Shown here one piece after another: positions 1 through 64,000 of a DNA stretch of 64,000 nucleotides. The notes beneath the pieces were generated by a model. The model ran no database searches, had not been told where the DNA came from, and saw only the letters and a list, made by a program, of their open reading frames with translations. Location of the stretch: positions 124,001 through 188,000 of the forward strand of contig NZ_JAJAPW010000006.1 of assembly GCF_020523925.1 (NCBI RefSeq). Direction: 5' to 3'. The translations under genes were made by a program, and so were the position numbers. Source of the stretch: Neotamlana laminarinivorans. GTDB lineage: Bacteria; Bacteroidota; Bacteroidia; Flavobacteriales; Flavobacteriaceae. Position 1 is the first letter of the stretch, and each line of letters opens with the position of its first letter.

Positions 1-3000
1 CTCTTGGTTATCAGTTTTTAAACTGCTGTAGTAATTTAGGTTTTCTTGATATTTTAAAGCGATTTGTTTAAATAAATTTCTTGCTTTTTCTTTTTTATTT
101 AACTCGTAATAAGCTATAACATAAGGTTCTAATAATGTGTAGTAACCAAAATAATCTACGGGCATGTTATCCATGGCAATATCTGCAATTTCTTCTGCCT
201 TTTCAGGTTTACCTTCATTAATAAGTTTTTCAACTAATCTTGCTAAATTACCACGATAGGTTATCGCGTTTTTTCGAGTTTCAGGGTCGTGATATATATC
301 TGGGCTTCCACTATTACCCCAATCCCAGTTTTTAACTTTTTCGTACATTAAATCGGCATCTACGCGTCCCATATCAAACGGGTTGCTTTTGTCTATTTCT
401 GTTTTTATAGGTACTAATTTGTAGCACATGCCATCTAATTGAAGGTAATCTTTCATCCATAAATAATCGTCGTCACCAAAACTTCCTCCAGTAAAATAAA
501 TTGGGCGATTCCATTCATTATTTGCAACAATATCTAGCATTAATAAACGGTTTTTATAAAGAGCGCCGCCTTTTAGTTCAATATCAATATAAGGTACAAT
601 TTTATCGGCATCTTTTGCTTTTACAATACCCGACTTTAATGCATTTATTTTATTTACAGGAATACGTAAGTGTGGTGTAGGCATATATGTTCGGGTTAAG
701 TCTTGTCTTCTAATATCAGAAATGTCGTAACCTTTTTGCTCTAAAACATATTTGTACTTAGTTCTTGGGTTATCGCTTTGTACAAAATCTAAAAACTGAT
801 TTACACTTAATGTATCTTCAATTACTTCTTCAATTACAATGTAATCGTTAGTTCCGTATTGGTAGTCTTTGTGCTCAAGTTGCGAAGGTATTGGGTCGCT
901 TTCGTAAGCTTTACGCTTCATTTGGTCTATATACCAATCGGTTTGAAATAAACTGGTGTTTACAACACGAACATCGGTGCGGTAACCTTCAATTTCTTGG
1001 GCATACCAGAGTGCAAACGTATCATTATCTCCAATGGTAAATAAAATGGCATTTTCAGCACAAGAATCTAAATACATTTTAGCCATAGCTTTGGCTGTAT
1101 ATTTGTCTGATCGGTCATGATCGTCCCAGTTATTTGCCGCCATAATAGTTGGTACTAAAATTAAGCAAGCAACACTAACCACTGGGGCTAGTAATTTTGA
1201 ATTTACTTTGTTTTTTAAAGCATCAAAAATGGCATAAACTCCAAAACCAATCCATAGAGCAAATACATAAAATGAACCAACTACCGAGTAATCACGTTCT
1301 CTAGGTTCGAATGGGCGAACATTGGTGTATACTTGAATAGCAATTCCTGTAAATAGGAAAAACACAAGCATTACCCAAAATTGTTTTCTGTCTTTGTTGA
1401 ACAGGAAGAAAAACCCAATTAAACCTAAAATTAAAGGTAGCAAATAATAGGTGTTTCTGGCTTTATTATTTTTTACATCGCTCGGTAAATTGTCTTGCGA
1501 GTAGCCTAAGTGCCATTCATCAATAAATTTAATTCCAGTAATCCAGTTACCGTGGTTATCGTATTTGCCTTGAATATCATCTTGCCTTCCAGAGAAGTTC
1601 CACATAAAATAACGCCAATACATATAACCTAATTGATATTCGAATAAATAAGCGATATTACTAGCTAAAGATGGTTTTTCAATTTCAATATTATTTTTTT
1701 CGCTTTTTAAAAAGTTGTTGTAGTCTTCATAATCAACATTTCCTTGAGCAACTTGATTTTTAAACTCCGAAATTTGCGATTTATATTGTGTAATTTGGTT
1801 TAAGGCGTAAGCATTAGCTTGGTCTTCAGGAAAACCAGCATTTATAGCCGATCTATAATAATCGTTTTGCAATCCAGGTTTTACTTTAAAATTTAAAAAT
1901 CCAGAGAACATCATGTAATTTTCGGCATGTTCTGGGCTCCACATACGTGGGAGTATAGATGCATGCTTCGAGTTGTAATTTTGTTTATCGTTTTTGTAAT
2001 CGTTTACAATAACATATTTACCCTTTTCTTCATCTTTTTCGTATTTAGGTTTATCATCTATATAGGGGTTGTTATCATCTAAATAAGCATATTGATCTGT
2101 AAATTGAGGTCCGTAAAACAAGTGAGTTTCAGGGTATTGTTCTAGATTGTAATATGCTAAAAGTTCTCTGGCGCTTGATGGATTGTTTTCATTAATAACA
2201 ACATTGGCATTAGCACGAATAGGTAACATAAGCCAAGTTGAAAAACCTATAATAACAAAAGTGATACATAGAATACCAGTGTTTAAGTGTATATAGCCTT
2301 TTTTTCTGGTAAAACGCAACCCATAGTTTATAAGAGCTATTAAAACAATTAATGCAATTATAGATCCTGAGTTAAATGGTAAGCCTATACTGTTAACAAA
2401 AAATATTTCTGAAGCAGAGAATATTTTAAGGATATTTGGAGCTAATAGTTTAAAGATAAACAGTAATACGGCAACAGAAACAACATTAGCTATAATGAAG
2501 TTTTTTACAGTTACTGTTTTATAATTTTTAAAGTAATAAATAAGACCAATTGCAGGAACAGTTAGTAAACCCATAAAATGCACACCAAACGATAAACCAA
2601 TAACAAAAGCAATTAATACTAACCAACGGTTGCCTCTAGGTTTATCCATGTCTTGTTCCCAGCGTAAGCCCAACCAGAATAATACAGACATAATTAATGT
2701 TGCCATAGCATAAACTTCGGTTTCCACAGCATTGAACCAAAACGAATCTGTAAAAGTAAAGGCTAAACTGCCAACTAAACCACTCCCTAAAATAGAAATA
2801 GCTTTAGATTGAGAGATTTCAGAAGTGTTTACAACTAACTTTTTTAGTAGTAAAGTAATGGTCCAAAACATAAATAAAATAGTGAATGCACTAGATACGG
2901 CACTCATCATATTCATCATCCAGCCCACAAGTTCATTGTTGCCAAACGTGAATATTGAGAAAAAAGCACCCATCATTTGAAAAAGTGGTGCTCCGGGTGG

Positions 3001-3156
3001 ATGTCCTACTTGTAATTTCGACGAGGTTAAAATATACTCACCTGCATCCCAAAAGCTAACAGTTGGTTCAACGGTTAAACTGTAAGTTATTAAAGCAATT
3101 AAAAAAGAGAACCAGCCTAAGATAGTGTTCCATTTTTTAAAATTGAATTGTGCCAT
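1..3156 (-). CDS. DUF2723 / GT117-family polytopic membrane protein (3' end cut by window edge)
   Basis: The reading frame runs on the minus strand from ATG at 3156 and leaves the window open after 1052 codons, so the C-terminus is missing. The N-terminus (MAQFNFKKWNTILGWFSFLI, then the motif EPTVSFWDAGEYI followed by KLQVGHPPGAPLFQMMG) is the signature of the DUF2723 family, which CAZy places in glycosyltransferase family 117 and which is thought to act as a GT-C type protein O-glycosylation enzyme in Bacteroidota. Many hydrophobic segments occupy the first half and again the region around 1150-1450. The last visible part is soluble, alpha-helical and TPR-like (RLVEKLINEGKPEKAEEIAD). Family members are usually 1000-1150 residues, so only a short tail should be lost. 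The -7 box is near-consensus (TAAATTCG, 18 nt after TTTG, minus strand). The substrate cannot be read from the sequence. Confidence 0.85.
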   Translation of the reverse strand, partial: MAQFNFKKWNTILGWFSFLIALITYSLTVEPTVSFWDAGEYILTSSKLQVGHPPGAPLFQMMGAFFSIFTFGNNELVGWMMNMMSAVSSAFTILFMFWTITLLLKKLVVNTSEISQSKAISILGSGLVGSLAFTFTDSFWFNAVETEVYAMATLIMSVLFWLGLRWEQDMDKPRGNRWLVLIAFVIGLSFGVHFMGLLTVPAIGLIYYFKNYKTVTVKNFIIANVVSVAVLLFIFKLLAPNILKIFSASEIFFVNSIGLPFNSGSIIALIVLIALINYGLRFTRKKGYIHLNTGILCITFVIIGFSTWLMLPIRANANVVINENNPSSARELLAYYNLEQYPETHLFYGPQFTDQYAYLDDNNPYIDDKPKYEKDEEKGKYVIVNDYKNDKQNYNSKHASILPRMWSPEHAENYMMFSGFLNFKVKPGLQNDYYRSAINAGFPEDQANAYALNQITQYKSQISEFKNQVAQGNVDYEDYNNFLKSEKNNIEIEKPSLASNIAYLFEYQLGYMYWRYFMWNFSGRQDDIQGKYDNHGNWITGIKFIDEWHLGYSQDNLPSDVKNNKARNTYYLLPLILGLIGFFFLFNKDRKQFWVMLVFFLFTGIAIQVYTNVRPFEPRERDYSVVGSFYVFALWIGFGVYAIFDALKNKVNSKLLAPVVSVACLILVPTIMAANNWDDHDRSDKYTAKAMAKMYLDSCAENAILFTIGDNDTFALWYAQEIEGYRTDVRVVNTSLFQTDWYIDQMKRKAYESDPIPSQLEHKDYQYGTNDYIVIEEVIEDTLSVNQFLDFVQSDNPRTKYKYVLEQKGYDISDIRRQDLTRTYMPTPHLRIPVNKINALKSGIVKAKDADKIVPYIDIELKGGALYKNRLLMLDIVANNEWNRPIYFTGGSFGDDDYLWMKDYLQLDGMCYKLVPIKTEIDKSNPFDMGRVDADLMYEKVKNWDWGNSGSPDIYHDPETRKNAITYRGNLARLVEKLINEGKPEKAEEIADIAMDNMPVDYFGYYTLLEPYVIAYYELNKKEKARNLFKQIALKYQENLNYYSSLKTDNQE

Positions 3157-3258
3157 TTTTATGTGTTTTATTGCTGTGGCGAATTTAACAATTATTATGT
3201 TAAAGCAAATGCTTTTAAGTAAACGTTAAGTTTTATCTATTATTTTTTTAAAAAAAAC

Positions 3259-3288
3259 TTGTAGATATAAAAGTTTGTTTTAAATTTG
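3259..3288 (+). promoter_or_regulatory. Promoter of tRNA-Gln (TTG-N19-TAAATTTG)
   Basis: TTG at 3259-3261 and TAAATTTG at 3281-3288 are separated by 19 nt. This fits the Bacteroidota primary sigma consensus (TTG near -33, TAnnTTTG near -7). It lies 17 nt upstream of the mature tRNA 5' end. Confidence 0.75.
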
Positions 3289-3305
3289 CATCCTCATTAC
3301 ACGAA

Positions 3306-3378
3306 TGGCCTATGGTGTAACTGGCAACACGTTGGTTTTTGGTACCAAAGAGTCTAGGTTCGAGCCCTAGTGGGCCAA
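3306..3378 (+). tRNA. tRNA-Gln (anticodon TTG)
   Basis: The 73 nt fold into a full cloverleaf. The acceptor strands are TGGCCTA and TGGGCCA, with U1-A72 and one G-U pair. The D stem is GTGT/ACAC, the anticodon stem TTGGT/ACCAA with a 7-nt loop TTTTGGT that places TTG at positions 34-36, and the T stem CTAGG/CCTAG has loop TTCGAGC. The discriminator is A, and CCA is not encoded (next bases are CAA). The U1-A72 pair is typical of bacterial glutamine tRNA. It is a single tRNA gene with its own promoter and terminator. Confidence 0.95.
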
Positions 3379-3385
3379 CAAATAC

Positions 3386-3418
3386 AGCCTTAATTATTTT
3401 AATAATTAAGGCTTTTTT
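3386..3418 (+). terminator. Rho-independent terminator of tRNA-Gln
   Basis: Perfect 13-bp stem AGCCTTAATTATT / AATAATTAAGGCT with a TT loop, followed by a run of T. It begins 8 nt after the tRNA and ends its transcript. Confidence 0.85.
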
Positions 3419-3516
3419 GTGTTTTAAAACTAGTGTTAGTTGGTTTTACTATTTTGAAAATAAATAATTTGTTCAGGGTTTTGTTTTAAAATCCTTTAAA
3501 AATCAATAAAATATTA

Positions 3517-3524
3517 TATATTTG
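3517..3524 (+). promoter_or_regulatory. -7 element TATATTTG of the rimP-nusA-infB operon
   Basis: TATATTTG followed by GCA, as in the other strong promoters of this window. It lies 63 nt before the rimP start. No TTG at the usual distance upstream is clear. A transcript starting about 3531 would include the leader hairpin at 3552-3577. Confidence 0.6.
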
Positions 3525-3551
3525 CAGCGTTGAAAGGCGAAAAAATTAAAT

Positions 3552-3577
3552 GAGGGGACGAGAAGTCCCCTCTTTTT
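3552..3577 (+). promoter_or_regulatory. Terminator-like leader hairpin upstream of rimP (putative attenuator)
   Basis: Perfect 8-bp stem GAGGGGAC / GTCCCCTC with loop GAGAA, directly followed by TTTTT. It is strikingly GC-rich for this genome. It sits between the -7 element at 3517 and the rimP ATG at 3588, so it lies in the 5' UTR and has the form of an intrinsic terminator. In Escherichia coli the equivalent operon leader is attenuated with NusA feedback; a similar role here is inference. It could also be a flavobacterial conserved RNA such as Flavo-1, which I cannot test. Confidence 0.6.
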
Positions 3578-3587
3578 ATACTAAAAA

Positions 3588-4049
3588 ATGTTGAAAACAA
3601 AAGTTTTAGAACTATTAGAAGGTGCATTAACAGAGCGTCCAGATTTATTTTTGATCAATTTTACAATTAATGGAGACAATCATATTAAAGTGATAATTGA
3701 TGGAGATAATGGAGTTTTGGTTGAAGATTGTATTTTTGTAAGCAGAGCTATTGAACATAATTTAGATCGTGAGGAAGAAGATTTTTCACTAGAAGTTATG
3801 TCTGCAGGAGCAACTGCACCACTAGTTCATAACCGCCAGTACAAGAAAAATGAGGGCAGAACGTTAAAAGTAAAAACAGCTTCAACAGAAATTGAAGGAG
3901 AATTAACAGAAGCCTCAGATAAACAAATTACTTTAAACTGGAAAGTGCGCGAGCCCAAACCAGTTGGCAAAGGTAAAGTAACAGTAAAAAAGGAAATGAA
4001 AATTCCTTATCAAGATATTATAGAAGCAAAAGTTATGATAAAATTTTAA
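3588..4049 (+). CDS. rimP: Ribosome maturation factor RimP
   Basis: The 153-residue product matches the RimP (DUF150) family, which helps mature the 30S subunit in the cytoplasm. The diagnostic N-terminal stretch is present: a VIIDGDNGVLVEDCIFVSRA segment, then EDFSLEVMSAGATAPL, the local form of the usual LEVSSPGxxRPL motif. A short SH3-like C-terminal beta domain follows from about residue 90 (TLKVKTASTEIEGELTEASD). It is the first gene of the rimP-nusA-infB order that is conserved across bacteria, with nusA starting 7 nt after its stop. Length is normal for the family. Confidence 0.95.
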   Translation: MLKTKVLELLEGALTERPDLFLINFTINGDNHIKVIIDGDNGVLVEDCIFVSRAIEHNLDREEEDFSLEVMSAGATAPLVHNRQYKKNEGRTLKVKTASTEIEGELTEASDKQITLNWKVREPKPVGKGKVTVKKEMKIPYQDIIEAKVMIKF

Positions 4050-4056
4050 TTGAGTT

Positions 4057-5289
4057 ATGGAAAATGTCGCGTTAATAGAATCTTTTTCAGAATTTAAAGA
4101 TGATAAGCTAATTGACAGAGTTACGTTAATGGCTATTTTAGAGGATGTTTTTAGAAGCGCCCTTAAAAAGAAATATGGAGACGATGATAATTTCGATATA
4201 ATTGTAAACCCAGATAAAGGCGATTTAGAAATATGGAGAAACAGAATTGTAGTTGCCGATGGAGAGGTTGAAGATGAAAATCAAGAAATTTCATTAACAG
4301 ATGCTCGTAAAATAGAACCAGATTTTGAAGTTGGAGAAGATGTGTCAGAAGAGGTTAAACTTATAGATTTAGGTCGTCGTGCAATTCTAGCATTACGTCA
4401 AAACCTAATATCTAAAATACATGAACACGATAACACAATAATCTATAAGCAATTTAAAGATTTAATAGGAGAAATTTATACAGCAGAAGTACATCATATT
4501 CGTCATAGAGCAGTTATTTTGCTTGACGACGAAGGTAACGAAATAGTACTTCCAAAAGATAAACAAATACCATCAGATTTCTTTAGAAAAGGAGATAATG
4601 TAAGAGGAGTAATAGAAGCAGTAGAGCTAAAAGGAGCAAAACCAGCAATTATTATGTCTAGAACATCACCTTTATTTTTAGAGAAATTGTTCGAGCAAGA
4701 AATACCTGAAGTTTTTGATGGTTTAATTACCATTAAAAATGTGGTTAGAATTCCAGGAGAAAAAGCTAAAGTAGCCGTAGATTCTTATGATGATAGAATC
4801 GATCCAGTTGGAGCTTGTGTTGGTATGAAAGGATCTCGTATTCATGGTATTGTTCGTGAGTTAGGAAACGAAAATATCGATGTAATTAACTACACTAATA
4901 ATTTACAGCTTTTTATAACAAGAGCATTAAGTCCTGCGCGTGTAACATCTATTAAATTAGATGAAGAAAATAAACGCGCCGAGGTAATTTTAAAGCCAGA
5001 AGAAGTAAGTAAAGCTATTGGTAGAGGTGGACATAATATTCGTTTAGCTGGTCAATTAACCGGTTTTGAAATTGATGTATTTAGAGAAGGAGCTGAAGAA
5101 GATGTTGAGTTAAGTGAATTTTCTGATGAAATTGATAGCTGGATAATCGACGAATTTAGTAAAGCTGGGCTAGACACTGCAAAAAGTGTTTTAGAGCAAG
5201 AAGTAAACGATTTGGTTAAACGAACAGATTTAGAAGAAGAAACTATTATCGACGTTATTAGAATTTTAAGAGAAGAATTCGAAGAATAA
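4057..5289 (+). CDS. nusA: Transcription termination/antitermination factor NusA
   Basis: NusA binds RNA polymerase and nascent RNA and modulates pausing, termination and antitermination. The 410 residues read as an N-terminal polymerase-binding domain (1-130), an S1 domain (about 138-205, GEIYTAEVHHIRHRAVILL onward) and two KH modules (about 230-345, with the signatures VGMKGSRIHGIVREL and IGRGGHNIRLAGQL). A short acidic helical tail ends the protein. The acidic repeats of the longer E. coli protein are absent, as is usual in Bacteroidota. It lies between rimP and infB, and may feed back on the operon through the leader hairpin at 3552 (inference). Confidence 0.95.
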   Translation: MENVALIESFSEFKDDKLIDRVTLMAILEDVFRSALKKKYGDDDNFDIIVNPDKGDLEIWRNRIVVADGEVEDENQEISLTDARKIEPDFEVGEDVSEEVKLIDLGRRAILALRQNLISKIHEHDNTIIYKQFKDLIGEIYTAEVHHIRHRAVILLDDEGNEIVLPKDKQIPSDFFRKGDNVRGVIEAVELKGAKPAIIMSRTSPLFLEKLFEQEIPEVFDGLITIKNVVRIPGEKAKVAVDSYDDRIDPVGACVGMKGSRIHGIVRELGNENIDVINYTNNLQLFITRALSPARVTSIKLDEENKRAEVILKPEEVSKAIGRGGHNIRLAGQLTGFEIDVFREGAEEDVELSEFSDEIDSWIIDEFSKAGLDTAKSVLEQEVNDLVKRTDLEEETIIDVIRILREEFEE

Positions 5290-5318
5290 CATATATTTGA
5301 GTATTTTAAAGGCAATTT

Positions 5319-8129
5319 ATGGCTGAAACAATAAGATTAAATAAAGTATTACGCGAACTAAACATCTCTCTAGATCGTGCCGTAGAGTTTTTAGACTCTA
5401 AAGGTGTCGATATTGAGAAGCGTCCCACTACAAAAATATCAGAAGAAACCTATAAAATTCTATCTGATGAATTTGAAACAGATGCTAACAAAAAAGTGAA
5501 GTCGCAAGCAGTAAGTGAAGCAAAGCTAAAAGAAAAAGAAGATTTACGCGTAAAGCGTGAAAAAGAACTTGAAGCTAAGCAAAAAGCCCAAGAAGAAGCC
5601 CGCGAAGCTCAGGAAAAAGCAGAATTAGAAGCGAAAAAGAAAGCCGAAGAAGAAGCTAAGCAAGAAGCTAAAAACAACGAAGTTGTTAAAGCAACAAAAA
5701 CGCTTACTGGGCCAAAACAAGTAGGTAAAATAGATTTAGAGCCCAAAAAGGTGCAAAAGAAACCTGAAGTGGCTCCAAAAGTCGAAACACCAAAAGTAGA
5801 AGAACCTGTTAAAAAAACAGTGCAGGCTCCACAAAAGCAAGAAGAGTCTAAGGCTGCCAAAGTAGTAGAGGCTAAAAAAGAAACTTCAGAAAAACCAAAA
5901 GAAACCGAGACTCCTAAAACAGACTTGCCTGTTTCTTCTGGTAGAGTTAAAACTCAATATCAAAAACTCACTGGGCCAAAAATTGCAGGAGATAAAATAG
6001 ATTTATCGCAATTTAACAAGCCAAAAAAGAAGAAAGAAGATAAAAAAGCTGATGCTAATAAAGCTGGAGACGCTAAGAAAAAACGTCGTAGAATTAGCAA
6101 AGTAGGCGGTGGGCAATCAGGAAACAATCGTGGTCCTGGACAAAGAGGACCCGGACAAAGAGGGCCAGGGCAAAACAGAGGTAAGCAAGGTCAAGGGCGA
6201 AGAAATATTGTTAAAGAAGAGCCTAGCGAAGAAGATGTAAAAAAACAAGTTAGAGAAACACTAGAAAAACTTCAAGGAAAATCTAACAAAGGTCGAGGTG
6301 CAAAATATAGAAGAGATAAAAGAGATCAGCACAGAGATCAAACACAAAAAGAATTACAAGCTGAAGCCGCAGAAAGTAAAATTCTTAAAGTAACAGAATT
6401 TGTTACAGCAAGCGAGGTTGCAACTATGATGGATGTAGGAGTAACCCAAGTAATTTCGGCATGTATGTCTTTAGGTATGATGGTTACCATGAATCAGCGT
6501 TTAGATGCTGAAACATTATCCATAGTTGCCGAAGAGTTTGGTTATAAAGTAGAATTTGTAACTGCAGATATAGAAGAATCTATTGAAGAAGTAGAAGATA
6601 AGCCAGAAGATTTATTACCACGCGCACCAATTGTAACCGTAATGGGACACGTAGATCATGGTAAAACCTCATTACTAGATTACATTCGTGAAGAAAATGT
6701 AATTGCTGGTGAATCTGGTGGAATTACACAACATATAGGAGCTTATGGTGTTCAATTAGAAAACGGACAAAAAATAGCATTTCTTGATACTCCTGGTCAC
6801 GAAGCTTTTACAGCTATGCGTGCTCGTGGAGCTCAAGTAACAGATATTGCAATTATTGTTGCTGCTGCAGATGATGATATCATGCCGCAAACCAAAGAAG
6901 CTATTTCTCATGCTCAAGCTGCAGGTGTACCAATTGTTTTTGCAATAAACAAAATAGATAAACCTGATGCCAATCCCGATAAAATTAAAGAAGGTTTAGC
7001 AAACATGAATCTTTTAGTTGAAGATTGGGGTGGTAAAATTCAATCGCACGATATTTCAGCTAAATTTGGTACAGGAGTAAAAGAACTTCTAGAAAAAGTG
7101 TTGTTAGAAGCAGAGCTTTTAGAATTAAAAGCAAACCCAAATAAAGTTGCAACAGGTACTGTTGTTGAAGCTTATTTAGATAAAGGACGTGGTTATGTGT
7201 CTACCATTTTAGTTCAAGCAGGTACACTTCGTGTTGGAGATTATGTGTTAGCAGGTCAACATAGCGGAAAAGTTAAAGCTATGCAAGATGAACGTGGACA
7301 CGATGTACAAGAAGCAGGTCCGTCAACTCCGGTATCTATTCTAGGGCTAGATGGAGCACCACAAGCAGGTGATAAGTTTAATGTTTTTGAAGACGAAAGA
7401 GAAGCTAAACAAATAGCTACAAAACGTGCTCAATTGCAGCGAGAACAATCTGTAAGAACACAACGACATATAACTCTTGATGAAATTGGTCGTAGAATTG
7501 CATTAGGAGATTTCCAAGAGCTTAACATTATACTTAAAGGTGATGTTGATGGTTCTGTTGAAGCTTTAACAGATTCATTCCAAAAATTATCTACAGAAGA
7601 AATTCATGTAAATATCATCCACAAAGGTGTTGGCGCTATCACAGAAAGTGATGTATTGCTTGCAACAGCTTCAGATGCCATTATTATCGGATTTAATGTT
7701 CGTCCTGTTGGAAATGCAAGAAGTATTGCAGATAAAGAAGAAATTGATATCAGAACATACTCAATTATTTATGATGCCATAAATGATCTTAAAGATGCTA
7801 TGGAAGGTATGCTTTCTCCAGAACTTAAGGAAGAAATTACAGGTACAGCAGAAATTAGAGAAATTTTTAAAGTATCTAAAATTGGTAGTATAGCTGGTTG
7901 TATGGTTACAAATGGTAAAATACTCAGAAGTTCTGGTGTAAGATTAATTCGCGATGGAGTAGTTGTTTACACAGGAGAATTAGCTTCATTAAAAAGATTT
8001 AAAGATGATGTTAAAGAGGTTTCAAAAGGATACGATTGTGGTATGCAAATTAAAAACTATAACGACATTAAAGAAGGTGATATAATTGAAGCTTTCCATG
8101 AAGTTGAAGTGAAAAAGAAACTGAAATAA
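5319..8129 (+). CDS. infB: Translation initiation factor IF-2
   Basis: IF-2 is the GTPase that brings initiator fMet-tRNA to the 30S subunit and promotes subunit joining. An N-terminal IF2 domain (about 1-55) is followed by a long low-complexity Lys/Glu/Ala linker and a Gly/Arg/Gln-rich basic patch with three GPGQ-type repeats near residues 270-295. The GTPase domain starts near residue 440: G1 is GHVDHGKT, G3 is DTPGHEAF, G4 is NKID and G5 is SAK. Domains II to IV complete the 936 residues. The linker is long, but this is common in Bacteroidota. The gene ends the operon and is followed by a strong bidirectional terminator. Confidence 0.96.
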
Positions 8130-8150
8130 TTTAAGTGATATAATTAAAAA

Positions 8151-8182
8151 ACAAAAAAGCAACCTTAAAGGTTGCTTTTTTG
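8151..8182. terminator. Bidirectional terminator between infB and the SPOR gene
   Basis: A-rich tract, stem GCAACCT / AGGTTGC with loop TAA, then six T. The flanking A and T runs let it work on both strands. It serves infB (+) and the convergent gene at 8209-8601 (-). Confidence 0.85.
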
Positions 8183-8208
8183 TTTTCGATAAACGGTATT
8201 AAGCCTTT

Positions 8209-8601
8209 TTAGCTTTTCTTAGGCTTTAAAATAAATGCATTAGGGAATGTGTTTTTTATCTTCTTTAAGGCTCTTTCTGCTTCTAATCTTGTTCTAAAAT
8301 TTCCTGCCCAAACTTTAAAGTCTGGCGATTCAAATTGCATGCTTGCTTTCCAACTTCCATAATTGTGTTCAAAATCACTTTGGGCAGACTTTGCGCCATT
8401 TCTATTACCATTATAAACCTGTATCTTATAACGTTCAGAATCCGTTTCGTTTTTATTTAATTCCTTTTTTATTTCTAATAAAGTTTCAATTTTTTTATCC
8501 TGATTTAGCGTAATTTCACCTTCTTGAGCAAAGGCATTGAATGAGGTTATAAAACAACAACTCGCAGTTATAATTAAAGTTTTCTTTTTTAATACTTTCA
8601 T
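8209..8601 (-). CDS. Secreted SPOR-domain protein
   Basis: The 130-residue protein has a cleavable signal peptide (MKVLKKKTLIITASCCFITSFNAFAQ, cut after AFA-Q). A C-terminal SPOR domain covers about residues 57-126 (YKIQVYNGNRNGAKSAQSDF, then FKVWAGNFRTRLEAERALKK and an FPNAFIL end strand). SPOR domains bind denuded peptidoglycan glycan strands, often at division sites, so the mature protein should be periplasmic. The short middle section (EITLNQDKKIETLLEIKKEL) is helical. A minus-strand -7 element TATATTTG (8619-8626) lies 18 nt before the start. The precise role is unknown. Confidence 0.85.
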   Translation of the reverse strand: MKVLKKKTLIITASCCFITSFNAFAQEGEITLNQDKKIETLLEIKKELNKNETDSERYKIQVYNGNRNGAKSAQSDFEHNYGSWKASMQFESPDFKVWAGNFRTRLEAERALKKIKNTFPNAFILKPKKS

Positions 8602-8618
8602 TTCTAGATATCTTTATG

Positions 8619-8626
8619 CAAATATA
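8619..8626 (-). promoter_or_regulatory. -7 element of the SPOR-domain gene
   Basis: On the minus strand this reads TATATTTG followed by CA, a perfect TAnnTTTG box 18 nt upstream of the ATG at 8601. No clear -33 TTG was seen. Confidence 0.5.
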
Positions 8627-8724
8627 TACGCTATAGTTTAAATTTATGTTCTTTTTTTTATTTAGAATCCCTCTAAATTATTAATTATCATTTAATGAAC
8701 ATTTCTAAAATCGACTTTATATCT

Positions 8725-8732
8725 TACTTTTG
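8725..8732 (+). promoter_or_regulatory. -7 element TACTTTTG of the act-cox respiratory operon
   Basis: A perfect TAnnTTTG box lies inside the open frame that extends upstream of actA. Transcription would begin about 8740, downstream of the first possible ATG (8695) and upstream of the ATG at 8815. This is used below to choose the start of ActA. Confidence 0.55.
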
Positions 8733-8814
8733 CTTGAGATTTTACAAGCATGATATTTATCATAGTTTTATGAAAAAATTGTGCCAAAGTTTAGAAGTTA
8801 ATTCAACCAATAAT

Positions 8815-10110
8815 ATGAAACAGGTGATTCACCGAAGATTAAGTAAAAGCTTTCTCCGTTCTAGCTTAATTATTTTATTAGCGTTTACAACTGTTCTTTC
8901 TGCTCAAGAAGGAGATCCAGCGAAAGGAAAATCATTATTCAATGCCAATTGTGCGGCATGTCATCAACTTGATAAAAAGATGACAGGTCCTGCTTTGCGT
9001 AAAGTTGAGCAGCGATTATCAGATGAACAAGGATTGGACAGGGAATGGATTCATGCATGGGTTCGCAATAGTTCAGGGGTTATCAAGTCTGGAGATGCTT
9101 ATGCAAATAAGATTTATAATGAATACGGTGGTGCTGCAATGACTGCTTTTCCTCAACTTTCAGATGATGATATTAATAATATTTTAGCTTATACGGCTGA
9201 AGAAAAAGCTGTACCTCCTGTAAATACTGCTGTTGCTGCTGCTTCAACTGGTGGTTCTGATGCTTCTGGTGGGGTTTCAAATGAAATCATTCTAGGTGCG
9301 TTAGCGGTATTGTTTATATTGCTTGCTTTAGGTTTATACTTAGTAAACAAAACATTGCGTCGTTTTGCAGATGTCCAAAACATTGAGTTACCAGAAACTG
9401 CAAAAAGAACACCGCTATGGAAGGCGTTTGTGCAAAATCAATTTTTAATGATTGTTGTTGCGATATTCTTTTTGTTAACAAGCGCTTATTTTGTTTATGG
9501 ATATTTGTCTCAAATTGGTGTAGATCAAGGTTATCAGCCTGTTCAGCCAATTCACTTTTCACATAAAATTCACGCAGGAGATAATGGTATTGACTGTAAA
9601 TATTGTCATTCTTCAGCTAGAGTAAGTAAAACATCAGGCATTCCGTCTTTGAATGTTTGTATGAATTGTCATAAGTCTATTTATGAATATAATGGAGAGA
9701 CTTCGCCAGAGTACTCTAAAGAGTTTTATGATGGTGAAATTCAAAAACTTTATGCATCTGCAGGATGGAGTGATGCCGATCAAAAATATACAGGTGAATC
9801 AAAGCCTGTGAAATGGGTTCGTATTCATAATTTACCAGACTTCGCTTATTTTAACCACTCACAACACGTAACTGTTGCAGGGGTTGAGTGTCAAACTTGT
9901 CATGGTCCAGTTGAAGAAATGGAAATTATGTATCAACATGCGCCATTAACAATGGGTTGGTGTATCAACTGTCATCGTGAAACTAATGTTGCGGTTAAAG
10001 ATAATGCCTATTATGAGAAAATTCATGAAGAATTATCTAAAAAGTACGGTGTAGATGAATTAACAGCTGCACAAATGGGTGGTTTAGAGTGTGGTAAGTG
10101 TCACTATTAA
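8815..10110 (+). CDS. actA: Alternative complex III subunit ActA (multiheme c-type cytochrome)
   Basis: ActA is the multiheme cytochrome of alternative complex III (ACIII), the quinol:electron-acceptor oxidoreductase that replaces the bc1 complex in many Bacteroidota. I start at 8815 (431 residues) because that Met begins a good signal sequence (MKQVIHRRLSKSFLRSSLII, ending LSAQ) and because a promoter box lies at 8725; the frame stays open back to 8695. The first domain is a class I monoheme cytochrome (CAACH at 46-50). Two hydrophobic segments follow near 165-220. Five more CxxCH motifs start at residues 261, 282, 359, 383 and 426, so there are six in all. It is the first gene of the act-cox operon, 28 nt before actB. 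Confidence 0.9.
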   Translation: MKQVIHRRLSKSFLRSSLIILLAFTTVLSAQEGDPAKGKSLFNANCAACHQLDKKMTGPALRKVEQRLSDEQGLDREWIHAWVRNSSGVIKSGDAYANKIYNEYGGAAMTAFPQLSDDDINNILAYTAEEKAVPPVNTAVAAASTGGSDASGGVSNEIILGALAVLFILLALGLYLVNKTLRRFADVQNIELPETAKRTPLWKAFVQNQFLMIVVAIFFLLTSAYFVYGYLSQIGVDQGYQPVQPIHFSHKIHAGDNGIDCKYCHSSARVSKTSGIPSLNVCMNCHKSIYEYNGETSPEYSKEFYDGEIQKLYASAGWSDADQKYTGESKPVKWVRIHNLPDFAYFNHSQHVTVAGVECQTCHGPVEEMEIMYQHAPLTMGWCINCHRETNVAVKDNAYYEKIHEELSKKYGVDELTAAQMGGLECGKCHY

Positions 10111-10138
10111 TTAACAAGAAGTAATTCAATTATATAAT

Positions 10139-13100
10139 ATGTCATCAAACAAGAAATACTGGAAAAGTGTTGAAGAGCTTAACGAGAATAGCTCTATTGT
10201 TGAGACGCTAAAACAAAACGAGTTTGTAGAGGAGATTCCTACTGATGAATTTTTAGGAGATAAAGAAACATTAGAGACTACATCTACAACACGTCGCGAT
10301 TTTTTAAAGTATATTGGCTTTAGTACAGCTGCAGCTTCATTAGCTGCTTGTGAAGGGCCAGTTAAAAAATCAATTCCTTATGTGGTGCAGCCTACAGAAA
10401 TTATTCCAGGCGTAGCTAATTATTATGCAACAACTGTTGCTGATGGATTTGATTTTGCGAGTGTTTTAGTGAAAACCCGAGAAGGTCGTCCAATTAAAAT
10501 TGAGAATAATACTTTAGCGGGTTCTAGCGGTAGTGCTAATGCTAGAGTTAATGCCTCTGTTTTGGGTCTTTATGATAGTTTGCGTTTAAAGTCGCCTATG
10601 CAAGGCGATAAAGCTATTTCTTGGAGAACGTTTGATGCTGAAACAACAAAGAAGTTAACTGACATTGCAGCCGCTAACAAAAACATAGTATTGTTAACGC
10701 AAACTTATGCTAGTCCATCTACATCTAAGTTGATTTCAGAATTTTCAGAAAAATATGGTAATGTGTCTCATGTAGAGTATGATGCTATATCAGAGTCTGC
10801 TGCTTTAGATGCTTATCAGGCAAAATACGGAGAACGTGGTTTAGCAGATTACGATTTTTCAAAAGCCATGACAATAGTTTCTGTTGGTGCTGATTTCTTA
10901 GGGGATTGGCAAGGTGGTGGTTTTGACTCTGCTTATGCTAAAAATAGAGTTCCAGATCACGGTAAGATGTCGCGTCATATTCAGATAGAATCTAATATGT
11001 CTCTAACTGGAGCAAATGCAGATAAACGTATACCAGCAACACCCACAGAGCAAAAATTAGCTTTAGCTAAATTATATACTTTAATAGTAGGGGGTTCTGT
11101 TTCTATAACTTTGCCAGAACATATTGATGTTGCTGTTAAAAACGCAGCTAAAGAACTTATAGCAGCAGGAAGTAAAGCGGTTGTTGTAACTGGTTTACAA
11201 GATACAAATGCTCAAACATTGGTTTTAGAAATAAATGAGACTTTAGCTAGCAAAGCATTCAATCCTGCTACACCTATTAAAACAAGACAAGGTAATAATG
11301 CTCAAGTTGCTAAATTAGTTGCTGATATGAAAGCAGGTAAAGTTGCGGCGATAATTATGAGTGGTGTAAACCCTATGTATACCTTGCCAAATGCAGCTGA
11401 CTTTGCTGAAGGTTTAAAGAAAACAGAACTTTCAATTGCCTTTTCTTTGAAAGAAGATGAAACCTCTACTTTGGTTAATTTTATTGGAGCTGCACCACAT
11501 TATCTAGAATCATGGGGAGATGTTGAGCTTAAAAAAGGACAATTTGCCTTAACTCAGCCAACTATTCGACCATTATTTGATACAAAACAGTTTCAAGATG
11601 CATTATTAGCATGGACTGAGAATTCTGTTTCTTATCATGATTACATTAAAGAAACATGGAATAGTAGTATACTTTATGGTTCTTCATTTAACCAGGCTCT
11701 TCATGATGGTGTTTTTAACGCAAGTATTAATGCTGATAGTTCAATTATTAATTCTCATGGGACTGTAATATCTTCAGAAACAGAATTAAAAGATAAAAAA
11801 GATAGAACTTGGGTTGGCGGTGTTATACATGGTGCTGCTGTAGGTGTAGGTTTAAAAGAAGAAGATAAAGATGAATATATAAGAACAAGTACATCAACTA
11901 CAGTTTCTTCTAATGGAAACATAACTGTTAATGGAGTTAATGTTGTAAGTGGTGTTACTGCTGCAAAAGAATTGGTTTCATCAGCAAAATCTAATGGTTT
12001 AGAATTAGTATTTTATTCTAAAACAGGTATGGGTGATGGGCAACAAGCCAATAACCCTTGGCTGCAAGAGTTTCCAGATCCAATTTCACGTGTTTCATGG
12101 GATAATTACTTAACGGTATCTAAAAGTGATGCAGAAAAGTTAGGTTTAGAAAATGTACATGTAGCAACTGGAGCTTTAGATGGTAGTTATGCCGATGTAA
12201 CTGTTAATGGAACTACTTTAAAAAATGTACCTGTTTTAATACAGCCAGGTCAAGCTAAAGGTTCTGTAGGGCTTTCATTTGGTTATGGTCGTAAGTTAGG
12301 CCTTAAGGATGAAATGAAAACAGGAGTTAACGCTTATGAACTTTACAATAATTTTGAAGCGGTACAAAATGTTACTGTAAAAGCTGCATCTGGAATGCAT
12401 GAATTTGCATGTGTACAGTTACATAATACTTTAATGGGGCGTGGTGATATTTTAAAAGAAACGACTCTAGAGATTTTTAACACAAAAGACAAATCACATT
12501 GGAATCCTATTCCAGTTGTTTCTTTAAATCATGAAGAAACTCCTGTTACTTCTCCAGAAGTTGATTTGTGGGATGAGTTTGATCGTTCAATTGGTCATCA
12601 TTTTAATTTATCTATTGATTTAAATGCATGTACTGGATGTGGAGCATGTGTTATCGCTTGTCATGCTGAAAATAATGTTCCTGTAGTAGGTAAAGAAGAA
12701 GTTCGTCGTAGCCGTGATATGCACTGGTTACGTATAGATAGATATTATTCTTCAGATGATACTTTTGAAGAAGATAATGACAAAAAAGACGGTTTCTCAG
12801 GATTATTTGGTGATAATGGATCGTTAGGCGGATTTGGTGAAATGGAACACCCAGCTGATAACCCACAGGTAGCGTTCCAACCAGTAATGTGTCAACATTG
12901 TAATCATGCACCTTGTGAAACTGTATGTCCTGTTGCAGCAACATCGCATGGTCGTCAAGGTCAAAACCACATGGCTTATAACCGTTGTGTTGGTACACGT
13001 TATTGCGCAAATAACTGTCCTTACAAAGTGCGTCGATTTAACTGGTTCTTATACAATGGTAATGATGAATTCGATTACCATATGAATGACGATTTAGGTC

Positions 13101-13414
13101 GTATGGTGTTAAATCCAGATGTTGTTGTTCGTTCTCGTGGTGTAATGGAAAAATGTTCTATGTGTATTCAAATGACACAAAAAACAATTCTGGATGCTAA
13201 ACGTGATGGTCGTGTAATAAAAGACGGTGAATTCCAGACAGCTTGTTCTGCAGCTTGTAGTAGTGGAGCTATGATATTTGGAGATATCAACGACAAAGAA
13301 AGTAAAGTTGCGAAACTTAAAGAAGATAATCGTATGTATCACTTATTGGAGCATGTAGGTACTAAACCTAATGTGCAGTATCAAACCAAAGTGAGAAATA
13401 TAAAGGAAGCATAA
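10139..13414 (+). CDS. actB: Alternative complex III subunit ActB (molybdopterin-oxidoreductase-like / iron-sulfur protein)
   Basis: ActB is the periplasmic iron-sulfur subunit of ACIII. The 1091 residues fuse a molybdopterin-oxidoreductase-like fold (about 75-800, which in this family does not bind a molybdenum cofactor) to a ferredoxin-like domain. The latter carries the cysteine clusters CTGCGACVIAC (near 830), CQHCNHAPCETVC, CVGTRYCANNC, CSMC and CSAAC, enough for three 4Fe-4S and one 3Fe-4S cluster. A twin-arginine motif TTRRDFLKY lies at about 50-58. The following h-region ends SLAAC, so Cys71 could be lipidated. Export folded through Tat fits the metal clusters. Confidence 0.93.
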   Translation: MSSNKKYWKSVEELNENSSIVETLKQNEFVEEIPTDEFLGDKETLETTSTTRRDFLKYIGFSTAAASLAACEGPVKKSIPYVVQPTEIIPGVANYYATTVADGFDFASVLVKTREGRPIKIENNTLAGSSGSANARVNASVLGLYDSLRLKSPMQGDKAISWRTFDAETTKKLTDIAAANKNIVLLTQTYASPSTSKLISEFSEKYGNVSHVEYDAISESAALDAYQAKYGERGLADYDFSKAMTIVSVGADFLGDWQGGGFDSAYAKNRVPDHGKMSRHIQIESNMSLTGANADKRIPATPTEQKLALAKLYTLIVGGSVSITLPEHIDVAVKNAAKELIAAGSKAVVVTGLQDTNAQTLVLEINETLASKAFNPATPIKTRQGNNAQVAKLVADMKAGKVAAIIMSGVNPMYTLPNAADFAEGLKKTELSIAFSLKEDETSTLVNFIGAAPHYLESWGDVELKKGQFALTQPTIRPLFDTKQFQDALLAWTENSVSYHDYIKETWNSSILYGSSFNQALHDGVFNASINADSSIINSHGTVISSETELKDKKDRTWVGGVIHGAAVGVGLKEEDKDEYIRTSTSTTVSSNGNITVNGVNVVSGVTAAKELVSSAKSNGLELVFYSKTGMGDGQQANNPWLQEFPDPISRVSWDNYLTVSKSDAEKLGLENVHVATGALDGSYADVTVNGTTLKNVPVLIQPGQAKGSVGLSFGYGRKLGLKDEMKTGVNAYELYNNFEAVQNVTVKAASGMHEFACVQLHNTLMGRGDILKETTLEIFNTKDKSHWNPIPVVSLNHEETPVTSPEVDLWDEFDRSIGHHFNLSIDLNACTGCGACVIACHAENNVPVVGKEEVRRSRDMHWLRIDRYYSSDDTFEEDNDKKDGFSGLFGDNGSLGGFGEMEHPADNPQVAFQPVMCQHCNHAPCETVCPVAATSHGRQGQNHMAYNRCVGTRYCANNCPYKVRRFNWFLYNGNDEFDYHMNDDLGRMVLNPDVVVRSRGVMEKCSMCIQMTQKTILDAKRDGRVIKDGEFQTACSAACSSGAMIFGDINDKESKVAKLKEDNRMYHLLEHVGTKPNVQYQTKVRNIKEA

Positions 13415-13443
13415 ATCTAAATTAAAGAATCAATTATATAATT

Positions 13444-15183
13444 ATGGCGTCTCATTACGAAGCACCTATTAGAAGACCTCTAGTAACTGGCGAGAAATCA
13501 TACCACGACGTAACTGTGGATGTAGCTAAGCCTGTTGAGGGAAAAGCAAATAAGCAATGGTGGATAGTATTTAGTATTTCACTTGTAGCTTTCCTTTGGG
13601 GTATTGGATGTATTTTATATACCGTATCTACAGGTATTGGAACTTGGGGTTTAAATAAAACTGTAGGTTGGGCCTGGGATATTACAAACTTCGTTTGGTG
13701 GGTAGGTATTGGTCACGCAGGAACACTTATTTCTGCAGTACTTTTATTATTCCGTCAAAAATGGAGAATGGCAATTAACCGTTCTGCGGAAGCAATGACG
13801 ATTTTCTCGGTTGTTCAAGCGGGCTTATTTCCAATTATTCACATGGGTCGTCCATGGTTAGGATACTGGGTTTTACCAATTCCAAACCAATTTGGTTCAT
13901 TGTGGGTAAACTTTAACTCTCCTTTACTTTGGGATGTGTTTGCAATATCCACGTATTTATCAGTGTCGTTAGTTTTCTGGTGGACTGGTTTATTACCTGA
14001 TTTTGCTATGCTTCGTGATAGAGCAATTAAGCCTTTCCAAAAGAAAATATATGCATTACTAAGTTTTGGTTGGTCTGGTCGCGCTAAAGATTGGCAACGT
14101 TTTGAAGAAGTATCTTTGGTACTTGCTGGTTTAGCAACTCCGCTTGTACTTTCTGTACATACAATTGTATCTTTTGACTTTGCTACATCAGTTATACCAG
14201 GTTGGCATACTACAATATTCCCTCCTTACTTTGTTGCAGGTGCCGTATTTTCTGGATTTGCTATGGTGAATACTCTTCTTATTATCATGAGAAAAGTTTG
14301 TAACCTAGAAGATTATATTACATTACAACATATAGAGTTAATGAATATTGTAATCATGATTACAGGTTCTATAGTTGGTGTAGCCTATATTACTGAGTTG
14401 TTTATTGCATGGTATTCAGGTGTTGAATACGAACAGTATGCTTTCTTAAACAGAGCAACAGGTCCTTATGCTTGGGCATATTGGATGATGATGTCATGTA
14501 ATGTATTCTCGCCACAGTTTATGTGGTTCAAGAAACTTAGAACTAGTATCATGTTTTCATTCATTATATCAATTGTTGTAAATATTGGTATGTGGTTTGA
14601 GCGTTTTGTAATTATTGTTACATCATTACATCGTGATTATTTACCATCTTCTTGGACAATGTTTTCACCAACGTTTGTTGACATAGGTATTTTTATTGGA
14701 ACAATTGGATTCTTCTTCGTATTATTCCTTTTATATTCTAGAACATTTCCTGTAATTGCTCAAGCTGAAGTGAAAACAATTTTGAAGTCTTCAGGTGAAA
14801 GATATAAAAATCTTAGAGAAGCTGGTAAAAGTTTAGTAGGATCTGGTGCTGATGAAAGAACATCTAACCTTGATGGGTCTACTAAAATAAAAGCAGATGT
14901 TGTTGAAGTATCTGAGGAAGAAAAAGCAGCACGAGTAACTAGTTTATTAGGATCTATTGGTTCTTTTGATGCTACAACTCAAACTGCCGATGATTTAAAG
15001 CAAATAAGTGGTGTTGGACCTAAAATGGAAGAAGTACTAAATAGTATAGGTATTTATACATTCCTTCAAGTTAGTAAAATGACCAAGAATGAATATGATT
15101 TGTTAGATAGCATTACGGGTTCTTTCCCTGGAAGAGCAGAACGTGATGATTGGTCAGGACAAGCTAAAAAATTAATTAACTAA
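13444..15183 (+). CDS. actC: Alternative complex III subunit ActC (NrfD/PsrC-like) with C-terminal helix-hairpin-helix extension
   Basis: ActC is the NrfD-like integral membrane subunit of ACIII and contributes to the quinol site and the proposed proton path. The first 450 residues hold about ten hydrophobic helices with family motifs such as TNFVWWVGIGHAGTLISAVL and FPIIHMGRPW. An unusual soluble tail of roughly 125 residues follows. Its last 65 residues (DDLKQISGVGPKMEEVLNSI, then a GxxP turn and further helices) read as a helix-hairpin-helix module of the kind seen in small domains related to flap endonuclease and in DUF4332-like proteins. The fusion is in frame with no sign of a frameshift, and actD follows 9 nt later. 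The function of the tail is unknown. Confidence 0.9.
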   Translation: MASHYEAPIRRPLVTGEKSYHDVTVDVAKPVEGKANKQWWIVFSISLVAFLWGIGCILYTVSTGIGTWGLNKTVGWAWDITNFVWWVGIGHAGTLISAVLLLFRQKWRMAINRSAEAMTIFSVVQAGLFPIIHMGRPWLGYWVLPIPNQFGSLWVNFNSPLLWDVFAISTYLSVSLVFWWTGLLPDFAMLRDRAIKPFQKKIYALLSFGWSGRAKDWQRFEEVSLVLAGLATPLVLSVHTIVSFDFATSVIPGWHTTIFPPYFVAGAVFSGFAMVNTLLIIMRKVCNLEDYITLQHIELMNIVIMITGSIVGVAYITELFIAWYSGVEYEQYAFLNRATGPYAWAYWMMMSCNVFSPQFMWFKKLRTSIMFSFIISIVVNIGMWFERFVIIVTSLHRDYLPSSWTMFSPTFVDIGIFIGTIGFFFVLFLLYSRTFPVIAQAEVKTILKSSGERYKNLREAGKSLVGSGADERTSNLDGSTKIKADVVEVSEEEKAARVTSLLGSIGSFDATTQTADDLKQISGVGPKMEEVLNSIGIYTFLQVSKMTKNEYDLLDSITGSFPGRAERDDWSGQAKKLIN

Positions 15184-15192
15184 ACATAGTCA

Positions 15193-15723
15193 ATGGAAGC
15201 TTCAAGAGTTATTCACGCTATTTATAACGATGACGATGTATTAATGTCTGCGGTAAAAAAAGTACGTGCAGAAAAACATCACATAGAAGAAATATATACA
15301 CCATTTCCAGTTCATGGGCTAGATAAGGCTATGGGATTAGAAGGTACTAGAATTGCTATTTGTGCATTCTTATATGGATTGGTTGGTTTAACCGTAGCAA
15401 TTACAATGATGAATTTCATCATGATTGAAGATTGGCCTCAAAACATTGGTGGTAAACCTAGTTTTAGCTATATCGAAAACATGCCTGCTTTTGTTCCTAT
15501 CATGTTTGAACTTACAGTGTTTTTTGCTGCGCATTTAATGGTCATTACATTTTACTTACGTAGTAGAATGTGGCCTTTTAAAAAAGCTGAAAACCCTGAC
15601 CCAAGAACTACCGACGATCATTTTTTAATGGAAATTGGTGTTCACGGTAACGAAAGTGCTCTAGAAAATTTATTAAAAGAAACTGGAGCTGTAGAAATTA
15701 AATTAGTTGATAAAGCCCATTAA
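15193..15723 (+). CDS. actD: Alternative complex III subunit ActD (DUF3341)
   Basis: The 176-residue protein matches the DUF3341 family, the ActD subunit of ACIII. The N-terminal cytoplasmic part (IHAIYNDDDVLMSAVKKVRA, then EEIYTPFPVHGLDKAMGL) is conserved in the family. Two transmembrane helices follow (about 52-75 and 98-120), with the conserved GKPSFSYIENMPAFVPIMFE loop between them. A C-terminal soluble tail completes it. It lies between actC and actE in the usual act order, and helps stabilise the membrane part of the complex. Confidence 0.93.
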   Translation: MEASRVIHAIYNDDDVLMSAVKKVRAEKHHIEEIYTPFPVHGLDKAMGLEGTRIAICAFLYGLVGLTVAITMMNFIMIEDWPQNIGGKPSFSYIENMPAFVPIMFELTVFFAAHLMVITFYLRSRMWPFKKAENPDPRTTDDHFLMEIGVHGNESALENLLKETGAVEIKLVDKAH

Positions 15724-15730
15724 TATAAAT

Positions 15731-16285
15731 ATGAAAAGCTTAATTAAAATAATAGTACTAGCAGTTGGTTTTGTAGCTGTATCATGCAAAAAAGACTCTG
15801 CACCTAACTATCAGTTTATGCCTAATATGTATGAATCTGCAGGTTATGAAACTTATGGTGAAGCATCAGCTTTTAGTAACGGAATAGAAGCTCAATTACC
15901 AGCAGAAGGATCTATTGCACGTGGTTTTGTGCCATTTGATATTGATAATACGACAGAAGGCTATGAATTGGCTAAGTCAACATTAAAAAGTCCATTGGAT
16001 TCAACTGTTGTTGATTTAGAAAGAGGTAAGTCTTTATATAACATTTATTGTGGTATTTGTCACGGTACAAAAGGTAATGGTCAAGGAAATCTTGTTAAAA
16101 GAGAAAAGATTCTTGGTATTCCAAGTTATGATGATGCTGGAAGAGCCATTACTGAAGGTAGTATTTACCATACTATATATTATGGTAAAAATGCAATGGG
16201 TTCTTATGCAAACCAATTAAATGAAGAGGAGCGTTGGCAAGTTGTTAGCTACGTTTTAAAACTTAAATCAGATTTAGAAAAGTAA
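15731..16285 (+). CDS. actE: Alternative complex III subunit ActE (monoheme cytochrome c lipoprotein)
   Basis: ActE is the monoheme c-type cytochrome of ACIII, thought to pass electrons on to the terminal oxidase. I start at ATG 15731 rather than the upstream in-frame ATG (15707, inside actD), because it opens directly with a lipoprotein signal, MKSLIKIIVLAVGFVAVSC, with Cys19 as lipidation site. The 184-residue product has one heme motif CGICH near 107-111 and a later AMGSY segment supplying a candidate axial Met. The gene begins 7 nt after the actD stop. Confidence 0.92.
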   Translation: MKSLIKIIVLAVGFVAVSCKKDSAPNYQFMPNMYESAGYETYGEASAFSNGIEAQLPAEGSIARGFVPFDIDNTTEGYELAKSTLKSPLDSTVVDLERGKSLYNIYCGICHGTKGNGQGNLVKREKILGIPSYDDAGRAITEGSIYHTIYYGKNAMGSYANQLNEEERWQVVSYVLKLKSDLEK

Positions 16286-16298
16286 GATAAGTTTAGAT

Positions 16299-17675
16299 AT
16301 GTACACATTTTCAAGTAAATTAAAGATATTTTCTATCGTTCTAATCATTTTAGGTGCGGTAGGTGTTGGAATTGGTTTTTCCACGTCTCATAAATCTTTT
16401 GAAGAAGTTGAAACCTTACTTGCAGAAGAATCACACCATGGTGGTGGTCATGAAGAAGTAGATTCACATGAAGCTACTTCACATAACGCTCATGCAGAAG
16501 AAGCGTCGCATGCAACTCATGATGTTCACTCAGAAGTATCCGCACAAGGTGAAGCAGACGAACATACCAAACATATCGAGCATGTTCAACACCAAATAGC
16601 AAATCGTCCATGGGCAGCTTTATATGTTGCCGCTTTTTTCTTTATGATGATTTCTTTGGGTTGTTTAGCTTTTTATGCTATTCAAATCGCTTCTCAAGCA
16701 GGTTGGTCTCCAGTACTTTTTAGAGTAATGGAAGGTATAACAGCATATCTGCTTCCTGGAGCAATTATTGTTTTAATTATTGCTGTGGCATCTGGTACAA
16801 TAGGTCATTATAATCTGTTTATTTGGATGGATCCAGAAGTTGTAGCACACGATAAATTGATACAAGGAAAGTCAGGTTGGTTAAATATACCTGGTTTTGC
16901 TATTCGTGGTATAATTTTTATCGCAGGTTGGAGTTTATATCGTTATTTTGCACGTAAATTTTCTGTTGCTCAAGATACTGCAGAAGACAAAAGTAATTTT
17001 AAAAAATCATTCCGTATTGCTGCTGGTTTCTTAGTATTCTTCATATACTCAGAATCAATGATGTCATGGGATTGGATAATGAGTGTTGATCCTCACTGGT
17101 TCTCTACTTTATTTGGTTGGTATGTATTTGCAAGTATGTTTGTTAGTGGTATCACAGCAATTGCATTAGTTACATTGTATTTAAAAACTCGTGGTTATTT
17201 AGAGTTTGTTAATGCAAACCATTTACATGATGTTGCCAAATTTATGTTTGCTATAAGCATTTTCTGGACGTATTTATGGTTTTCACAGTTTATGTTAATT
17301 TGGTATTCAAACATTCCTGAAGAGGTTACATACTTTGTATCAAGATTCAACGATTATAAATTACCTTTCTTAGGCATGGTCGTATTAAACTTTGTTTTTC
17401 CATTATTAATGTTAATGAATGCAGACTACAAGAGAATGCCTTGGTTTGTTGTTATGACAGGTTTAGTTATTTTATTTGGGCATTATATTGATATTTTTAA
17501 TATGATTATGCCAGCAACCGTTGGAGATAGATGGTTTATAGGAATACCTGAAATAGGTTCAATATTATTGTTTGCTGGTTTGTTTATACTTGTTGTATTT
17601 ACAGCACTAACAAAAGCACCTTTGCTTGCTAAAGGTTATCCTCTAATAAAAGAGAGTGAAGAGTTTCATTATTAA
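16299..17675 (+). CDS. actF: Alternative complex III subunit ActF
   Basis: ActF is the second large membrane subunit of ACIII (related to ActC) and shares the quinol-oxidising core. The 458 residues contain about ten transmembrane helices. Between helix 1 and helix 2 lies a His/Glu/Ala-rich loop (about 38-95, rich in HH, HE and HA), which may bind metal or simply be flexible; this is an observation only. Conserved-looking polar patches such as SMMSWDWIMSVDPHWFSTLFGW lie in the helical region. It sits 13 nt after actE and 29 nt before coxB. Confidence 0.92.
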   Translation: MYTFSSKLKIFSIVLIILGAVGVGIGFSTSHKSFEEVETLLAEESHHGGGHEEVDSHEATSHNAHAEEASHATHDVHSEVSAQGEADEHTKHIEHVQHQIANRPWAALYVAAFFFMMISLGCLAFYAIQIASQAGWSPVLFRVMEGITAYLLPGAIIVLIIAVASGTIGHYNLFIWMDPEVVAHDKLIQGKSGWLNIPGFAIRGIIFIAGWSLYRYFARKFSVAQDTAEDKSNFKKSFRIAAGFLVFFIYSESMMSWDWIMSVDPHWFSTLFGWYVFASMFVSGITAIALVTLYLKTRGYLEFVNANHLHDVAKFMFAISIFWTYLWFSQFMLIWYSNIPEEVTYFVSRFNDYKLPFLGMVVLNFVFPLLMLMNADYKRMPWFVVMTGLVILFGHYIDIFNMIMPATVGDRWFIGIPEIGSILLFAGLFILVVFTALTKAPLLAKGYPLIKESEEFHY

Positions 17676-17704
17676 TTAAGATATAAATAAAGACGAACGA
17701 AACA

Positions 17705-18772
17705 ATGACTGCTTTATTAACAATTGTAATTTTAGTATTTATATTAATTGCCATTTGGCAAATGGTAAAGATTTTCGATTTAGCTCAAGCTAAAACAGAA
17801 AACTCACAAATTGCCAACGATAAAGATAATACCCTTAATGGCTATTTAATGATGGGCTTCTTGGCATTTATTTATATCATTACCATAGTTTGTGTTGTAA
17901 AATGGGGTGATTTACCATTATTATCTAATTCGGCTTCAGAACACGGTCCAACTATTGATAATTTAATGACTATTTCTTTAGTTATCATTTTTACTGTTCA
18001 AATTATAACTCAATTCTTATTGCATTATTTTGCTTTTAAATATAAAGGTGAAAAAGGAAGAACAGCATTATTCTTTGCAGATAATAATAAGTTAGAAGCA
18101 GTTTGGACAATTATACCAGTAATTGTATTAGCTGGTTTAATTATATATGGATTAAACACTTGGATTAACATCATGGGAGTCGATGAAAGTGATGATCCTT
18201 TAGTTGTTGAGTTATATGCTCAGCAATTTAATTGGAAAGCACGATATGCTGGTGCAGATAATACTTTAGGTAAGGCTAATGTACGTTTAATAGACATAGA
18301 TAGAGCTAATATTTTAGGATTAGACGAATCTGATCCTAATGCACAAGATGATATAATTACAACTGAATTGCATTTACCTGTTGGTAAACCAGTTTTATTT
18401 AAAATGCGTTCTCAAGATGTTTTACATTCGGCTTATATGCCTCACTTTAGAGCCCAAATGAACTGTGTTCCTGGAATGATTACGCAATTTGGTTTTACAC
18501 CAACTGTAACAACAGAGGAGATGAGACAAACTCCTGAAATGATAGAAAAAATTCAAAATATTAATAATATTAGAGTCGAGAAAAGTGAAGCCTTAATTGC
18601 TAAAGGTGAAGATGCTTTAGAACGTTACGAGTTTGATTATTTATTGCTTTGTAATAAAATTTGTGGTACTTCTCATTACAACATGCAAATGAAAATAATT
18701 GTTGAAACTCAAGAAGAATATGACGCTTGGATTAAAGAACAAAAAGAATTTAAAAACTCTCTAATTAACTAA
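17705..18772 (+). CDS. coxB: Cytochrome c oxidase subunit II (CuA)
   Basis: Subunit II accepts electrons at the binuclear CuA centre and passes them to heme a in subunit I. The CuA ligands are visible: an upstream His in DVLHSAYMPHF, and Cys316, Cys320, His324 and Met327 in CNKICGTSHYNM. The Glu usual at the third position of the second motif is Lys here, with Ile next, a form I associate with Bacteroidota. The protein is 355 residues and has about four hydrophobic segments (2-18, 47-66, 83-107, 128-150) instead of the usual two, so an extra pair precedes the standard hairpin. It follows actF directly, consistent with an ACIII-oxidase supercomplex. Confidence 0.94.
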   Translation: MTALLTIVILVFILIAIWQMVKIFDLAQAKTENSQIANDKDNTLNGYLMMGFLAFIYIITIVCVVKWGDLPLLSNSASEHGPTIDNLMTISLVIIFTVQIITQFLLHYFAFKYKGEKGRTALFFADNNKLEAVWTIIPVIVLAGLIIYGLNTWINIMGVDESDDPLVVELYAQQFNWKARYAGADNTLGKANVRLIDIDRANILGLDESDPNAQDDIITTELHLPVGKPVLFKMRSQDVLHSAYMPHFRAQMNCVPGMITQFGFTPTVTTEEMRQTPEMIEKIQNINNIRVEKSEALIAKGEDALERYEFDYLLLCNKICGTSHYNMQMKIIVETQEEYDAWIKEQKEFKNSLIN

Positions 18773-18799
18773 TAACTAGATTTAACAAGATATAAGATT

Positions 18800-20584
18800 A
18801 TGTCAGCACACGCAGATACTCACGAAGAACACGGACATCATCATAAAGAAACCTTTATAACTAAATACATTTTTAGTTTAGATCATAAAATGATTGCAAA
18901 GCAGTATTTAATTACTGGTACAATCATGGGTATTATAGGTATTATGATGTCTATTATGTTCCGTATGCAAATTGCATGGCCAGAGCAACCAAATGTTTTA
19001 TTTGAAGCTTTATTAGGAAAATGGGCACCAGATGGTGTTATGGATGCAGATATTTATTTAGCTTTAGTAACAATTCATGGTACCATAATGGTATTCTTTG
19101 TATTAACAGCTGGTTTAAGTGGTACATTTAGTAATCTATTAATTCCATTACAAATCGGTGCGCGTGATATGGCGTCTGGTTTCTTAAATATGGTGTCTTA
19201 TTGGTTATTCTTTTTATCTTGTGTAATTATGGTACTGTCGTTATTCGTTGAAGCAGGACCAGCAGCTGCAGGTTGGACAATTTATCCACCGTTAAGTGCA
19301 CTTCCAATGGCACAAGGTGGTTCTGGTGCAGGTATGACGCTTTGGTTGGTTTCTATGGCTATATTTATAGCATCATCTTTGATAGGATCACTTAACTATG
19401 TAGTTACTGTTTTAAATTTACGTACAAAAGGTATGTCTATGACAAGATTACCTTTAACCATATGGGCTTTCTTTATTACAGCAGTAATAGGTATTATTTC
19501 ATTTCCTGTTTTATTATCAGCTGCTTTATTATTAATAATGGATAGAAGTTTTGGTACATCCTTCTTCTTATCAGATATATTTATTCAAGGAGAAGTATTA
19601 CATTATCAAGGAGGTTCTCCTGTTTTATTTGAGCACTTATTTTGGTTCTTAGGTCACCCAGAAGTTTACATTGTATTATTACCAGCATTGGGTATTACTT
19701 CAGAAATTATTGCAACAAACTCTCGTAAACCAATTTTTGGTTATCGTGCTATGATTGCTTCAATTCTTGCTATTGCGTTTTTATCAACAATTGTTTGGGG
19801 TCACCATATGTTCGTATCAGGAATGAATCCTTTCTTAGGTTCAGTATTTACTTTTACAACATTATTAATTGCAATACCATCAGCAGTAAAAGCCTTCAAC
19901 TACATAACAACTTTGTGGAAGGGTAATTTACAGATGAATCCGGCTATGTTATTCTCTATTGGTTTGGTATCAACATTTATTACAGGAGGTTTAACAGGTA
20001 TTATTTTAGGAGATTCTGCTTTAGATATTAACGTTCATGATACTTATTTTGTAGTAGCTCACTTCCACTTAGTAATGGGTATATCTGCATTATACGGTAT
20101 GTTTGCTGGTATTTACCATTGGTATCCTAAAATGTTTGGGCGAATGTTAAATAAAAAATTAGGGTATTTACATTTTTGGGTAACTGCAATATGTGCATAT
20201 GGTGTATTTTTTCCAATGCACTTTATAGGAATGGCAGGTTTACCTCGTCGTTATTATACGAATAGTAATTTTCCGTTATTTGATGATTTAGCTGATGTAA
20301 ATGTTGTTATTACTGTATTTGCAATAGTAGGAGGAGCATTTCAATTAGTATTCCTTTATAATTTCTTTTCTAGTATTTTCTACGGTAAGAAAGCAGAGCA
20401 AAATCCATGGAAATCAAATACTTTAGAATGGACAACTCCTGTAGAGCACGTTCATGGTAACTGGCCAGGTCCAATTCCAGAGGTACACCGTTGGGCATAC
20501 GATTATAGTAAACCAGGTCATGATGTAGATTTTGTTCCTCAACATATCCCTTTAAAAGAAGGAGAAGAAGAACTTCAACATTAA
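18800..20584 (+). CDS. coxA: Cytochrome c oxidase subunit I
   Basis: Subunit I of the heme-copper oxidase reduces oxygen and pumps protons. The 594 residues give about twelve to thirteen transmembrane helices. The low-spin heme ligand lies in TIHGTIMVFF. CuB and the cross-linked Tyr lie in GHPEVYIVLLPALG, whose Glu marks an A1-type (D-channel) enzyme. The next CuB ligands are in WGHHMFVSGMNP, and the heme a3 and heme a ligands in HDTYFVVAHFHLVMG. It is the last gene of the act-cox operon and is followed by an intrinsic terminator. Subunits III and IV are not in this window. Confidence 0.96.
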   Translation: MSAHADTHEEHGHHHKETFITKYIFSLDHKMIAKQYLITGTIMGIIGIMMSIMFRMQIAWPEQPNVLFEALLGKWAPDGVMDADIYLALVTIHGTIMVFFVLTAGLSGTFSNLLIPLQIGARDMASGFLNMVSYWLFFLSCVIMVLSLFVEAGPAAAGWTIYPPLSALPMAQGGSGAGMTLWLVSMAIFIASSLIGSLNYVVTVLNLRTKGMSMTRLPLTIWAFFITAVIGIISFPVLLSAALLLIMDRSFGTSFFLSDIFIQGEVLHYQGGSPVLFEHLFWFLGHPEVYIVLLPALGITSEIIATNSRKPIFGYRAMIASILAIAFLSTIVWGHHMFVSGMNPFLGSVFTFTTLLIAIPSAVKAFNYITTLWKGNLQMNPAMLFSIGLVSTFITGGLTGIILGDSALDINVHDTYFVVAHFHLVMGISALYGMFAGIYHWYPKMFGRMLNKKLGYLHFWVTAICAYGVFFPMHFIGMAGLPRRYYTNSNFPLFDDLADVNVVITVFAIVGGAFQLVFLYNFFSSIFYGKKAEQNPWKSNTLEWTTPVEHVHGNWPGPIPEVHRWAYDYSKPGHDVDFVPQHIPLKEGEEELQH

Positions 20585-20603
20585 AAAATAAAATATTGAT
20601 ATA

Positions 20604-20634
20604 AGGCTCACTTTTTAAGTGGGCTTTTTTTTTG
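20604..20634 (+). terminator. Rho-independent terminator of the act-cox operon
   Basis: Stem GCTCACTT / AAGTGGGC with one U-G pair and a TTT loop, followed by nine T. It lies 22 nt after the coxA stop. Confidence 0.85.
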
Positions 20635-20636
20635 TT

Positions 20637-20644
20637 TATATTTG
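20637..20644 (+). promoter_or_regulatory. -7 element TATATTTG of ruvB
   Basis: Perfect TAnnTTTG box 42 nt before the ruvB ATG, immediately after the coxA terminator. No clear TTG at -33. Confidence 0.5.
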
Positions 20645-20685
20645 TTTAAATTAAATAATACCTGTACTTATTAGTGGTATAATAT

Positions 20686-21708
20686 ATGAATGAAAACTTA
20701 GATCCATCAAGTCAAAATTTTTCTCCTGAAGAAATTGATGTAGAAAAAAAATTGCGTCCGCTAGCATTTAACGATTTTACTGGGCAAGATCAAGTGTTGG
20801 AAAATCTTCAGGTTTTCGTACAAGCTGCTAATTTAAGAGATGAAGCATTAGATCATACATTATTTCATGGGCCTCCAGGACTTGGTAAAACCACTTTAGC
20901 ACACATATTAGCAAACGAACTTAGTGTTGGTATTAAAGTTACCTCAGGTCCAGTTTTAGATAAACCAGGAGACTTAGCTGGTTTACTAACTAATTTAGAT
21001 GAGAGAGATGTTTTATTTATTGATGAAATTCATCGTTTAAGCCCCATTGTTGAAGAATATTTATATTCCGCAATGGAGGATTATAAAATTGATATTATGA
21101 TTGAAACTGGCCCTAATGCCAGAACCGTACAAATCAATTTAAACCCTTTTACTTTAGTTGGTGCTACCACGCGATCTGGTTTACTAACATCGCCAATGCG
21201 TGCACGTTTTGGCATACAAAGTAGATTACAATATTATAAAACCGATTTACTCACCACAATTGTACAGCGTAGTGCAAGTATATTAAGTGTTCCTATTTCT
21301 ATGGAAGCTGCTATTGAAATTGCTGGTAGAAGCAGAGGAACACCGCGTATAGCTAATGCTTTGCTGCGACGAGTTCGTGATTTTGCACAAATAAAGGGTA
21401 ATGGTTCTATAGATATTGAAATTGCTAAATTTGCATTAAAGGCATTAAATGTTGATGCGCATGGTTTAGATGAAATGGATAATAAAATACTAATAACAAT
21501 TATAGATAAGTTTAAAGGAGGGCCTGTAGGTATTACAACTTTAGCAACAGCAGTAAGCGAAAGTTCTGAAACCATTGAAGAGGTATACGAACCCTTTTTA
21601 ATACAGCAAGGTTTTATAATGCGTACACCACGAGGGCGTGAAGTTACCGAATTAGCTTATAAACATTTAGGGAAAGTTAAAGGTAATATACAGGGTGGTT
21701 TGTTCTAA
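20686..21708 (+). CDS. ruvB: Holliday junction branch-migration ATPase RuvB
   Basis: RuvB is the hexameric AAA+ motor that, with RuvA, drives branch migration of Holliday junctions. The 340 residues show Walker [11 protein letters not shown] (61-70), Walker [12 protein letters not shown] (about 108-117), sensor 1 GATTRSG and the arginine-finger region RARFG. A C-terminal winged helix ([15 protein letters not shown]) binds DNA. Its partner ruvA is 7 kb downstream. The next gene starts only 9 nt after its stop. Confidence 0.97.
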
Positions 21709-21717
21709 ATTCAAAAT

Positions 21718-23178
21718 ATGATTGAAAAAATTCCAATTCCAAATGAAAATTTTAAAGACGTATTGTCTAATAATTCTAAAATTTTATTTTCTGGAATTTT
21801 TGGAAGTGGAAAAACAACTTTTATAAATGATTTCTTTGAAGACAATGATAGTTATGAGGCTATTCATATTTATCCTGTAAATTATTCAATAGCCTCAAAT
21901 GTAGATATATTTGAGCTAATAAAATATGATATTCTATTTCAGTTAATAGGAAAATTACCAAAAGAAGATTTTCTAAAACTAGACATTCCATACCATTTAA
22001 CTCTTTATAATTATTTATTTAGTTTTAATAATTTAAATAAAAAGGTTGATTTTCTTTCTTCTTTTTTACATTTCGCTGGAAAATATGGATCAGCTTCTTT
22101 AAAGATTTATGAAAGTATTAAACATTTAAAAGATGAATTCGTCAAATTTCATAAAAGCTTCCAAGAAGATGATTTTAATAAAGTTAAAAGTTATCTTGAG
22201 AACTTAAAAAATGAAAAAGGAAGTATATATGAAGAGGATTTTTTTACCGAACTAATTAGAATTCTAATTTTTAAATTAAAAGATAAGAATAAAAAAGAGG
22301 TTATTTTAGTTATTGACGATTTAGATAGATTAGACCCTGAGCATATATTTAGAATTTTAAATATTTTCTCGGCTCATATTGATTTTTCAGGAGTTGAAAA
22401 TGATAATAAATTTGATTTTGATAAGGTTATTATCGTTTGTGATTATGCCAATATTGAGAGCTTATATAAACATAAATATGGGATCGGTACTGATTTTAAA
22501 GGATATATAAATAAATTTTTTAATGAAATATTTTGGTATGATGTTGCGACTTTAATCAAAGCTGCTATTGACACTTATTTAAGTAAAGTAAAAACTAATA
22601 TTGACGGTAATATCTTCAATGAAGATTATAGGTTTAGCGACCAAGTCAAATATGTGTTATTTACTTTTTTAGATTCGGGTATAATTAGTTTTAGAGATTT
22701 AATTAGTTTTAAAAACGGTTTTGATACGAATCGATTTTACCCTAACAAAAAAAGAAATTTAGCCAAGGTAGAATCAATTCTTAAACGATATAATTTAACA
22801 GTTGAATTAACAATTAATTTTCTTATTAGCTTTTTTGGTAATAATAACGAATTGTTAAATGCTATTGGTAAGGCAAAAAATAAAAATAATCAATGGTTTT
22901 CATATCTTAATCAAGAAGATTATTTTAATAATATAGCTGAATTTGTTTTGTTAATAAAACATGAAACATTTAATACAAATAGGTTAGGTGTTAATAATAA
23001 AAACTTAAATTTAAAATCTTATGATTTCAATTTAAATGTATCAAGTAAAGACTATAGGTTTTATACTGAGTGTAACGAGATAAAAAAACAAGACAATCAG
23101 CAGGTGAAGCCAGATGAATTAAATTATTTTGAATTTTTAGAGGAGGCAACTAAAGTTTACTTGGAAATAATCAATTAA
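21718..23178 (+). CDS. KAP-type P-loop NTPase, probably an acquired gene
   Basis: The 486-residue protein has Walker A GIFGSGKT (26-33) and Walker [16 protein letters not shown] (about 194-208). The segment [20 protein letters not shown], followed by [14 protein letters not shown], is the pattern of the KAP family of P-loop NTPases. Members known from bacteria include the phage-exclusion protein PifA of plasmid F. No transmembrane helix is evident, unlike many KAP proteins. The DNA is visibly more AT-rich, with more Lys, Asn and Phe, than ruvB and queG on either side. It is packed tightly between them, 9 nt after ruvB and 2 nt before queG. A defence role is inference; the family call is fairly secure. 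Confidence 0.75.
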
Positions 23179-23180
23179 GC

Positions 23181-24101
23181 TTGAATACAAGACAAAAACA
23201 TACAAACCTTATTAAAACCGAAGCCAAACGCCTCGGTTTTTTATCTTGTGGGGTAAGTAAAGCTCAGTTTTTAGAAGAAGAAGCACCAAGGCTTGAAAAG
23301 TGGTTGAATAAAAACATGAATGGCAAAATGCAATACATGGAAAATCATTTTGATAAACGCTTAGACCCAACTAAGCTAGTGGAAGATTCAAAAAGTGTAA
23401 TATCGTTATTGTTAAATTATTACCCTTCAAAAACTCAAAATTCAGATAGTTTTAAAATTTCTAAATATGCTTATGGAACCGACTATCACTTTGTTATAAA
23501 AGACAAATTAAAGGCGTTACTTCATTTTATTCAAGATGAAATAGGAGAGGTTTCTGGACGTGCTTTTGTAGATTCTGCACCAGTATTAGATAAAGCTTGG
23601 GCGGCAAAATCTGGATTAGGATGGATAGGTAAAAACAGTAATTTATTAAGCCAAAAAGTGGGTTCGTTTTTTTTTATAGCTGAATTAATTATTGATTTAG
23701 AATTAGAATATGATTTACCAACAACAGACCATTGTGGAACATGTACAGCTTGTATAGATGCTTGCCCAACCGAAGCCATTGTGGAGCCTTATGTTGTAGA
23801 TGGTAGTAAATGTATTTCTTACTTAACCATTGAGTTAAAAGAAAATATGCCTACAGAGTTTAAAGGAAAAATGGATAATTGGATGTTTGGTTGCGATGTA
23901 TGTCAAGATGTTTGCCCTTGGAATCGATTTTCTAAACCACATAGTGAGCCGCTATTTAATCCGCACCCCGAATTACTCTCTATGAGTAAAAAAGATTGGG
24001 AAGAGGTTACCGAAGAAACTTTTAGAAAAGTGTTTAAAAAATCTGCAGTAAAACGTACTAAATATTCTGGATTAACCAGAAACATTAAATTTTTAAAATA
24101 A
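23181..24101 (+). CDS. queG: Epoxyqueuosine reductase QueG
   Basis: QueG reduces epoxyqueuosine in tRNA to queuosine, using cobalamin and two 4Fe-4S clusters. The 306 residues start at TTG (23181), the only start that keeps the conserved N-terminus ([20 protein letters not shown]). The conserved [20 protein letters not shown] stretch and the ferredoxin-type cysteines [12 protein letters not shown] and [13 protein letters not shown] are clear. The last part is shorter than in QueG forms with a HEAT-repeat tail, as is usual in Flavobacteriaceae. It lies 2 nt after the KAP NTPase stop and may be translated by coupling. Confidence 0.95.
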
Positions 24102-24163
24102 TTATTTGAAAGATATTCTAATTACATCGACTTATAAAAACCAAATATAAAATACATTCAACA

Positions 24164-25078
24164 ATGAAAACACTACTAAAATTATTTGCAGTTACACTTT
24201 TACTTAGTGTAATGTCTTGTAAAGACACTTCTAAAAAAGAGCTTGAAATTAATATTGAAGAAAAAGCGGAACCCGATAAACCAACATACCATATTCAAGA
24301 AACATGGATTAATAAAAGAGTAAATGCAGCACAAAACAAGCTATCTAAAACCGATGCAGGAAAAGCTTTGTGGAAATCTATGGAAGCTCACGGAGGTTTA
24401 AAACGATGGTTTAGTAATGGTTATTTATCATTTAGATTTAATTACCAGCCCTTAAGCGGGAAAGGAATTAGAGATTCGTACCAAACTATTGATACTTGGA
24501 GTAATAAAGCGAGACATAATAGTATTGAAGATCCAGAATCTATTTACGGGTGGGATGGAAAACAAGCTTGGGTAAAAGCAAAAGATAGTATGTCCTTTAA
24601 GTATGATACTAAGTTTTGGGCATTAACTCCACTATATTTTATAGGGCAACCTTTTGTGTTAGATGGAGAAGGCGTTAATTTAGAATTATTGCCATCAATT
24701 ATTTTTAATGGTATTGAGCAAATAGTAGTAAAAGCCACTTATAACACAGGTGTAGGTTTAGCACCAGATGATTATTACATTTTATACATAAACTCAAAAA
24801 CAAATTTGTTAGATGCCTTTAAGTACATAGTTTCTTATCCAGAATATTTTCCAGAAGGCGGGCACGCACCAGAAAAAACCACGGTAATTCAAGGTACAAC
24901 TAAAGTTGATGGAATTGTATTTGCAAAAGGATATAAAACATACTGGAGTGATAGTAAGTTGGAAAATGGATTAGGAGAATATATTACGAATATTGAAGTT
25001 TCAGATATAAGTTTTTCACCAACTGTTGAAAAACATTTTTTCTCAGCACCTGAAGGAGCAGAAATACTAAGTAAATAG
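24164..25078 (+). CDS. Lipoprotein of unknown function (possibly DUF6503 family)
   Basis: A lipoprotein signal MKTLLKLFAVTLLLSVMSC places Cys19 as the lipidation site, so the mature 286-residue protein is in the periplasm or outer membrane. The next part is acidic and flexible. From about residue 57 there is an ALWKSMEAHGGLKRWFSNGY segment, then beta-rich sequence with a Trp/Tyr pattern (DTWSNKARHN, GWDGKQAWV). It resembles a group of Bacteroidota lipoproteins whose repeating features are HGG and W motifs, and I think it may be DUF6503, but I cannot confirm it. No catalytic motif is evident. It is followed by a strong terminator. Confidence 0.6.
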   Translation: MKTLLKLFAVTLLLSVMSCKDTSKKELEINIEEKAEPDKPTYHIQETWINKRVNAAQNKLSKTDAGKALWKSMEAHGGLKRWFSNGYLSFRFNYQPLSGKGIRDSYQTIDTWSNKARHNSIEDPESIYGWDGKQAWVKAKDSMSFKYDTKFWALTPLYFIGQPFVLDGEGVNLELLPSIIFNGIEQIVVKATYNTGVGLAPDDYYILYINSKTNLLDAFKYIVSYPEYFPEGGHAPEKTTVIQGTTKVDGIVFAKGYKTYWSDSKLENGLGEYITNIEVSDISFSPTVEKHFFSAPEGAEILSK

Positions 25079-25103
25079 ATTATTAATTTAATTTAAAGTT
25101 TTT

Positions 25104-25136
25104 AGCCTGAAATATTTTTAATATTTCAGGCTTTTG
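25104..25136 (+). terminator. Rho-independent terminator
   Basis: Perfect 13-bp stem AGCCTGAAATATT / AATATTTCAGGCT with loop TTT, then TTT. It closes the 24164-25078 gene and insulates the histidine kinase that follows. Confidence 0.8.
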
Positions 25137-25199
25137 TAATTATATAATTTTCTTTTCTAACTCAAGTAAAATCATTACTTTTCTGAAAATTAAAGTATT

Positions 25200-26405
25200 A
25201 TGATTCCTCCACCAATACCAGAAAACGAGTCCGAACGTCTTGAAAACCTAGAGTCTTATAATATTTTAGATACATTGCCAGAAGAAGATTACGATAATAT
25301 AACTAAAATAGCAGCTCAAATATGCGAAACACCCATAGCTCTGGTAAGTTTAGTAGATAGTAAAAGGCAATGGTTTAAATCTCGTTATGGGGTTGATGCT
25401 ACCGAAACACCAAAAGAATACGCTTTTTGTGCACATGCTATAAACAAGCCTTTAGAACCGTTTATAATAAATGATGCAAGAATAGATGAGCGCTTTCACG
25501 ACAATCCTTTGGTTGTAGACCAGCCTAATGTAATTTTTTATGCGGGTATACCATTAACAGATGGAGAATCATCATCTGTAGGTACTTTATGCGTTATAGA
25601 TCATCAACCAAAATCTTTAAGTGAATCGCAAGTAGAAACCTTAAAAGTTTTATCTAAACAAGTAGTTAATTTACTTAAATTACGTAAAAGTAATCAAACA
25701 TTAAGCAAAACATTAGAAGAGCTTAAGGTTAAAAACGAAGAATTAGAAAAATTTGCATATTTAGCAGCACACGACTTAAAATCACCTTTACTAAACATAA
25801 GTAATTTAGCTCAAATTATTAAGCAAGATTATAAATTAGATATTGACGATGCGGGTTTAAATATGCTTGAACTCATAATAAAATCATCAGAAGATTTAAC
25901 CAGTTTGGTAGATGGGTTACTAAGTTATAATACACGTGACAGTATTTTAAATAAAGAAAAAGAGGCCATTTCTTTAAAAGAATTTGAGTCAGATTTACAA
26001 GACAATATTATTAAGCATTATAAAGAAGTTAATTTTACTTTAAATTCAAACTTATCCGAAATAGAAGTAAACAAATACGGTTTTAACCAAATTATTAGAG
26101 AATTAGTTAATAATGCTATTAGATATAATGATAAAAACCAAGTAAATATAGCTTTAAATATATGCGAAACAGCAAGTCATTATAGAATATTAGTACAAGA
26201 TAATGGCCCAGGAATTCATGAAAATTATCATGAAAAAATTTTCAATGTGTTTTACAAATTAAATAAGTACGATAAATTTGGGCGAACAGGCAATGGAATT
26301 GGTTTAGCAACCGTAAAAAATATAATAAAAAAATTACAAGGCGAAATACACGTTAATTCTATCTTAAACAAACAAACCACTTTTAGTGTTATTTTAAAGA
26401 AATAA
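25200..26405 (+). CDS. GAF-domain sensor histidine kinase
   Basis: The 401-residue protein is soluble, with no signal or membrane segment. Residues 1-165 form a GAF domain of the type MIPPPIPENESERLENLESY...ILDTLPEEDYDNI, with the AFCAHAINKP motif. A coiled coil (about 160-180) leads to the phosphoacceptor His191 in YLAAHDLKSPLLN. The C-terminal ATP-binding domain has the N box ELVNNAIRYN, G1 DNGPGI and G2 GNGIGLATVKNII. It could sense a small ligand or light through the GAF domain, but the signal is not known. No response regulator is adjacent, so its partner lies elsewhere. Confidence 0.9.
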   Translation: MIPPPIPENESERLENLESYNILDTLPEEDYDNITKIAAQICETPIALVSLVDSKRQWFKSRYGVDATETPKEYAFCAHAINKPLEPFIINDARIDERFHDNPLVVDQPNVIFYAGIPLTDGESSSVGTLCVIDHQPKSLSESQVETLKVLSKQVVNLLKLRKSNQTLSKTLEELKVKNEELEKFAYLAAHDLKSPLLNISNLAQIIKQDYKLDIDDAGLNMLELIIKSSEDLTSLVDGLLSYNTRDSILNKEKEAISLKEFESDLQDNIIKHYKEVNFTLNSNLSEIEVNKYGFNQIIRELVNNAIRYNDKNQVNIALNICETASHYRILVQDNGPGIHENYHEKIFNVFYKLNKYDKFGRTGNGIGLATVKNIIKKLQGEIHVNSILNKQTTFSVILKK

Positions 26406-26465
26406 ATAATAATTGCATAGGGCCTATTTTTTTTAAAGAATAACCATATCATTTCATAGTATTAC

Positions 26466-26473
26466 TATCTTTG
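26466..26473 (+). promoter_or_regulatory. -7 element TATCTTTG of maeB
   Basis: Perfect TAnnTTTG box 66 nt before the maeB ATG. No convincing -33 TTG. Confidence 0.45.
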
Positions 26474-26538
26474 TTTATAAATTAAATATCTAAGAAATAA
26501 TATATTCTCAAAAATATATTTTCAAAATAAAATCTTTT

Positions 26539-28833
26539 ATGAGCGAAGAAAGTAAACGCAGAGAAGCACTTATATACCACGCAAAACCCACTCCTGGTAA
26601 AATAAAAATTGTTCCAACTAAAAAGTATGCCACCCAACGCGATTTATCATTGGCTTATTCGCCAGGTGTTGCAGTTCCTTGTTTAGAAATTGAAAAAGAT
26701 AAAGAAGCAGCATACAAATATACCTCAAAGGGTAATTTAGTAGCTGTAATATCAAACGGTACTGCGGTTTTAGGTTTAGGTAATATTGGCGCTTTGGCTG
26801 GTAAACCTGTTATGGAAGGTAAAGGTTTGTTATTTAAAATATTTGCAGATATTGATGTTTTTGATATTGAAGTTGATACCGAAAATGTTGATGAATTTAT
26901 TGAAACCGTAAAAAATATAGCGCCAACCTTTGGTGGAATTAATCTTGAAGATATTAAAGCTCCCGGAGCTTTCGAAATTGAGCGTCGTTTAAAAGAAGAA
27001 CTCGATATTCCAGTAATGCACGATGACCAACATGGTACGGCAATTATTTCTGCAGCAGCATTATTAAATGCTATCGAGCTAACCAACCGAAAAATAGAAG
27101 ACACTAAAATTGTAATTAGTGGCGCAGGTGCAGCGGCTATTTCTTGTTCTCGTTTATATCAAGCATGTGGTGCCAAGTTAGAAAACATGGTAATGCTAGA
27201 TAGTAAAGGAGTAATAAGAAAAGATAGAGATAGTTTAACATCTGAAAAAGCCGAATTCGCTACCGATAGAAAAATAGATACCCTTGATGAAGCCATGAAA
27301 GATGCCGATGTGTTTATCGGGCTTTCTATGGCCAATATAGTCTCGCCAGAAATGTTGCTTTCTATGGCAAAAGATCCTATTGTCTTTGCTATGGCAAATC
27401 CAGATCCAGAAATTGGCTATCAATTAGCTATAGATACTCGAGACGATATTATTATGGCTACTGGGCGTAGCGACCACCCTAACCAAGTTAATAACGTGCT
27501 TGGTTTTCCGTTTATATTTCGTGGTGCTTTAGATGTTAGGGCTACAGGTATAAACGAAGCTATGAAAATGGCTGCGGTAAAAGCTTTAGCAAGATTAGCA
27601 AAGGAACCAGTGCCAGAACAAGTAAATATTGCTTACGGAGAAACCAGATTAACTTTTGGTAAAGATTATATTATACCAAAACCTTTCGATCCAAGATTAA
27701 TTGCCGAAATTCCTCCTGCCGTCGCAAAAGCAGCTATGGAAAGTGGTGTAGCAAAAACACCAATTACAGATTGGGAAAAATATACAGATACACTACGAGA
27801 ACGTTTAGGTTCAGATAATAAAATGGTTAGGTTGTTGCTTAACAGAGCAAAATTAAATCCAAAACGTGTAGTGTATGCAGAAGCCGACCAGTTAGATGTT
27901 TTAAAAGCGGCTCAAATTGTATACGAAGAAGGCATTGCCATTCCTATTCTATTAGGAAGAAAAGAAACAATAGAGTCTTTAATGGCAGAACTAGAGTTTG
28001 ATGCCGATATAGAAATAATTGACCCAAAAACTGAAGAAGAAAACGAACGCAAAAACAAATATGCTAAAGTATATTGGGAGCAGCGTAAACGAAAAGGAGT
28101 AACTTATTACAGTGCGCAACGTTTAATGCGCGAGCGTAATTATTTTGCAGCAATGATGGTTAACGAAGGTGATGCCGATGCTTTAATTTCGGGTTATTCA
28201 AGAAATTACCCAACAGTAGTAAAACCAATGTTAGAGCTAATTGGTAAAGCCAAAGGAATATCTCGAGTGGCTACAACCAATTTAATGATGACTAAAAGGG
28301 GCCCTTTATTTTTAAGTGATACCTCAATAAATATCGATCCAGATGCTAAAACTTTAGCCAGAATTGGTCAAATGACGGCTAAGGTAATTTCCATGTTTGG
28401 CCTAAACCCGGTAATGGCAATGGTTTCATATTCAAACTTTGGTTCCTCAGTAAACCCAAAAGCATCAAAAGTAACCGAAGCCGTATCATATTTACATCGC
28501 TCTAATCCAGATATGGATGTAGATGGTGAGTTGCAAACCGATTTTGCTTTAAATGATACTATGTTACGCGAAAAATTTCCGTTCTCTAAATTGGTAGGTA
28601 AAAAAGTGAATGCTCTTATTTTTCCGAATTTAGATTCTGCAAACATCACTTATAAATTGTTAAAAGAATTAAATGATGCCGAATCTATTGGTCCAATTAT
28701 GATGGGAATGAGAAAGCCAGTTCACATTTTACAGTTAGGTGCAAGCGTAGATGAAATTGTAAACATGACGGCCATCGCAGTTATAGATGCACAAGAAAAA
28801 CAAAAATGGGAATTAGAGCAACTAGAACAATAA
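26539..28833 (+). CDS. maeB: NADP-dependent malic enzyme fused to a phosphotransacetylase-like domain
   Basis: MaeB oxidatively decarboxylates malate to pyruvate with NADP. The 764 residues contain an N-terminal malic domain (about 1-155, SLAYSPGVAVPCLEI and DIDVFDIEV), an NAD(P)-binding domain (about 165-410, VISGAGAAAISCSRL and ATGRSDHPNQVNNVLGFP) and a C-terminal phosphotransacetylase-like domain (about 425-764). In MaeB proteins this last domain has lost catalysis and acts in allosteric control, often by acetyl-CoA. It is transcribed alone or with ruvA, which follows 54 nt later behind its own promoter box. Confidence 0.96.
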   Translation: MSEESKRREALIYHAKPTPGKIKIVPTKKYATQRDLSLAYSPGVAVPCLEIEKDKEAAYKYTSKGNLVAVISNGTAVLGLGNIGALAGKPVMEGKGLLFKIFADIDVFDIEVDTENVDEFIETVKNIAPTFGGINLEDIKAPGAFEIERRLKEELDIPVMHDDQHGTAIISAAALLNAIELTNRKIEDTKIVISGAGAAAISCSRLYQACGAKLENMVMLDSKGVIRKDRDSLTSEKAEFATDRKIDTLDEAMKDADVFIGLSMANIVSPEMLLSMAKDPIVFAMANPDPEIGYQLAIDTRDDIIMATGRSDHPNQVNNVLGFPFIFRGALDVRATGINEAMKMAAVKALARLAKEPVPEQVNIAYGETRLTFGKDYIIPKPFDPRLIAEIPPAVAKAAMESGVAKTPITDWEKYTDTLRERLGSDNKMVRLLLNRAKLNPKRVVYAEADQLDVLKAAQIVYEEGIAIPILLGRKETIESLMAELEFDADIEIIDPKTEEENERKNKYAKVYWEQRKRKGVTYYSAQRLMRERNYFAAMMVNEGDADALISGYSRNYPTVVKPMLELIGKAKGISRVATTNLMMTKRGPLFLSDTSINIDPDAKTLARIGQMTAKVISMFGLNPVMAMVSYSNFGSSVNPKASKVTEAVSYLHRSNPDMDVDGELQTDFALNDTMLREKFPFSKLVGKKVNALIFPNLDSANITYKLLKELNDAESIGPIMMGMRKPVHILQLGASVDEIVNMTAIAVIDAQEKQKWELEQLEQ

Positions 28834-28856
28834 CGGCTTAAATACAATAATTTTAT

Positions 28857-28864
28857 TACATTTG
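28857..28864 (+). promoter_or_regulatory. -7 element TACATTTG of ruvA-sprA
   Basis: Perfect TAnnTTTG box 24 nt upstream of the ruvA ATG. It would drive ruvA and the sprA gene that follows at once. No clear -33 TTG. Confidence 0.5.
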
Positions 28865-28887
28865 GCAGAGACTAACTGTTCTATTTC

Positions 28888-29469
28888 ATGATAACGCACA
28901 TTCAAGGAAAACTTGTAGAGAAAAACCCAACCCATGTTGTTATAGACTGTAATGGTGTTGGGTATATGCTAAATATCTCATTACATACATTCTCTCAAAT
29001 ACCAGATAAAGAAAGCTTAAAGTTATTTACGCATCTTCAAATTAAAGAAGATGCGCATACACTTTATGGTTTTGCATCAATAGCCGAACGCGAAATTTTT
29101 AGGTTATTAATATCTGTAAGTGGTATTGGAGCTAGTATTGCCCGCACTATGTTATCATCTTTAACACCAAAACAAATTCGAGAAGGAATTGCAGGAGAAG
29201 ATGTAGCTTTAATTCAGTCCATTAAAGGTATAGGCGCTAAAACTGCTCAGCGTGTTATTATTGACCTAAAAGATAAAATCATAAAGATTTACGATATTGA
29301 CGAAGTTTCTATTACAAAAGACAATACCAATAAAGAAGAAGCGTTATCTGCTTTAGAAGTGTTAGGATATGTTAAAAAACAAGCCGAACGTGTAGTTAAT
29401 AAAATTATGGCAGCCCAACCAGACGCTAGTGTTGAAGCAATTATAAAAGAGGCGCTTAAAAATTTATAA
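28888..29469 (+). CDS. ruvA: Holliday junction DNA-binding protein RuvA
   Basis: RuvA binds the four-way junction and loads RuvB. The 193 residues are an OB fold (1-62, MITHIQGKLVEKNPTHVVID), two helix-hairpin-helix motifs (about 70-130, LLISVSGIGASIARTMLSSL and IQSIKGIGAKTAQRVIIDL) and a UBA-like C-terminal RuvB-binding domain (about 150-193, KEEALSALEVLGYVKKQAER). It is 7 kb from ruvB, a normal arrangement in Bacteroidota. sprA starts 6 nt after its stop. Confidence 0.96.
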   Translation: MITHIQGKLVEKNPTHVVIDCNGVGYMLNISLHTFSQIPDKESLKLFTHLQIKEDAHTLYGFASIAEREIFRLLISVSGIGASIARTMLSSLTPKQIREGIAGEDVALIQSIKGIGAKTAQRVIIDLKDKIIKIYDIDEVSITKDNTNKEEALSALEVLGYVKKQAERVVNKIMAAQPDASVEAIIKEALKNL

Positions 29470-29475
29470 TTAATT

Positions 29476-32400
29476 TTGATAATAACTAAACCCAATCTAT
29501 TTAAACAGCTAATGCAGAACTTGTTGTTCGCTATGCTATTTTTATTTGCATTTACGGTTTGGTCTCAGCAAACTCCTCAAGATTCTATTCAAACAGGTTT
29601 TAGTTTAGGAAAAATAAAAACGCCTAACTTAAATAGCATAGAATCTAAATATACCTACGACCCTGTTACAAATCGTTATATATATACCGAAACTATAGGC
29701 GAGTATAACATTAAATACCCTATAATTTTAACACCTTCAGAATATTTTGATTTAGTAGCAAAAGAAAATATTAAAAACTACTATAAAGAAAAAATTGATG
29801 CTTTTGATGGTAAAAAGGAAGGAAGCGAAGAAGCAAAAAAGAATTTACTTCCAGAATTTTACGTAAACTCTGGTTTTTTCGAAAGTGTTTTTGGTAGTAA
29901 TACCATCGAGCTTATACCAACAGGAAGTGTAGAAATGGATTTGGGTGTGTTGTTTTCTAAGCAAGACAATCCTACATTTTCGCCACAAAACAGAAGTAAT
30001 TTTACTTTTGATTTCGATCAGCGAATAAGTTTAAGTCTTCTTGGGAAAGTGGGTACACGGCTGCAAGTAACAGCAAACTACGATACACAATCTACCTTCG
30101 ATTTTCAACAACTAATAAAGTTAGAATACACACCAACCGAAGACGATATACTTCAGAAAATAGAAGTAGGAAATGTAAGTATGCCATTAAACAGTTCATT
30201 AATTACAGGAGCACAAAGTTTATTTGGTGTAAAAGCACAACTTCAATTTGGTAAAACTACGGTAACCGGTGTGTTTTCCGAACAAAAATCAGAATCAAGT
30301 ACAGTTGTAGCTCAAGGTGGAGGTACACTCCAAGAATATGAGTTTTATATTCGTGAGTATGATGTAAATAGGCACTTTTTCTTAGCTCAATATTTTAGAG
30401 ATCAGTACAATAACGCCTTGGCAACTTACCCATATATTAGCAATAAAGGCTTGCAAATTACCCGTATTGAAGTTTGGATAACTAATAGAAACGGAACCAC
30501 AGATAATGTTAGAAATATTGTAGCACTTCAAGATTTAGGAGAAACAGGTGTGGTGGGTTCTGCAGTAAATGTTTTCGGTGCTTCGGGTGCGTATCCAGAT
30601 AACGATAATAATGCCTTTAACCCAGAAAATATTGGTGGAGCAAATTCACAAATTAACAATAATATTAGAGATATATCAACAGTTTCTTCGGGCATTGAAG
30701 TTGCTAATATGCGAGAAGGTTACGACTACGGAAAATTAGAAAGTGCTAGAAAACTTACTGAAAACCAAGAATATACTTTAAATGAAGAGCTGGGTTATAT
30801 ATCATTAAATTCAAGCTTAAGTAACGACGAGGTTTTAGCAGTAGCTTTTCAATATACAGTTGGCGGAAAAGTTTATCAAGTTGGAGAATTTTCAAGTGAT
30901 GGAGTAGATGCCACTGAAGTTACTACAAACGACGATGGAACAACATCTGTTGACAACAATAGTTTAATTTTAAAAATGCTTAAAAGTAGTTTAACTGTTG
31001 TAGATGAGCCTGTTTGGGATTTAATGATGAAAAACATTTACGACACAGGTGGTTACAATATTAGTCAAGATGATTTCACGTTAAATATATTTTATAACGA
31101 AGCTTCAGATTTAAATTATATTACACCGGTTGGAGATGATTTTGCACAAGATATTAATGGAAATCCCATAACTAATGATACCGAACAGGATGATAGATTA
31201 GAAAATATTCCACTATTAAGAGTTTTTAATTTGGATAAACTAAATAGTAACGGAGATCCGCAAGCCAATGGCGATGGGTTTTTCGATTACGAAGAAGGCA
31301 TAACAGTATTGTCTGAAAACGGTAAAATTATATTTACAAGCGTCGAGCCTTTTGGTGAGTATCTTTTTGATGTTTTAGGTGGTGGAGATTACGATAATAC
31401 GGCAACCTATAATGCCAATCAACAAAAATATGTTTACAATATACTTTACAGCCAAACACAAACAGCAGCACTTGAGGAATCTGAAAAAAACAGGTTTAAG
31501 TTAAAAGGAAGATACTCATCATCAGGAAGTAGTGATGCTATTTCAATAGGTTCCTTTAATGTAGCACGAGGTTCGGTTGTTGTTACAGCAGGAGGGCGCA
31601 CACTTGTTGAGGGTATAGATTATGTAGTAGATTACGATTTAGGACAAGTTGAAATTTTAGACGAATCCTTAAAAGCTTCAGATACACCTATTGAAGTAAC
31701 TACTGAAAATAACTCTGTTTTTGGCCAGCAAACAAAACGTTTTACAGGTTTAAACGTAGAGCATAAGTTTAACGATAATTTTGTGTTAGGCGGAACTTTA
31801 CTTAATTTAAATGAGCGACCAATAACACAAAAAGCAAATTATGGTAGCGAGTCAGTAAACAATACCATTTTTGGTATAAATGGTAATTATGCAACCAAGG
31901 TACCTTTTTTAACCCGTTTAGTTAACAAGCTTCCAAATATTGATACCGATGTAGAATCTAATTTATCCGTTCGTGGTGAGTTTGCGTATCTAGCTCCAGG
32001 TTCTCCTAGTGGTACAGACTTAAATGGCGAAGCCACATCTTATATTGATGATTTTGAAGGTTCGCAGACTAACATCGATTTAACTTCACCAACAACATGG
32101 TTTTTATCAAGTCGTCCGTTAGATTTGGGAAGAAATTATACAGAAGGAGATGAAGATGAAAATGGCATACAAAACGGATACGATAGGGCAATGCTTAACT
32201 GGTACACAATCGACCCTGTTTTTTATGGTTCACAACAACCAGACGATATTTCAGATAACGATATTTCTGGGCTTTACACAAGTCGTGTGTTTATAAACGA
32301 ATTGTTTCCAGATGTAACCTTAGTATCTGGTCAAAATTCGGTACTTTATACTCTCGATTTAGCTTATTACCCAACCGAACGTGGGCCATATAATTTTAAT

Positions 32401-35400
32401 CCAACATCTGCTGATGGAGTTATAGATAACCCTCAAGAGGCATGGGCAGGTATAACCAGACAATTAACATCAACAGATTTCGAACAACAAAATGTTGAGT
32501 ATATCGAGTTTTGGTTGCAAGATCCGTTTTTAGAAAATACTACAAACACAGGAGGGAAACTGGTTTTTAATCTTGGTAATATTTCTGAAGATATAGTAAA
32601 AGATGGTCAAAAATTATATGAAAATGGTTTGCCTGAAGATGGTGATGTTAGTTTATACGAAACCACAAGTTGGGGGTCTGTAGTTCCACAAAATCAATCG
32701 CTTGTTTATGCGTTTGATACCTCTGGAGACGAACGAACCAATCAAGATGTTGGTTACGATGGTTACAGCGATTCGCAAGAAATTCAAGCATTTGGAGCTC
32801 AATTTGGAGACGATCCTTCAAACGATAATTACACCTATTTTTTAAATACTACAGGAGATATTTTTGATAGGTATAAAGGTTACAATGGAGTTGATGGTAA
32901 CTCACCAGATACATTTACAGATACAAACAGAGGTTCTACAACCATACCGGATGTAGAAGATATAAATCGCGATAACACTATGAACACCATAGATAGTTAT
33001 TACGAATACGAATTAGAAATATCGAGTCAAAATTTACCACAATCTGAAGCAGATTTTAATAATTTATCCTCTGCTAATCCATTAAGCGATTATTTAGTAG
33101 ATTTTAAAACCACAACACGTTCAATGCCAAATGGTGAATCTGCAACTGTACGTTGGCATCAATTTAGAATTCCTATTGATGGCGATATAGCTACACCAAT
33201 TGGAGGTATTACAGATTTTAGATCTATTAGATTTGCCAGAATTTATTTGAAAGAGTTTTCACAGGCTACAGTATTTCGTTTTGGTAGTTTAGATTTGGTT
33301 AGAAGTACCTGGTTACGCTACGAACAAAGCTTAGAATTTGATGGTGATGATCCTGATGATGATTTAACCGATTTCTCAATTGGAGATATTGGTACTTTAG
33401 ATAATGAAGGAAGTTATGAAATGCCTCCAGGAATTGAGGCCGAAGAGCTTTATAACAACAACACGGTTGTAAACCAAAACGAGCAATCTTTAGTAATGGA
33501 AGTTTGCGGATTAGAAACCGAAGATTCTCGTGGAGTATATAAAAATGTAAGTTTAGATATGCGTCAGTATAACAAACTTCGTATGTTTTTACATGCCGAA
33601 CCTGGTGAAGATGGCATTGGTAGTGTTGATGATAATGAACTAGTTGGTTTTATTAGAATTGGTAGCGATATCACAGAAAATTTCTACCAAATTGAAATAC
33701 CTTTAGAAATTACAGAATCTTCAGCAGACGATGTTTGGCCAACTAATAATGAAATAGAAATTGAGTTAGATATTTTAGCACAAATAAAAGCACAAGGTAT
33801 TTCAGACATGACTTTAACAAATGAAGATCCTGTGTTTTATGATGTTGTTGATGGAGAAATAGTGGCGGTTAACGATCCTTTTACCGGTTATGTAGCAGGT
33901 CAGCATAGAGTTGGTATAAAAGGTAATCCTAATTACGGCGATGTTAGAATATTAATGGTAGGTGTAAAAAATGCAACATCAAACGATGTTTGTGGTACGC
34001 TATGGTTTAACGAATTACGTTTATCTGATATGGATAATGAAGGTGGTTGGGCAGCTATAGTAAGTATGGATTCAAATATTGCAGATTTTGCTACAATTAG
34101 TGCAACTGGTAGCCAAAGTACTTCAGGGTTTGGTTCTTTAGAGCAAGGACCAAGCGAACGTAGTTTAGAGGATGTTGTGCAATATGATGTAGTAACAAAT
34201 GTTAATGTCGGACAATTATTTCCAAAAAAGTGGGGCATTCAATTACCATTTACTTACTCACAAAGCGAAGAATTAATTACACCAAAATACGATGCGTATT
34301 ACGAAGATTTAACTTTGCAATCTCGAATTGATGCCGCAGACACCGAAGAAGAAAAAGATACTATTCTTAAAAATTCGCAAGATTACACAAAGCGAAAAAG
34401 TATCAATTTTATAGGTGTTAAAAAGAATAGAACCGGAGATAAAAAAGCACGTTTTTATGATGTTGAAAACGTAACTTTAAATTATTCGTATAATAAAGTA
34501 GAACATCGCGATTTCGAAATTGAAAATGCTTTAAATCAAAGTGTAAGTTTAAGTGCAAATTATGCCCATAATTTTAATCAGTTAAATGTAGAGCCTTTTA
34601 AAAATAACGATTCTATTTTTAGAAGTAAGTATTGGAAATTTTTAAAAGAGTTTAATTTTAACCTATTGCCAACAAGCTTTAATGTAAATGCAGGAATAAA
34701 CAGGCAGTTTACAAAACAAAAGTTTAGAGAAATAGATTTAACAGATGATGATATTTCTGTTGAAGAACTATTTAGTAGAACATATACTTTCGATTTTCAA
34801 TACGGTATAAATTACAATTTAACCAAATCGTTACAATTTAACTTTACGGCATCAAACAATAATATTGTTAGAAATTATTATAAAGATAACGACTTAATAG
34901 CAGGAGAACAGGATGAAACTTTGGGCGTTTGGGATGGCTTATTTGATGTAGGAGACCCAAATAGGCAATCTCAAACATTAGGTATAACATATCAATTACC
35001 GTTTAATAAAATTCCAACTTTCAGTTTTATTGATGCTACTTATCAATATACAGGCAATTTCTTATGGCAAAAAACATCAGATTTATATGGAGAAATAGAA
35101 TTGTACTATACAGATCCAGATGATGAAACCAATGAAATTCCAGGAACCTTTAATTTAGGTAATTCAGTTCAAAACTCTAGTGTACATAATTTTGTTACCA
35201 CTTTAGACATGACACGTTTTTACAAATACATAGGTTTAGTTAAAAAACCAGTAAGAACGGTTAGAACCAGAACAACATCTGCGGGAGGACCTCCAGGTTC
35301 AAATCAACGAAAAGCACCAGCTCCAAAAAAGCAAAATCAAACCGTTAGAAAGTTACTAAATGCAGGTATAGATATTTTAACAAGTGTAAAACGTGTTAAT

Positions 35401-36762
35401 TTTAATTACAATGAAAATAGTGGAACCTATTTGCCAGGATATACACCAACACCCGGTTTTATAGGTACTTTAAAGCCAACAACAGGTTTTACTTTTGGGG
35501 TACAAAGCGATGTTAGATATTTAGCAGCTAGAAAAGGTTGGTTAACCCTATATCCAGAATTTAACGAACAATTTGCAAGAACTCAACAAAAGCAAATAGA
35601 TTTTTCAGCAAGTTTAGAGCCCGTTAAAGATTTAAAAATAGACTTGGTTGGTAGTCGTGCCTATTACGAAAATTTCAGCGAAAATTATCAAGTAGATACA
35701 GATGGAGGTAATTACGAGTATCAATCATTAACCCCAAATACCTATGGTAATTTTAATATATCTACAGTTCTAATTAAAACCGCATTTAATAGAAGCGATG
35801 AAAGTACAAGTAAAGTTTTTGAAACTTTTAAATCTAACCGATTAAAAATAGCAGATAAATTAGCTCAGAAATTTTATAATGGTGCGGTAACCGAGTTAGA
35901 GCGTGATGAAGATGGATATCCTTTAGGTTTTGGAAAAACAAATCAAGCTGTTCTAATACCAGCATTTTTATCTGCATATTCAGGGCAAGATGCAAATAAA
36001 ACATCAACGAGTGCATTTCGCGATTTTCCAATTCCAAATTGGGATTTAAAATATACAGGCTTCATGAAGTTTAAATGGTTTAAAAAACGTTTTAAGCGTT
36101 TCTCTTTAACTCATGGCTATCGTTCAACCTATACCATAAATCAATTTAATACTAACCTAGATTTAAATTTAGATGCAGATGCAGGCGAGCAACCCATACC
36201 AGGTTCTGCTTATGCAGCACAACCAGACGAAGCTCTGGATGCTAATGGCAATTATAAAAACGAAACTATTTACAGCAATATTAACTTAAGTGAATCATTT
36301 AGCCCGCTAATGCGTTTAGACTTTGAGATGAAAAACTCAGTAAAAATATTAGCCGAAATAGCACGAGATAGGTTGTTGTCTTTAAGCTTTGATAATAATC
36401 TATTAACCGAAGTGCAAGGCAATGAATATACCATAGGCTTAGGTTACAGAATAAAAGACTTACGAATTAACTCTAACCTAGCAGGGCCACAAAAACGTAT
36501 TGTAAGCGATCTTAATATGAAAGCAGATATTTCGGTTCGAGAAAATAAAACAATTATTCGTTATCTCGATTTAGATAATAACGAAATTACTTCAGGGCAA
36601 ACTATATGGGGCGTAAATTATAGTGCAGATTATGCTTTTAGTAAAAATTTAACAGGCATTTTTTACTTCGATTATACGTTTTCAGATTATGCAATATCCA
36701 CGGCATATCCGCAAACAAGTATCCGTTCAGGTATTACCTTACGATATAATTTTGGAAATTAA
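29476..36762 (+). CDS. sprA: Type IX secretion outer-membrane translocon SprA (Sov)
   Basis: SprA is the very large outer-membrane beta-barrel channel of the type IX secretion system, needed for secretion of adhesins and enzymes and for gliding. The 2428 residues match family size (2400-2500). The start could be TTG at 29476 (MIITKPNLFKQL...) or ATG at 29512 (MQNLLFAMLFLF); both precede a signal peptide ending FTVWSQQ, so cleavage is plausible in either case. Early in the mature protein come the repeated-domain motifs YTYDPVTNRYIYTETIG and DFDQRISLSLLGKVGTRLQV. Late, an aromatic-rich series of amphipathic strands ends with a C-terminal aromatic strand (GITLRYNFGN). The ruvA-sprA order is conserved in the family. 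Confidence 0.95.
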   Translation: MIITKPNLFKQLMQNLLFAMLFLFAFTVWSQQTPQDSIQTGFSLGKIKTPNLNSIESKYTYDPVTNRYIYTETIGEYNIKYPIILTPSEYFDLVAKENIKNYYKEKIDAFDGKKEGSEEAKKNLLPEFYVNSGFFESVFGSNTIELIPTGSVEMDLGVLFSKQDNPTFSPQNRSNFTFDFDQRISLSLLGKVGTRLQVTANYDTQSTFDFQQLIKLEYTPTEDDILQKIEVGNVSMPLNSSLITGAQSLFGVKAQLQFGKTTVTGVFSEQKSESSTVVAQGGGTLQEYEFYIREYDVNRHFFLAQYFRDQYNNALATYPYISNKGLQITRIEVWITNRNGTTDNVRNIVALQDLGETGVVGSAVNVFGASGAYPDNDNNAFNPENIGGANSQINNNIRDISTVSSGIEVANMREGYDYGKLESARKLTENQEYTLNEELGYISLNSSLSNDEVLAVAFQYTVGGKVYQVGEFSSDGVDATEVTTNDDGTTSVDNNSLILKMLKSSLTVVDEPVWDLMMKNIYDTGGYNISQDDFTLNIFYNEASDLNYITPVGDDFAQDINGNPITNDTEQDDRLENIPLLRVFNLDKLNSNGDPQANGDGFFDYEEGITVLSENGKIIFTSVEPFGEYLFDVLGGGDYDNTATYNANQQKYVYNILYSQTQTAALEESEKNRFKLKGRYSSSGSSDAISIGSFNVARGSVVVTAGGRTLVEGIDYVVDYDLGQVEILDESLKASDTPIEVTTENNSVFGQQTKRFTGLNVEHKFNDNFVLGGTLLNLNERPITQKANYGSESVNNTIFGINGNYATKVPFLTRLVNKLPNIDTDVESNLSVRGEFAYLAPGSPSGTDLNGEATSYIDDFEGSQTNIDLTSPTTWFLSSRPLDLGRNYTEGDEDENGIQNGYDRAMLNWYTIDPVFYGSQQPDDISDNDISGLYTSRVFINELFPDVTLVSGQNSVLYTLDLAYYPTERGPYNFNPTSADGVIDNPQEAWAGITRQLTSTDFEQQNVEYIEFWLQDPFLENTTNTGGKLVFNLGNISEDIVKDGQKLYENGLPEDGDVSLYETTSWGSVVPQNQSLVYAFDTSGDERTNQDVGYDGYSDSQEIQAFGAQFGDDPSNDNYTYFLNTTGDIFDRYKGYNGVDGNSPDTFTDTNRGSTTIPDVEDINRDNTMNTIDSYYEYELEISSQNLPQSEADFNNLSSANPLSDYLVDFKTTTRSMPNGESATVRWHQFRIPIDGDIATPIGGITDFRSIRFARIYLKEFSQATVFRFGSLDLVRSTWLRYEQSLEFDGDDPDDDLTDFSIGDIGTLDNEGSYEMPPGIEAEELYNNNTVVNQNEQSLVMEVCGLETEDSRGVYKNVSLDMRQYNKLRMFLHAEPGEDGIGSVDDNELVGFIRIGSDITENFYQIEIPLEITESSADDVWPTNNEIEIELDILAQIKAQGISDMTLTNEDPVFYDVVDGEIVAVNDPFTGYVAGQHRVGIKGNPNYGDVRILMVGVKNATSNDVCGTLWFNELRLSDMDNEGGWAAIVSMDSNIADFATISATGSQSTSGFGSLEQGPSERSLEDVVQYDVVTNVNVGQLFPKKWGIQLPFTYSQSEELITPKYDAYYEDLTLQSRIDAADTEEEKDTILKNSQDYTKRKSINFIGVKKNRTGDKKARFYDVENVTLNYSYNKVEHRDFEIENALNQSVSLSANYAHNFNQLNVEPFKNNDSIFRSKYWKFLKEFNFNLLPTSFNVNAGINRQFTKQKFREIDLTDDDISVEELFSRTYTFDFQYGINYNLTKSLQFNFTASNNNIVRNYYKDNDLIAGEQDETLGVWDGLFDVGDPNRQSQTLGITYQLPFNKIPTFSFIDATYQYTGNFLWQKTSDLYGEIELYYTDPDDETNEIPGTFNLGNSVQNSSVHNFVTTLDMTRFYKYIGLVKKPVRTVRTRTTSAGGPPGSNQRKAPAPKKQNQTVRKLLNAGIDILTSVKRVNFNYNENSGTYLPGYTPTPGFIGTLKPTTGFTFGVQSDVRYLAARKGWLTLYPEFNEQFARTQQKQIDFSASLEPVKDLKIDLVGSRAYYENFSENYQVDTDGGNYEYQSLTPNTYGNFNISTVLIKTAFNRSDESTSKVFETFKSNRLKIADKLAQKFYNGAVTELERDEDGYPLGFGKTNQAVLIPAFLSAYSGQDANKTSTSAFRDFPIPNWDLKYTGFMKFKWFKKRFKRFSLTHGYRSTYTINQFNTNLDLNLDADAGEQPIPGSAYAAQPDEALDANGNYKNETIYSNINLSESFSPLMRLDFEMKNSVKILAEIARDRLLSLSFDNNLLTEVQGNEYTIGLGYRIKDLRINSNLAGPQKRIVSDLNMKADISVRENKTIIRYLDLDNNEITSGQTIWGVNYSADYAFSKNLTGIFYFDYTFSDYAISTAYPQTSIRSGITLRYNFGN

Positions 36763-36780
36763 TAAAAAAAGGTTTTAATT

Positions 36781-36819
36781 TTAAGTTTGAATAAATACAT
36801 TTGCTAAAATCAAACTTAA
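36781..36819 (+). promoter_or_regulatory. Perfect 10-bp inverted repeat flanking the gcvH -7 element (putative operator)
   Basis: TTAAGTTTGA (36781-36790) and TCAAACTTAA (36810-36819) are exact inverted copies separated by 19 nt. The -7 element TACATTTG (36796-36803) lies in the spacer and the likely start of transcription is close to 36810. The arrangement suits a repressor operator or a leader hairpin. No glycine-riboswitch architecture is seen. Confidence 0.5.
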
Positions 36820-36826
36820 TAAAAAC

Positions 36827-37207
36827 ATGACTATTCCTTCAGATTTAAAGTACACAAAAGACCACGAGTGGGTTAAGTTAGACGGCGACATTGCAACAAT
36901 AGGTATTACAGATTTTGCACAAAGCGAGCTAGGTGATATTGTTTATGTAGAAGTTGAAACTTTAGATGAAACTTTAGATGCCGATGAAGTTTTTGGAACG
37001 GTTGAAGCTGTAAAAACAGTATCTGATTTATTTTTACCATTATCTGGTGAAATTATCGAGTTTAACGAAGGGTTAGAAGACGAGCCAGAAAAGGTTAATA
37101 CAGATCCTTATGGAGAAGGCTGGATGATTAAAGTAAAATGTAGCGACTTATCTCAAGTAGAAGGTTTATTGTCTGATGAGGATTATAAGGCTTTAATAAG
37201 TGCTTAA
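36827..37207 (+). CDS. gcvH: Glycine cleavage system H protein
   Basis: The H protein carries a lipoyl arm that shuttles the aminomethyl group between the P, T and L proteins of glycine cleavage. The 126 residues include the lipoylation site GTVEAVKTVSDLFLP, where Lys63 is modified, and the conserved TKDHEWVKLDGDIATIGITD N-terminus. Length and sequence are ordinary. gcvP and gcvT are not nearby. Its stop overlaps the GTG start of the next gene. Confidence 0.96.
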   Translation: MTIPSDLKYTKDHEWVKLDGDIATIGITDFAQSELGDIVYVEVETLDETLDADEVFGTVEAVKTVSDLFLPLSGEIIEFNEGLEDEPEKVNTDPYGEGWMIKVKCSDLSQVEGLLSDEDYKALISA

Positions 37208-37577
37208 AAAACTTGTAATAATACCAAGTTTAATATTTACAGGAGCATTAACATGGGTGTGTTTAATTAATATTTCAGATTTGCCCAATGTGGGGTTTTC
37301 TTTTGCAGATAAAATTTTTCACCTTGTTACTTATGCTGTTTTTATGCTACTGTGGTATTTTACATGTAAATTCACATTTAATTTTAGTAGAAAACAATCA
37401 TTAATTTACGCATTACTATTTTCTGTAGTATTTGGTATAATTATTGAGGTATTACAAGATAAATTAACAACCACAAGGGCATTTGATGTTTTTGATATGG
37501 TTGCAAACACAGCAGGAGCTCTTTTGGCATCAGTATTCTTAACTTTTAACAACAAGTTTCAAGTTAAAAACAATTAA
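37200..37577 (+). CDS. VanZ-like small membrane protein
   Basis: The 125-residue protein starts at GTG 37200, overlapping gcvH by 8 nt, which suggests translational coupling. It has four transmembrane helices and the VanZ family signature: a DKIFHLVTYAVFMLLWYF segment, then GIIIEVLQDKLTTTRAFDVFDMVANTAGALL. VanZ proteins were first linked to teicoplanin resistance, but most chromosomal copies have no known function. The gcvH-vanZ pair is common in Flavobacteriaceae. Confidence 0.8.
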   Translation: MLKKLVIIPSLIFTGALTWVCLINISDLPNVGFSFADKIFHLVTYAVFMLLWYFTCKFTFNFSRKQSLIYALLFSVVFGIIIEVLQDKLTTTRAFDVFDMVANTAGALLASVFLTFNNKFQVKNN

Positions 37578-37638
37578 ACTGTTGCATTTTTAATAAATAA
37601 ATAGTTATTTTACCAATCTTGAAAAACAAATAAAACAA

Positions 37639-38361
37639 ATGGAACCTAAAAAAAATCCTAAAGCAAATGTATCGCGCAATAGCTCGCTTTATTTCGCTAT
37701 TGGTTTAGCTTTAATGCTATTCTTAACAAACTACGCAATAAATTATAAAACCTATGAAAAAGAAGAAATAGACATAGGAATGATTGAAATGGAAGCTGAG
37801 GAAGAAGAGGAAATGGTTTTAACTGAGCAGATACAAACGCCACCACCACCACCACCACCACCAGCAGCTCCGGAAGTAATTGAAATTGTTGAAGATGAAG
37901 TTGAAGTAGAAGAAACTGTTATAGAATCTACTGAGGTTGATCAAGAAACAGAAATTGTTGAGGTAGAAGAAGTAGAAGTGGTTGAAGTAGAGGAAGATAT
38001 AGACGTTCCGTTTTCTGTTATTGAAAATGTACCAGTTTTTCCAGGTTGTGAAAAAGAAAAAAGTAACAACGCGAAAAGACAATGTATGTCAGAAAAAATT
38101 TCAAAATTTGTAAACAAAAAGTTTAATACAGACTTAGCTGGAGATTTAGGATTATCAGGTAGACAACGTATTAACGTTATTTTCAAAATTGATAAAACAG
38201 GAAATATTACTGGTATTCGTGCAAGAGCACCACATCCAGGTTTAGAAAAAGAAGCTAAACGTGTTATTGGTTTATTACCAAAAATGCAACCAGGTAAACA
38301 ACGTGGAAAGCCAGTAAACGTTCCATATTCCTTACCAATTATTTTCCAAGTTCAAGATTAA
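37639..38361 (+). CDS. TonB-family energy transducer (paralogue 1)
   Basis: The 240-residue protein has the TonB plan: one N-terminal membrane anchor (about 15-34), a linker with eight consecutive Pro (near 70) and a Glu/Val-rich stretch to about 130, and a C-terminal domain (about 135-240). The domain opens VPVFPGCE and continues with KFNTDLAGDLGLSGRQRINV and a VPYSLPIIFQVQ end strand. TonB proteins couple the inner-membrane ExbBD motor to outer-membrane transporters. ExbB/ExbD are not nearby, so the partner is unknown. The next two genes share the same domain. Confidence 0.85.
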   Translation: MEPKKNPKANVSRNSSLYFAIGLALMLFLTNYAINYKTYEKEEIDIGMIEMEAEEEEEMVLTEQIQTPPPPPPPPAAPEVIEIVEDEVEVEETVIESTEVDQETEIVEVEEVEVVEVEEDIDVPFSVIENVPVFPGCEKEKSNNAKRQCMSEKISKFVNKKFNTDLAGDLGLSGRQRINVIFKIDKTGNITGIRARAPHPGLEKEAKRVIGLLPKMQPGKQRGKPVNVPYSLPIIFQVQD

Positions 38362-38398
38362 ATTTCATTAAAGCCAACCAAAAGGAAGGCATCATATA

Positions 38399-38436
38399 AA
38401 AACCCGTTACAGTTTTGTAACGGGTTTTCTTTTTTT
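38399..38436 (+). terminator. Rho-independent terminator between the two TonB-like genes
   Basis: Perfect 10-bp stem AACCCGTTAC / GTAACGGGTT with loop AGTTTT, followed by TTC and seven T. It separates the two paralogues into different transcripts. Confidence 0.85.
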
Positions 38437-38489
38437 GGTATGCTTATTGTGACTTTATCATAATATTAACATTTTAAATTATAATTATT

Positions 38490-39284
38490 ATGAGAAATCT
38501 TCACAATTCTCACGAGTCCACTCGCCAAAACGGACAAAACGTGAAAAAATCACAAAAGCATGATGCAAATTTACAAAAAAACACAACCTTGTACTTTCAA
38601 ATAGGTTTAATAGTGTGTTTGTTATCGGCATTTGGTTTATTAGAAATGAAATTTAAAACAGAAACTCTAAGCATAGGAACTGTTTTGCCTCCTGATGATG
38701 ATATCGAATATGTAGTCAATAATTTCCAAGTATATCAAGAGCATGTAGCTCAAAAAGTAACACCTAAATCTAAAGCTAATACAAGGTTTATTGAAAAGTA
38801 CAAAGAAGTTGATGATAATGTTGAAGAGGAAGGCGTTAAAGACTTAATAATTCCAGATACTCCTAAAACCACAGATAGCCCTATAAAACCAGAAGATATT
38901 GATGTTGTTGACATTGATGTTCCAGTCGATATTCCTGTAAATTTTATACAAAACGTACCAATTTATCCAGGTTGTGAAAATGAAAAAACAAACGACCAAA
39001 GAATAAAATGTATGACGAGTAAAATATCTAAAATTGTACAGCGTAAGTTTAATACAGATCTAGCTTCAGAACTTGGTTTGTATGGTAAGCAGGTTATTCA
39101 AACTCAATTTACAATAAATAAAAATGGTATTATAACTAATGTTAAAACAAGAGCTATACATAAAGATTTAGAAAGTGAAGCGCAGCGTGTTATTAATTTA
39201 CTTCCAGAAATGACACCAGGAAGACAGAATAATAAGAATGTAGGTGTAATATATACATTGCCAATTGTGTTTCAAGTACAATAA
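38490..39284 (+). CDS. TonB-like protein (paralogue 2)
   Basis: The 264-residue protein is a divergent paralogue of the preceding gene, with one transmembrane helix (about 34-54) after a basic start, and a C-terminal domain (about 150-264) that begins VPIYPGCENEKTNDQRIKCM and follows the same KFNTDLASELGLYGKQ pattern. The linker has acidic and Ile/Val/Pro repeats (PEDIDVVDIDVPVDIPV) but no polyproline run. It may be a specialised transducer for another receptor set, or a degenerate copy. I see no disabling change in the domain. Confidence 0.8.
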   Translation: MRNLHNSHESTRQNGQNVKKSQKHDANLQKNTTLYFQIGLIVCLLSAFGLLEMKFKTETLSIGTVLPPDDDIEYVVNNFQVYQEHVAQKVTPKSKANTRFIEKYKEVDDNVEEEGVKDLIIPDTPKTTDSPIKPEDIDVVDIDVPVDIPVNFIQNVPIYPGCENEKTNDQRIKCMTSKISKIVQRKFNTDLASELGLYGKQVIQTQFTINKNGIITNVKTRAIHKDLESEAQRVINLLPEMTPGRQNNKNVGVIYTLPIVFQVQ

Positions 39285-39306
39285 CCGTAGTATAATTTTA
39301 CATAAC

Positions 39307-39339
39307 AAAAACCGTTATCTTTTAAAATAACGGTTTTTT
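39307..39339 (+). terminator. Rho-independent terminator after TonB-like paralogue 2
   Basis: Stem AAAACCGTTAT / ATAACGGTTTT with an 8-nt loop and a T-rich tail. Confidence 0.75.
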
Positions 39340-39433
39340 CTTTTATTAAAAAAAATTGAATAAAATAATTAGTGCTATGGCTTATATAAAAATATAGTAT
39401 CTTTCGCTAATAATTAATTTTTAAAGTGTAAAA

Positions 39434-41536
39434 ATGAAGCAATTCATTGTCCTATTTCTACTTGTAATTCAAATCAAAACTTTTGCACAAAATTATAATG
39501 TAAAAGAAAAACAACCAGTGTTTCCTGGTTGTGAAAATATAGCTGCTGATTCGTTAAAAATTTGTTTTAATCAAAAAGTTTTGCAGTACATAAAATCGGA
39601 ATTTAAGGTTCCAGAAAATGTACAAAAAGATAAATATAAAGGCGAAATATCTGTGATTTTTGAAGTAGATACATTAGGAGTATTTAAGCTTATTTATGTT
39701 AATACACTTTATAAAGCATTAAAGGAAGAAACAGAACGCGTATTTAAAACATTTCCTAAAATAGAACCAGCTTCATACAACGGAAGAAAAACGTTTAAGC
39801 AATATAGTTTACCAATTAAAATTCCGTTAAGAGATTATAAAACTTCAAATACAGAAAATATAGAAGTAACAAAAGAAGTTAATAAACTAGAAGCAGCTTT
39901 AAAAAGCGAGTATGATGATATTAATAGAAGCATTAGTGCCTATAACGATAATGCTTTTACTAGCCAGTTAAATGTACAATTTACACACAGTGATTATGCT
40001 AAATTCGATAGGCAAATGAATTTAGTTGGTACTAATAGTCATACAGCATCAAAGCCATTTTTATATAACGAAGTTTCAAATTATTACGATTTTAAAGCAG
40101 AAAAAGAAAAAGTAATTCAATCAAGAAAAACATGGTTTGGTAAAAAACTTTGGAACGAACATATGGTAGAATTACAAGGTAAAAATTATTGGTTTACTAT
40201 AGATCCTATTTTCGATTTAGAAGTTGGAAAAGATACCGAAGCAGATTTCAATTCAACATACAATAATACCCGTGGGTTATTGGTAAAAGGTGCGTTAGGT
40301 AAACGATTTAGTTTTTATACTTCAGTTTTTGAAAGTCAAGGACGTTTTGCTCAATATTTTAATGAATATGCAGAAACGTTACAAGCTTTTGGTCCAGATC
40401 CAGCTATAATTCCAGGACGTGGTATAGCAAAAGCCTTTAAAACCGATTCTTACGATTACCCGGTAGCAGAAGCCTATTTATCTTACTCTCCTGCAGATTT
40501 TGTAAACGTGCAGTTTGGGCATGGTAAAAACTTTATAGGAGATGGTTATAGATCTCTATTTTTAAGTGACGTTGCAAGTCCGCATCCATTTTTTAAGCTT
40601 AATACAAAATTTTGGAAAATTAAATACACTAATACCTGGATGTGGTTAAAAGATGTTAGGCCAGAAGTAACGGTAGATGATGCTTTTTTAACCAAATACA
40701 TGGCTACACATTTTTTAAGCTGGAATGTTACAAAACGACTTAACGTAGGTTTTTTCGAATCTATAATTTGGGCAAATACAACAAATCGAAATTTTGATAT
40801 TAATTACTTAAACCCAATTGTATTTTATCGTGCTGTAGAGTTTGAAACAGGACAAGATGCAGGTAATGCAATTATGGGAGCTTCGGCAAAATATAAATAC
40901 AACGATAACATTAATTTGTATAGTCAATTTATATTAGATGAATTTTCGCTTAGCGATGTTAGAGCTGGTAATAAAAGCTGGAAAAATAAGTTTGGCTATC
41001 AACTAGGTGTTAAATATTATAATGCTTTTAAAGTTGAAAATTTAATGTTACAAATAGAATATAATCGTGTAAGGCCATATACCTATTCACATAGTACAAT
41101 TGCTACAAATTACGGCCATAATAACCAATCTATGGCGCATTTATGGGGAGCCAATTTTAGTGAGTTAATAGTAATGGGAAATTATTTTTATAACCGTTGG
41201 TATGCAAACGCAAAGTTTATTTTTGGTAAACGTGGTTTTGATTATAATGATGATACCGATAATTTTAGTTACGGTGGCGATATTTATAAAAATTATAATG
41301 ATAGGCCATTTGATACAGGTGTAGAAATAGGTCAAGGTATAACAACCAATAGTTTTTATGGAAACTTACAAGCAGGTTACGTTGTAAATCCGTCGAGTAA
41401 TTTAAAGCTTTTTACAGATATTACAGTTAGAAACTTTAACCCAGAAGCTACTACCGAACAAACTTATAAAAGTAATACAGTTTGGTTTAATTTTGGTTTA
41501 CGTACCGATTTGTTTAATTGGTATTTCGATTATTAA
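39434..41536 (+). CDS. remB: Gliding motility protein RemB-like, with an N-terminal TonB C-terminal-type domain
   Basis: RemB is an outer-membrane protein involved in gliding of Flavobacterium johnsoniae. A signal peptide (MKQFIVLFLLVIQIKTFAQ) precedes a domain of about 110 residues that begins QPVFPGCENIAADSLKICF and matches the TonB C-terminal domain of the two upstream genes. From about residue 150 the protein is a Wzi-like outer-membrane beta barrel, with motifs such as FIGDGYRSLFLSDVASPHPFF and TIATNYGHNNQSMAHLWGAN. The N-terminal domain should face the periplasm. The 700-residue length fits the family. The symbol rests on recognition by eye. Confidence 0.72.
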   Translation: MKQFIVLFLLVIQIKTFAQNYNVKEKQPVFPGCENIAADSLKICFNQKVLQYIKSEFKVPENVQKDKYKGEISVIFEVDTLGVFKLIYVNTLYKALKEETERVFKTFPKIEPASYNGRKTFKQYSLPIKIPLRDYKTSNTENIEVTKEVNKLEAALKSEYDDINRSISAYNDNAFTSQLNVQFTHSDYAKFDRQMNLVGTNSHTASKPFLYNEVSNYYDFKAEKEKVIQSRKTWFGKKLWNEHMVELQGKNYWFTIDPIFDLEVGKDTEADFNSTYNNTRGLLVKGALGKRFSFYTSVFESQGRFAQYFNEYAETLQAFGPDPAIIPGRGIAKAFKTDSYDYPVAEAYLSYSPADFVNVQFGHGKNFIGDGYRSLFLSDVASPHPFFKLNTKFWKIKYTNTWMWLKDVRPEVTVDDAFLTKYMATHFLSWNVTKRLNVGFFESIIWANTTNRNFDINYLNPIVFYRAVEFETGQDAGNAIMGASAKYKYNDNINLYSQFILDEFSLSDVRAGNKSWKNKFGYQLGVKYYNAFKVENLMLQIEYNRVRPYTYSHSTIATNYGHNNQSMAHLWGANFSELIVMGNYFYNRWYANAKFIFGKRGFDYNDDTDNFSYGGDIYKNYNDRPFDTGVEIGQGITTNSFYGNLQAGYVVNPSSNLKLFTDITVRNFNPEATTEQTYKSNTVWFNFGLRTDLFNWYFDY

Positions 41537-43269
41537 GGCTGCGATATAATGCGGTAAATAGGATATTGTAAATGTGCTTTTTCGTAGTTGTTGCTACGTT
41601 TATGTATCCAATCTAGTTGTGCGTACCAATTGCTAGCAAAAGTTTCATCTTTTTCTTTTTTTGAATTAAAAGCTTTTTGTAAAGCGGTATCATTTTTTAT
41701 TAATTCTAGAGCTTTGTCTTCCCATACATAAGGAGAAAAACCTTCTTTTTGTTGTAATATTGTATCGAAAAAATTCCAGTTAAAAAATGAATCTGGAGCT
41801 TGTGGCTCTAAAGTTTCAAGTAAATATCTTACACCGTTTTGATTGGTGTTTACAATAATATCTCCTTTATTAAAATTTACTTGTTTGGTAAAAGCATCAA
41901 CTTGGGTATTGTAATGTTGATAGTGCCCTTCGTAAGGCGATTTTCTAGTTTCAAATGTTTTTATTTTATAATTTTCAACAGTTATAATCGTATCTTGGGT
42001 TAATACTTCCATTTCAATTGCATTTAACCGAAGTAAATTTATAACGTTATGCCATCCTTTAGGGATTATATAAGCTTTAGGGATGCTTACTTGAGTAGTT
42101 GGCTTAAAATAGTTGTTGTATTTAACAGGTTTAGTAAATGGTTTATCTCTGTTGTATTTTAATCTATCAAGCCCTGTAATTTCGCTAGTTATTGTTTCGG
42201 CTTCAAAACCTTTAAACTGCAATGTAGTATGTTTCGTGGTATCAACTTGCCAATCTAAGGTGTAAAGCGGGGTGTTTAAAATTGTGTTTAAAGCATTTTT
42301 TCGTAAGGTTAATATTTCTTCAGCTTCGTTATCGGTTATTTCAAGCATGCTTTTCATGAGTTCGTAAGTGCCTTCAACTCTAGGTTTATAGGGTTTTAGC
42401 ATATGTGTTTCAACCATCATACCTAAAGTGTTAAAAAGGGTTGTGTAACCTGTAGAATATCTTGGGTAATCTAAAAATTGATTGAAACCACTTTCTGGTA
42501 CTTTGTTAAACACATTTACATAGGGTGTAATATCCCATTCTTTTGCTGCTAAACTCTGCTCTAATTCAGGCATAAGCGATTCGTGTAAAAACTCACCTAA
42601 ATTGCCAGCTAGTTTATTATGTTGTGTAAATAAATGAGTTAAGGTGTATTGGTAATCAGCACCATTACTCACGTGGTTATCTATAAACACATCGGGTTTT
42701 ACTAAATGAAAAATTTCGGCAAAACTTTTTGCATTTTTGGTATCACATTTAATAAAATCTCTATTTAAGTCGTAGTTTCTTGCGTTTCCTCTAAATCCGT
42801 ATGATACTGGCCCATTTTGGTTAGTTCTTGATGTGGAGTTTCTGTTTAAACTTCCGCCAATGTTATAAATAGGTATAGTTACTAAAACGGTATTGTTAGG
42901 TACTTTTATTTTGCCATTAGCTAAGTCTCTAAAAAGCATCATGGTAGCATCAATACCATCTGGTTCACCCGGATGAATACCATTATTTATAAATAAAATT
43001 CGTTTTGTTTTTCTTATTGTTTTAAAATTAAACTCATTATTAGGGTTTAAGGTAACAAGATGTAAAGGTTTGTTAGAATCTGTTAAGCCAAAACTATCAA
43101 TTTTTATTGAAGAGTAAGCTTGGGCAAGTTTTTTATAAAAGCTTATAGTTTCGTTATATGTTGCTGTTTCTTTACCATCATTTTTTTCAAAAACTGTTTT
43201 AAAATTATGAGTTTTTTCAGCTTGAGAGCATGAGCTTATTATTAAAAGAAGAAATATGAGTTTTTTCAT
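41533..43269 (-). CDS. M14-family zinc carboxypeptidase lipoprotein
   Basis: The 578-residue protein begins MKKLIFLLLIISSCS, a lipoprotein signal with Cys14. Zinc ligands of the M14 fold are visible: His99 and Glu102 in NGIHPGEPDG, and His199 in VFIDNHVSNG. The catalytic Glu is probably Glu287 in GMMVETHMLKP, and a FRGNARNYDLNRDF stretch supplies the usual arginines. It should act in the periplasm or on the cell surface and remove C-terminal residues, but the substrate is unknown. Its stop codon overlaps the convergent remB stop. The C-terminal part from about residue 320 is a beta-rich domain without an assigned role. Confidence 0.88.
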   Translation of the reverse strand: MKKLIFLLLIISSCSQAEKTHNFKTVFEKNDGKETATYNETISFYKKLAQAYSSIKIDSFGLTDSNKPLHLVTLNPNNEFNFKTIRKTKRILFINNGIHPGEPDGIDATMMLFRDLANGKIKVPNNTVLVTIPIYNIGGSLNRNSTSRTNQNGPVSYGFRGNARNYDLNRDFIKCDTKNAKSFAEIFHLVKPDVFIDNHVSNGADYQYTLTHLFTQHNKLAGNLGEFLHESLMPELEQSLAAKEWDITPYVNVFNKVPESGFNQFLDYPRYSTGYTTLFNTLGMMVETHMLKPYKPRVEGTYELMKSMLEITDNEAEEILTLRKNALNTILNTPLYTLDWQVDTTKHTTLQFKGFEAETITSEITGLDRLKYNRDKPFTKPVKYNNYFKPTTQVSIPKAYIIPKGWHNVINLLRLNAIEMEVLTQDTIITVENYKIKTFETRKSPYEGHYQHYNTQVDAFTKQVNFNKGDIIVNTNQNGVRYLLETLEPQAPDSFFNWNFFDTILQQKEGFSPYVWEDKALELIKNDTALQKAFNSKKEKDETFASNWYAQLDWIHKRSNNYEKAHLQYPIYRIISQP

Positions 43270-43390
43270 CCAAAGAAGATTTTTTATAAAACTACAATTT
43301 AAACTATTGTTATTTAAATTAAATTTCTAAATTCGTTCGGTATGTTACAAAAAATAGTAGCTGTATTATTATTCTCTCAAACAAACTTAA

Positions 43391-43774
43391 ATGAATAAAA
43401 GTTATAAGCTTTCTTTTTGTCAAATAAAAATTTTAAAACCTAATCTAGCTGAGGTTATCGTTGATGAAGGTGTTATTGTAAATGAGATTATGGTTGATGA
43501 ATATCATGATTTTTTATTAAGTAATCTTCAAAAACCAATGTTATTATTTATCAATAAAAAAAACTCATATTCTTATACTTATGGTGCGCTTAAAACCATA
43601 GCTCATATTGATAATATAAAAGGCATGGCTATATTAGTAAAAACCTCCGCCGCATTGCTATCTACTGAAACTTTATTAGAGGTAAATAAAGATCGTAAAA
43701 TAAATTTGAAAATTTTTCATGAAAACGATGAGGCTTTAAACTGGTTAAATATTCAAGAAAATATTTGTATTTAA
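43391..43774 (+). CDS. Small STAS/SpoIIAA-like hypothetical protein
   Basis: The 127-residue cytoplasmic protein has no signal or membrane segment. The alternating beta-strand and helix pattern (LAEVIVDEGVIVNEIMVDEY, then PMLLFINKKN, then GMAILVKTSAALLSTETLLE) resembles the SpoIIAA/STAS-like proteins that are common in Flavobacteriaceae next to signalling genes. I cannot confirm this without a profile search. No catalytic motif is evident. It stands alone between the divergent M14 gene and the EF-hand locus. Confidence 0.5.
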   Translation: MNKSYKLSFCQIKILKPNLAEVIVDEGVIVNEIMVDEYHDFLLSNLQKPMLLFINKKNSYSYTYGALKTIAHIDNIKGMAILVKTSAALLSTETLLEVNKDRKINLKIFHENDEALNWLNIQENICI

Positions 43775-43788
43775 TTTAGCTTTATTTT

Positions 43789-43840
43789 TTCACAGAAAAT
43801 TTAGCCTACTTCATTAAAAATATAACTGTATTCACAGAAA
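43789..43840 (+). repeat. Direct repeat TTCACAGAAA, two copies 42 bp apart
   Basis: Identical decamers lie at 43789-43798 and 43831-43840, upstream of the EF-hand/sulfotransferase locus. The spacing is 42 bp, close to four helical turns. They may be protein-binding sites. Flanking sequence also contains an imperfect inverted pair (CACAGAAAATTTAGC and GCTAAAATTTTGTG). Confidence 0.4.
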
Positions 43841-43905
43841 GCTAAAATTTTGTGTTTATCTATTTGTCATATTTGTCTTGTAATTAAGATAAATAAGAAA
43901 TAGAT

Positions 43906-44208
43906 ATGAAAAATACAGTAAAAAGTATGGCTTTGCTAGCCATAACTTTAGTAATCGTTTCCTGCGGTTCACAACAAACTTCTAATCAAAATCAACGTGG
44001 CTCAGGGCAAGGAAAAGGAGCTCCAAGCTTTTCTAAAATATTAGAAGAAATGGATACTGATGGTGATGGAAAAATATCAGAATCTGAAGCTAAAGGACCA
44101 TTAAAAAATGATTTTTCTACAATAGATAGTGATAGCGATGGCTACATCACAGAATCTGAAATGGAAAACGCTCCCAAACCACAACGCGGAGGTGGAGGCC
44201 CTAGATAA
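43906..44208 (+). CDS. EF-hand lipoprotein (paralogue 1)
   Basis: A lipoprotein signal (MKNTVKSMALLAITLVIVSC, Cys20) is followed by a short Gln/Gly linker. Two canonical EF-hand loops, DTDGDGKISESE (about 50-61) and DSDSDGYITESE (about 74-85), should each bind Ca2+. The C-terminal tail is Pro/Arg/Gly-rich (PKPQRGGGGPR). The 100-residue protein is probably on the periplasmic or surface side of the outer membrane. It is the first of two paralogues that flank the arylsulfotransferase-like gene and lies 44 nt before it. Function unknown beyond likely Ca2+ binding. Confidence 0.85.
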   Translation: MKNTVKSMALLAITLVIVSCGSQQTSNQNQRGSGQGKGAPSFSKILEEMDTDGDGKISESEAKGPLKNDFSTIDSDSDGYITESEMENAPKPQRGGGGPR

Positions 44209-44252
44209 TTAGTTAAACAATCTTTCAACTTTTACAAAAATTAATTTACATA

Positions 44253-45716
44253 ATGAAAAATTCATTTTTTAAACTCTCAATATTAACCTTAATGTCTGCC
44301 TTCATGTTTGTAGGCTGTAGTGATGATGATTATACTGCAACTGATACAGAAGAAGACGAAGATGAAACAACAGAAACAACAGTAAACAACTCAGACTTCA
44401 CAGTGGGTTTAATATATAAAACTGATGATGTTGCAGATGGATACACTCTGTTTTCTCCAATTAGAAGCACAAATACATATTTAATCGATAATTGTGGCGA
44501 CTTAGTGCAAACTTGGTCATCAGACTATACACCACAAGGTGTTTATATGCTAGAAAATGGACATATATTACGTTCGGCTACTTTAACAGCAGTCAATTCA
44601 GAGTTCGAATCTGCAGGAGGACAAACCGGCAGGGTGGAATTATTTAATACAGATGGCGATTTATATTGGTACTATGAATTTAATAGTGCAACAGAATTTA
44701 TGCACCATGATTTGGAGTACATTGAAAGTACAGGAACTGTAATGGTAATGGTTTGGGAAAAACATACCGTAGCAGAAGTAGAAGCAGCAGGACGGACTAA
44801 TGCAACTGCACTATGGAGTGAGAGAATTGTAGAAATAGATCCATCTACAGATGAGATTGTTTGGGAGTGGGATGCTTGGGATCATTTAGTACAAGATGAA
44901 AATCCAGATGAAGATAATTATGGTATATTGTCTGATAATCCACAATTATTAAATATTAATTATACATACGAAGCTTCAGATTACGAAGCAGATTGGTTAC
45001 ACATGAATGGTGTAGATTATAACGAAACCCTAGATCAAATTGTGGTAAGCAGCCGTAATTTTAGTGAATTCTTTATTATAGATCATTCAACTACAACTAC
45101 TGAAGCTGCATCACATTCTGGAGGTACTTATGGTAAAGGAGGCGATATACTGTACCGTTGGGGAAATCCGCAAACCTATGATATGGGAGATGATAGCGAT
45201 CAAAAACTTTTTGTACAGCATAATGCTAACTGGATAAATTCAGAATATCAAGATGGTGGCCAAATTATGGTTTTTAATAATCAAACAGGATATTATGAAG
45301 GTATAGATTATTCTACAATTGATGTTATAGATACCAATGTAAATACAGATGGTTCATATAGCTTAAATACAGATGGAACTTATGCGCCAACCGATTTTAC
45401 ATGGACTTATGAGGCAAATCCATCTACAGATTTTTACGCAGCAAATATTTCAGGTGCTCGTCGTTTATCTAACGGAAATACAATTATTTGCGAAGGAACA
45501 ACAGGAACATTCTTTGAGGTAGATTACGATGGAAATACCGTTTGGAAATACGTTAATCCAGTTGATGAAACAGGGGCAGTAGATCAATACAGTACACCAA
45601 GTAGAAACTTCGTGTTTCGTTGTGAAAAATATGAATCAGATTATGAAGGTCTAGCTTATTATACTTTAGAGTCTCAAGGTACTATTGAAAGTGGATCTGA
45701 TTATGAATGTGAATAA
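44253..45716 (+). CDS. Arylsulfotransferase-like lipoprotein (AssT family)
   Basis: The 487-residue lipoprotein (signal ending FMFVGC, Cys22) has an acidic Asp/Glu/Thr linker and then a beta-propeller-like body. Motifs suggest the arylsulfate sulfotransferase (ASST) family, which transfers sulfate between phenolic compounds: FMHHDLEYIESTGTVM, ADWLHMNGVDYNETLDQIVV, FVQHNANWI and GARRLSNGNTIICEGTTGTFF. Several His residues sit where the family's catalytic and substrate-binding His would be. It lies between two EF-hand lipoproteins with short spacers, so Ca2+ could matter; that is inference. Some proteins annotated ASST may not have that activity. Confidence 0.75.
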   Translation: MKNSFFKLSILTLMSAFMFVGCSDDDYTATDTEEDEDETTETTVNNSDFTVGLIYKTDDVADGYTLFSPIRSTNTYLIDNCGDLVQTWSSDYTPQGVYMLENGHILRSATLTAVNSEFESAGGQTGRVELFNTDGDLYWYYEFNSATEFMHHDLEYIESTGTVMVMVWEKHTVAEVEAAGRTNATALWSERIVEIDPSTDEIVWEWDAWDHLVQDENPDEDNYGILSDNPQLLNINYTYEASDYEADWLHMNGVDYNETLDQIVVSSRNFSEFFIIDHSTTTTEAASHSGGTYGKGGDILYRWGNPQTYDMGDDSDQKLFVQHNANWINSEYQDGGQIMVFNNQTGYYEGIDYSTIDVIDTNVNTDGSYSLNTDGTYAPTDFTWTYEANPSTDFYAANISGARRLSNGNTIICEGTTGTFFEVDYDGNTVWKYVNPVDETGAVDQYSTPSRNFVFRCEKYESDYEGLAYYTLESQGTIESGSDYECE

Positions 45717-45735
45717 TTTAAAAAGATTTATCAAT

Positions 45736-46116
45736 ATGAAAAATATAATAAAAACAAGTTTCCTGTTAATTGCTATAATTAGCTTAGTGTCTTGTGGTTC
45801 AAAGAAAAAGAAAGAAACGGAAACATCAACAGAAATTAAGCAAGAAATACCTTATAACGAAGCTCCAAGACAAGGAAGAGAAGAGGGAGGTCGCCCTGAA
45901 GGACCTCCAGATTTCTCTAAAATTATTGAAGATATGGATGCAAACAACGATGGTAAACTTGCAAAAACAGAAGTAGAAGGCCCTTTAGCTGAAGATTTTG
46001 ATACTATAGATACAGATGCAGATGGGTTTATTTCTGAAACAGAATTTGATAAAGCACCAAAACCTGAACCAAGAGGTGGCGGTAAACATGAAGGCGGCGA
46101 ACGTCCAGAAAGATAA
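45736..46116 (+). CDS. EF-hand lipoprotein (paralogue 2)
   Basis: I start at ATG 45736, because it opens a lipoprotein signal (MKNIIKTSFLLIAIISLVSC, Cys20); the frame extends upstream to 45685 inside the sulfotransferase gene. The 126-residue protein has two EF-hand loops, DANNDGKLAKTE and DTDADGFISETE, each with a canonical pattern. A Glu/Arg/Gly-rich segment precedes them, and the tail is Pro/Arg/Gly/His-rich (PRGGGKHEGGERPER). It shares the plan FSKIxEDMD...DTID with paralogue 1. It begins 19 nt after the sulfotransferase stop, so the three genes probably form one transcript. Confidence 0.85.
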   Translation: MKNIIKTSFLLIAIISLVSCGSKKKKETETSTEIKQEIPYNEAPRQGREEGGRPEGPPDFSKIIEDMDANNDGKLAKTEVEGPLAEDFDTIDTDADGFISETEFDKAPKPEPRGGGKHEGGERPER

Positions 46117-46153
46117 TTTTTTTTGATTTAGAGTTGGTTTGATAGCTGAGAAT

Positions 46154-46184
46154 AGGCGCATCGTTTTAGTTAACGGGCGCCTTT
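46154..46184 (+). terminator. Imperfect GC-rich hairpin after the EF-hand/sulfotransferase genes
   Basis: Outer stem AGGCGC / GCGCCT, inner stem CGTT / AACG with a small AT versus G internal loop, hairpin loop TTAGTT, and tail TTCTC. It is a probable terminator, though the T tract is weak. Confidence 0.5.
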
Positions 46185-46274
46185 CTCAATTTTATGAAAT
46201 ATCACTCTAAAAATTATTAATTATTTGATTTTTTAAGAGTTATATCAATTATTTTTCATTTTAGTTCGCCATTC

Positions 46275-46304
46275 TTGCATAGCTATTTATTAAACGTAAA
46301 TTTG
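46275..46304 (+). promoter_or_regulatory. Promoter of the SulP gene (TTG-N19-TAAATTTG)
   Basis: TTG at 46275-46277 and TAAATTTG at 46297-46304 are separated by 19 nt, the same arrangement as the tRNA-Gln promoter. The ATG is 20 nt downstream. Confidence 0.75.
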
Positions 46305-46323
46305 CAGCTAGAAATAATGCATC

Positions 46324-47985
46324 ATGACAAATTTTTTTAGAAAGCAACGCCCTAATGTTAAAAACGATATTTTAAGCGGAATAACAGTCTCCTTGGCTAT
46401 GATTCCTGAAGTAGTAGCGTTTGCTTTTGTGGCTCAAATCGATCCTTTAATGGCATTATCTGGGGCTTTTATAATTGGTTTAATTACAGCTATTTTTGGT
46501 GGTCGCCCAGGTTTAATTTCTGGAGCAGCTGGTGCGGTAGCCGTAATTTTTGTTCACATGATTGCCGAAGGGCACACCAAGGGTATGCTTATGGATACAC
46601 CAATAGAAAACATGGGTTTCTTCTATTTAATGGCTTGTGTAATTCTTATGGGAATTATTCAAATTTTAGCAGGTGTATTAAAACTAGGACGATTTGTTCG
46701 TTTAATTCCGCATCCTGTAATGATGGGGTTTGTAAACGGTTTATCTATTGTAATTTTCATGGCACAGGTAAAAATGTTTTCACATAAAACATTACAAGTT
46801 TCTAGTGCCGGAGTAAAAGAATATGTAAGTCATTATATGCAAGGCACAGAGCTTTACACCATGATTGGTTTAGTGCTTTTAACTATGGGAATTATTTGGG
46901 GTTTACCAAAACTAACTAAAAAGTTACCAGCAGCTTTAACCGCTATAATAGTTACTTCGTTAATTGTTATTGGTTTTAATTTAGATGTTACTACAGTTGG
47001 TTCATATATCATTGAAGGTGGAGGGACAGGTTTAAAAGGCGAGTTTCCTACACCAAATATCGAGCTTTGGCAAAACTTACCTATAAATTTAGATACTTTA
47101 AAGTTTATTGCACTACCTGCGTTTTTAGCGGCGTCGGTTGGTTTAATTGAAACTTTAATGACTATGAATTTAGTAGATGAAATAACCGAAACTAGAGGAA
47201 ACGGAAATAGAGAATGTGTTGCCCAAGGGGCTGGAAATATTATGTCTGGGTTATTTGGTGGAACCGGAGGTTGTGGAATGATTGGGCAAACTGTTATTAA
47301 TATAAATGCTGGCGGACGCGGAAGATTATCTGGAATTATGATGGCGGTTACGTTATTATCGTTTATTCTTTTTGCAGATAAACTTATTGAAATGGTGCCA
47401 ATTGCGGCTTTAGTAGGTGTTATGTTTATGATGGTTATCGAAACTTTTGCTTGGTCTAGTTTCCGTATATTAAAGAAAATACCTTTATCTGATGCAGTTG
47501 TATTAATTACAGTATCGTTAGTTACTGTTTTTGTAGATTTAGCCGTAGCTGTTTTTGTTGGGGTTATTATTTCTGCCTTATCTTTTGCTTGGGAAAATGC
47601 TAAACGTATTCGAGCTAGAAAGCGCATGCGAGAAGACGGTACAAAAGTTTACGAAATTTGGGGACCATTATTTTTTGGGTCGATTCAAGCATTTAATGAA
47701 AAGTTTGATGTGAAAACAGATCCAGAAATGGTTGAAATTGATTTTGTAGAATCAAGAGTAAGCGATCATTCTGCTATTGAAGCTATTTTTAATTTAGTTG
47801 AAAAATATGAAGCTGCCGGAAAAAAAATAAAATTGAAGCATTTAAGTGAAGATTGTAAAGTACTTCTTTATAAATCGAGTCCTAAATTTAAAGAGGTTAT
47901 TGTTGAAGATGTTGAAGATCCGCGTTATCATTTAGCCGCAAATCCAGAACAATTCCCTAAACCATTATCGCATTATAAATTATAA
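46324..47985 (+). CDS. SulP-family anion transporter with STAS domain
   Basis: SulP (SLC26-like) proteins are inner-membrane carriers for sulfate, bicarbonate or other anions. The 553 residues begin DILSGITVSLAMIPEVVAFAF, the family signature, and contain about ten to twelve hydrophobic helices, including the GGTGGCGMIGQTVININAGGRGR region. A cytoplasmic STAS domain fills the last 110 residues (about 440-553, KVYEIWGPLFFGSIQAFNEKF). In Bacteroidota such genes are often near carbonic anhydrase, but none is here, and sulfate cannot be assumed. The upstream arylsulfotransferase-like gene is suggestive only. Confidence 0.93.
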   Translation: MTNFFRKQRPNVKNDILSGITVSLAMIPEVVAFAFVAQIDPLMALSGAFIIGLITAIFGGRPGLISGAAGAVAVIFVHMIAEGHTKGMLMDTPIENMGFFYLMACVILMGIIQILAGVLKLGRFVRLIPHPVMMGFVNGLSIVIFMAQVKMFSHKTLQVSSAGVKEYVSHYMQGTELYTMIGLVLLTMGIIWGLPKLTKKLPAALTAIIVTSLIVIGFNLDVTTVGSYIIEGGGTGLKGEFPTPNIELWQNLPINLDTLKFIALPAFLAASVGLIETLMTMNLVDEITETRGNGNRECVAQGAGNIMSGLFGGTGGCGMIGQTVININAGGRGRLSGIMMAVTLLSFILFADKLIEMVPIAALVGVMFMMVIETFAWSSFRILKKIPLSDAVVLITVSLVTVFVDLAVAVFVGVIISALSFAWENAKRIRARKRMREDGTKVYEIWGPLFFGSIQAFNEKFDVKTDPEMVEIDFVESRVSDHSAIEAIFNLVEKYEAAGKKIKLKHLSEDCKVLLYKSSPKFKEVIVEDVEDPRYHLAANPEQFPKPLSHYKL

Positions 47986-47989
47986 TATA

Positions 47990-48020
47990 AAAAAAGCATC
48001 TTTTAAAGATGCTTTTTTTA
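47990..48020. terminator. Bidirectional terminator between SulP and peroxiredoxin genes
   Basis: A-run, stem GCATCTT / AAGATGC with loop TTA, then T-run. It serves the + strand SulP gene and the convergent gene on the - strand. Confidence 0.8.
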
Positions 48021-48041
48021 TTTCTATTAGGAGTTGATTTA

Positions 48042-48692
48042 CTATTTCAAAGCCTTTAAAGCTTCAATAATTTCATCAGGCTCAGATCTGGTTCTGTAGT
48101 CAACATTAACATAGTTCCATGTAACAATACCATGTTTATTAATAATAAAGGTTCCTGGTATAGGCAACACATTTGAATTACCGTTATTTATCTTTTTTAA
48201 ATCAAGATTTCTATCTACGCGCATATGTTCCATTAAAAACTCAGGAACTTCCCATGCAACACCATAATTTTTAGCTGTTTTAGCATCTTGATCAGACAAA
48301 ACAGTAAATTCCATATTGCTAATTTCATTTTCTGTAAGCGACCCGTCAGGAACTTCTGGGCTAACAGCAACTAAAGTGGCTCCTAAATCTTCAATTTCGT
48401 TTAATTTCGCTTGTAAAGCTCTAAGTTGTAAATTACAATAAGGGCACCAGCTACCCCGGTAAAACGTTAACACAACAGGCCCGTTGTTTAATAAATTATA
48501 TAAGGAAATAGTGTCGCCTTTTGCATTTGGTAAATTAAAATCGGGAGCTTTTTCTCCAACTTTTAATGCATCAGCGCCTTCTTCAAAAGCTTTAGCTTTA
48601 CTAATTACTTCATCTACGCCAGCCATAAAACTCGGTTTAGCTTTACGTCCTGCAGCTATTTTAGCATCGGTTTGCTCTCTTAATGTTTTCAT
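48042..48692 (-). CDS. Peroxiredoxin-like thioredoxin-fold protein (AhpC/TSA)
   Basis: The 216-residue protein has the thioredoxin-fold sequence VVLTFYRGSWCPYCNLQLRA with Cys83 and Cys86, a CPYC motif. This differs from the single peroxidatic Cys of classical AhpC and fits the peroxiredoxin-like/TSA group. An amphipathic helical N-terminal region precedes the fold at about residue 48 (GEKAPDFNLPNAKGD). It probably reduces peroxides or acts as a disulfide oxidoreductase in the cytoplasm; no signal peptide is present. It is convergent with SulP. Confidence 0.88.
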   Translation of the reverse strand: MKTLREQTDAKIAAGRKAKPSFMAGVDEVISKAKAFEEGADALKVGEKAPDFNLPNAKGDTISLYNLLNNGPVVLTFYRGSWCPYCNLQLRALQAKLNEIEDLGATLVAVSPEVPDGSLTENEISNMEFTVLSDQDAKTAKNYGVAWEVPEFLMEHMRVDRNLDLKKINNGNSNVLPIPGTFIINKHGIVTWNYVNVDYRTRSEPDEIIEALKALK

Positions 48693-48759
48693 GCGTTTTT
48701 TTGTGGCAAGATAATTATAAATTAAGGCTAGTGTATGATTTTAGCATTTAATTCACATA

Positions 48760-49215
48760 TTACTTTACCCGAACACTATCTGGAACAAGTAAGGTATAAT
48801 CCCCGTTATTTCTAATAACATCACGTACAATAGACGATGAAATATACGAGGTTCGAGATGCCGTTAATAAAAATACGGTTTCAATTTCCGAGAGGCTTCG
48901 GTTGGTGTGTGCAATAGCTTTTTCAAACTCAAAATCGGCAGGATTTCTTAATCCACGTAAAATAAATTCAGCGTTCATTTCTTTACAATAATCCACTGTT
49001 AAACCTTTATAGGTAGTTACTTTTATTTTAGGCTCGTCTTTAAAAGCTTCTTCAATGAACTTTTTGCGTTCTTCTAACGAAAACATGTATTTTTTATCGG
49101 CGTTAATACCAATAGCAACAATAATTTCATCAAAAAGTGGAATACCACGTGTAATAATATCGTGATGACCTAAGGTTAATGGATCGAAAGATCCTGGGAA
49201 AATTGCTCGTTTCAT
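48760..49215 (-). CDS. coaD: Phosphopantetheine adenylyltransferase
   Basis: CoaD makes dephospho-CoA from 4'-phosphopantetheine and ATP in coenzyme A synthesis. The 151 residues show the nucleotidyltransferase motif T-x-G-H in PGSFDPLTLGHHDI (14-17), the conserved RGLRNPADFEFE segment and a late ISSSIVRDV motif. It lies on the minus strand downstream of ddl, with a 20-bp palindrome in its 5' UTR. Length is typical (about 150-160 residues). Confidence 0.96.
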   Translation of the reverse strand: MKRAIFPGSFDPLTLGHHDIITRGIPLFDEIIVAIGINADKKYMFSLEERKKFIEEAFKDEPKIKVTTYKGLTVDYCKEMNAEFILRGLRNPADFEFEKAIAHTNRSLSEIETVFLLTASRTSYISSSIVRDVIRNNGDYTLLVPDSVRVK

Positions 49216-49225
49216 ATTTATGTAA

Positions 49226-49245
49226 ATTTCTAACTAATTAGAAAT
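49226..49245. repeat. Palindrome upstream of coaD
   Basis: ATTTCTAA / TTAGAAAT, 8-bp arms with a CTAA spacer, lie 11-30 bp before the coaD ATG on the minus strand. It may be an operator or a leader hairpin. A nested shorter pair (CTAAC/GTTAG) overlaps the right side. Confidence 0.45.
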
Positions 49246-49283
49246 GTTAGTTTTAATGTTTTATTATACTAAACTCATAATTT

Positions 49284-50258
49284 TTATTTAAAGGCTTCTT
49301 CAATAGCATTATCAAATAAATCACTCATACTTATTCCTGCCACAGCGGCTTGTTGAGGTAAAATACTAGCTTTGGTTAAACCGGGAATAGTGTTCATTTC
49401 TAGTAAATAGGGCTCGTCGTTTTTAAAAATATATTCGCTTCGGCTAAAGCCTTTCATTTTTAAAACTTCGTATACTTTTTTAGCGACAGCTATAACATTT
49501 TCTTCTTGTGTTTTGGTTAATCGGGCCGGAGTTATTTCTTGAGATTTACCTAAATATTTTGCTTCGTAATCAAAAAAATCGTTTTCACTAACAATTTCTG
49601 TAATTGGTAATACTTTGGTTTCGCCTTTATAAGTTATAACACCAATAGAAACTTCGGTGCCATCTAAGAAGGATTCGATTATAATTTCATCGTCTTCTTT
49701 AAAAGCGACATCAATTGCATTTTGTAAATCTTCATGTTTATGTACTTTGGTAACTCCAAAACTACTTCCAGCTTTATTAGCTTTAACAAAGCATGGTAAG
49801 CCTACTTTTTTAATTATTTCAGCTTCATTTATTTCATCACCAAAGTTTAAATAAAACGATTCGGCTGTTTTTATGCCATAAGGTTTTAAAATACTTAAAA
49901 AATCTCGTTTGTTAAAGGTAATTCCGGCTTGGTACATGTTACAGCTAGTGTGTGGAATGCCTAACAACTCCAAATAACCTTGTATATAACCATCTTCTCC
50001 TGGCGAACCATGAATGGCGTTAAAAACACAATCGAAAGTTATATGTTCATTATTTATGGTAACCGAAAAATCGTGTTTATTAATAGGGAATTCGTTTTCA
50101 TTGTCATCAACATAAACCCATTTATCTTTAAAAATATGTATGCGGTAAGGATTGTATTTTTTAGTATTTAAAACTTCGTAAACTACATTTCCACTTTTTA
50201 AAGAAATTTGATATTCACTAGAATATCCGCCCATAATTATGGCTATATTTTTTTTCAT
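49284..50258 (-). CDS. ddl: D-alanine--D-alanine ligase
   Basis: Ddl joins two D-alanines with ATP for peptidoglycan precursor synthesis. The 324 residues begin with the conserved IIMGGYSSEYQISLKSG. The ATP-grasp part shows LPCFVKANKAGSSFGVTKV and IIIESFLDGTEVSIGV, with the metal-site motif FLEMNTIPGLTKAS. The gene is divergent from the PASTA protein and its neighbours coaD and rluD are typical in Bacteroidota. It fits with the shape genes nearby in cell-wall biogenesis. Confidence 0.96.
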   Translation of the reverse strand: MKKNIAIIMGGYSSEYQISLKSGNVVYEVLNTKKYNPYRIHIFKDKWVYVDDNENEFPINKHDFSVTINNEHITFDCVFNAIHGSPGEDGYIQGYLELLGIPHTSCNMYQAGITFNKRDFLSILKPYGIKTAESFYLNFGDEINEAEIIKKVGLPCFVKANKAGSSFGVTKVHKHEDLQNAIDVAFKEDDEIIIESFLDGTEVSIGVITYKGETKVLPITEIVSENDFFDYEAKYLGKSQEITPARLTKTQEENVIAVAKKVYEVLKMKGFSRSEYIFKNDEPYLLEMNTIPGLTKASILPQQAAVAGISMSDLFDNAIEEAFK

Positions 50259-50369
50259 TTATATATTAATAGTTATGTATTGGTCTAAAATTTATAATAA
50301 AACGTATGTAATATTAGTTATAGCTAAAATAACCTATAATATGCAAAAGAAAAAACACTTGGGTTTTTA

Positions 50370-50377
50370 TATATTTG
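50370..50377 (+). promoter_or_regulatory. -7 element TATATTTG of the PASTA gene
   Basis: Perfect TAnnTTTG box 21 nt before the ATG at 50398, within the divergent intergenic region shared with ddl. No clear -33 element. Confidence 0.45.
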
Positions 50378-50397
50378 CTAGATAGAAAAATTAATAG

Positions 50398-50955
50398 ATG
50401 AGTTTTGTAAAATTCCTTTTCAGTAAAACATTTTTAAAACAAATAGCATTAGCTGTACTTGTATTGGTAGTGCTTTGTATTATATTATTAAAATGGTTAA
50501 ATGTAACCACAAAACATGGCGATTTTGAAACGGTTCCTGATTTAAAAGGAAAATCAATAAGCGTAGCGCAGGTAGAGTTAGGTGATAATAATTTGGTTAT
50601 GCAAATTCAAGATTCTGCAAACTATAATCCGGATTACCCTAAGTTTTCTGTGATAGAGCAAGACCCAATTGCAGGGGCAAAAGTAAAAGAAAATAGAAAG
50701 ATATACATTACCCTAAACCCGTCGGGATACAGAAAAGTTAGAGTGCCAGATGGATTAATAGATAAAACGTTTAGGCAAGTAAAACCAACACTTGAAGCTT
50801 TAGGTTTTAAAATTGGAAAAATTAGTTATGTAGATAATTTAGGTAAAGATGTTGTTTTAAAATTATCGCATAAAGGAAAGCCTTTAGAGTCTGGTGAAAA
50901 ACTAGCAAAAACTTCGGTTATAGATTTAGTTCTTGGTAACGGAAACAGACCTTAA
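50398..50955 (+). CDS. PASTA-domain membrane protein
   Basis: The 185-residue protein has a basic start, one transmembrane helix (about 13-32) and then PASTA-type repeats facing the periplasm. Each contains a VPDLKGKSISVAQVELGD-like or VPDGLIDKTFRQVKPTLEA-like segment. PASTA domains bind beta-lactams and muropeptides in Gram-positive kinases, but no kinase domain is present here. It lies between ddl and rluD, a conserved Bacteroidota order, and is 3 nt from the rluD start. A structural or sensory cell-wall role is likely but unproven. Confidence 0.85.
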   Translation: MSFVKFLFSKTFLKQIALAVLVLVVLCIILLKWLNVTTKHGDFETVPDLKGKSISVAQVELGDNNLVMQIQDSANYNPDYPKFSVIEQDPIAGAKVKENRKIYITLNPSGYRKVRVPDGLIDKTFRQVKPTLEALGFKIGKISYVDNLGKDVVLKLSHKGKPLESGEKLAKTSVIDLVLGNGNRP

Positions 50956-50958
50956 TAC

Positions 50959-52011
50959 ATGGAGCATACAGTGGATAATTTCTCTGAAGAAGATGAAAAC
51001 GATTTATACGAACACCATGCTTTTGTTGTTGAAAAAGGACAAAAACCACTTCGAATAGATAAATATTTAATGAATTTTGTTGAAAACGCTACGCGCAATA
51101 AAATTCAAAATGCTGCTAAAAACGGAAGTATATACGTTAATGGTATACCCGTAAAGCAAAATTATAAAGTAAAACCTCTGGATAATATCCGTGTTTTATT
51201 TACACATCCACCGCACGAAAACTTACTAGTTGGTGAAGATATTGATATTGAAGTTGTTTACGAAGATGATAGCCTACTTGTTGTAAATAAACCTGCGGGT
51301 ATGGTTGTGCATCCAGGGCATGGAAATTATTCTGGAACTTTAATTAACGCCTTAATTTATAGGTTTGATAATTTGCCTAATAATTCAAGCGATCGTCCAG
51401 GTTTAGTACATCGTATAGATAAAGATACAAGTGGCTTACTTGTTGTTGCTAAAACCGAAGAAGCTATGGCGCATTTATCGCTTCAGTTTGCCGAAAAGAC
51501 TAGCGAGCGCGAATACTTGGCTTTGGTTTGGGGGAACATTGAAGAAGATGAAGGAACTGTAGAAGGTAATATTGGAAGGCACCCGAAAAACAGATTACAA
51601 AACACCGTTTTTTTAGGAGATGAAGCTGATAAAGGAAAACCAGCTGTAACCCATTATAAAGTTATAGAACGTTTAGGCTATGTTACTTTGGTAGCATGTA
51701 AACTAGAAACAGGAAGAACGCACCAAATTCGTGTACACATGAAGCATATTGGACATACTTTGTTTAATGATGAACGTTACGGTGGCGAAAAAATATTAAA
51801 AGGAACTACCTTTACAAAATACAAACAGTTTGTAGATAATTGCTTTAAAGTATTACCAAGGCAAGCTTTACATGCAAAAACTTTAGGCTTTAAGCACCCA
51901 AAAACAGGTGAGTTTTTACGATTTAATTCCGAAATTCCTGAAGATATCGCAAATTGTATAGAAAAGTGGAGAGGCTATGCAAAGCATCAAGATTTAAGTG
52001 ATGATGATTAA
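50959..52011 (+). CDS. rluD: RluA-family 23S rRNA pseudouridine synthase (RluD-like)
   Basis: The 350-residue protein has an N-terminal S4 RNA-binding domain (about 30-95) and an RluA catalytic domain. The motif GLVHRIDKDTSGLLVVAK contains the catalytic Asp154, and TGRTHQIRVHMKHIGHTL follows later. RluD modifies uridines in helix 69 of 23S rRNA; assignment to RluD rather than RluC/RluB rests on the S4 domain and the PASTA/ddl neighbourhood. It ends 42 nt before the convergent peptide deformylase gene. Confidence 0.9.
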   Translation: MEHTVDNFSEEDENDLYEHHAFVVEKGQKPLRIDKYLMNFVENATRNKIQNAAKNGSIYVNGIPVKQNYKVKPLDNIRVLFTHPPHENLLVGEDIDIEVVYEDDSLLVVNKPAGMVVHPGHGNYSGTLINALIYRFDNLPNNSSDRPGLVHRIDKDTSGLLVVAKTEEAMAHLSLQFAEKTSEREYLALVWGNIEEDEGTVEGNIGRHPKNRLQNTVFLGDEADKGKPAVTHYKVIERLGYVTLVACKLETGRTHQIRVHMKHIGHTLFNDERYGGEKILKGTTFTKYKQFVDNCFKVLPRQALHAKTLGFKHPKTGEFLRFNSEIPEDIANCIEKWRGYAKHQDLSDDD

Positions 52012-52052
52012 GGTTTTACTATAATTACCTGAATTTGTTTATTGATGTTTTC

Positions 52053-52685
52053 TTATGGTTTTGTTTTAGAATCTTTAAGTTCTTTATTTAAGTGATCTAA
52101 GTAGATAATTCCATTTAAATGATCGATTTCATGCTGAAAAATCACAGCTACAAAACCTTCAATTGTTTCTGTTTTATGTTGCCCGTTTAAGGCATCGTAT
52201 TCAATGTCTATAATTTTTGATCTACTGTTTAAAGTTTCTTTTCTGTTAGGTATAGACAAGCAGCCCTCAGTAACCGTTTGTTTATCAGTAGAGTATTCTA
52301 TTATTTTAGGGTTTAAATAAACTTCAAAAGGTGTATTTTCCTTATCTAATCGTTGTACCCAAATAATGTTTTTTAAAACACCAACTTGCGGTGCAGCAAT
52401 GCCAACTCCTAAAGAGGTACTGTCTGTAACTGTGGCATAAAGGCGATTAACAAAAAGTTGTAAAGCTTCGTTTTTTGGTTCCGGATTAATGTAGCTACTT
52501 TTTTTTCGCAGAAGTAAAGAATCGGTTTTATTAGTAATTTTATATACACGCATTGGTGTGTTGCTTGTACCGGAGTTAATAAGTTTTAATTCTTTCTTTG
52601 AAAAGGCATTTTTAACAGAACTTTTGGCTATAGAGCAGGATGTTATAAGTAAAACAACTAATAAAGAGGCATAAATAGTTTTCAT
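52053..52685 (-). CDS. Peptide deformylase with an N-terminal lipoprotein signal
   Basis: Peptide deformylase (PDF) removes the formyl group from nascent proteins in the cytoplasm. The three diagnostic motifs are intact: GVGIAAPQ (93-100), EGCLS (140-144) and HEIDH (185-189), which supply the Cys and two His metal ligands and the catalytic Glu. The start at 52685 (ATG) opens MKTIYASLLVVLLITSCS, a textbook lipoprotein signal with Cys17, so the enzyme appears exported and lipidated. An upstream in-frame TTG at 52712 would add only nine residues. An ordinary cytoplasmic PDF should be encoded elsewhere. Its substrate outside the cytoplasm is unknown. Confidence 0.85.
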   Translation of the reverse strand: MKTIYASLLVVLLITSCSIAKSSVKNAFSKKELKLINSGTSNTPMRVYKITNKTDSLLLRKKSSYINPEPKNEALQLFVNRLYATVTDSTSLGVGIAAPQVGVLKNIIWVQRLDKENTPFEVYLNPKIIEYSTDKQTVTEGCLSIPNRKETLNSRSKIIDIEYDALNGQHKTETIEGFVAVIFQHEIDHLNGIIYLDHLNKELKDSKTKP

Positions 52686-52784
52686 AATTTTAGGGGAATT
52701 ATAATTAAACAATGCTATAACTTAGAGTAGTTATGTATTTAGGTAATATCGTTAATTGCAAGTCAAATATTTACGTATTGCAGT

Positions 52785-54059
52785 TTACCATTCGTTTATT
52801 CTATTAGAATCTAATTTAATAAAAATAAACAATAAAATGGTAAAAGCCCAAAGCCCTGATCCACCATAACTAAACATAGGTAAAGGAATGCCAATAGTTG
52901 GAATTAGCCCCATAACCATACCTATATTTACAAAAAAGTGAATAAAAATAATAGCAGCTACACTATAGCCATAAACCCGACTAAATTGCGATTTTTGTAA
53001 TTCGGCAAGATGCAATATTCTAAGTAAAAGTAAAACAAAAGTTACCACAACAAATGCACTGCCCAAAAAGCCCCATTCTTCTCCAACCGTGCTAAAAATA
53101 TAATCTGTGTGCTGTTCGGGTACAAATTTACCGGTGGTTCTTGTCCCTTCTAAAAAACCTTTGCCAGTAAGTCCTCCAGAACTAATGGCTTTTTCAGATT
53201 CATTTAAGTTATAGGCGAAGGTTTTTTTCATCGCTTCTAGTTTATTAGGGTCTTTTTCTAGGCGTAACCATAAACTAATACGTTCTTGTTGGTGTGGTTG
53301 AAGTATGCTTTGGTAAAAGAATTTTACGCCAAAAGCTATTGAAATAGCAGCAATAATTAAAAATACAGATTGGTAAATTCGAATATGTTTTTTATTGAAG
53401 TAATGAATGCCAATTATAATTACCGTAGAAATAACAGAAGTAATAATAAATCCAAATTTTAAAGATAAAATAGCTAAAATTAAAGTTGAAAAAGCAGTGG
53501 TTAAGTAGACGTTAGGTAAGCCTTCGCGAAAAAGAACATAAATAAATGCACCATAAACTATGGTGCTTCCTGTATCGTTTTGTAATAATACTAAAATAGC
53601 GGGAATACCAATAATGGCAAATGTGCGTAACTGGTCTTTAAATGTTTTAATATTAGTATTTAAGTCGCTTAAATGTTTTGCAACAGCAAGAGCTGTAGCG
53701 CTTTTGGCAAATTCGCTTGGTTGAATGGTAAAACTACCAATGCCATACCACGAAGTGGCGCCGTTAACGTTTTTACCAAATAAAAAGAGACCAACCAAAC
53801 TTAACATGGATATAATATAAATAATACTTGCAAAGCGTTCATAAAACTTAGCGTCAATAGCTAAAACTAAAACAATTAGAATCAGATTTAGAAATATAAA
53901 AACGAATTGTTTGCCATAAGGTTGGCTTAAATCGAAATAATTTATATCTGCACCAATATGAGATGCTGATAAAATATTAAGCCAACCAAACCCAACTAGT
54001 AGCAAGAAAAGAAAAATTGTAATCCAGTCGAATTTAAAATGTTTATTTGTTACTCTCAA
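52785..54059 (-). CDS. rodA: Rod-shape SEDS glycosyltransferase RodA
   Basis: RodA is the SEDS-family peptidoglycan glycosyltransferase of the elongasome, acting with PBP2. The 424 residues give about ten transmembrane helices. Family features include NGATSWYGIGSFTIQPSEFAK and the late GIPLPMFSYGGSGLWAFT. The start appears to be TTG at 54059, 2 nt after the mrdA stop, with no ATG nearby; this suggests translational coupling. It is the last gene of the mreBCD-mrdA-rodA operon. Confidence 0.95.
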   Translation of the reverse strand: MRVTNKHFKFDWITIFLFLLLVGFGWLNILSASHIGADINYFDLSQPYGKQFVFIFLNLILIVLVLAIDAKFYERFASIIYIISMLSLVGLFLFGKNVNGATSWYGIGSFTIQPSEFAKSATALAVAKHLSDLNTNIKTFKDQLRTFAIIGIPAILVLLQNDTGSTIVYGAFIYVLFREGLPNVYLTTAFSTLILAILSLKFGFIITSVISTVIIIGIHYFNKKHIRIYQSVFLIIAAISIAFGVKFFYQSILQPHQQERISLWLRLEKDPNKLEAMKKTFAYNLNESEKAISSGGLTGKGFLEGTRTTGKFVPEQHTDYIFSTVGEEWGFLGSAFVVVTFVLLLLRILHLAELQKSQFSRVYGYSVAAIIFIHFFVNIGMVMGLIPTIGIPLPMFSYGGSGLWAFTILLFIFIKLDSNRINEW

Positions 54060-54061
54060 AA

Positions 54062-55999
54062 TTAAATTTCAGGGTTTTTTAGTTTATTCAGTTGGTTTTT
54101 TAATTGCCAATATGTAGAGTCGTTAACAGTTTGTAGTTGAGTATAACCATTAATTTTAAAAGGTTCACCAGAGTAAGGTTTCGCATATTCATCTTCTAGA
54201 GTATGGCGAATTAACCAATCTTCTAAGTCGGTTCTAGTTATTTCGCCTTTAATATGTTTTTCAATCATTAAGCTTGCAACTTTACCCGCAAATCGACTTC
54301 CCCAATAACCGTTTTCAACAAAAACAGCAATAGCAATTTTAGGGTTATCTTTTGGGGCAAAAGCAACAAATATAGAATGGTCTGTAAGTTGTGTTTTAAC
54401 ACTATCTATTATAGCAAAATTTTCAACGGTACCAGTTTTACCACAAATATCAATATCTTTTACTCTTAAAGAAGATGCAGTTCCTTTTTCATAAACGGCA
54501 AGCATACCATCAATCACAGGTTCAAAATTTTCTTTATCTATAGTTGTATATTTTGGTTTCGTAAAATTTTCAGGTAGAGTTTCACCTTCAATATGCTTTA
54601 TAATGTGAGGTGTGTAAAAGTAACCCCGGTTTGCAATAGCAGCAGCCATGTTTGCAAGCTGAATAGGTGTAGTAGCCACTTCACCTTGACCAATAGCATT
54701 AGATATAGTATAAGTTGAATAAAATGTTTTTGGATAAATGTGTTTGTAATAATCTCGATCTGGAATACGACCTTTTTGCCCAACATATAAGTCATTATTT
54801 AAAAAGTTGCCAAGTCCAAAACTTTTAGCGTGTTTACTCCAAGTATCAATGCCTTCTGAGGCATTACCAGTTTTATCTAATATTTTTCGGTAGGCTGTAG
54901 CAAAATATGCGTTACAGGACCGTTGAATGCCCGTTACCATGTTATTTCTTGTACCGTAATTGCAATGGCATTTCATAAAACGATTGCCGTATTTGTAACC
55001 CCTGTAACAAGTTACGTGTTCGTTTTCGTCCATTACACCTTCTTGAAGTGCTATTAAAGCGTTCATTAATTTAAATGGTGAACCAGGTTCATAAACACCT
55101 TGTAAGCTTCGGTTAAATAATGGTTTTGCAATAGAATCGTTATATAACTTTGTGAAGTTTTTAGACCTATTTCTGCCAACCAAAATATTAGGATCGTAGG
55201 TAGGAGCTGCTACCATGGCTAGAATTTCACCTGTTTTAGGTTCTAAAGCAATAACACCACCGCGTTTGTTTTTCATAAGTAATTCACCGTACGCCTGCAG
55301 TTGAGCATCAATGGTAATAGTAATGTCTTTTCCTTGTTCTGGAATAGTGTCAAATTTTCCATCTTTATATGGGCCAATGTTTCTGTTAAATCTATCTTTT
55401 TGGATGAATTTAATGCCTTTAGTGCCTCTTAATATTTCTTCATAAGAAGCCTCAACGCCTTGTTTACCAATTAAATCTCCCATTCGGTAATATGGGTTTT
55501 TGTTTATGGTGGCATAATTAACTTCCCCAATATCACCTAAAACGTTGGCACCAATAGTAGTTTGATAATCGCGAAGCGATCGCTTTTGAATGTAAAAACC
55601 TTCAAACTTTCGCATTTTTTCTTGTAAAACAGCATAATCTTCTTTTGATAACTGCGGAACAAATGGAGATGGTAGGCGAGGAGAGTAGCGGTAGGCTTTG
55701 TTATATTTTCTATTAAAATCTTCTTTTGTAATTTTTAAAAGCTTACAAAATTCTGTAGTATCTAGCGGTTTAACCTCACGAGGAATAATCATTACATCGT
55801 AAGTGGGTTGATTAGCTACTAAAAGTTTGCCGTTTCGGTCGTAAACGAAGCCACGTTTAGGGTAATCGTAAACTTTTCTAATGGCGTTGTCTTCGAACAA
55901 ATTATTGGCATCTGTTTTGTAAATTTGGAGATAAAAGAGTCTGGAAATAAATAAGATACCAACAGTAATTACTGAAATAAAAAGTAATAATTGTCTCAT
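54062..55999 (-). CDS. mrdA: Penicillin-binding protein 2 (elongasome transpeptidase)
   Basis: PBP2 cross-links new peptidoglycan during elongation. The 645 residues have an N-terminal membrane anchor (5-23), a dimerisation domain (about 45-215) and a transpeptidase domain. The active-site motifs are S307-P-F-K310 (SxxK), S361-C-N363 (SxN) and K521-T-G (KTG). All are intact. The gene overlaps mreD by 4 nt (ATGA-type overlap) and precedes rodA. It may be assigned mrdA or pbpA. Confidence 0.96.
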   Translation of the reverse strand: MRQLLLFISVITVGILFISRLFYLQIYKTDANNLFEDNAIRKVYDYPKRGFVYDRNGKLLVANQPTYDVMIIPREVKPLDTTEFCKLLKITKEDFNRKYNKAYRYSPRLPSPFVPQLSKEDYAVLQEKMRKFEGFYIQKRSLRDYQTTIGANVLGDIGEVNYATINKNPYYRMGDLIGKQGVEASYEEILRGTKGIKFIQKDRFNRNIGPYKDGKFDTIPEQGKDITITIDAQLQAYGELLMKNKRGGVIALEPKTGEILAMVAAPTYDPNILVGRNRSKNFTKLYNDSIAKPLFNRSLQGVYEPGSPFKLMNALIALQEGVMDENEHVTCYRGYKYGNRFMKCHCNYGTRNNMVTGIQRSCNAYFATAYRKILDKTGNASEGIDTWSKHAKSFGLGNFLNNDLYVGQKGRIPDRDYYKHIYPKTFYSTYTISNAIGQGEVATTPIQLANMAAAIANRGYFYTPHIIKHIEGETLPENFTKPKYTTIDKENFEPVIDGMLAVYEKGTASSLRVKDIDICGKTGTVENFAIIDSVKTQLTDHSIFVAFAPKDNPKIAIAVFVENGYWGSRFAGKVASLMIEKHIKGEITRTDLEDWLIRHTLEDEYAKPYSGEPFKINGYTQLQTVNDSTYWQLKNQLNKLKNPEI

Positions 56000-56502
56000 C
56001 GTGTTTTTCTACTAAATACTATGGTTATTGATATGCTAATTAAAATAGTAAATATACTAGAGAATAACGCTTTTTGAAGGATTAAAATTATTTTACTAAT
56101 GTTAAAAAGTTCTAAGGAGAATAATACCAAGTGATGAACTGCAGCTAATAGTGTAAAATATACAAGTTTAGACCCAAAGTCTACAGAGTTAAATTTAACA
56201 GTTTGGTGTTCATAAATAGTTCCAAATGCAAATTTTAAAAATATGGGACGAAGATAGGCTATAGTTACAGATGCAGCTGCATGAATACCACCTGTATCTA
56301 AAAACAAATCAATACTTAAACCTAATAAAAAACTGATAAATATAAGTGCTAAGCGATTGTTTTTAACAGGAAATAAGGCTACAAATAATATGTATGGATA
56401 AGGGTTTATATAGCCAAGAAAATTAATATTGTTAAATATTAAAACCTGCACAAGTACTAATGCAAAAAAATGAATGGTATATATTGAAAATAGATTATTC
56501 AT
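55996..56502 (-). CDS. mreD: Rod shape-determining protein MreD
   Basis: MreD is a small inner-membrane protein of the elongasome. The 168 residues form about five hydrophobic helices, and the position between mreC and mrdA is diagnostic. The sequence alone is weakly conserved; family features are modest (SFLLGLSIDLFLDTGGIHAA). It overlaps mreC by 8 nt and mrdA by 4 nt, which suggests tight translational coupling. Confidence 0.88.
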   Translation of the reverse strand: MNNLFSIYTIHFFALVLVQVLIFNNINFLGYINPYPYILFVALFPVKNNRLALIFISFLLGLSIDLFLDTGGIHAAASVTIAYLRPIFLKFAFGTIYEHQTVKFNSVDFGSKLVYFTLLAAVHHLVLFSLELFNISKIILILQKALFSSIFTILISISITIVFSRKTR

Positions 56503-57307
56503 TTTCTAGTTTAATAATTTCTTGTTTGTGTATATTTTCTATAACGTATACATGCTCTAAATTAGTCATGTCGTTAAATAGTTTTACATTAATTTCATAA
56601 TAATTTTCTGCCGCATCTAGTTTAAAGTTATCAATCGTGCCAATTCCAATATTTTTTGGAAAAATTGAAGAGCGTCCAGATGTAATTATAGTATCGCCAA
56701 TTTTGACATGAGCAACTTTTGGTATGTCCGTTAATTGTACTAAATCTGGTGAGTTTCCATTCCATGATAATGTGCCAAAGTGATTAGACTTTTTTAATTG
56801 AGCACTAATTTTACTTGTGGTGTTTAAAATAGATAAAACTGTAGCGTAATTATTACTAGTTTTATCTATTATACCAATTATGCCTTTTGTAGAAATAACA
56901 CCAAAATCTTGTTTGATATTATCTGTTTCTCCTTTGTTAATAGTTAAAATATTATCGCTTAGTGCAAAACTATTTTTAATAACATTAGCGTTGTAAAACT
57001 TATATAATTTATTAAAGGATGTGCTGTCTATATATATTGAGTCAGAACTAGTATTTGTATTTGTTAATAATGAGCGTAATCTTAAGTTTTCTTCAGCAAG
57101 TAATTGGTTTTGCGATTTTAAGTTAAGATAACTACTAATGTTGTTTACAGAGTTATAAACACCACCAGTAAAAAAATTAGCAGAATTTATAAATTTACTT
57201 TTATGATAAGAGTGCGATTGAATAGTGAAAATTAATGATAAACAAAACAACAAAAAGAACAACAAAAAGTTTTTGTGCCTTATTATGAAATTAATAATTT
57301 GTTGCAT
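56495..57307 (-). CDS. mreC: Rod shape-determining protein MreC
   Basis: MreC is a periplasmic protein that links MreB to the peptidoglycan synthases. The 270 residues have one N-terminal membrane helix (about 13-28), a coiled-coil part (about 55-80) and the beta-rich MreC domain with the GVISTKGIIGIIDKTSNNYATVLSILN and IGDTIITSGRSSIFPKNI stretches. It lies 28 nt after mreB. Confidence 0.92.
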   Translation of the reverse strand: MQQIINFIIRHKNFLLFFLLFCLSLIFTIQSHSYHKSKFINSANFFTGGVYNSVNNISSYLNLKSQNQLLAEENLRLRSLLTNTNTSSDSIYIDSTSFNKLYKFYNANVIKNSFALSDNILTINKGETDNIKQDFGVISTKGIIGIIDKTSNNYATVLSILNTTSKISAQLKKSNHFGTLSWNGNSPDLVQLTDIPKVAHVKIGDTIITSGRSSIFPKNIGIGTIDNFKLDAAENYYEINVKLFNDMTNLEHVYVIENIHKQEIIKLENE

Positions 57308-57335
57308 GAAATATTATCCGTGTTTATGCTGTTTA

Positions 57336-58364
57336 CTACTTAATCAATACACTTTTGTATTTGGTTAAATTTTTAAGTGTAATTCCAGTACCACGAACAA
57401 CGGCTCTTAAGGGATCTTCGGCTATATAAACAGGTAAATCCGTTTTTTGCGATAAACGTTTGTCTAGACCACGAAGCATAGAACCACCACCAGCTAAATA
57501 AATTCCTGTATTATATATATCGGCAGCTAATTCAGGAGGTGTTTGTCCTAAGGTTTCCATAACAGCATCTTCAATACGAAGAATAGATTTATCGAGAGCT
57601 TTGGCAATTTCACGGAAAGAAATTGAAACTTGTTTTGGTTTTCCTGTTAATAAATCGCGACCTTGAACGCTCATGTCTTCAGGCGGAACTTCTAAATCTT
57701 CGGTAGCTGCACCAATTTGAATTTTTATTTTTTCAGCAGAGCGTTCACCTACATAAAGGTTGTGTTGGGTACGCATGTAATACACAATATCGTTTGTAAA
57801 AACATCACCTGCAATTTTAACAGATTTATCACAAACAATACCACCAAGTGCAAGAACTGCAATTTCTGTGGTACCACCACCTATATCTACAACCATGTTT
57901 CCTTTTGGTTGCATAATATCTACACCAATACCAATAGCAGCAGCCATTGGTTCATGAATTAGGTAAACTTCTTTACCGTTTACACGTTCGGCACTTTCTT
58001 TTACTGCACGCATTTCAACTTCGGTAATTCCAGAAGGAATACAAATTACCATTCGTAATGCAGGTGTAAAAAATTTCTTTTTTAACGCAGGTATGTTTTT
58101 AATAAACATACTTATCATTTGTTCTGAAGCATCAAAATCTGCAATTACACCATCTTTTAATGGGCGAATGGTTTTTATGTTTTCATGAGTTTTTCCTTGC
58201 ATTAAACTAGCTTCATGACCAACAGCAATTATTTTGTTGTTTACTCTGTCTCGAGCTACAATGGAAGGCGAGTCTACCACAACTTTGTCATTATGAATAA
58301 TTAGTGTGTTAGCCGTACCTAAGTCTATTGCAATTTCTTCAGTTAGGAAATCAAAAAATCCCAT
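57336..58364 (-). CDS. mreB: Rod shape-determining actin homologue MreB
   Basis: MreB polymerises under the membrane and positions wall synthesis. The 342 residues are very well conserved: phosphate-binding DLGTANTLI, MVVDIGGGTTEIAVLALGG and the late AGGGSMLRGLDKRLSQKTDLPV. It is the first gene of the minus-strand operon mreB-mreC-mreD-mrdA-rodA. In related genomes purH is usually just upstream; here an accessory block separates them. Confidence 0.97.
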   Translation of the reverse strand: MGFFDFLTEEIAIDLGTANTLIIHNDKVVVDSPSIVARDRVNNKIIAVGHEASLMQGKTHENIKTIRPLKDGVIADFDASEQMISMFIKNIPALKKKFFTPALRMVICIPSGITEVEMRAVKESAERVNGKEVYLIHEPMAAAIGIGVDIMQPKGNMVVDIGGGTTEIAVLALGGIVCDKSVKIAGDVFTNDIVYYMRTQHNLYVGERSAEKIKIQIGAATEDLEVPPEDMSVQGRDLLTGKPKQVSISFREIAKALDKSILRIEDAVMETLGQTPPELAADIYNTGIYLAGGGSMLRGLDKRLSQKTDLPVYIAEDPLRAVVRGTGITLKNLTKYKSVLIK

Positions 58365-58534
58365 GCGCTATTAATAAATTTAAAGTTTAAAAATGAATTT
58401 CGTAAAAGTACTAAAAGTAAAGAAAATAATTAATGTTTATTCTTTTTACTTCATAAATAATTTGATTTAAAATATGAATACAATTACATGTGAGTAAAAA
58501 GTTACATTTTTGTTTTTTTTTAAAATAAATTTAT

Positions 58535-58562
58535 TTTGGTAACATATAATCGTATATATTTG
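58535..58562 (+). promoter_or_regulatory. Possible promoter of the 58639 gene
   Basis: TTTG at 58535-58538 and TATATTTG at 58555-58562 are separated by 16 nt, slightly short of the usual spacing. The ATG is 76 nt downstream. The 274-nt divergent interval 58365-58638 otherwise shows only AT-rich sequence. Confidence 0.5.
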
Positions 58563-58638
58563 ATTTTTATCGATTTATAATTGTGTCATTCATATAATTA
58601 TCAACATAAAATTATTAACCATATAACCCCCAGTAACC

Positions 58639-59073
58639 ATGAGCAAACCACCAGGAAAACCTATTAAAAGTCACCAAATTGAAACATTAAATTTAAATTC
58701 TACAATTGAGTTTTCTTTTAATTCAAGTAGTGAACAACCACTGCAACCGTTAGTGCAGGCTATTTTTAATGAAAATAACGAATTACAAGTAAGTGCAGTT
58801 GTTTTTATAGCTTCAGAAGAAAACTTTAATTTTAAAGGCGTTAATTTTCAGTCTGTTATTTCAGGAGATGGTACTAGACAAGTAGACTTTTTTATATTGT
58901 ATGATGATCCAGAAGTATCTAGTGAAAAATTTAACGTCTATCGTGTTGATTTTAGGGTAAAAAAAGATAAGTTACCTCAAAATTTAGGTCAAATAGAAGT
59001 GTTTCTTTGGGATGAAGATCCTGTGACTTCTAGAGGAACAGTAACACCAGTTCACGGAAGTGGCGGAGAATAG
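58639..59073 (+). CDS. Hypothetical protein, unrecognised
   Basis: I do not recognise this 144-residue protein. It has no signal peptide, no membrane helix and no cysteine. The N-terminus is Lys/Pro/Gln-rich; the body is rich in beta-strand alternation (VSAVVFIASEENFNFKGVNF, DFFILYDDPE, KFNVYRVDFRVKKD) and ends with an acidic Asp/Glu motif and a Gly tail. It is in the accessory block between mreB and purH, with its own promoter and a downstream terminator. Confidence 0.55.
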   Translation: MSKPPGKPIKSHQIETLNLNSTIEFSFNSSSEQPLQPLVQAIFNENNELQVSAVVFIASEENFNFKGVNFQSVISGDGTRQVDFFILYDDPEVSSEKFNVYRVDFRVKKDKLPQNLGQIEVFLWDEDPVTSRGTVTPVHGSGGE

Positions 59074-59092
59074 AATTTTTATAAAATAGTAA

Positions 59093-59126
59093 AATAGCCA
59101 TAAGTAAAACTTGTGGTTATTTTTTG
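59093..59126 (+). terminator. Rho-independent terminator after the 58639 gene
   Basis: Stem AATAGCCATAAGT / ACTTGTGGTTATT with two G-U pairs and an AAA loop, then TTTT. It separates the hypothetical gene from the kinase operon. Confidence 0.7.
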
Positions 59127-59142
59127 AATATAATTTGTTTTT

Positions 59143-60891
59143 ATGTGTTCGAATTTTAGTAAAATCAACTTAATTATCTTGTTGTTGATAATAATAAGTC
59201 ATAGTTGTTCGCTTTTTTCTCAAGAATATATAAATGCAGATTTGTTTGATGTTGAAGTTGAAAAAAAGGTAAACCAATACCAATCAAATTACAATTTTAA
59301 AAAAGCAGGTTTTTATTATATTCAAAATAACTGGGATTCAACGTTGGTGTATTCTATGCGATACCTTAACGGTAATAATAAAAATATTGATTTAACAAAT
59401 TATAGTCACTATTTAAGAGGTTGTAGTTTTGATAAAAAAGAAATGCTTAATGAAGCTCAAAATGAGTTTCAGTCAATTACTTCAGGATTTGAATTTAATT
59501 TTTTAATTAAAAAAAAATTAGCAGAAATAGCTTTAAAAAAAAGTGAGTTTAAAAAAGCTATATCTTATTTGGAACCACTAATAAAATTAAAAGAAAAGGA
59601 CTATAAATATTTTGGTAAAAGTGCGGTTTTTCAAAATTTAGGGCTTTGTTACCTTCATTTAAATGATTTTAAAAAGGCTGAACCTTATTTAATTGAGTAT
59701 GTAAAATTTAATGAGATAGAAAAAGATACTTTAAACTTAATAGATGCTTACGGAAGTATTGCAAATTTATATTACAATCAATATAAAGATATTATGGCAA
59801 TACCCTATTTTGAAAAAGCATATCGTCTTTCAAAAAGTATAAAAGATTTTAAAGCTAAACAAATAGCAACTATTAATATGGCAGTTGTTGAGGAGAATCG
59901 CAAAAATTTTGAAAAAGCCTTAGTCTACAGAAAAGAATATGAACAATGGAAAGATTCCTTAAATGACCAAAACAAAATTTATGAAGTAGCAAAACTCGAA
60001 AAAGAGTATGCAGTTAAAGCAAAACAAAAAGAAGTTAATTTTTTAAAAGTAGAAAATAAAGCAAAATTAAAAGAGCGCAACGGGTTGTTGTATTCGGCTT
60101 TAACGTTGCTTATTTTACTTGGAGTTACGCTTTATTTTAACAAAGAAAAAACTAAAGCAAACAACATAATAAGTGCGCAAAAAGAAAAATTAGATGCGTT
60201 AAATGTAACTAAAGACAAGCTTTTTTCTATTGTAAGTCACGATTTAAGGTCTTCTGTAAACGCCTTAAAAAAGAGTAATACCAACTTAGTAAATACGGTA
60301 GCATCAAAAAATTTAAAAGAAGTTAATGTTTTGCTTAAAAATAATAGCACAATAGTAAATGGTGCCTATAATTTATTAGACAATTTATTAAATTGGGCGT
60401 TGTTACAAACCAAACAGTCTTATTTTGAAATAACTTCCATTCGTTTGTTTTTTATTGTAGAACAAGTGGTTTACAACTACAAACCTTTAGTACAAGAAAA
60501 AAATATAAGGCTTACAAATACAGTTTTAAAAAGTGACATTGTTTTTGCCGACCAAGAGTCGTTAAAAATTATATTGCGTAATCTTTTAGATAATGCCATA
60601 AAATTTACTAATAACAATGGTACTATAAAAGTATATACTAAAAATAGTAACAGCGATTATTACGATTTAGTTATTGAAGATTCCGGAATTGGCATGAAAG
60701 ACTCCACCCGTATAGAGTTGTTAAGCGATACAGAATTACTATCCAAAAAAGAAAATGAAGATATTATTGGTTCGGGTTTAGGTTTGCAATTATGTAAATC
60801 TATGATTAAAAAAAATAATGGAATATTTTCTATTGAAAGTGAATTAGGAAAAGGAACAAAAATGATTGTATCTTTACCTAAAAAGGTATAA
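59143..60891 (+). CDS. TPR-containing membrane sensor histidine kinase
   Basis: The 582-residue protein has an N-terminal export signal (hydrophobic stretch to about residue 28) and a periplasmic TPR region (about 60-270, with TPR-like helices such as FKKAISYLEPLIKL and DFKKAEPYLIEYV). A coiled coil follows, then one membrane helix (about 315-333, LYSALTLLILLGVTLYF). The cytoplasmic kinase has His366 in SIVSHDLRSSVNALKKS, where the usual Pro after HDLR is Ser. It also has the N box NLLDNAIKFT, G1 DSGIGM and G2 GSGLGLQLCKSM. It lies 1 nt before a LytTR regulator that is the obvious partner. Confidence 0.9.
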   Translation: MCSNFSKINLIILLLIIISHSCSLFSQEYINADLFDVEVEKKVNQYQSNYNFKKAGFYYIQNNWDSTLVYSMRYLNGNNKNIDLTNYSHYLRGCSFDKKEMLNEAQNEFQSITSGFEFNFLIKKKLAEIALKKSEFKKAISYLEPLIKLKEKDYKYFGKSAVFQNLGLCYLHLNDFKKAEPYLIEYVKFNEIEKDTLNLIDAYGSIANLYYNQYKDIMAIPYFEKAYRLSKSIKDFKAKQIATINMAVVEENRKNFEKALVYRKEYEQWKDSLNDQNKIYEVAKLEKEYAVKAKQKEVNFLKVENKAKLKERNGLLYSALTLLILLGVTLYFNKEKTKANNIISAQKEKLDALNVTKDKLFSIVSHDLRSSVNALKKSNTNLVNTVASKNLKEVNVLLKNNSTIVNGAYNLLDNLLNWALLQTKQSYFEITSIRLFFIVEQVVYNYKPLVQEKNIRLTNTVLKSDIVFADQESLKIILRNLLDNAIKFTNNNGTIKVYTKNSNSDYYDLVIEDSGIGMKDSTRIELLSDTELLSKKENEDIIGSGLGLQLCKSMIKKNNGIFSIESELGKGTKMIVSLPKKV

Positions 60892-60892
60892 C

Positions 60893-61639
60893 ATGGATAA
60901 CGTTAATGTACTTGTAGTTGAGGATACACCTGCCGAAAGTGATGCTTTGGTTAAAGTATTAGAAACAAACAATTATAACGTTATTGCTGTTGCCAGAGAT
61001 TTTAAAAACGCTTTACAGTTATTTTATGCAAAAAGTGTAGATATTATTGTTTTAGATATTTTTTTAAACGGAAACCCAGAAGGGATTACTTTTGCCGAAG
61101 CTATAAATGCAAACCCAAGTGTAGCAAAACCTTTCGTGTTTTTAACAAGTTCTACAGATAGGAAAATATTTGAAAGAGCTAAGTTAACACAGCCTTTTAG
61201 TTATTTAATGAAACCGTTTAATGAGCTTGAAATTTTATACGCCTTAGAAATGGCTGTAGAGAAATTTTACAATCAGCCCGATGTGTTTTTAAGTGAAAAT
61301 GAAAACACCATTATAAGTAAAGACTATTTATTTATTAAAAAAGGAAAATCGTTAAAAAAAGTACTACTAAATGATATTATTTTTATTGAAGTAGAAGAGA
61401 AGTATTGCAATATTATTACAGAAAATGAAAAGTTTGTAATTTTAATATCTCTAACAAAAATATCACAATTACTTGACGATAATGTTTTTAAAAAAACACA
61501 TCGAAACTTTATAGTAAACACACAAAAAATTATAGAAATTATACCTGGCGATAACCTTATTGTTTTAACAGGAAATCATAAAGCTACGCTTAGCGATACT
61601 TATAAAAGCATTCTCAAAACTGTACGTACACTTAAATAA
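60893..61639 (+). CDS. LytTR-family response regulator
   Basis: The start at ATG 60893 begins MDNVNVLVVEDTPAESDALV, a normal receiver start; the open frame reaches back to 60866 inside the kinase gene. The 248-residue protein has a receiver domain (1-120) with phosphoacceptor Asp55 in VDIIVLDIFLNG and a LytTR DNA-binding domain (about 145-248, NDIIFIEVEEKYCNIITENE then VFKKTHRNFIVNTQKI). LytTR regulators bind pairs of short direct repeats. It lies 1 nt after the kinase stop. Confidence 0.92.
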   Translation: MDNVNVLVVEDTPAESDALVKVLETNNYNVIAVARDFKNALQLFYAKSVDIIVLDIFLNGNPEGITFAEAINANPSVAKPFVFLTSSTDRKIFERAKLTQPFSYLMKPFNELEILYALEMAVEKFYNQPDVFLSENENTIISKDYLFIKKGKSLKKVLLNDIIFIEVEEKYCNIITENEKFVILISLTKISQLLDDNVFKKTHRNFIVNTQKIIEIIPGDNLIVLTGNHKATLSDTYKSILKTVRTLK

Positions 61640-61750
61640 CTATTTTTTAAGCCCAAGTATTTTCTGCTCTAAAAATTTATACCCAAATTTTCCGTTTTCA
61701 TGGAAAAGAATAATCGTTTTGTACCTATTTATTAATAATACACGCTATTT

Positions 61751-61789
61751 GGTTATATGTTTATAAAGTATTTTATAAACGCTTTAACC
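61751..61789. repeat. Long hairpin / palindrome upstream of a small membrane ORF
   Basis: Perfect 9-bp inverted repeat GTTTATAAA / TTTATAAAC (61759-61767 and 61772-61780) around GTAT, extended by an outer pair GGTTA / TAACC (61751-61755 and 61785-61789) across an internal loop. It lies 8 nt before the ATG at 61798. It may be an operator or a 5' UTR structure. I found no promoter box in the 158 nt before the small ORF. Confidence 0.5.
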
Positions 61790-61797
61790 ATTGTACA

Positions 61798-61962
61798 ATG
61801 CAATTTAAATCGAAAATAAAACAAATAAGTAAGTTTAAAACTAAGCCTAAAATGGAGATAGAAAACACTAGAAAAAAAACGTCAGATTATTTTGTAGCAT
61901 TATTAGTTATTGCGGTACTTGTGCAATTAGGTTTAATAATTTATAGTTTAATTCAATTGTAA
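61798..61962 (+). CDS. Putative small membrane protein of 54 residues
   Basis: A short open frame (ATG 61798 to TAA 61962) reads MQFKSKIKQISKFKTKPKME, then a basic linker and a hydrophobic helix of about 20 residues (YFVALLVIAVLVQLGLIIYS). The very basic N-terminus and single helix suit a small inner-membrane protein with its N-terminus inside. An internal Met at residue 19 could be the start instead (36 residues). It lies 158 nt after the LytTR gene, on the same strand. There is no homology evidence here, so it may not be translated. Confidence 0.45.
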   Translation: MQFKSKIKQISKFKTKPKMEIENTRKKTSDYFVALLVIAVLVQLGLIIYSLIQL

Positions 61963-62082
61963 TTCTTAGTAAATTTAATGAAATACAAGGTTAAGGGGTC
62001 TTGTAAATTATTATAGCTATTAACATTTATATAATTACTTTGAATCAATTGAGAAGAGGAGTATTAATAAAAATTATTACTC

Positions 62083-62116
62083 TAAAAAAAAGAGCTCCAT
62101 TTGGAGCTCTTTTTTA
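62083..62116. terminator. Bidirectional terminator between the small-ORF region and purH
   Basis: A-run, perfect 9-bp stem AGAGCTCCA / TGGAGCTCT with a TT loop, and a T-run on both strands. It ends purH (-) and the plus-strand block. The stretch 61963-62082 shows no other gene. Confidence 0.85.
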
Positions 62117-62127
62117 TATAATTATTT

Positions 62128-63660
62128 TTAGTGTTTAAAATGGCGTGTTCCCGTCATTACCATAGCTAAGTCGTTGTCGTTACAATAATCGATGCTTAAT
62201 TGGTCTTTAATAGAACCACCTGGTTGAATAACCGAAGCAATTCCTGCGTTTTTAGCAATTTCTACACAATCTGGAAACGGGAAAAAAGCATCGCTTGCCA
62301 TAGCAGCACCGTTTAAATCGAATTTAAAAGTACTTGCTTTATGTATGGCTTGCTCTAAAGCATCAACACGACTGGTTTGTCCAGTTCCGCTTGCACAAAG
62401 TTGTTTGTTTTTAGCTAAAACAATAGTGTTCGATTTGGTATGTTTACATATTTTTGAAGCAAATAATAAATCTTCAATCTGCGCATCTGTTGGCGCTAAG
62501 GTTGTAACCGTTTTTAAATCTTCAGCTTTATCTGTAATTTCATTTCTGTCTTGAACTAAAATACCATTTAAACAACTTCTTACATTGGTTTTTGGCATTT
62601 CTACATCATGAATTTCTAATAAAATTCTGTTCTTTTTACCTTTTAATATTTCTAACGCTTCCGCGGAAAAAGACGGTGCGATAACCACTTCGCAAAATAG
62701 TTTGTGAATTTCTTCAGCTGTAGCTAAATCAATTTCAGTATTACTAATTAATACACCACCAAAGGCAGAAACTGGATCGCCAGCTAAAGCATCTACATAA
62801 GCTTGGTGTAGGGTGTCGCGTTGTGCTAAACCACAAGCGTTGTTATGTTTTAAAATAGCAAAAGTTGGAGCTTCATTTTTAAATTCAAGCATTAAATTCA
62901 CTGCTGCATCAACGTCTAATAAATTGTTGTAGCTTAATTCTTTACCGTGAAGTTTGGTGAATAATTCATCAAAATTTCCAAAGAAAAATCCTTTTTGGTG
63001 TGGGTTTTCTCCGTAGCGTAATGTTTTACCATTAGTTTCGCTAATTTTTAAAACGGTTTCTTCATTATTCTGATTAAAATAATTAAAGATTGCCGAGTCG
63101 TAATGCGACGATACATTAAATGCCTTTGCTGCAAAACGTTTTCTATCTTCTTCGCTAATAGAACCGTTGTTAGCAGAAATTAATTTTAAAAATTCGGCAT
63201 AATCATCAACCGAAGATACACAAATTACATCGGCATAATTTTTTGCAGCAGCGCGAATTAAAGAAATACCGCCTATATCTATTTTTTCAATGATATCTTG
63301 GTTACTTGCTCCAGAGGCAACTGTTTTTTCAAACGGATATAAATCTACAATAACCACATCAATTTGCGGAATTTCGTATTCTGATAATTCGGCAACATCA
63401 CCATCATGGTTTTGTCGGTTTAAAATTCCACCAAAAACTTTTGGATGTAATGTTTTAACACGCCCGCCAAGTATTGAAGGATACGAAGTAACATCTTCAA
63501 CAGGAACAACGTTAATACCTAAATCGTTAATAAATTTTTCTGTACCACCTGTAGAATAAATGGTTACACCTTGTTTGTCTAGTTCTTTAACAATTGGCTC
63601 TAATCCGTCTTTACTAAATACTGAAATTAGGGCTGATTTGATAGTTTTTTCGTTGCTCAT
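62128..63660 (-). CDS. purH: Bifunctional AICAR transformylase / IMP cyclohydrolase PurH
   Basis: PurH carries out the last two steps of purine synthesis to IMP. The 510 residues contain the IMP cyclohydrolase (MGS-like) domain (about 1-150, with ISVFSKDGLEPIVKEL and YSTGGTEKFINDLG) and the transformylase domain (about 170-510). The catalytic Lys-His pair lies in FAILKHNNACG. The length is typical for the family. It has its own promoter box (63719-63726). Confidence 0.97.
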   Translation of the reverse strand: MSNEKTIKSALISVFSKDGLEPIVKELDKQGVTIYSTGGTEKFINDLGINVVPVEDVTSYPSILGGRVKTLHPKVFGGILNRQNHDGDVAELSEYEIPQIDVVIVDLYPFEKTVASGASNQDIIEKIDIGGISLIRAAAKNYADVICVSSVDDYAEFLKLISANNGSISEEDRKRFAAKAFNVSSHYDSAIFNYFNQNNEETVLKISETNGKTLRYGENPHQKGFFFGNFDELFTKLHGKELSYNNLLDVDAAVNLMLEFKNEAPTFAILKHNNACGLAQRDTLHQAYVDALAGDPVSAFGGVLISNTEIDLATAEEIHKLFCEVVIAPSFSAEALEILKGKKNRILLEIHDVEMPKTNVRSCLNGILVQDRNEITDKAEDLKTVTTLAPTDAQIEDLLFASKICKHTKSNTIVLAKNKQLCASGTGQTSRVDALEQAIHKASTFKFDLNGAAMASDAFFPFPDCVEIAKNAGIASVIQPGGSIKDQLSIDYCNDNDLAMVMTGTRHFKH

Positions 63661-63718
63661 TAGTGTTGTGTTGTTTAATGAAATTGAGTGTTATTTTGTT
63701 GTTTTTTGTAATAAAACG

Positions 63719-63726
63719 CAAAAGTA
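63719..63726 (-). promoter_or_regulatory. -7 element TACTTTTG of purH
   Basis: On the minus strand this reads TACTTTTG followed by CG. A TTG lies about 23 nt upstream, at the edge of the accepted spacing. The purH start is 58 nt downstream. The interval 63661-63853 contains no gene. Confidence 0.5.
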
Positions 63727-63853
63727 CTCAAAATCATCAAATAAAAAACCAACGATTTACTTAAAATGAAGCGATTTCTTAACTAAAAATAGAAGTTATT
63801 AACAGAACAATTTAAAGGTTTATTTAAAATGAGTGGCTTCTTAGCTTTTTCGC

Positions 63854-64000
63854 CTAAAGTATTTCAGATACTTTCTCGCAAACAAACTCCAGAAAACGTT
63901 CGTCTGCTTCAGTGAAAGGGTCTGGTGTGTTAGAGTCTATATCTATTTGTCCAATATTTTCACCATTAACAAAAATAGGAATCACTATTTCGGCTTTTAC
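63854..64000 (-). CDS. GAF-domain protein, probable free methionine-(R)-sulfoxide reductase (C-terminal part only)
   Basis: Only the last 48 residues are in the window; the stop TAG is at 63854-63856 and the gene continues past the right edge. The segment KAEIVIPIFVNGENIGQIDI, then SNTPDPFTEADERFLEFVCE, is the C-terminal part of a GAF domain of the fRMsr type common in Flavobacteriaceae. fRMsr reduces free methionine-(R)-sulfoxide, but the catalytic Cys residues lie outside the window, so the activity is unproven. Confidence 0.75.
   Translation of the reverse strand, partial: VKAEIVIPIFVNGENIGQIDIDSNTPDPFTEADERFLEFVCEKVSEIL

Follow-up and report, generated by a model that had tools for sequence, protein, structure and literature searches.

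A predicted lipid-anchored, periplasm-facing peptide deformylase of Neotamlana laminarinivorans and its exported relatives in Bacteroidota

Described deformylases and assignment of the protein

Deformylation is regarded as a cytoplasmic step on the side of the ribosome. Peptide deformylase (PDF, product of def) binds ribosomal protein L22 by means of its C-terminal helix, as stated in a passage of PMC8712518. A planctomycete Def was found in a different cell fraction from that of Escherichia coli Def according to a passage of PMC8567305, in which export is not mentioned. The genomes of Bacteroidota also hold non-exported second PDFs, one group of the MAVLEVIKMGNP type (L144–L149) and another of the type of L153–L155; these are likewise extra to the main def gene, show no visible signal and no R-x-D-K motif, and are placed on separate tree branches. 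Acylpeptidyl oligopeptidase (AOP) of Porphyromonas gingivalis is a Bacteroidota enzyme coping with N-terminally blocked peptides, and its likeness to the protein described here is in role only: passages of PMC8048996 describe an S9 serine peptidase, of a family unrelated to PDF, that releases acylated di- and tripeptides, and a title cited there terms it periplasmic. No account of a PDF that is secreted, periplasmic, otherwise exported or a lipoprotein was found in the searched subset of PMC, outside which most subscription papers lie.

The window, that is, the whole stretch of DNA analysed, comprises 64,000 nucleotides of contig NZ_JAJAPW010000006.1 of Neotamlana laminarinivorans. The PDF gene (52053..52685, minus strand) runs from an ATG at 52685 to a stop at 52053 and encodes 210 amino acids; a TTG upstream, at 52712, extends the frame by just 9 amino acids. 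The product scored 127.8 bits against PF01327 of Pfam (cut-off 22.8) and 121.8 bits against the equivalog model TIGR00079 (cut-off 103.95), and the PF01327 match, in agreement with the fold comparison, delimits a PDF domain at residues 49–202 (52080..52541, minus strand). A first-pass annotation had reported three intact PDF motifs, and all of them are present on the minus strand: GVGIAAPQ at residues 93–100 (52386..52409), EGCLS at residues 140–144 (52254..52268), with the metal ligand Cys142, and QHEIDH at residues 184–189 (52119..52136), with the metal ligands His185 and His189 and the catalytic Glu186. The GxGxAAxQ, EGCLS and QHExDH signatures and the Cys/His/His ligand set of the PDF family are thus found in the sequence, and the motifs were followed in a 56-row alignment that combines the window protein with 55 of its exported relatives and omits 25 of the 80 named loci.

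The same alignment was the input for an AlphaFold2 model of the protein, with pLDDT 93.0 and pTM 0.85. PDFs were the best structural matches to this predicted model in Foldseek, consistent with a PDF fold. The best match in VIA-align was 6jf3 (Z 23.1, rmsd 1.2, 145 residues aligned on the predicted model), of the Class I type b PDF group of Acinetobacter baumannii, which is about 33% identical; its chains align from about model residue 40–43 and have no counterpart to the signal and linker. Most of the PDF chains listed start aligning at model residue 40–45, so the first approximately 40 residues (signal 1–16, Cys17 and linker) appear to be an addition. The best sequence match was 2okl (Peptide deformylase 2), which we take to be from Bacillus cereus. 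Cytoplasmic Def of E. coli (b3287), 28% identical, shares the fold, the three motifs, the metal ligands and the equivalent of Arg155, and differs in having no front signal, lipobox or linker. Unlike cytoplasmic Def, the exported protein has no basic tail after HExDH, carries R-x-D-K and coexists with an ordinary def. Protease-like moonlighting, which the first-pass annotation had entertained, finds no support, the catalytic motifs and Arg155 (56/56 alignment rows) being PDF-like.

Judged from sequence, the enzyme type and the export of the 210-residue protein are well supported, and we have fair confidence in both; its activity would be deformylation, with formyl-Met N-termini as the probable substrate. 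The curated models label exported PDFs simply as peptide deformylase, so in public genomes they likely go under the bare name def.

Export signal, start site and companion genes

A predicted signal peptide, kept in relatives, occupies residues 1–16 (MKTIYASLLVVLLITS; 52638..52685, minus strand). The N-terminus MKTIYASLLVVLLITSC reads as that of a lipoprotein, with a positive n-region (MK), a hydrophobic core and the lipobox LITSC17, and Ser follows the Cys. Cys17 (52635..52637, minus strand), the predicted lipidation site and mature +1 residue, is present in 27/27 aligned orthologues and in 46/56 rows of the wider alignment. After Cys17 the stretch FSxEExxLI...PMRVxKI is conserved in the 27 orthologues. 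The linker, residues 18–44 (SIAKSSVKNAFSKKELKLINSGTSNTP, with conserved FSxxExxLI; 52554..52634, minus strand), showed dN 0.15 and dS 1.08 (dN/dS 0.14, purifying selection) against L033 of Tamlana sedimentorum, which is 80% identical, so that the region before the PDF domain is both translated and constrained. Signal peptides drift in sequence, and residues 1–17 alone gave dN 0.29 and dS 0.14 over too few sites to interpret; the selection argument therefore rests on residues 18–44.

A hydrophobic 9-mer with a Kyte-Doolittle mean of at least 2.0 lies near the start of 108/109 exported-clade ORFs and in 0/30 ordinary Defs from carrier genomes (highest value 1.68), one start-picking rule that favours a signal having been applied to exported and ordinary sequences alike. 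As ordinary Defs we used the 30 best-scoring PDFs with recovered loci in carrier genomes, and L030, with a broken N-terminal part, is not among the 109 ORFs of the signal and motif counts. The signal is apparently absent in one member of the exported clade, L064 (Myroides phaeus). The first-pass annotation had taken the protein for an exported lipoprotein, to be compared with other signal-bearing homologues; this comparison, the predicted signal, the conservation of Cys17 in all 27 orthologues and the constrained linker agree with it. The signal exceeds what chance would give and does not stem from a wrongly assigned start. A start downstream of the signal, which would have spoken against export, is disfavoured by the invariant Cys17 and the constraint on residues 18–44.

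One form of such a start would give dual localisation: Met1 would yield the lipoprotein, and Met45, at the point where the ordinary enzymes start, a cytoplasmic PDF. Model residue 43 pairs with the first residue of E. coli PDF, residue 45 is Met in 48/56 rows, and of the 29 loci in which the site was found (it has no counterpart in the broken L030) 28 encode it by ATG and one by TTG. The remaining 8/56 rows have Leu or Phe, however, as at a buried hydrophobic site, purifying selection acts on residues 18–44 with an invariant Ile36 upstream of Met45, and the shorter product would be a PDF domain without the basic tail found in all 30 ordinary Defs. We therefore consider dual localisation highly improbable.

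Surface lipoproteins of Bacteroidota carry an acidic run directly after the Cys (LES rule), according to a passage of PMC5080379. Positions +2 to +6 of the window protein are S-I-A-K-S, without an acidic run. Across 78 lipoprotein rows, acidic residues at +2 to +6 numbered none in 69, one in 8 and two in 1, in a lipobox count that omitted L064 and L075 and for which the Cys of L014, L032, L034 and L111 was placed manually. A Cys within positions 13–30 occurs in 80 of 106 distinct exported-clade proteins; most of those without it look like substrates of signal peptidase I, such as Chryseobacterium MKKISFLFILFIGFINAQK, and the window's own clade has the lipoprotein-type signal. Because LES-type acidic residues are few and soluble members of the signal peptidase I type exist, the PDF probably faces the periplasm, and a periplasm-facing anchor is the likeliest arrangement.

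A second, cytoplasmic-type def, for which the first-pass annotation proposed a search of the genome, is present at G000:C59:524579-525070; it has no signal, begins MILPIVAYGDPVLRKK, and adjoins a gene read as RuvX-like. The PDF of the window is thus a second copy beside an ordinary def, and the objection that it might be the only def of the genome fails on sequence. Fmt and Lgt were found in the genome, and the family of LspA (signal peptidase II) gave two matches. At least one further PDF was found in 38/40 carrier genomes checked (picked from the best 80 named loci), and the two sole-PDF carriers (G207 and G216) are metagenome-assembled records. No exported Met aminopeptidase was found, both M24 proteins of the genome being without a signal, which argues against full N-terminal maturation outside the cytoplasm.

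Distribution and traits of the exported clade

Within the family of the window's organism, 31/199 genomes, including that of the window, have a match of at least 221 bits; the next match scores 82 bits, and three genomes gave no match at the limit used. At least 80 loci were found in named genomes, all with Bacteroidota-group titles except one 'uncultured bacterium'. In the phylum sample, with up to 8 candidates scored per genome, at least 10/395 genomes exceeded 200 bits, the next score (143 bits) belonging to a non-exported paralogue in the same place as L146. In the class sample, with 8 to 10 candidates scored per genome, at least 8/295 genomes passed E 1e-45. Family f2 of the phylum sample, with 7/8 genomes positive, is probably Weeksellaceae, by likeness to Chryseobacterium proteins. 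Collections of phages and plasmids gave 165 and 840 records, respectively, all below 60% identity, 15 listed records of each being considered; exported relatives may be among them. The exported PDF is widespread but patchy across Bacteroidota, and because of this patchiness (31/199 genomes of the family, at least 10/395 of the phylum sample) no general housekeeping need is visible.

Patchy presence would also suit a dead or decaying copy, and one relative, L030 (G049:C27:1424960-1425439), is a degraded exported PDF in which in-frame stops have destroyed the N-terminal part. Against decay, the whole window gene has dN 0.12 and dS 1.0 relative to its 80% identical relative L033, its catalytic residues are intact, and 30/31 family-level genes, the window's included, have open frames. 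A dead copy, already doubted in the first-pass annotation, is thus extremely improbable.

A single branch, with SH-aLRT 93 (below the tool's mark of 95), separated all 105 exported sequences from the other PDFs in a tree of 146; the tree was built by a quick method with a midpoint root and without the near-copies L003 (the window gene), L033, L035 and L042. The protein had been taken for a single oddity, and the tree and the named loci instead place it in one clade spread over Bacteroidota.

The motif R-x-D-K after motif 1 (residues 112–115, within QRLDK; 52341..52352, minus strand) was detected by a loose regular expression in 101/105 exported PDFs and 0/41 other PDFs. Every row of the 56-row alignment has Arg112, while 55 have Asp114 and 53 have Lys115. 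The tail after HExDH has a median length of 21 amino acids and a net charge of 0 in exported PDFs (n=107, the fusions L085 and L087 excluded), compared with 42 amino acids and +10 in ordinary Defs (n=30). The charge ranges are disjoint (-3 to +4 in exported PDFs versus +6 to +12 in ordinary Defs); ordinary tails measure 37–45 amino acids, and 4/107 exported tails reach the shortest ordinary length of 37. The window gene, with a tail of 21 amino acids and net charge +1, has no basic C-terminal extension, and it carries the export signal that ribosome-associated cytoplasmic Def lacks. Since PDF binds L22 through a C-terminal helix and the basic tail is absent, the exported branch would, by analogy, be without a ribosome anchor; the basic tail of Bacteroidota is itself a putative anchor by that analogy only.

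All three motif patterns were matched by 89/109 exported-clade ORFs, with Asp tolerated for Glu, Ala for Gly in motif 2 and Gly for Ala in motif 1. In 18/109, Asp replaces the metal Cys, and 2/109 (L085 and L087) deviate only by GVGLAAPQ versus GVGIAAPQ. Among the matches listed, 18/18 Weeksellaceae read EGDLS and have no Cys remaining in the domain (L073, L074, L076–L079, L081, L088–L091, L094, L095, L097, L098, L101, L105 and L109); these are 17 sequences titled Chryseobacterium or Weeksellaceae and one of Elizabethkingia miricola, and they form a clade of 18 in the tree. The f2 positives (L163–L169) are EGDLS in 7/7, all behind a signal-like start, and one resembles L073. The EGDLS members keep the other motifs, except for GVGIASPQ in L169. 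TIGR00079 (cut-off 103.95) was narrowly missed by L079 (100.7, the sole member of Weeksellaceae scored) and by the fusion L085 (97.6). The Cys-to-Asp change of ligand could suit an oxidising compartment, or it could mean altered activity; mutational work has reportedly been done on the metal-binding Cys of the E. coli enzyme. Cys depletion as a general mark of export was dropped, many members of the exported clade having at least two Cys.

Several architectures were observed in the clade. L085:6001-8292 and L087 (Bacteroidales) combine an exported PDF with a C-terminal zinc carboxypeptidase-like (M14) part, matching PF00246 in L085. A DUF1684 domain (PF07920) precedes the exported PDF in L082:5362-6582 (Sphingobacterium), L162 is similar, and L075 (Parapedobacter) has a short remnant that by sequence reading resembles the end of DUF1684. 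L068:5389-6531 is a tandem PDF in one signal-bearing chain, in which the first stretch has lost motif residues (QHAITH) and the second is intact.

Gene neighbourhood and proposed role

The gene immediately upstream of the PDF gene is rodA (52785..54059, minus strand), assigned from its ORF, profile matches and the contexts of relatives. The order mreB-mreC-mreD-pbp2-rodA-PDF was observed in ten contexts (the window, L033–L040 and L065) and was not seen in the others. The mreBCD-pbp2-rodA operon was considered as a functional clue and rejected, the order being confined to near relatives and read as lineage synteny. MreB near the Lutibacter loci L047 and L052 was dropped as well, since the clustered protein from L047 has, by sequence reading, a DnaK-like start. 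No Pfam family was present in more than two of the 91 neighbours taken from 48 selected loci, as judged from the 25 most frequent of 152 families.

These data bear on the alternative of a changed substrate, in which the protein would be an extracytoplasmic PDF-fold metallohydrolase with some other target, such as a different formamide, a peptide bond or an amide of the cell wall, or would serve as a decoy for PDF inhibitors such as actinonin. The clade-specific R-x-D-K, the replacement of the metal Cys by Asp throughout the listed Weeksellaceae and the seven f2 genomes, and the mre-pbp2-rodA adjacency in close relatives would all be compatible with it. The catalytic motifs, like Arg155, are those of a PDF, however, and the link to rodA is limited to near relatives; a changed substrate is regarded as improbable.

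The preferred reading, to which we assign a probability of roughly 0.6, is that the gene encodes a lipid-anchored, periplasm-facing deformylase whose substrates would be formyl-Met N-termini arriving in the periplasm, in line with the first-pass suggestion of an action on formylated peptides. It is favoured by the fold, the catalytic residues, the export signal, the second def and the missing basic tail; against it count the patchy range, the lack of an exported Met aminopeptidase and of a recurring neighbour family, the lost Cys ligand in Weeksellaceae, the near misses of TIGR00079 by L079 and L085 and the apparently signal-less L064. The precursor would be exported by Sec and processed at Cys17 by Lgt and LspA, and the linker of about 26 residues would space the PDF domain from the membrane. 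The usual PDF chemistry would apply, with the metal on Cys142, His185 and His189, Glu186 as the base, and the formyl group removed from formyl-Met. According to passages of Ranjan et al. 2017 (PMC5454389), SRP keeps its substrates from being deformylated, and membrane proteins of N-out topology likely stay formylated, with a role in bacteria that is not known. A need for a periplasmic deformylase is plausible because SRP blocks deformylation and N-out proteins probably arrive formylated. The likeliest sources of substrate would be N-out proteins of the inner membrane and signal peptides after their release, both shielded by SRP from the cytoplasmic PDF, as well as formyl-peptides out of lysed neighbours; ribosome-bound deformylation would be left to the other def.

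A narrower use of the same chemistry, on foreign substrates only, would be peptide feeding, with the PDF unblocking formyl-Met peptides from lysed bacteria for periplasmic exopeptidases. The fusions L085 and L087, in which an exported PDF is joined to a carboxypeptidase-like part, point in this direction, and patchy presence fits an accessory trait; AOP of P. gingivalis handles N-acylated peptides, which resist all DPPs according to a passage of PMC8048996. The two fusions are near-copies, though, and so probably reflect one event, no recurring peptidase was found in the 91 neighbours, and the predicted side is the periplasm, not the cell surface. S46 dipeptidyl peptidases occurred in 6/25 carriers versus 11/25 non-carriers (Fisher p 0.23), in a comparison for which 25 carriers (out of 31) and an equal number of non-carriers were hand-picked from high-completeness genomes. 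Feeding as the sole function is possible, and we consider it unlikely.

Extended to the whole branch, the preferred reading of a periplasmic deformylase leads to a tentative and somewhat doubtful proposal: Bacteroidota may own a second, extracytoplasmic deformylation compartment, in which exported PDFs, anchored or free, would finish or salvage the formyl-Met N-termini of SRP-targeted N-out proteins and of signal peptides, Weeksellaceae having swapped the oxidation-prone Cys ligand for Asp. A natural exported deformylase would be a direct tool on retained formyl groups, by deletion and readout of N-termini, and the exported branch offers PDFs without a basic tail and a natural set of Cys-to-Asp metal sites. 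Such an enzyme might also explain a lower shedding of formyl-peptides by some Bacteroidota, should this occur.

Two further products encoded in the window are recorded here. The ORF at 50398-50955 (plus strand), upstream of a gene for an RluA-family pseudouridine synthase, encodes a free-standing protein that has a hydrophobic stretch at its N-terminus, two PASTA matches and no kinase. By sequence reading, the product of the ORF at 45685-46116 (plus strand) is small, is predicted to be a lipoprotein (LVSCGSKKKK) and carries an EF-hand-like acidic repeat.
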